In this document: one piece after another, positions 1 to 10,072 of the stretch
Layout of the letters: every line of letters starts with the position of its first letter
How positions within the stretch are numbered: position 1 is the stretch's first letter
Source of the DNA: Candidatus Omnitrophota bacterium
GTDB taxonomy: Bacteria > Omnitrophota > Gorgyraeia > Gygaellales > Profunditerraquicolaceae
Assembly: GCA_018825725.1 (NCBI GenBank)
Contig: JAHKBC010000311.1
Coordinates: 1 to 10,072, forward strand
Direction of reading: 5' to 3'
DNA length: 10,072 nt
Notes under the pieces: model-generated
The model's input: the letters and a program-made list of their open reading frames with translations, nothing else
The model's database searches: none
What the model was told of the DNA's origin: nothing
Translations under genes and position numbers: made by a program

Positions 1-47
1 AGCAACCCCATTCCGTGAGATTCTCCAGCAATTAAATATCTAAGCAT
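1..47 (-). CDS. aroC: Chorismate synthase, N-terminal fragment (runs off the window)
   Basis: Only the first 15 codons are present; the gene continues beyond position 1. They translate as MLRYLIAGESHGMGL, which matches the N-terminal signature of chorismate synthase (M-[LF]-R-[YF]-x-T/I-x-G-E-S-H-G). This enzyme converts 5-enolpyruvylshikimate-3-phosphate to chorismate using reduced FMN in the cytoplasm, the last common step of aromatic amino-acid synthesis. The ATG at 47-45 is preceded by a strong Shine-Dalgarno sequence (57-51), and the upstream thermonuclease gene ends only 12 nt away, so the two are probably co-transcribed. The call rests on a short but very characteristic peptide. Confidence 0.85.
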   Translation of the reverse strand, partial: MLRYLIAGESHGMGL

Positions 48-50
48 AAT

Positions 51-57
51 TCACCTC
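51..57 (-). promoter_or_regulatory. Ribosome binding site of aroC
   Basis: Reading the minus strand, GAGGTGA sits 3 nt before the ATG at 47. It fixes the aroC start and supports the call on such a short gene fragment. Confidence 0.75.
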
Positions 58-59
58 GT

Positions 60-617
60 TTATTTCCATAAACCCCTTTTATTTTCCCTGGCCTCTTTAT
101 AAAATTCTTTAAACAATTCTGCATATTTTACATTGGGCACAAAAGTCATTAAAGAAGCATACCCTTGTTTGACTATCTCTGCGTTCACAAATGTACCATC
201 CTTTAAATAAACATAAGCCAGGAGCCTGGAGTATTTATCATTCTTCTCAACATCAAATTCCAACCTCACCCGTTTACCCTCGACTAATTTCCTGGTAAAC
301 TCATAGGCTTTTCGGCCCATAGTTTTAATTATTTCGGCATCCTGCTTGGTACGCTGGGCATCCCGCTGAAGCTTATTCGATTCATGCATCTCCGGGGTAT
401 CAATACCAATAAGCCTAAGCCGCTTGCGATTTTCCATTTGCAGGGTATCTCCGTCTATAACCCGGGTGATTAAAACATCTTCGTAACTGCTGGCTCCGGA
501 CAACTGGCCTTGGGATAACGGACAGACCCCGCTATACTGACTGCCCACCCTCAATAGCAGAGCCGAAAAAATCAGAAACCCTAAAGCCAAAATAGCCTTG
601 AACACACCCCTCTTCAT
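60..617 (-). CDS. Secreted or membrane-anchored thermonuclease (SNase-like)
   Basis: A 185-aa protein of the staphylococcal nuclease family, which cleaves DNA and RNA phosphodiester bonds with calcium. Residues 1-25 form a basic-then-hydrophobic N-terminus, a signal peptide or anchor; Cys32 is not in a good lipobox. The SNase fold spans about 47-185. The catalytic set is visible: VIDGDT at 53-58 (Asp57 equals Asp21 of S. aureus nuclease), RLIGIDTPE at 68-76 (Arg68, Asp73, Glu76 equal Arg35, Asp40, Glu43) and DKYSRLLAY at 127-135 (Arg131 equals Arg87). It is therefore likely active outside the cytoplasm. The ATG at 617 has AGGTGAGG (626-619) just upstream. The gene lies directly upstream of aroC and diverges from the helicase gene. 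Its physiological role (nutrient DNA scavenging, biofilm DNA) is not shown by the sequence. Confidence 0.9.
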   Translation of the reverse strand: MKRGVFKAILALGFLIFSALLLRVGSQYSGVCPLSQGQLSGASSYEDVLITRVIDGDTLQMENRKRLRLIGIDTPEMHESNKLQRDAQRTKQDAEIIKTMGRKAYEFTRKLVEGKRVRLEFDVEKNDKYSRLLAYVYLKDGTFVNAEIVKQGYASLMTFVPNVKYAELFKEFYKEARENKRGLWK

Positions 618-636
618 ACCTCACCTGTTTTATTTT

Positions 637-664
637 ATTTTACTATTTTTATTGGATAAATCAA
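637..664 (-). promoter_or_regulatory. Candidate sigma-70 promoter for thermonuclease-aroC
   Basis: On the minus strand TTGATT (664-659) is followed after 16 nt by TAAAAT (642-637). The predicted start near 630 leaves only a very short leader before the ribosome binding site at 626, which weakens the call. AT-rich DNA gives such matches by chance. Confidence 0.3.
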
Positions 665-681
665 CATATTTAGAATATAAT
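652..681 (+). promoter_or_regulatory. Candidate sigma-70 promoter for the helicase gene
   Basis: A perfect -10 hexamer TATAAT (676-681) is preceded, 18 nt away, by TTGGAT (652-657), a 3/6 match to the -35 consensus. Transcription would start near 688, giving a leader of about 70 nt that contains the 707-731 hairpin. Inferred from consensus only. Confidence 0.45.
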
Positions 682-706
682 AATTCGTAGACGCCTATCG
701 GCTATA

Positions 707-731
707 ACTTACGCCGTTCATAAACGTAAGT
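707..731. repeat. Inverted repeat in the helicase leader
   Basis: ACTTACG (707-713) and CGTAAGT (725-731) are perfect 7-bp complements around an 11-nt loop, between the candidate promoter and the helicase ATG at 761. It could be an operator or an mRNA hairpin. There is no poly-T, so it is not a terminator. Confidence 0.4.
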
Positions 732-760
732 GATGCTTTCTTAAGTTACCTGCTCAAAAC

Positions 761-2638
761 ATGTTCTACGACCGCTTTCAACAAGAATCCATTGATTACC
801 TTAATCAAGGGTATTCGGTAATAGTCTCCGCTCCTACCGGCGCAGGTAAAACCGCCATAGCCGAGCACATAATCCAGTCCTCTATGGAAAAGAAAATAGG
901 AGTTATTTATACCGCTCCTATAAAAGCCCTCTCCAATCAAAAATTCCGCGATTTTCAGGGAATATTCAAAGAAAACATCGGTATATTAACCGGGGATGTC
1001 TCGCTTAATTCCCAAGCCCCGGTTTTAATCATGACTACCGAAATATTCCGCAATAAGGTTCTGGATGAGCCACTTAGCCTAAAAGCATACTCCTGGGTGA
1101 TTTTTGACGAAATCCATTACCTTGATAACCCCGAGCGCGGCACAGTATGGGAAGAATCAATTATGTTCCTGCCTAAACATATGCGAATATTAGGGCTCTC
1201 CGCAACTATTCCCAACATAGAACAGCTTGCCCGCTGGATCGAATCCATTCATAAATCACCGGTTAAAATCGTTATGGAGGATAAGAGGCCGGTACCGCTG
1301 CATTTCTATTTCAACTGCCAGAACCAGATACTCGACAGATTAGAATCGCTTGCCAGGGCGCGTTCCCTGAGGCCAAACAAACTGACTACTCTTATCGACT
1401 ACTTAAACGAAAAAGAAGCCTTACCGGCAATATATTTTGTCTTCGGGAGGCGCCGGGCAGAAGACCTGGCTTGGGAACTCTACTCATATAACTTCCTGAA
1501 TAAAACGGAACAAGAAACCATAGTCGCTCTCTATGAATCTCTTGTCCAGCGCTTTGACCTGAAAAATGAAAATAGCGCCATTGAAATACTCCCTCTTATT
1601 AAAAAAGGCGTAGCCTTTCATCACGCCGGAATGCTACCGACCTTAAAAGAAGTAATCGAAAGACTCTTTACCAGCCGGCTGATCAAAGTTATATTTACCA
1701 CCGAAACCTTTGCCTTAGGCATTAATATGCCCAGCCGCTCGGTGATATTCGACGGCCTAAGAAAATATTACGGGCATTATATCCGTTCATTAAAAACCCG
1801 GGATTTCTATCAGATGGCCGGTAGAGCCGGCAGGCGCGGCATAGACAAAGAAGGTTTTGTTTATTGCCGAATCAACCTGCGCCGGACAAATTTCGAGGAG
1901 ACTAAAAGAGTTATCTATAGCGAGCCAGAAGAGGTCAAAAGCCAGTATAACAGCTCTTACGCAACCATATTAAACCTTTACGAAAAATACAATGAAGACA
2001 TATTTAATATCTATCCACTATCCCTGCATTATTACCAGGCCAGAAAAAATGAACGTAAAGATGCCTTGAAATTAATGGGGGCAAAAATAAATCTGCTGAA
2101 GAGTTCGGGTTATATCGAAAATTCCGCTCTTACCGATAAAGGAAAATTTGCCAAAGGTGTGCATGGTTATGAGTTGATTCTCTCTGAACTCCACGCCTTA
2201 GGGTTGTTCGAACAGATGGATGAATTTGAATTAGGGAGCCTTGCGGTAGCAGTTGTATTTGAACCAAGAAAAAATCAGTATATCTTGAACCTATCCAAAC
2301 ATAGCCGTAGAATAAGAAGTGTCTGCGAGCGGATATACGCGGAAATTAAACAGAAAGAAAAGTATTACAAGATACACCCTTTCAGCAAAATGCCCTACTT
2401 TCACCTGTCATCAGCCATGGAGGCCTGGTTAAGGGGAACACATTTTTCAAAAATACTTCCCTTGTCTGATACGGATGAAGGAGAGGTAGTGCGTTATTTT
2501 CGTATGAGTGTGCAGATTTTAAGAGAAATTAATGATATCCCTTTAAGCTCACATATACTAAAACAAAAAATTAAAGAAACGGTTCGAATTATTAACCGGG
2601 ATATTATTGATGCGGAAAGACAGTTGCGTGAAGGATAG
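761..2638 (+). CDS. Ski2-like DEIH-box RNA helicase (Mtr4/HelY type, compact)
   Basis: A 625-aa superfamily 2 helicase, an ATP-dependent RNA-unwinding enzyme of the Ski2/Mtr4/HelY group. Visible motifs are a Q-like N-terminus, Walker A APTGAGKT (24-31), motif Ia APIKALSNQKF (52-62), TGD and MTTEIFRN (77-98), DEIH (116-119), SAT (147-149), VAFHHAGM in domain 2, TTETFALGINMP, and motif VI QMAGRAGRRG (351-360). The C-terminus (about 485-620), with WLRGTHFSKILPLSDTDEGEVVR, resembles the DSHCT domain. The protein is shorter than yeast Mtr4 or mycobacterial HelY (roughly 900-1000 aa), so it probably lacks the arch insertion. An in-frame stop at 731-733 and the lack of other start codons fix the ATG at 761, although no Shine-Dalgarno is evident. 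It is monocistronic and convergent with the DUF192 gene (11 nt gap). A role in RNA turnover is inferred from the family. Confidence 0.9.
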   Translation: MFYDRFQQESIDYLNQGYSVIVSAPTGAGKTAIAEHIIQSSMEKKIGVIYTAPIKALSNQKFRDFQGIFKENIGILTGDVSLNSQAPVLIMTTEIFRNKVLDEPLSLKAYSWVIFDEIHYLDNPERGTVWEESIMFLPKHMRILGLSATIPNIEQLARWIESIHKSPVKIVMEDKRPVPLHFYFNCQNQILDRLESLARARSLRPNKLTTLIDYLNEKEALPAIYFVFGRRRAEDLAWELYSYNFLNKTEQETIVALYESLVQRFDLKNENSAIEILPLIKKGVAFHHAGMLPTLKEVIERLFTSRLIKVIFTTETFALGINMPSRSVIFDGLRKYYGHYIRSLKTRDFYQMAGRAGRRGIDKEGFVYCRINLRRTNFEETKRVIYSEPEEVKSQYNSSYATILNLYEKYNEDIFNIYPLSLHYYQARKNERKDALKLMGAKINLLKSSGYIENSALTDKGKFAKGVHGYELILSELHALGLFEQMDEFELGSLAVAVVFEPRKNQYILNLSKHSRRIRSVCERIYAEIKQKEKYYKIHPFSKMPYFHLSSAMEAWLRGTHFSKILPLSDTDEGEVVRYFRMSVQILREINDIPLSSHILKQKIKETVRIINRDIIDAERQLREG

Positions 2639-2649
2639 ATTCGCTGGTT

Positions 2650-3084
2650 CTAAAAACTAATCTTATCCCCTTGTTTAATCCCGTACTTATCGCTAAAACC
2701 TGCACTAACTTCTAGAACATACCTGGCTTTAGCCTTTGGAGATACCCCCTCGCAGAATCCTCTGCAAGCAGTAAAATCCTTTTTTATATCTACGATAATA
2801 TTATTATTGTCTATCCAGATTATATCTAAATCAAACCTCATATTCTTCATCCAGATACTCGGATAACCGTCATCATGAAATATAAAGAGCATGCCTTTAT
2901 TATCCTGGAGCTTCTCCCTGAACATTAATCCCTGCATCCTCTTCTCCGGAGTATCGGCAAGCTCAACCTGGATACATGTATCCTTAAAACAAACCTTGTT
3001 CTCCTCAGCCAATATAATGGGGAGGTTTATATTTATTAAAGCCAAACAGCAAAAGAAAAATAGAAACGTCCCCAATTTCTTCAT
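2650..3084 (-). CDS. Exported DUF192 family protein
   Basis: A 144-aa protein with a signal peptide (about 1-26; likely cleavage after ILA) and one DUF192 domain (about 30-144). Family hallmarks are ELADTPEKRMQGLMFRE (41-57), MLFIF (65-69), the IWMKNM block (77-82), LDIIWID (86-92) and a C-terminal YVLEVSAGFSDKYGIKQGD (122-140). Cys32/Cys37 and Cys107/Cys111 could form disulfides after export. The biochemical function of DUF192 is not established; members occur in the periplasm or on the surface of bacteria and archaea. The ATG overlaps the TGA of the upstream macro-Nudix gene by 4 nt (ATGA), which implies translational coupling; the GGAGG at 3105-3101 is too distant (16 nt) to be an ordinary Shine-Dalgarno. 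No terminator is visible in the 11 nt before the convergent helicase end. Confidence 0.88.
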   Translation of the reverse strand: MKKLGTFLFFFCCLALININLPIILAEENKVCFKDTCIQVELADTPEKRMQGLMFREKLQDNKGMLFIFHDDGYPSIWMKNMRFDLDIIWIDNNNIIVDIKKDFTACRGFCEGVSPKAKARYVLEVSAGFSDKYGIKQGDKISF

Positions 3085-4007
3085 CTGGACTTAAAATAAT
3101 CCTCCAGAATCTTATTGTGGTCAAAGGCAAAATTTAGCTTATCAATCTCTTCAGCTTTGATCAACTTCAAGTCTCCGGCGTCATCTCCGGCTTGCGGCTT
3201 TCCTTTGCCCTTAGCTGTAAAGACTACGGCTACGGTATGGAACCTGGGGTCGCGGCCATAGGCAGAATAAGTATGAAATTGCTTTAAACCTTCCAAATCC
3301 AAATCTGTCTCTTCTTTCATTTCTCTAATAACTGCCTCTTCTACGCTCTCACCGTAATCCACAAATCCTCCGGGTAAAGCCCAGCCAAAAGGAGGATTCT
3401 TGCGCTGGATAACTACTACCCTGTCATCAACTTCAATAATCGCATCCACAGTCAGATACGGGCCTTTTAATTTATTCACAACATAGTCCAGATAACCCAA
3501 AGCATGCTTTTGGAATATATCAAAATCATCCTTATTATAGAGACAAAAAATAATCTCTTTAAAAATAGATTTGCCATCCCGTAAATGTCCTAATACCTCC
3601 TGAGACATGATCTTGGCTGCTGCTAAAACCGAAAAACCTCCGACCCCGCAGCCAAGGGCCGGAAAAGCAACTGAATTTACCTTAAGTTCCTCTGCGACCC
3701 TAAGGGCATTCTTGCAGGAATTCCTTACCTTGATCTCATTGGTTTTAAAGTCTACGCCCATGGTCGCAGCATGAATAACGTATTTAGCTTTTAATTTTCC
3801 TGCGCCAGTAGCAATTGCTTGACCAATTTCAATCGGTCCTTTACTTACTGCCTCATCTTCAATCTCCTTGCCGCCAATTTTGCGGATTGCTCCGGCAACC
3901 CCTCCGCCCATAAGCAATTCATTGTTCGCGGCATTGACAATCGCATCCACCTTGAGCTCCGTAATATCCCCTTGAACTATTTTTATTTCTGTATTATATA
4001 TTTTCAA
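3081..4007 (-). CDS. Macro domain-Nudix hydrolase fusion (probable ADP-ribose processing enzyme)
   Basis: A 308-aa protein if started at the TTG at 4007-4005. Residues 1 to about 175 are a macro domain: GDIT (13-16), VDAIVNAANN (20-29), GGGVAGAI (34-41) and the phosphate-binding PALGCGVGGF (116-125). Macro domains bind ADP-ribose and many deacetylate O-acetyl-ADP-ribose or remove ADP-ribose from proteins. Residues from about 183 are a Nudix domain with box G214-x5-E220-x7-R228-E229-M-K-E232-E233, an upstream WALPGG, then RDPRFHTVAVVF, GDDA and AFDH, a pattern typical of ADP-ribose pyrophosphatases. The fusion suggests sequential release and hydrolysis of ADP-ribose to AMP and ribose 5-phosphate; this is inference. 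An in-frame ATG at 4103 would add 32 residues unlike any macro domain. The TTG start is preferred because of a strong ribosome binding site and a family-typical N-terminus (MKIYNTEIKIVQGDIT). Confidence 0.9.
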   Translation of the reverse strand: MKIYNTEIKIVQGDITELKVDAIVNAANNELLMGGGVAGAIRKIGGKEIEDEAVSKGPIEIGQAIATGAGKLKAKYVIHAATMGVDFKTNEIKVRNSCKNALRVAEELKVNSVAFPALGCGVGGFSVLAAAKIMSQEVLGHLRDGKSIFKEIIFCLYNKDDFDIFQKHALGYLDYVVNKLKGPYLTVDAIIEVDDRVVVIQRKNPPFGWALPGGFVDYGESVEEAVIREMKEETDLDLEGLKQFHTYSAYGRDPRFHTVAVVFTAKGKGKPQAGDDAGDLKLIKAEEIDKLNFAFDHNKILEDYFKSR

Positions 4008-4010
4008 AGT

Positions 4011-4018
4011 CTCTCCCT
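4011..4018 (-). promoter_or_regulatory. Ribosome binding site deciding the TTG start of the macro-Nudix gene
   Basis: The minus strand reads AGGGAGAG (4018-4011), then ACT, then TTG (4007-4005). The spacing from the AGGGAG core is 5 nt. No comparable site precedes the upstream in-frame ATG at 4103, so translation most likely begins at the TTG. Confidence 0.7.
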
Positions 4019-4119
4019 TATATTTAGGATTAATGCTTCTGCCTATTTTCTCGCTCAGGCACGATTTTCCCCCACAAAAAGGCTTTATTTGGGGGGATGC
4101 CAATGCTCTTTTCGCATTT

Positions 4120-4176
4120 CGGCGGCTGCTTAACTCCTCCTTCGGCCTCTGCCTCAGTCGTCAAACAGCATCGCCG
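4120..4176. repeat. Imperfect hairpin within the 4081-4329 element
   Basis: Arms CGGCG + GCTGCTTAAC (4120-4134) and GTCAAACAGC + AT + CGCCG (4160-4176) pair at 13 of 15 positions, with a 2-nt bulge. It ends exactly where the next hairpin begins. Part of its left arm also pairs in the alternative long fold with 4211-4221, so the two structures compete. Confidence 0.5.
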
Positions 4177-4208
4177 TCCCGAGATTTACGCCTTCGGCGT
4201 ACTTGGGA
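4177..4208. repeat. Second hairpin, directly adjacent to the first
   Basis: TCCCGAG (4177-4183) pairs with CTTGGGA (4202-4208, one G-T pair), followed by a 3-nt bulge ATT and a perfect inner stem TACGCC/GGCGTA (4187-4192, 4196-4201) closed by the loop TTC. No T-run follows on either strand, so this is not a standard intrinsic terminator. Confidence 0.55.
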
Positions 4209-4334
4209 TTCCCGAAATTGCTCAAGCTCCATTGGCTAAAATCGTGATTCGCTCGAAAACAGTCAAAGAGCATTTATTTAAGCGAGCCCGCTAAAATCCA
4301 AGCCCAATCCCCCCGCTAAAAATAGAGCCATTGC

Positions 4335-4628
4335 CTATCCACTATTATTCAGTTTATAAGTATAATACGCAATGATTAATCCAGACAGCAACCCAAGAAC
4401 AAAACCTATTAATCTATCTATCCATTTTTCTTTTTTATCCGCTTTTTCTCTTAATTCTACTATCCTTCTCTCCATAGCTATATAATGCCCCCGACCTTTA
4501 TCTAAGTGATACTGAACTAAAGTAGATTCTATTTCCTCTTTCATGAAATTCTTAATTAAACATCGATTTCCTGTCTGAGTATATTTTGTAAACGCGTTGG
4601 CTATTTTAGTTGCTTGGTCTGTAGGTAT
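4335..4628 (-). CDS. Small C-terminally membrane-anchored hypothetical protein, start codon possibly lost (ATA)
   Basis: An open frame ending at TAG (4337-4335). I do not recognise the family. Protein-like character begins at about 4628: a polar helical region, DKGRGHYIAMERRIVELREK (43-62 of the 97-residue version), then one membrane helix (about 70-90, WIDRLIGFVLGLLSGLIIAYY). A strong GGAGG (4637-4633) lies 4 nt before an in-frame ATA (4628-4626), exactly where a start ATG would be expected. The frame stays open upstream to an ATG at 4715, but that part runs through GC-rich palindromic DNA and looks non-coding. The first in-frame ATG inside is at 4544 (69 aa, no Shine-Dalgarno). The gene is either a decayed copy, uses a rare start, or begins at 4544 or 4715. 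Its 3' end lies 5 nt from the inverted-repeat element. Confidence 0.5.
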   Translation of the reverse strand: MPTDQATKIANAFTKYTQTGNRCLIKNFMKEEIESTLVQYHLDKGRGHYIAMERRIVELREKADKKEKWIDRLIGFVLGLLSGLIIAYYTYKLNNSG

Positions 4629-4637
4629 AATACCTCC

Positions 4638-4895
4638 ATCTGTGGGTGGCGAGGCGTGTTTTGAGCAGGACGTAAAGGCGACGAGCGGGCACGGTTCCCG
4701 CAGCCGGCTCCACAATTAAAAAAACTCTTTTATTCCACCGCCCGGATGCGGGAGAGCGAGGAAGCCGATGCCGAGCAAAGCATTTCCGCGCTGGGGAAAT
4801 GCTTTGCGTTCCTGCGAAAAATATGCCTCGATAACCACAACTGAATAAGTTTTCAAAAAACAATATGGGTGAGAAAACTGCCAGGTCGCATTAAA
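4638..4895. other. Gene-free GC-rich palindromic stretch between the small ORF and the YjbQ gene
   Basis: I see no credible gene in these 258 bp. Short palindromes are packed here: GCGGG/CCCGC (4685-4689, 4697-4701), AGCCGGCT (4702-4709), CCCG/CGGG (4741-4744, 4749-4752), the 13-bp hairpin at 4775-4807 and GTTTTC/GAAAAC (4849-4854, 4873-4878). Base composition is clearly richer in G+C than the neighbouring genes in 4640-4810. It is the 3' end region of the eight-gene minus-strand train. No hairpin is directly followed by a T-run, so a classic terminator is not evident. Confidence 0.5.
4775..4807. repeat. Perfect 13-bp hairpin downstream of the eight-gene train
   Basis: GCAAAGCATTTCC (4775-4787) and GGAAATGCTTTGC (4795-4807) are exact complements around a 7-nt loop. 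It lies 88 nt past the stop codon of the last gene of the train. Neither strand has a T-run after it, so it may be an RNA 3'-end stabiliser, a factor-assisted terminator or a repeat element rather than an intrinsic terminator. Confidence 0.6.
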
Positions 4896-5312
4896 TTATT
4901 CGCCGATTATCTTGACTAACACGCGCTTCTTGCGCTGGCCGTCAAACTCACCGTAGAAAATCTGCTCCCAGGGGCCAAAATCTAACTTACCTTTAGTTAT
5001 AGCAACTACGACTTCCCTGCCCATGATAGTCCTTTTTAGGTGGGCGTCAGCATTGTCCTCTCCGGTAAGGTTATGCCTGTATTTTGCCTTATTATAAGGA
5101 GCTAACCTTTCTACCCACTCGCCAAAATCCTGATGCAGTCCTTCTTCATCATCATTAATAAAGATACTGGAGGTAATATGCATAGCATTCACTAAACACA
5201 GGCCTTCTTTAATACCGCTTTTTTTAAGCGCTTCTTCCACCCGGGGAGTCACATTAACAAATTCCTGTTTATCCCTGGTATTAAACCATAGGTATTCGGT
5301 ATAAGAGATCAT
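4896..5312 (-). CDS. YjbQ/UPF0047 family protein, paralogue 1
   Basis: A 138-aa single-domain UPF0047 protein, the expected length for the family. Conserved elements are [19 protein letters not shown] (45-63), YRHN (78-81), [11 protein letters not shown] (84-94), [21 protein letters not shown] (105-125) and the terminal GE. YjbQ-family proteins have weak thiamine-phosphate synthase activity reported in vitro; the true physiological role is uncertain, and conserved His and Asp/Glu residues suggest a metal or active site. The start overlaps the stop of the upstream retropepsin-like gene by 4 nt (ATGA), which indicates translational coupling. It is the last gene of the eight-gene train. A second, clearly different family member is at 7368-7787; this copy keeps the His45-x-Thr-Ser motif which the other lacks. 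Confidence 0.9.
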
Positions 5313-6055
5313 CTTCGTCTCTGCAATATCAATTGTCCGTTTTCCTGGTCAATACGAAAAACAAAATTCTTTAAGTACGACATTCCTAAAAGTCCATCGG
5401 CAAAGGTAGAATCCTTAATGTTATCAAAAAGAACCATGGAATCAACTCCTCCTACTTCATACGGACCAATTTTGACTGTATCGAGCTTGAAATAGCGGCA
5501 CTCAACTTCCCGGCCATCTGCCACTTGAACCTTCATCAGGTTCTTTTTATTCTTTTTATTCAAATCCACGCCTAATTTCTCGCCCATTGACCGGGTAAGT
5601 AAAATAGCGCTGGCGCCGGTATCCACCATCAGTTTGGCCTTAGTCTTCTTATCTAATATCGCCTCAACAAAAAGATGGTTTCCCTCGCGGATAGCCTTTA
5701 CCTGGCCAGGCTGGCTTAACTCTGTTGTATTCAGAGCATCAATTCTATCGCTGGACTCCTGGCGTAATTTCTCCTGTTTCTGCTGCTCATTTTCCATCTT
5801 CTTAAGCAGGCCTTCTTTTTCTTCCGGGTTAGAGCGCGAGATCTTTTCTATCTGGCTCTTTTTAAACCCCACAACTCCAATACCTATATCCAGTTTAAGA
5901 GAATCACCAGTTTCATATTTAATTATCCCTTCAATAACCCTGCCATTCTTAAGGTATAAGGTATCGGCATAGGCCTCGGGCAATACGCAAAAAAACAATA
6001 GAACAGCTATTAACTTAAAAGAAACTTTAGACCTTAGTTTGATAGATTCCGGCAT
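5309..6055 (-). CDS. Exported retropepsin-like aspartic protease with N-terminal extension
   Basis: A 248-aa protein in three parts. Residues 1-30 are a signal peptide with likely cleavage after AYA. Residues 31-73 form a small beta-rich segment of the type [18 protein letters not shown]...IEKI, seen in many exported proteins. Residues 77-108 are strongly charged and probably coiled-coil. Residues about 118-248 are a clan AA (retropepsin-like) protease domain with catalytic VDTGAS (144-149, Asp145) and the flap/psi-loop motif GLLGMSYL (221-228). Retropepsins act as dimers, one Asp per subunit, so self-assembly is expected, probably through the coiled coil (inference). Location is periplasmic or extracellular; the substrate is unknown. 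The ATG at 6055 lies 29 nt inside the upstream dUTPase-family gene and no other in-frame start fits a complete signal peptide. No good ribosome binding site is visible. Confidence 0.85.
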
Positions 6056-6545
6056 AAGCTTTATCGGTTTTATTTATGCGGCAAAATAATAGTTGTATGA
6101 TCCTGGCATTCTGCTTGATTTTTAAACCTCGGGGGTTTTCCACTACCAGAATAAATTCGCTTCTACCGCAAAAACCCGCATCCCAGACCGCGGTTTGAGT
6201 AAAGACTCCCATACGCAATAATGAGCTGCGGGTAAAAGCCATGGCTATCAAATCATCCGGAATAGCGACAACCTCGTTGGCTATAATTTTATAGGCGCCT
6301 TTTTTCAGGCTCCACCAGCCGAATTTATCTGTTTTATCTTTCTTCTTAGGCAATATCTCTTTATAGCGGGGAAGCTTTCTTTCTTTATTCGAAAAGTCTA
6401 ATGCCCCTGCGCCGGAAAAAGCATAAACTTTGGCTACGGTTAAATCCAGGCCGTTAGAGGTTAACTGAGTGGCTAAATTTATAAATCCAGCAACCATTTC
6501 TTTCTCTTTGATAAGCGCAGAAATTTCCTGACGGTTAAGTATCAT
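6027..6545 (-). CDS. dUTPase/dCTP deaminase superfamily protein
   Basis: A 172-aa homotrimer-type nucleotide hydrolase of the Dcd/Dut superfamily. The N-terminal MILNRQEISALI and the NGLDLTV motif (31-37) are typical of the dCTP deaminase-like branch. The core has AMAFTRSSLLRMG (101-113), TAVWDAGFCGRSE (118-130) and a C-terminal ARIIQLLF (147-154) plus YAGIYQ. The TRSSLLR and TAVWDAGF.GR pattern matches my memory of archaeal-type dUTP diphosphatases in this branch. In an ungapped comparison with E. coli Dcd, the catalytic Glu138 position holds Ile, while a Glu (130) sits two residues earlier. Dephosphorylation of dUTP is therefore somewhat more likely than deamination of dCTP. Either activity keeps uracil out of DNA and supplies dUMP for dTMP synthesis. 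The start overlaps the ybgC stop by 4 nt and the end overlaps the protease gene by 29 nt. Confidence 0.8.
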   Translation of the reverse strand: MILNRQEISALIKEKEMVAGFINLATQLTSNGLDLTVAKVYAFSGAGALDFSNKERKLPRYKEILPKKKDKTDKFGWWSLKKGAYKIIANEVVAIPDDLIAMAFTRSSLLRMGVFTQTAVWDAGFCGRSEFILVVENPRGLKIKQNARIIQLLFCRINKTDKAYAGIYQTKV

Positions 6546-6925
6546 TTTGAAATCAAACCTTTCCTGACATGCTCAGGCATAATCTTAGGCTTAAGATTTT
6601 TATCTACATAAACCAGGGTAGTCTTAGCTACTACACAAATTCGGCCATGCTGATTTCTAATCTCATGCGAGAAGATGACCTTGACCGCTGAAGATTCCGA
6701 AACAATAGTATCTACGGTTAAAGTATCCGCATAATGGGCAGGGGCTTTATAATCTACTTCCTGACGGGCAACCACAAAGAACTCACCCCTATCTATCAAA
6801 TTCTTCATCAGGATGCCTCGGTCTTCCATAAACTCGGTCCTGGCCTCTTCGAGAAATTTGAGATAATTGGCGTAATAAACCACTCCGCCGCAATCCGTGT
6901 CGTGGTAATAAATTCGCTTTTGCAT
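6542..6925 (-). CDS. ybgC: YbgC-type acyl-CoA thioesterase (hotdog fold)
   Basis: A 127-aa 4-hydroxybenzoyl-CoA thioesterase-like protein. The N-terminal YYHDTDCGGVVYYANYLKFLEEART follows the YbgC signature, and Asp11 corresponds to catalytic Asp18 of E. coli YbgC. The remainder fits a single hotdog domain (FFVVARQEVDYKAPAHYADTLTV, then a C-terminal strand TTLVYVD). The family hydrolyses short- to long-chain acyl-CoA or acyl-ACP thioesters in the cytoplasm and in proteobacteria sits with tol-pal; no tol-pal genes are present here, so that link cannot be assumed. The ATG at 6925 has AAGGA (6940-6936) at a rather long spacing of about 10 nt. It follows the largest gap in the gene train (42 nt) with a possible promoter, and its stop overlaps the next gene by 4 nt. 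Confidence 0.9.
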   Translation of the reverse strand: MQKRIYYHDTDCGGVVYYANYLKFLEEARTEFMEDRGILMKNLIDRGEFFVVARQEVDYKAPAHYADTLTVDTIVSESSAVKVIFSHEIRNQHGRICVVAKTTLVYVDKNLKPKIMPEHVRKGLISK

Positions 6926-6948
6926 TAATATATTATCCTTTTTTATTT

Positions 6949-6977
6949 ATAATAGCATAACCGTTTCTTATGGGCAA
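6949..6977 (-). promoter_or_regulatory. Candidate internal promoter upstream of ybgC
   Basis: Minus strand TTGCCC (6977-6972, 4/6 match to the -35 consensus), a 17-nt spacer, then TATTAT (6954-6949, 5/6 match to the -10 consensus). Transcription would start near 6942, just before the ribosome binding site at 6940. It overlaps the last codons of the VanZ-like gene. It could separate expression of the last four genes from the first four. Confidence 0.35.
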
Positions 6978-7366
6978 TAAGATTTAGAAGATAGTTTCTC
7001 TTTGGCCTGAGAAATTTCTTGAAATTTCAAAATTACAAAAAAAGCTATTCCTATGGAATCAATTAAAATATCGCGTAAACTAGGGCCACGGCCGGGGACA
7101 AAGGCCTGATGCAGCTCATCCGAAACAGCGTATAATAGCGCCAGAAGGCTTGGCCAAAAATAAAGATAAAAATTAGTAAGTCTAAAACTACCCCTTACTC
7201 CCCGGTATAAAAGCCAGGTAAGAATAAGGTATTCGGATATATGCGCAGCCTTTCTCAAAATCAGATCCCATGCCCCCCATTGGGTTTTGAGATTAGGAAT
7301 GCTGGAAAAATAAAATATAAGCCAGCACCAGAAAAAAACCGGCAACCACAACCTTAGAAACTTCAC
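6968..7366 (-). CDS. VanZ-like membrane protein
   Basis: A 132-aa integral membrane protein with about four membrane helices (roughly 4-22, 40-56, 68-84 and 102-116). VanZ-family hallmarks are FSSIPNL (20-26) after helix 1, RKAAHISEY (38-46), AVSDELHQAFVPGR (80-93) and a conserved acidic LRDILIDSIG (97-106). VanZ gives low-level teicoplanin resistance in enterococci, but most relatives outside van clusters have no known function; resistance should not be assumed. The start is a GTG at 7366 supported by GGGGAG at 7376-7371, and the preceding YjbQ-family gene ends one nucleotide upstream, so the two are surely co-transcribed. Confidence 0.88.
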   Translation of the reverse strand: MKFLRLWLPVFFWCWLIFYFSSIPNLKTQWGAWDLILRKAAHISEYLILTWLLYRGVRGSFRLTNFYLYFWPSLLALLYAVSDELHQAFVPGRGPSLRDILIDSIGIAFFVILKFQEISQAKEKLSSKSYCP

Positions 7367-7367
7367 T

Positions 7368-7787
7368 CTACTCCCCGATTACCTGCACTACCACTTCGCG
7401 TTCACGCGATCGATTATCAAACTCCGCTAAAACTATCTGCTGCCAGGTTCCTAAAAGAATTTTTCCGTTATCAAAGGGAACTGCTAAAGATGGCCCTTGA
7501 AGACTGGCCCTTAAGTGGCTAAAACCATTGGCATCTCCCCATGTAGCATCATGATGATAGTTCTTATTGGAGGGAATTAGTTTCTCAAAGAAATCCTGCA
7601 CATCGCGCCTCAATCCCGGTTCATATTCAAAAGTAGTTATGGCTGCAGTTGAGCCAACGACAAAAACGGTTAGACTTCCCTTTTTAAGCTTAGAGGTATT
7701 CAAAATATCAACTACCTCGTCAGTGATATTGATCAAATCAGGATTACCTTTAGTGCTTATTTTAATTGTCTTGGTTACTATCTGCAA
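7368..7787 (-). CDS. YjbQ/UPF0047 family protein, paralogue 2
   Basis: A 139-aa UPF0047 protein of a different subtype from the one at 4896-5312. Conserved parts are GSTAAITTFEYEPGLRRDVQ (45-64), YHHDATWGDANGFSHLRASLQGPSLAVPF (77-105), GKILLGTWQQIVLAEFD (108-124) and the terminal GE. In place of the His-x-Thr-Ser of the other copy it has VGSTAA, a pattern I associate with thermophile and archaeal members. It could therefore have another substrate. Weak thiamine-phosphate synthase activity is reported for the family, and its physiological role is unclear. The start is a TTG at 7787 with GGGGGT at 7799-7794 seven nucleotides upstream; it lies 10 nt inside the end of the nth gene. The stop is one nucleotide before the VanZ-like gene. 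Confidence 0.88.
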   Translation of the reverse strand: MQIVTKTIKISTKGNPDLINITDEVVDILNTSKLKKGSLTVFVVGSTAAITTFEYEPGLRRDVQDFFEKLIPSNKNYHHDATWGDANGFSHLRASLQGPSLAVPFDNGKILLGTWQQIVLAEFDNRSREREVVVQVIGE

Positions 7788-8428
7788 ATTTTAACCCCCA
7801 CCCTTTTACATAATCTTCTTACATGACAATTGCTGCATAATGGAGAAATAGGCAAGCAGATATTCTGTCCGAAACCCACTAGAATTGTATTCGATTCTAT
7901 CCAGCATCTTCTGGGTATAATCTTTTCCAGGGCTAGCTCGGTATCAAAAGGATTTTTTGACCTTACCCATCCCAGGCGGTTTGAAATCCTGTGCACATGC
8001 GTATCCACGCATATTGCCGGAATGCCAAAACCCAAACCTAAAACCAGGTTTGCAGTTTTTCTGCCCACTCCTTTAAAACTTAATAAATCATCTAAATTAT
8101 TAGGCACCCTACCAGTGAAATCCCGCATGATCCTTAGGCTTATCTCTTTAAGTACTCTGGCTTTATTACGGTAAAAACCTACTGGATAAATTATCTTCTC
8201 TAGTTTCGCCTGGGATAATTTTACCATCTTTTTCGGATTATCGGCAAGATTGAATAACCTTTTACTGGCTTCAATAGTAGTTTTATCTTTGGTGCGTAAA
8301 GACAAAATACAGGATACCAGAACTAGATAGTGGTTACTTTTGCGGGAAAAGAGAGTAACTGAAGGCGTTACGAAAGGCTTGACCTGTTTTTGAATTATTT
8401 TTAGAACTATCGAAATATTCCCTGCCAT
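7778..8428 (-). CDS. nth: Endonuclease III (base-excision DNA glycosylase/AP lyase)
   Basis: A 216-aa HhH-GPD protein, normal length for Nth. The helix-hairpin-helix LLSFKGVGRKTANLV (115-129) carries catalytic Lys124, and VDTHVHR (141-147) the catalytic Asp142. The C-terminal iron-sulfur cluster loop is intact: Cys191-x6-Cys198-x2-Cys201-x5-Cys207. The enzyme excises oxidised pyrimidines and cuts the abasic site in base-excision repair. The segment ILSLRTKDK (41-49) corresponds to the LSxQTxD motif of E. coli and is closer to the archaeal/thermophile SSRTKD form. The ATG at 8428 is 24 nt downstream of the HD-GYP gene; no clear ribosome binding site is seen. The gene overlaps the next one by 10 nt. 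Confidence 0.93.
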   Translation of the reverse strand: MAGNISIVLKIIQKQVKPFVTPSVTLFSRKSNHYLVLVSCILSLRTKDKTTIEASKRLFNLADNPKKMVKLSQAKLEKIIYPVGFYRNKARVLKEISLRIMRDFTGRVPNNLDDLLSFKGVGRKTANLVLGLGFGIPAICVDTHVHRISNRLGWVRSKNPFDTELALEKIIPRRCWIESNTILVGFGQNICLPISPLCSNCHVRRLCKRVGVKICR

Positions 8429-8452
8429 AATAAAAATATAAAACTGAAGAGA

Positions 8453-10045
8453 TTATAACCCTACCTGAGCCCTTAACACTCTTAAGCTTTTTTTCTTTAA
8501 TACATTAAGGAAGGCCTTGACCATCTTCGGATCAAGTTGTCCGCCGCTGGCTTTAATCAGTATCTTTTTGGCTTCCTGAACAGAGAATGCCTTTCGATAA
8601 GGCCTGCTGGCGGTCAAAGCCTCAAAGGTATCTGCTACTGCCAAGATTCGCGCACCCAAAGGTATCTTATCATTTTTTAGGCCTTTAGGATAACCGCCGC
8701 CTGCATATTTTTCATGGTGGTGATAAATCATTAGCTTTACCTCAGCTGACAGATCTGCCGGTTCAAAGAGGTTAAGTGTTAACTCAGGGATCATCTCCAA
8801 ATTTCTTATCTCTTGGGTAAAATGCGGAAACTCAACGGATTTTAAAATCTTAATAGCAATATCCGGATGGGCTTTAATGACCTCGTATTCAGCAGAGGTC
8901 AATTTCTGCATCTTCAAGAGAATTTCTTCCGGAACGCCAATCTTGCCCAGGTCATGTAAAAGCCCGGCGATCTTAACAGATTCAACCATGGAAACAGATA
9001 AACCCATCTCTTTGGCAATGGCCTCTGCATAACAAGAAACTAATACAGAATGACCCTGAGTATAAGGGTCTTTTACTTCAATGGCTGAGGTCAGGGCTTT
9101 GACGATGCTAAAGTAAGTACGTTGCAGGTCCCCGTAAAGCATTTCATTTTCCAGGGCGATAGCCGCCTGAGAAGCCAAAAGAGAGATGCTTTGCTGGTCG
9201 CGATAGGTAAAGCTTTCCTTGCTATAGTTAGCCAATAGCATCGCTCCGATAATTTTATCTTTAGTTATAAGCGGCGCGTTCAAAAAAGAACTTACCCGCA
9301 TCTTTACAGGATTCCCTTTAGGTATTTCGCTTTTCTCAATTAACTCCTTACAAGATATCTTTCTCTGGGTAAGGTTAGAAATAAATTCCGTTAAATTAAC
9401 TTTTAAAATATTTATATTCCCTTTGGTTACCGGTTTATCAACGGCAATATATAAACGCGGATTAGACTTACCCAGCAAAAGTAGGCCAAATAGATCAAAA
9501 TTTATCATGCCTTTAACCCCATCCTTGAGGATCTTCGCAATCCCCTCTTCGTCTAATCGGGGATTAAGGGCGCGGTTTAAGACATTGAATTTAAATAAAT
9601 CTTTATTAATTCTTTCGTATTCAATAAAGAAATTAGCGTTTGTAAGAAGCATCTCCACTATTTTGGTTAAAAAGGTTATTTCTTCAGTATATCGGGTAGA
9701 ATCTATAGAAAAAGTGAATGAATCCAAGACTACTACTCCCAAAGATTTGCCTCTGGCCTTAAGAGGAATAAAAATATTGGTCTTGGTAATAACCGGCTCA
9801 TTAGCCTGGAGGCTATTAAGTAACATTTTTCTATTAACAACAAGGTTAATATTCTTTTTATTCTGGTCTTTTACAAATGTCTTTTTTTTATCATCCCATA
9901 GGAATACCTTGGACCTGCGCGCGTGGAGCCGACTCCTTAAGAAAATGCTTATTTCCTGCATAAGGTTCTCCATACTCAAATGCGCGCCCATGATTTTGGA
10001 AAGCCAGCCTAAATCCAGAATATTAAGAGATAAATTAGTCGTCAT
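8453..10045 (-). CDS. GAF-GAF-HD-GYP protein, probable cyclic-di-GMP phosphodiesterase
   Basis: A 530-aa soluble signalling protein. Residues about 10-140 look like a divergent GAF domain (LHARRSKVFLWD..., FIPLKARGKSLGVVVLDS). Residues about 160-300 are a second GAF domain (FDLFGLLLL, LNAPLITKDKIIGAMLLAN, then a connecting helix). Residues about 310-520 are HD-GYP: DPYTQGHS (326-333), AGLLHDLGKIGVP (360-372, His364-Asp365), HHHE (442-445), GGGYP (449-453), IPLGARILAVADTFEALTASRPYR (461-484) and GGQLDPK (501-507). HD-GYP domains hydrolyse cyclic di-GMP; the GAF domains probably sense a small ligand. About 25 extra residues lie between HP (393-394) and HHHE, and the Asp usual in HHExxDGxGYP is Ala448. 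The ATG at 10045 has AAGGGG (10057-10052) at a 6-nt spacing. It is the first gene of the train in this window; any promoter lies at or beyond the right edge. Confidence 0.92.
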   Translation of the reverse strand: MTTNLSLNILDLGWLSKIMGAHLSMENLMQEISIFLRSRLHARRSKVFLWDDKKKTFVKDQNKKNINLVVNRKMLLNSLQANEPVITKTNIFIPLKARGKSLGVVVLDSFTFSIDSTRYTEEITFLTKIVEMLLTNANFFIEYERINKDLFKFNVLNRALNPRLDEEGIAKILKDGVKGMINFDLFGLLLLGKSNPRLYIAVDKPVTKGNINILKVNLTEFISNLTQRKISCKELIEKSEIPKGNPVKMRVSSFLNAPLITKDKIIGAMLLANYSKESFTYRDQQSISLLASQAAIALENEMLYGDLQRTYFSIVKALTSAIEVKDPYTQGHSVLVSCYAEAIAKEMGLSVSMVESVKIAGLLHDLGKIGVPEEILLKMQKLTSAEYEVIKAHPDIAIKILKSVEFPHFTQEIRNLEMIPELTLNLFEPADLSAEVKLMIYHHHEKYAGGGYPKGLKNDKIPLGARILAVADTFEALTASRPYRKAFSVQEAKKILIKASGGQLDPKMVKAFLNVLKKKSLRVLRAQVGL

Positions 10046-10072
10046 TTTCTACCCCTTTTCTTAATATAGTTC

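What the first reader, a model, noticed from the sequence alone, without database searches (positions are those of the whole stretch)
4081..4329. 249-bp gene-free element with imperfect terminal inverted repeats and nested internal inverted repeats
Seen directly: the ends share GGCTYTATTT and GGGGGGAT in inverted orientation (17/18, with a 5-nt insertion in the right copy), and three more inverted pairs (10-bp AATGCTCTTT, 7-bp GCCAATG, 9-bp GCATTTCGG) lie in between. No credible gene is inside. It sits between genes in an otherwise densely packed stretch. It could be a non-autonomous mobile element (MITE), a dispersed palindromic repeat, or a structured RNA in the leader of the macro-Nudix gene.
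Basis: partly seen in the sequence, partly recalled or inferred. Interest (0 to 1): 0.7.

Follow-up and report, generated by a model that had tools for sequence, protein, structure and literature searches.

The report
Dispersed folding DNA element in Omnitrophota
The spot is one copy of a roughly 243-base gene-free DNA repeat that recurs between genes in Omnitrophota bacteria and keeps its folded shape while its sequence changes, apparently as DNA rather than as RNA.

Summary
The window holds one copy of a dispersed palindromic family ("A"), about 4032-4274.

A occurs 3 times in the window's assembly, in 70 of 108 genomes of its family and 88 of 384 sampled in its phylum. Of 49 motif matches over 84,980 species, 47 are titled Omnitrophota/Omnitrophica, 2 only "bacterium".

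The fold is conserved by heavy covariation (45 of 55 pairs change on both sides), while the terminal arms differ between copies yet stay complementary. G-T and A-C exceptions are about equally rare (52 vs 69), unlike RNase P RNA of the same relatives (74 vs 15): this favours folding as DNA over RNA. Copies show no target duplication overall, and sites exchange or nest A with palindromes B and C, partly judged by eye.

I read A as a REP/BIME-like, non-autonomous hairpin element, larger than REPs and without a demonstrated RAYT link. No transposase was identified; mobility and mechanism are inferred. New variant of a known kind.

The parts
4032..4274 (+). family A element, this copy (model match 4025-4283)
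   Evidence: cmsearch with model R1: 186.6 bits, E 2.4e-54 (this copy is one of the 42 used to build R1); blastn matches in 22 of 40 relatives, own genome included
4032..4046 (+). outer terminal stem, left arm; variable between copies, complementary within a copy
   Evidence: helix 1: 10 of 10 pairs with two-sided change; both arms of this copy aligned
4257..4274 (+). outer terminal stem, right arm
4060..4068 (+). second stem, left arm CACGATTTT, pairs with 4238-4246 AAAATCGTG (9 of 9)
   Evidence: I4; the G000 copy L002 has GTCGATTTT/AAAATCGAC there (I12)
4238..4246 (+). second stem, right arm AAAATCGTG
   Evidence: I4
   Evidence: alignment; folds
4099..4105 (+). core stem GCCAATG, pairs with CATTGGC 4230-4236 (one pair is UA in 56 and AU in 52 of 108 rows)
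   Evidence: helix 5
4114..4122 (+). core stem GCATTTCGG, pairs with 4212-4221
   Evidence: helices 7-8
4121..4175 (+). branch 2: stem GGCGGCTGCT / CAGCATCGCC, with conserved loops and hairpin 2
   Evidence: helices 9-10
4176..4210 (+). branch 3: stem TCCCGAG / CTTGGGA with hairpin 3
   Evidence: helix 11
   Evidence: local alignment, 0 of 1000 shuffles as high
4641..4839 (+). family B copy, a second dispersed palindromic element (ends set by eye)
   Evidence: window 4630-4880 matches 12 of 40 relatives; alignment A3 of 27 copies incl. window 4643-4834
3081..4009 (-). macro + Nudix gene next to A; likely start (TTG after GGAGAG, about 4007-4009) lies outside A
   Evidence: Pfam PF01661 and PF00293; start inferred by eye

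Best explanation
Family A is a non-autonomous, dispersed DNA element of Omnitrophota whose conserved feature is a folded DNA shape (long terminal stem, core with two branches, conserved unpaired loops). It spreads between intergenic sites, some of which already hold other palindromes, and is probably recognised as a hairpin or cruciform by an enzyme supplied in trans, as REP/BIME elements are thought to be. SHOWN: multi-copy, class-wide distribution; covariation of the fold; no strand-specific wobble preference; no TSD overall; differences at one site between relatives, with exchange of A, B and C (units B and C partly recognised by eye). INFERRED: that pairing matters at the DNA level, that copies move, that a trans-acting enzyme does it, and that hairpins are favoured targets. 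Not known: which enzyme, and whether the host benefits.
For: Copies: 3 in the window's assembly, 70 of 108 genomes of the family, 88 of 384 phylum genomes. Fold: 96.4% of cells paired vs 81.2% shuffled and 38-51% slid, 45 of 55 pairs with two-sided change (108 rows = 101 copies + 7 reverse-strand echoes, aligned to the model). DNA rather than RNA: GU 52 vs AC 69 of 4491 cells in 105 of 129 copies, 71 vs 59 of 5239 (101 near copies) and 23 vs 23 of 1018 (20 distant copies), against 74 vs 15 of 1218 in RNase P RNA of 30 of the same relatives; Fisher p against RNase P 3e-9, 1e-5, 9e-5 in that order. Change: after the SPFH gene in one genus A is in 2 of 23 readable loci, other palindromes or none in the rest. 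At three A sites of G111 the close genome G112 lacks A, or has C or half of A instead. Copies resemble genome-mates (0.726) more than copies beside the same gene in other genomes (0.659; others 0.624).
Against: No transposase was found. Y1 genes (PF01797) do not track A: by blastn A is in 18 of 30 relatives with Y1 and 4 of 10 without, and lies near Y1 in 1 of 20 Y1 loci examined. No clean empty site with unchanged flanks was obtained. The minus strand folds better as RNA in 35 of 35 copies sampled (RNase P: sense better in 27 of 30), its conserved loops are purine-rich (by eye), and A's + strand is sense to co-directional neighbours in 73 of 96 near copies: a functional RNA could show all of this. 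Distant copies show no such bias (5 sense, 9 antisense). A scan for both arms of C around A found 0 of 120, so nesting of A in C (L266) is a by-eye judgement.
Confidence: 0.55

Rival explanations
1. A is a multi-copy structured RNA (small RNA or untranslated-region element), most likely read from the minus strand, acting near gene ends.
For: Strong covariation and conserved loops. Minus strand more stable in 35 of 35 copies sampled. Purine-rich loops with tandem G.A next to G-C on the minus strand (by eye). Where the left neighbour runs towards A, its stop is a median 15 nt from the stem (85 copies).
Against: GU does not exceed AC on either strand in a way like the control. No Rfam match at gathering and only two irrelevant weak ones at E up to 5. 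Neighbouring genes unrelated. Exchange and nesting with other palindromes.
Confidence: 0.22
2. A is a MITE: a deleted derivative of a classical transposon, moved by a TIR-binding transposase with target duplication.
For: Inverted arms, several copies, no gene. In G037 three copies sit inside a 325-327 bp element with 24-nt imperfect TIRs, two of three with direct repeats of 9 and 11 nt across the ends.
Against: No TSD overall (longest direct repeat mean 5.01 vs 4.92 shuffled, 129 copies). Arm sequences not shared between copies. The G037 TIRs belong to an outer element that carries A; its third copy shows no duplication.
Confidence: 0.1
3. A is an old transcription-terminator-like element at gene ends, inherited vertically and kept similar within a genome by gene conversion; covariation comes from arm-to-arm template correction.
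For: A follows the same gene in several genomes: SPFH 7 of 7, amidohydrolase 7 of 7, folD 4 of 4, GGDEF 4 of 4, ruvB 3 of 3 members of those flank clusters. Similarity within genomes. Symmetric GT/AC fits templated correction.
Against: Other recurrent flank genes have A at their 5' side (three clusters 3 of 3, one 3 of 4). A is present in only 2 of 23 readable SPFH loci of one genus. Copies at least 90% identical show 23 one-sided and 0 two-sided changes in 860 cells, so correction is not immediate. Sites swap A for C or lack it.
Confidence: 0.1

Closest known systems
REP elements / BIMEs with RAYT (TnpA-REP) transposases
   Same: Extragenic, dispersed, palindromic with complementary changes in the arms, mosaics of different units, hot spots for other insertions (PMC2817692 and PMC3733652: passages; PMC1525189: abstract).
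   Different: About 243 nt with a branched core instead of 20-40 bp hairpins; 1-11 matches per genome (REP families range from under 20 to thousands); no GTAG end tag, and CGTC only inside the core; no RAYT association found.
ERIC, RUP, Correia/NEMIS and Rickettsia palindromic elements (recalled, from no call)
   Same: Short lineage-specific dispersed palindromes.
   Different: A is longer and branched, with copy-specific but complementary ends; not compared by sequence here.
MITEs of DNA transposons (recalled)
   Same: Short, gene-free, inverted arms, multi-copy.
   Different: No shared end sequence and no TSD overall; only the G037 outer element fits, in two of three copies.
Integron attC sites and IS200/IS605 end hairpins (recalled)
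   Same: Work as folded single-stranded DNA whose shape is kept better than its sequence.
   Different: No integrase or IS605 partner identified; A is a 243-nt branched unit, not part of a cassette array.

Membership tests
REP / BIME | 20-40 bp hairpin with an unpaired GTAG or CGTC tag at one end | tested here: not met
   243 nt and 11 helices. GTAG/CTAC occurs somewhere in 34 of 129 copies and not in the consensus; CGTC/GACG in 94 of 129, in the consensus only inside the core (GCCGTCCC, GGGACGCC), not as an end tag. Definition: PMC3733652 passages.
REP / BIME | cognate RAYT (Y1) gene flanked by the repeats | tested here: not met
   no Y1 match in the window's incomplete assembly; by blastn A in 18 of 30 relatives with Y1 and 4 of 10 without; A beside Y1 in 1 of 20 loci, the other Y1 matches not examined
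REP / BIME | mosaic arrangement with other palindromic units | tested here: met
   B-start motif within 150 nt right of A, same orientation, in 35 of 124 copies (right inverted 5, left 2, left inverted 0; about 0.012 expected each); C stem motif pointing at A from the left in 6 of 120
MITE | target-site duplication | tested here: not met
   129 copies; the outer element in G037 has end duplications in 2 of 3 copies
MITE | terminal inverted repeats shared by the copies | tested here: not met
   arms complementary within a copy, different between copies
structured RNA | covarying secondary structure | tested here: met
structured RNA | G-U tolerated over A-C on the transcribed strand | tested here: not met
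   with RNase P RNA as control
structured RNA | a transcript exists | not testable with these tools
   no expression data held
Rfam families | match to one of 4227 models | tested here: not met
   (gathering, whole window): 0; (E up to 5, 4001-4900): snoZ7 and WT1-AS_5, both far below cut-off

The most novel reading that the evidence does not exclude
Omnitrophota carry a set of large palindromic elements (A, B, C) that move by a hairpin-in-hairpin route: each is recognised as folded DNA and inserts into or beside the stem or loop of another palindrome, so that intergenic regions become nested, interchangeable DNA folds. The copy-specific complementary arms would be a record of this process.
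Probability: 0.25. Interest if true: 0.8.

Novelty: new variant of a known kind. Interest (0 to 1): 0.62.

Why it matters
If the pairing really is maintained in DNA, this is a case where covariation, usually taken as the mark of a structured RNA, points to folded DNA instead. The comparison of G-T with A-C exceptions against an RNA control from the same genomes is simple and could be applied to other 'structured RNA' candidates. It would also add a class-wide family of hairpin-forming repeats to a phylum whose records here are nearly all metagenome assemblies (titles), with a defined set of loci in which to look for the enzyme.

Tried and rejected
A specific leader RNA of the macro-Nudix gene. 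RAYT/Y1 as the obvious partner. TSD as a general feature. A known RNA family. Instant arm-to-arm correction as the sole cause of covariation.

Set aside as weak: orientation. A is sense to co-directional neighbours in 73 of 96 near copies, but gene pairs elsewhere in the same flanks have the same make-up (++ 129, -- 45, +- 14, -+ 12), and distant copies run 5 to 9 (17 of 20 had both neighbours).

Led nowhere: viral-contig scan, 0 matches. Paper searches (listings only): 3 papers, none about such repeats by title and start of abstract; 0; 0; 1, on repair assays; 1, on DGRs; 0. That the family is not in print rests on these searches and on Rfam alone.

Rows dropped: one search aligned 42 of the copies listed; the others were partial, redundant or duplicates of kept ones. 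From 42 copies I went to 129, of which 24 were dropped at 85% identity. One search left out 7 of 108 rows (reverse-strand echoes; order checked) and 3 of 23 (weaker separate matches), and one short local helix of R1. One search used 124 of 129 copies for B, and one search used 120. In one search pairs predicted on one strand only include badly aligned hairpins (one column pair has 81 A-C cells); on those lists GU/AC was 122/85 (forward) and 57/164 (reverse). Only pairs found on both strands, or on the model's structure, are quoted elsewhere. RNase P: 30 of 32 matching relatives. B and C units, C, the ends of B, and gene names were judged by eye. In B itself (27 copies) GU was 9 and AC 4 of 690 cells in pairs common to both strands: too few to decide.

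Full report
WHAT IS THERE. A blastn search of the window's own assembly (1.57 Mb, 363 contigs, 81% complete) found three copies, this one included; 22 of 40 relatives, own genome included, matched. Its right end lies in a stretch that resembles the start of another repeat, here called B, which has a copy at about 4641-4839.

DISTRIBUTION. A covariance model (R1) finds A in 70 of 108 genomes of the family, 1-11 matches each (candidates scored per genome were capped), and in 88 of 384 genomes drawn over the phylum; every matching genome listed is of the window's family, order or class. How many of the 384 belong to other classes is not shown. A 22-base motif (two degenerate positions) scanned over one genome for each of 84,980 species gave 49 stretches, 47 titled Omnitrophota or Omnitrophica and 2 titled only 'bacterium'; viral contigs gave 0. 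Such a motif misses diverged copies, the window's own among them, so absence elsewhere is not proven.

THE FOLD IS CONSERVED. RNAalifold on 42 copies: 41 of 55 pairs have a two-sided change. On 108 model-aligned rows (101 copies and 7 reverse-strand echoes; an alignment fitted to the model leans towards the structure) 96.4% of cells are paired, 45 of 55 pairs have two-sided changes, 0 of 500 shuffles reach any of the five measures, and slid versions pair 38-51%. Twenty distant copies from other families of the class keep the architecture with quite different terminal arms (118.7-204.6 bits).

DNA OR RNA? A structured RNA tolerates G-U on the transcribed strand; the complementary change, A-C, breaks the pair. 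Using only pairs predicted on both strands, RNase P RNA from 30 of the same relatives shows GU 74, AC 15 of 1218 cells. Family A shows GU 31, AC 41 of 2080 (42 copies) and GU 52, AC 69 of 4491 (105 of 129 copies left at 85% identity). On the model's structure it shows 71 vs 59 of 5239 (101 near copies) and 23 vs 23 of 1018 (20 distant copies). The last three differ from RNase P (Fisher p 3e-9, 1e-5, 9e-5) and none from 1:1 (p 0.15, 0.33, 1.0). Cells share ancestry, so p-values are indicative. Close copies (at least 90% identical, 20 pairs of copies, 860 cells) differ one-sidedly only: GT 7, AC 5, other 11. This favours pairing that matters in DNA, or on both strands. Against it: the minus strand folds better as RNA in 35 of 35 copies (every third of the 105; RNase P sense better in 27 of 30) and has purine-rich loops with tandem G.A motifs (by eye). 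Folded minus-strand DNA could reconcile both, since G-T gains little over A-C in DNA (recalled).

WHERE IT SITS. Flanking genes in A's orientation are ++ 73, -- 23, +- 12, -+ 9 of 117 copies with both neighbours (simple ORF calls). Where the left gene runs towards A (85 copies) its stop is a median 15 nt from the outer stem. The same genes recur upstream in several genomes: SPFH protein 7 of 7, amidohydrolase 7 of 7, folD 4 of 4, GGDEF 4 of 4, ruvB 3 of 3, malQ 4 of 5, queA 3 of 6. Other recurrent neighbours have A on their 5' side (three clusters 3 of 3, one 3 of 4). Yet copies are more like their genome-mates (mean identity 0.726, 155 pairs) than like copies beside the same gene elsewhere (0.659, 66 pairs; all others 0.624, 8035 pairs), which points to repeated arrival or homogenisation rather than plain inheritance.

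CHANGE BETWEEN RELATIVES. In one genus SPFH was found in 23 of 27 genomes, 24 loci, of which 23 could be read at the 3' end. A follows it in 2; in a third a weak match (22 bits) is A's arms enclosing another palindrome, C. By eye, B-like units follow it in 4 others and C-like units in 3; in the other 13 I recognised none, with a possible B remnant in L284. Between the close genomes G111 and G112 (matched flanks 88-93% identical) three A sites of G111 were examined. At one, G112 lacks A and B (107 bp instead of 454) and has a C remnant and another hairpin. At the second it has a small B-like unit and C where G111 has B, A and a C remnant. At the third it keeps B and one arm of A up to GTCGATTTTA, followed by C. 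Which state is older is unknown. B starts within 150 nt right of A in the same orientation in 35 of 124 copies (right inverted 5, left 2, left inverted 0; about 0.012 expected each). A C stem motif points at A from the left in 6 of 120, a C right arm lies right of A in 2, and both in 0; A nested in C at L266 is therefore by eye. No TSD overall. Borders are AT-rich, and pairing in excess of shuffled extends about 6 nt beyond the modelled stem. In G037 three copies lie inside an outer element of 325-327 bp with 24-nt imperfect TIRs; direct repeats of 9 and 11 nt span its ends in two, none longer than 5 in the third, where A is inverted.

HOW IT PROBABLY WORKS. Shown: repeated, folded, lineage-bound, changeable sites, association with other palindromes. 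Inferred: A spreads as folded DNA handled by an enzyme in trans and lands in or beside other hairpins. REP elements are the closest analogue: palindromic, extragenic, proposed to be non-autonomous and processed as single-stranded hairpins by TnpA-REP (PMC8266576 abstract; PMC2817692 and PMC3733652 passages), and hot spots for insertions (PMC1525189 abstract). A fails REP's size and end tag, and no Y1 link was found (by blastn A is in 18 of 30 relatives with Y1 and 4 of 10 without; beside Y1 in 1 of 20 loci). So: works like a REP/BIME, not filed as a member.

VERDICT. Real; not found in Rfam or in the paper searches named in Tried and rejected; lineage-wide; with an unusual DNA-type covariation signature. 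The mechanism is open.

Noticed in passing
window 4641-4839: Family B, a second dispersed palindromic element (ends like AGCGGRTGGCTTGG / CAAGACAGACGCT or CAAGACAGGACCCGC), matching 12 of 40 relatives by blastn.
   Followed up: partly
L275, L278, L279, L266, L287: Family C, a third palindrome, recognised by eye after the SPFH gene; inside A's arms in L287 and apparently around A in L266.
   Followed up: partly
L040, L042, L043 (G037): Outer element of 325-327 bp with 24-nt imperfect TIRs carrying A; end duplications in L042 and L043, not L040, where A is inverted.
   Followed up: partly
L133 1501-2172 (G029): An A copy 66 nt from a Y1 (PF01797) transposase match, the only such case in 20 loci.
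   Followed up: no
window 4896-5312 and 7368-7787: Two UPF0047/YjbQ-like genes 2 kb apart (the first by Pfam, the second by eye).
   Followed up: no
window 3081-4009: A macro domain and a Nudix domain in one protein.
   Followed up: no
L209 1501-2112 (G081): Two A copies in the same orientation, 114 nt apart.
   Followed up: no
L298, L293, L294: Second, weaker A matches in the opposite orientation near a main copy.
   Followed up: no
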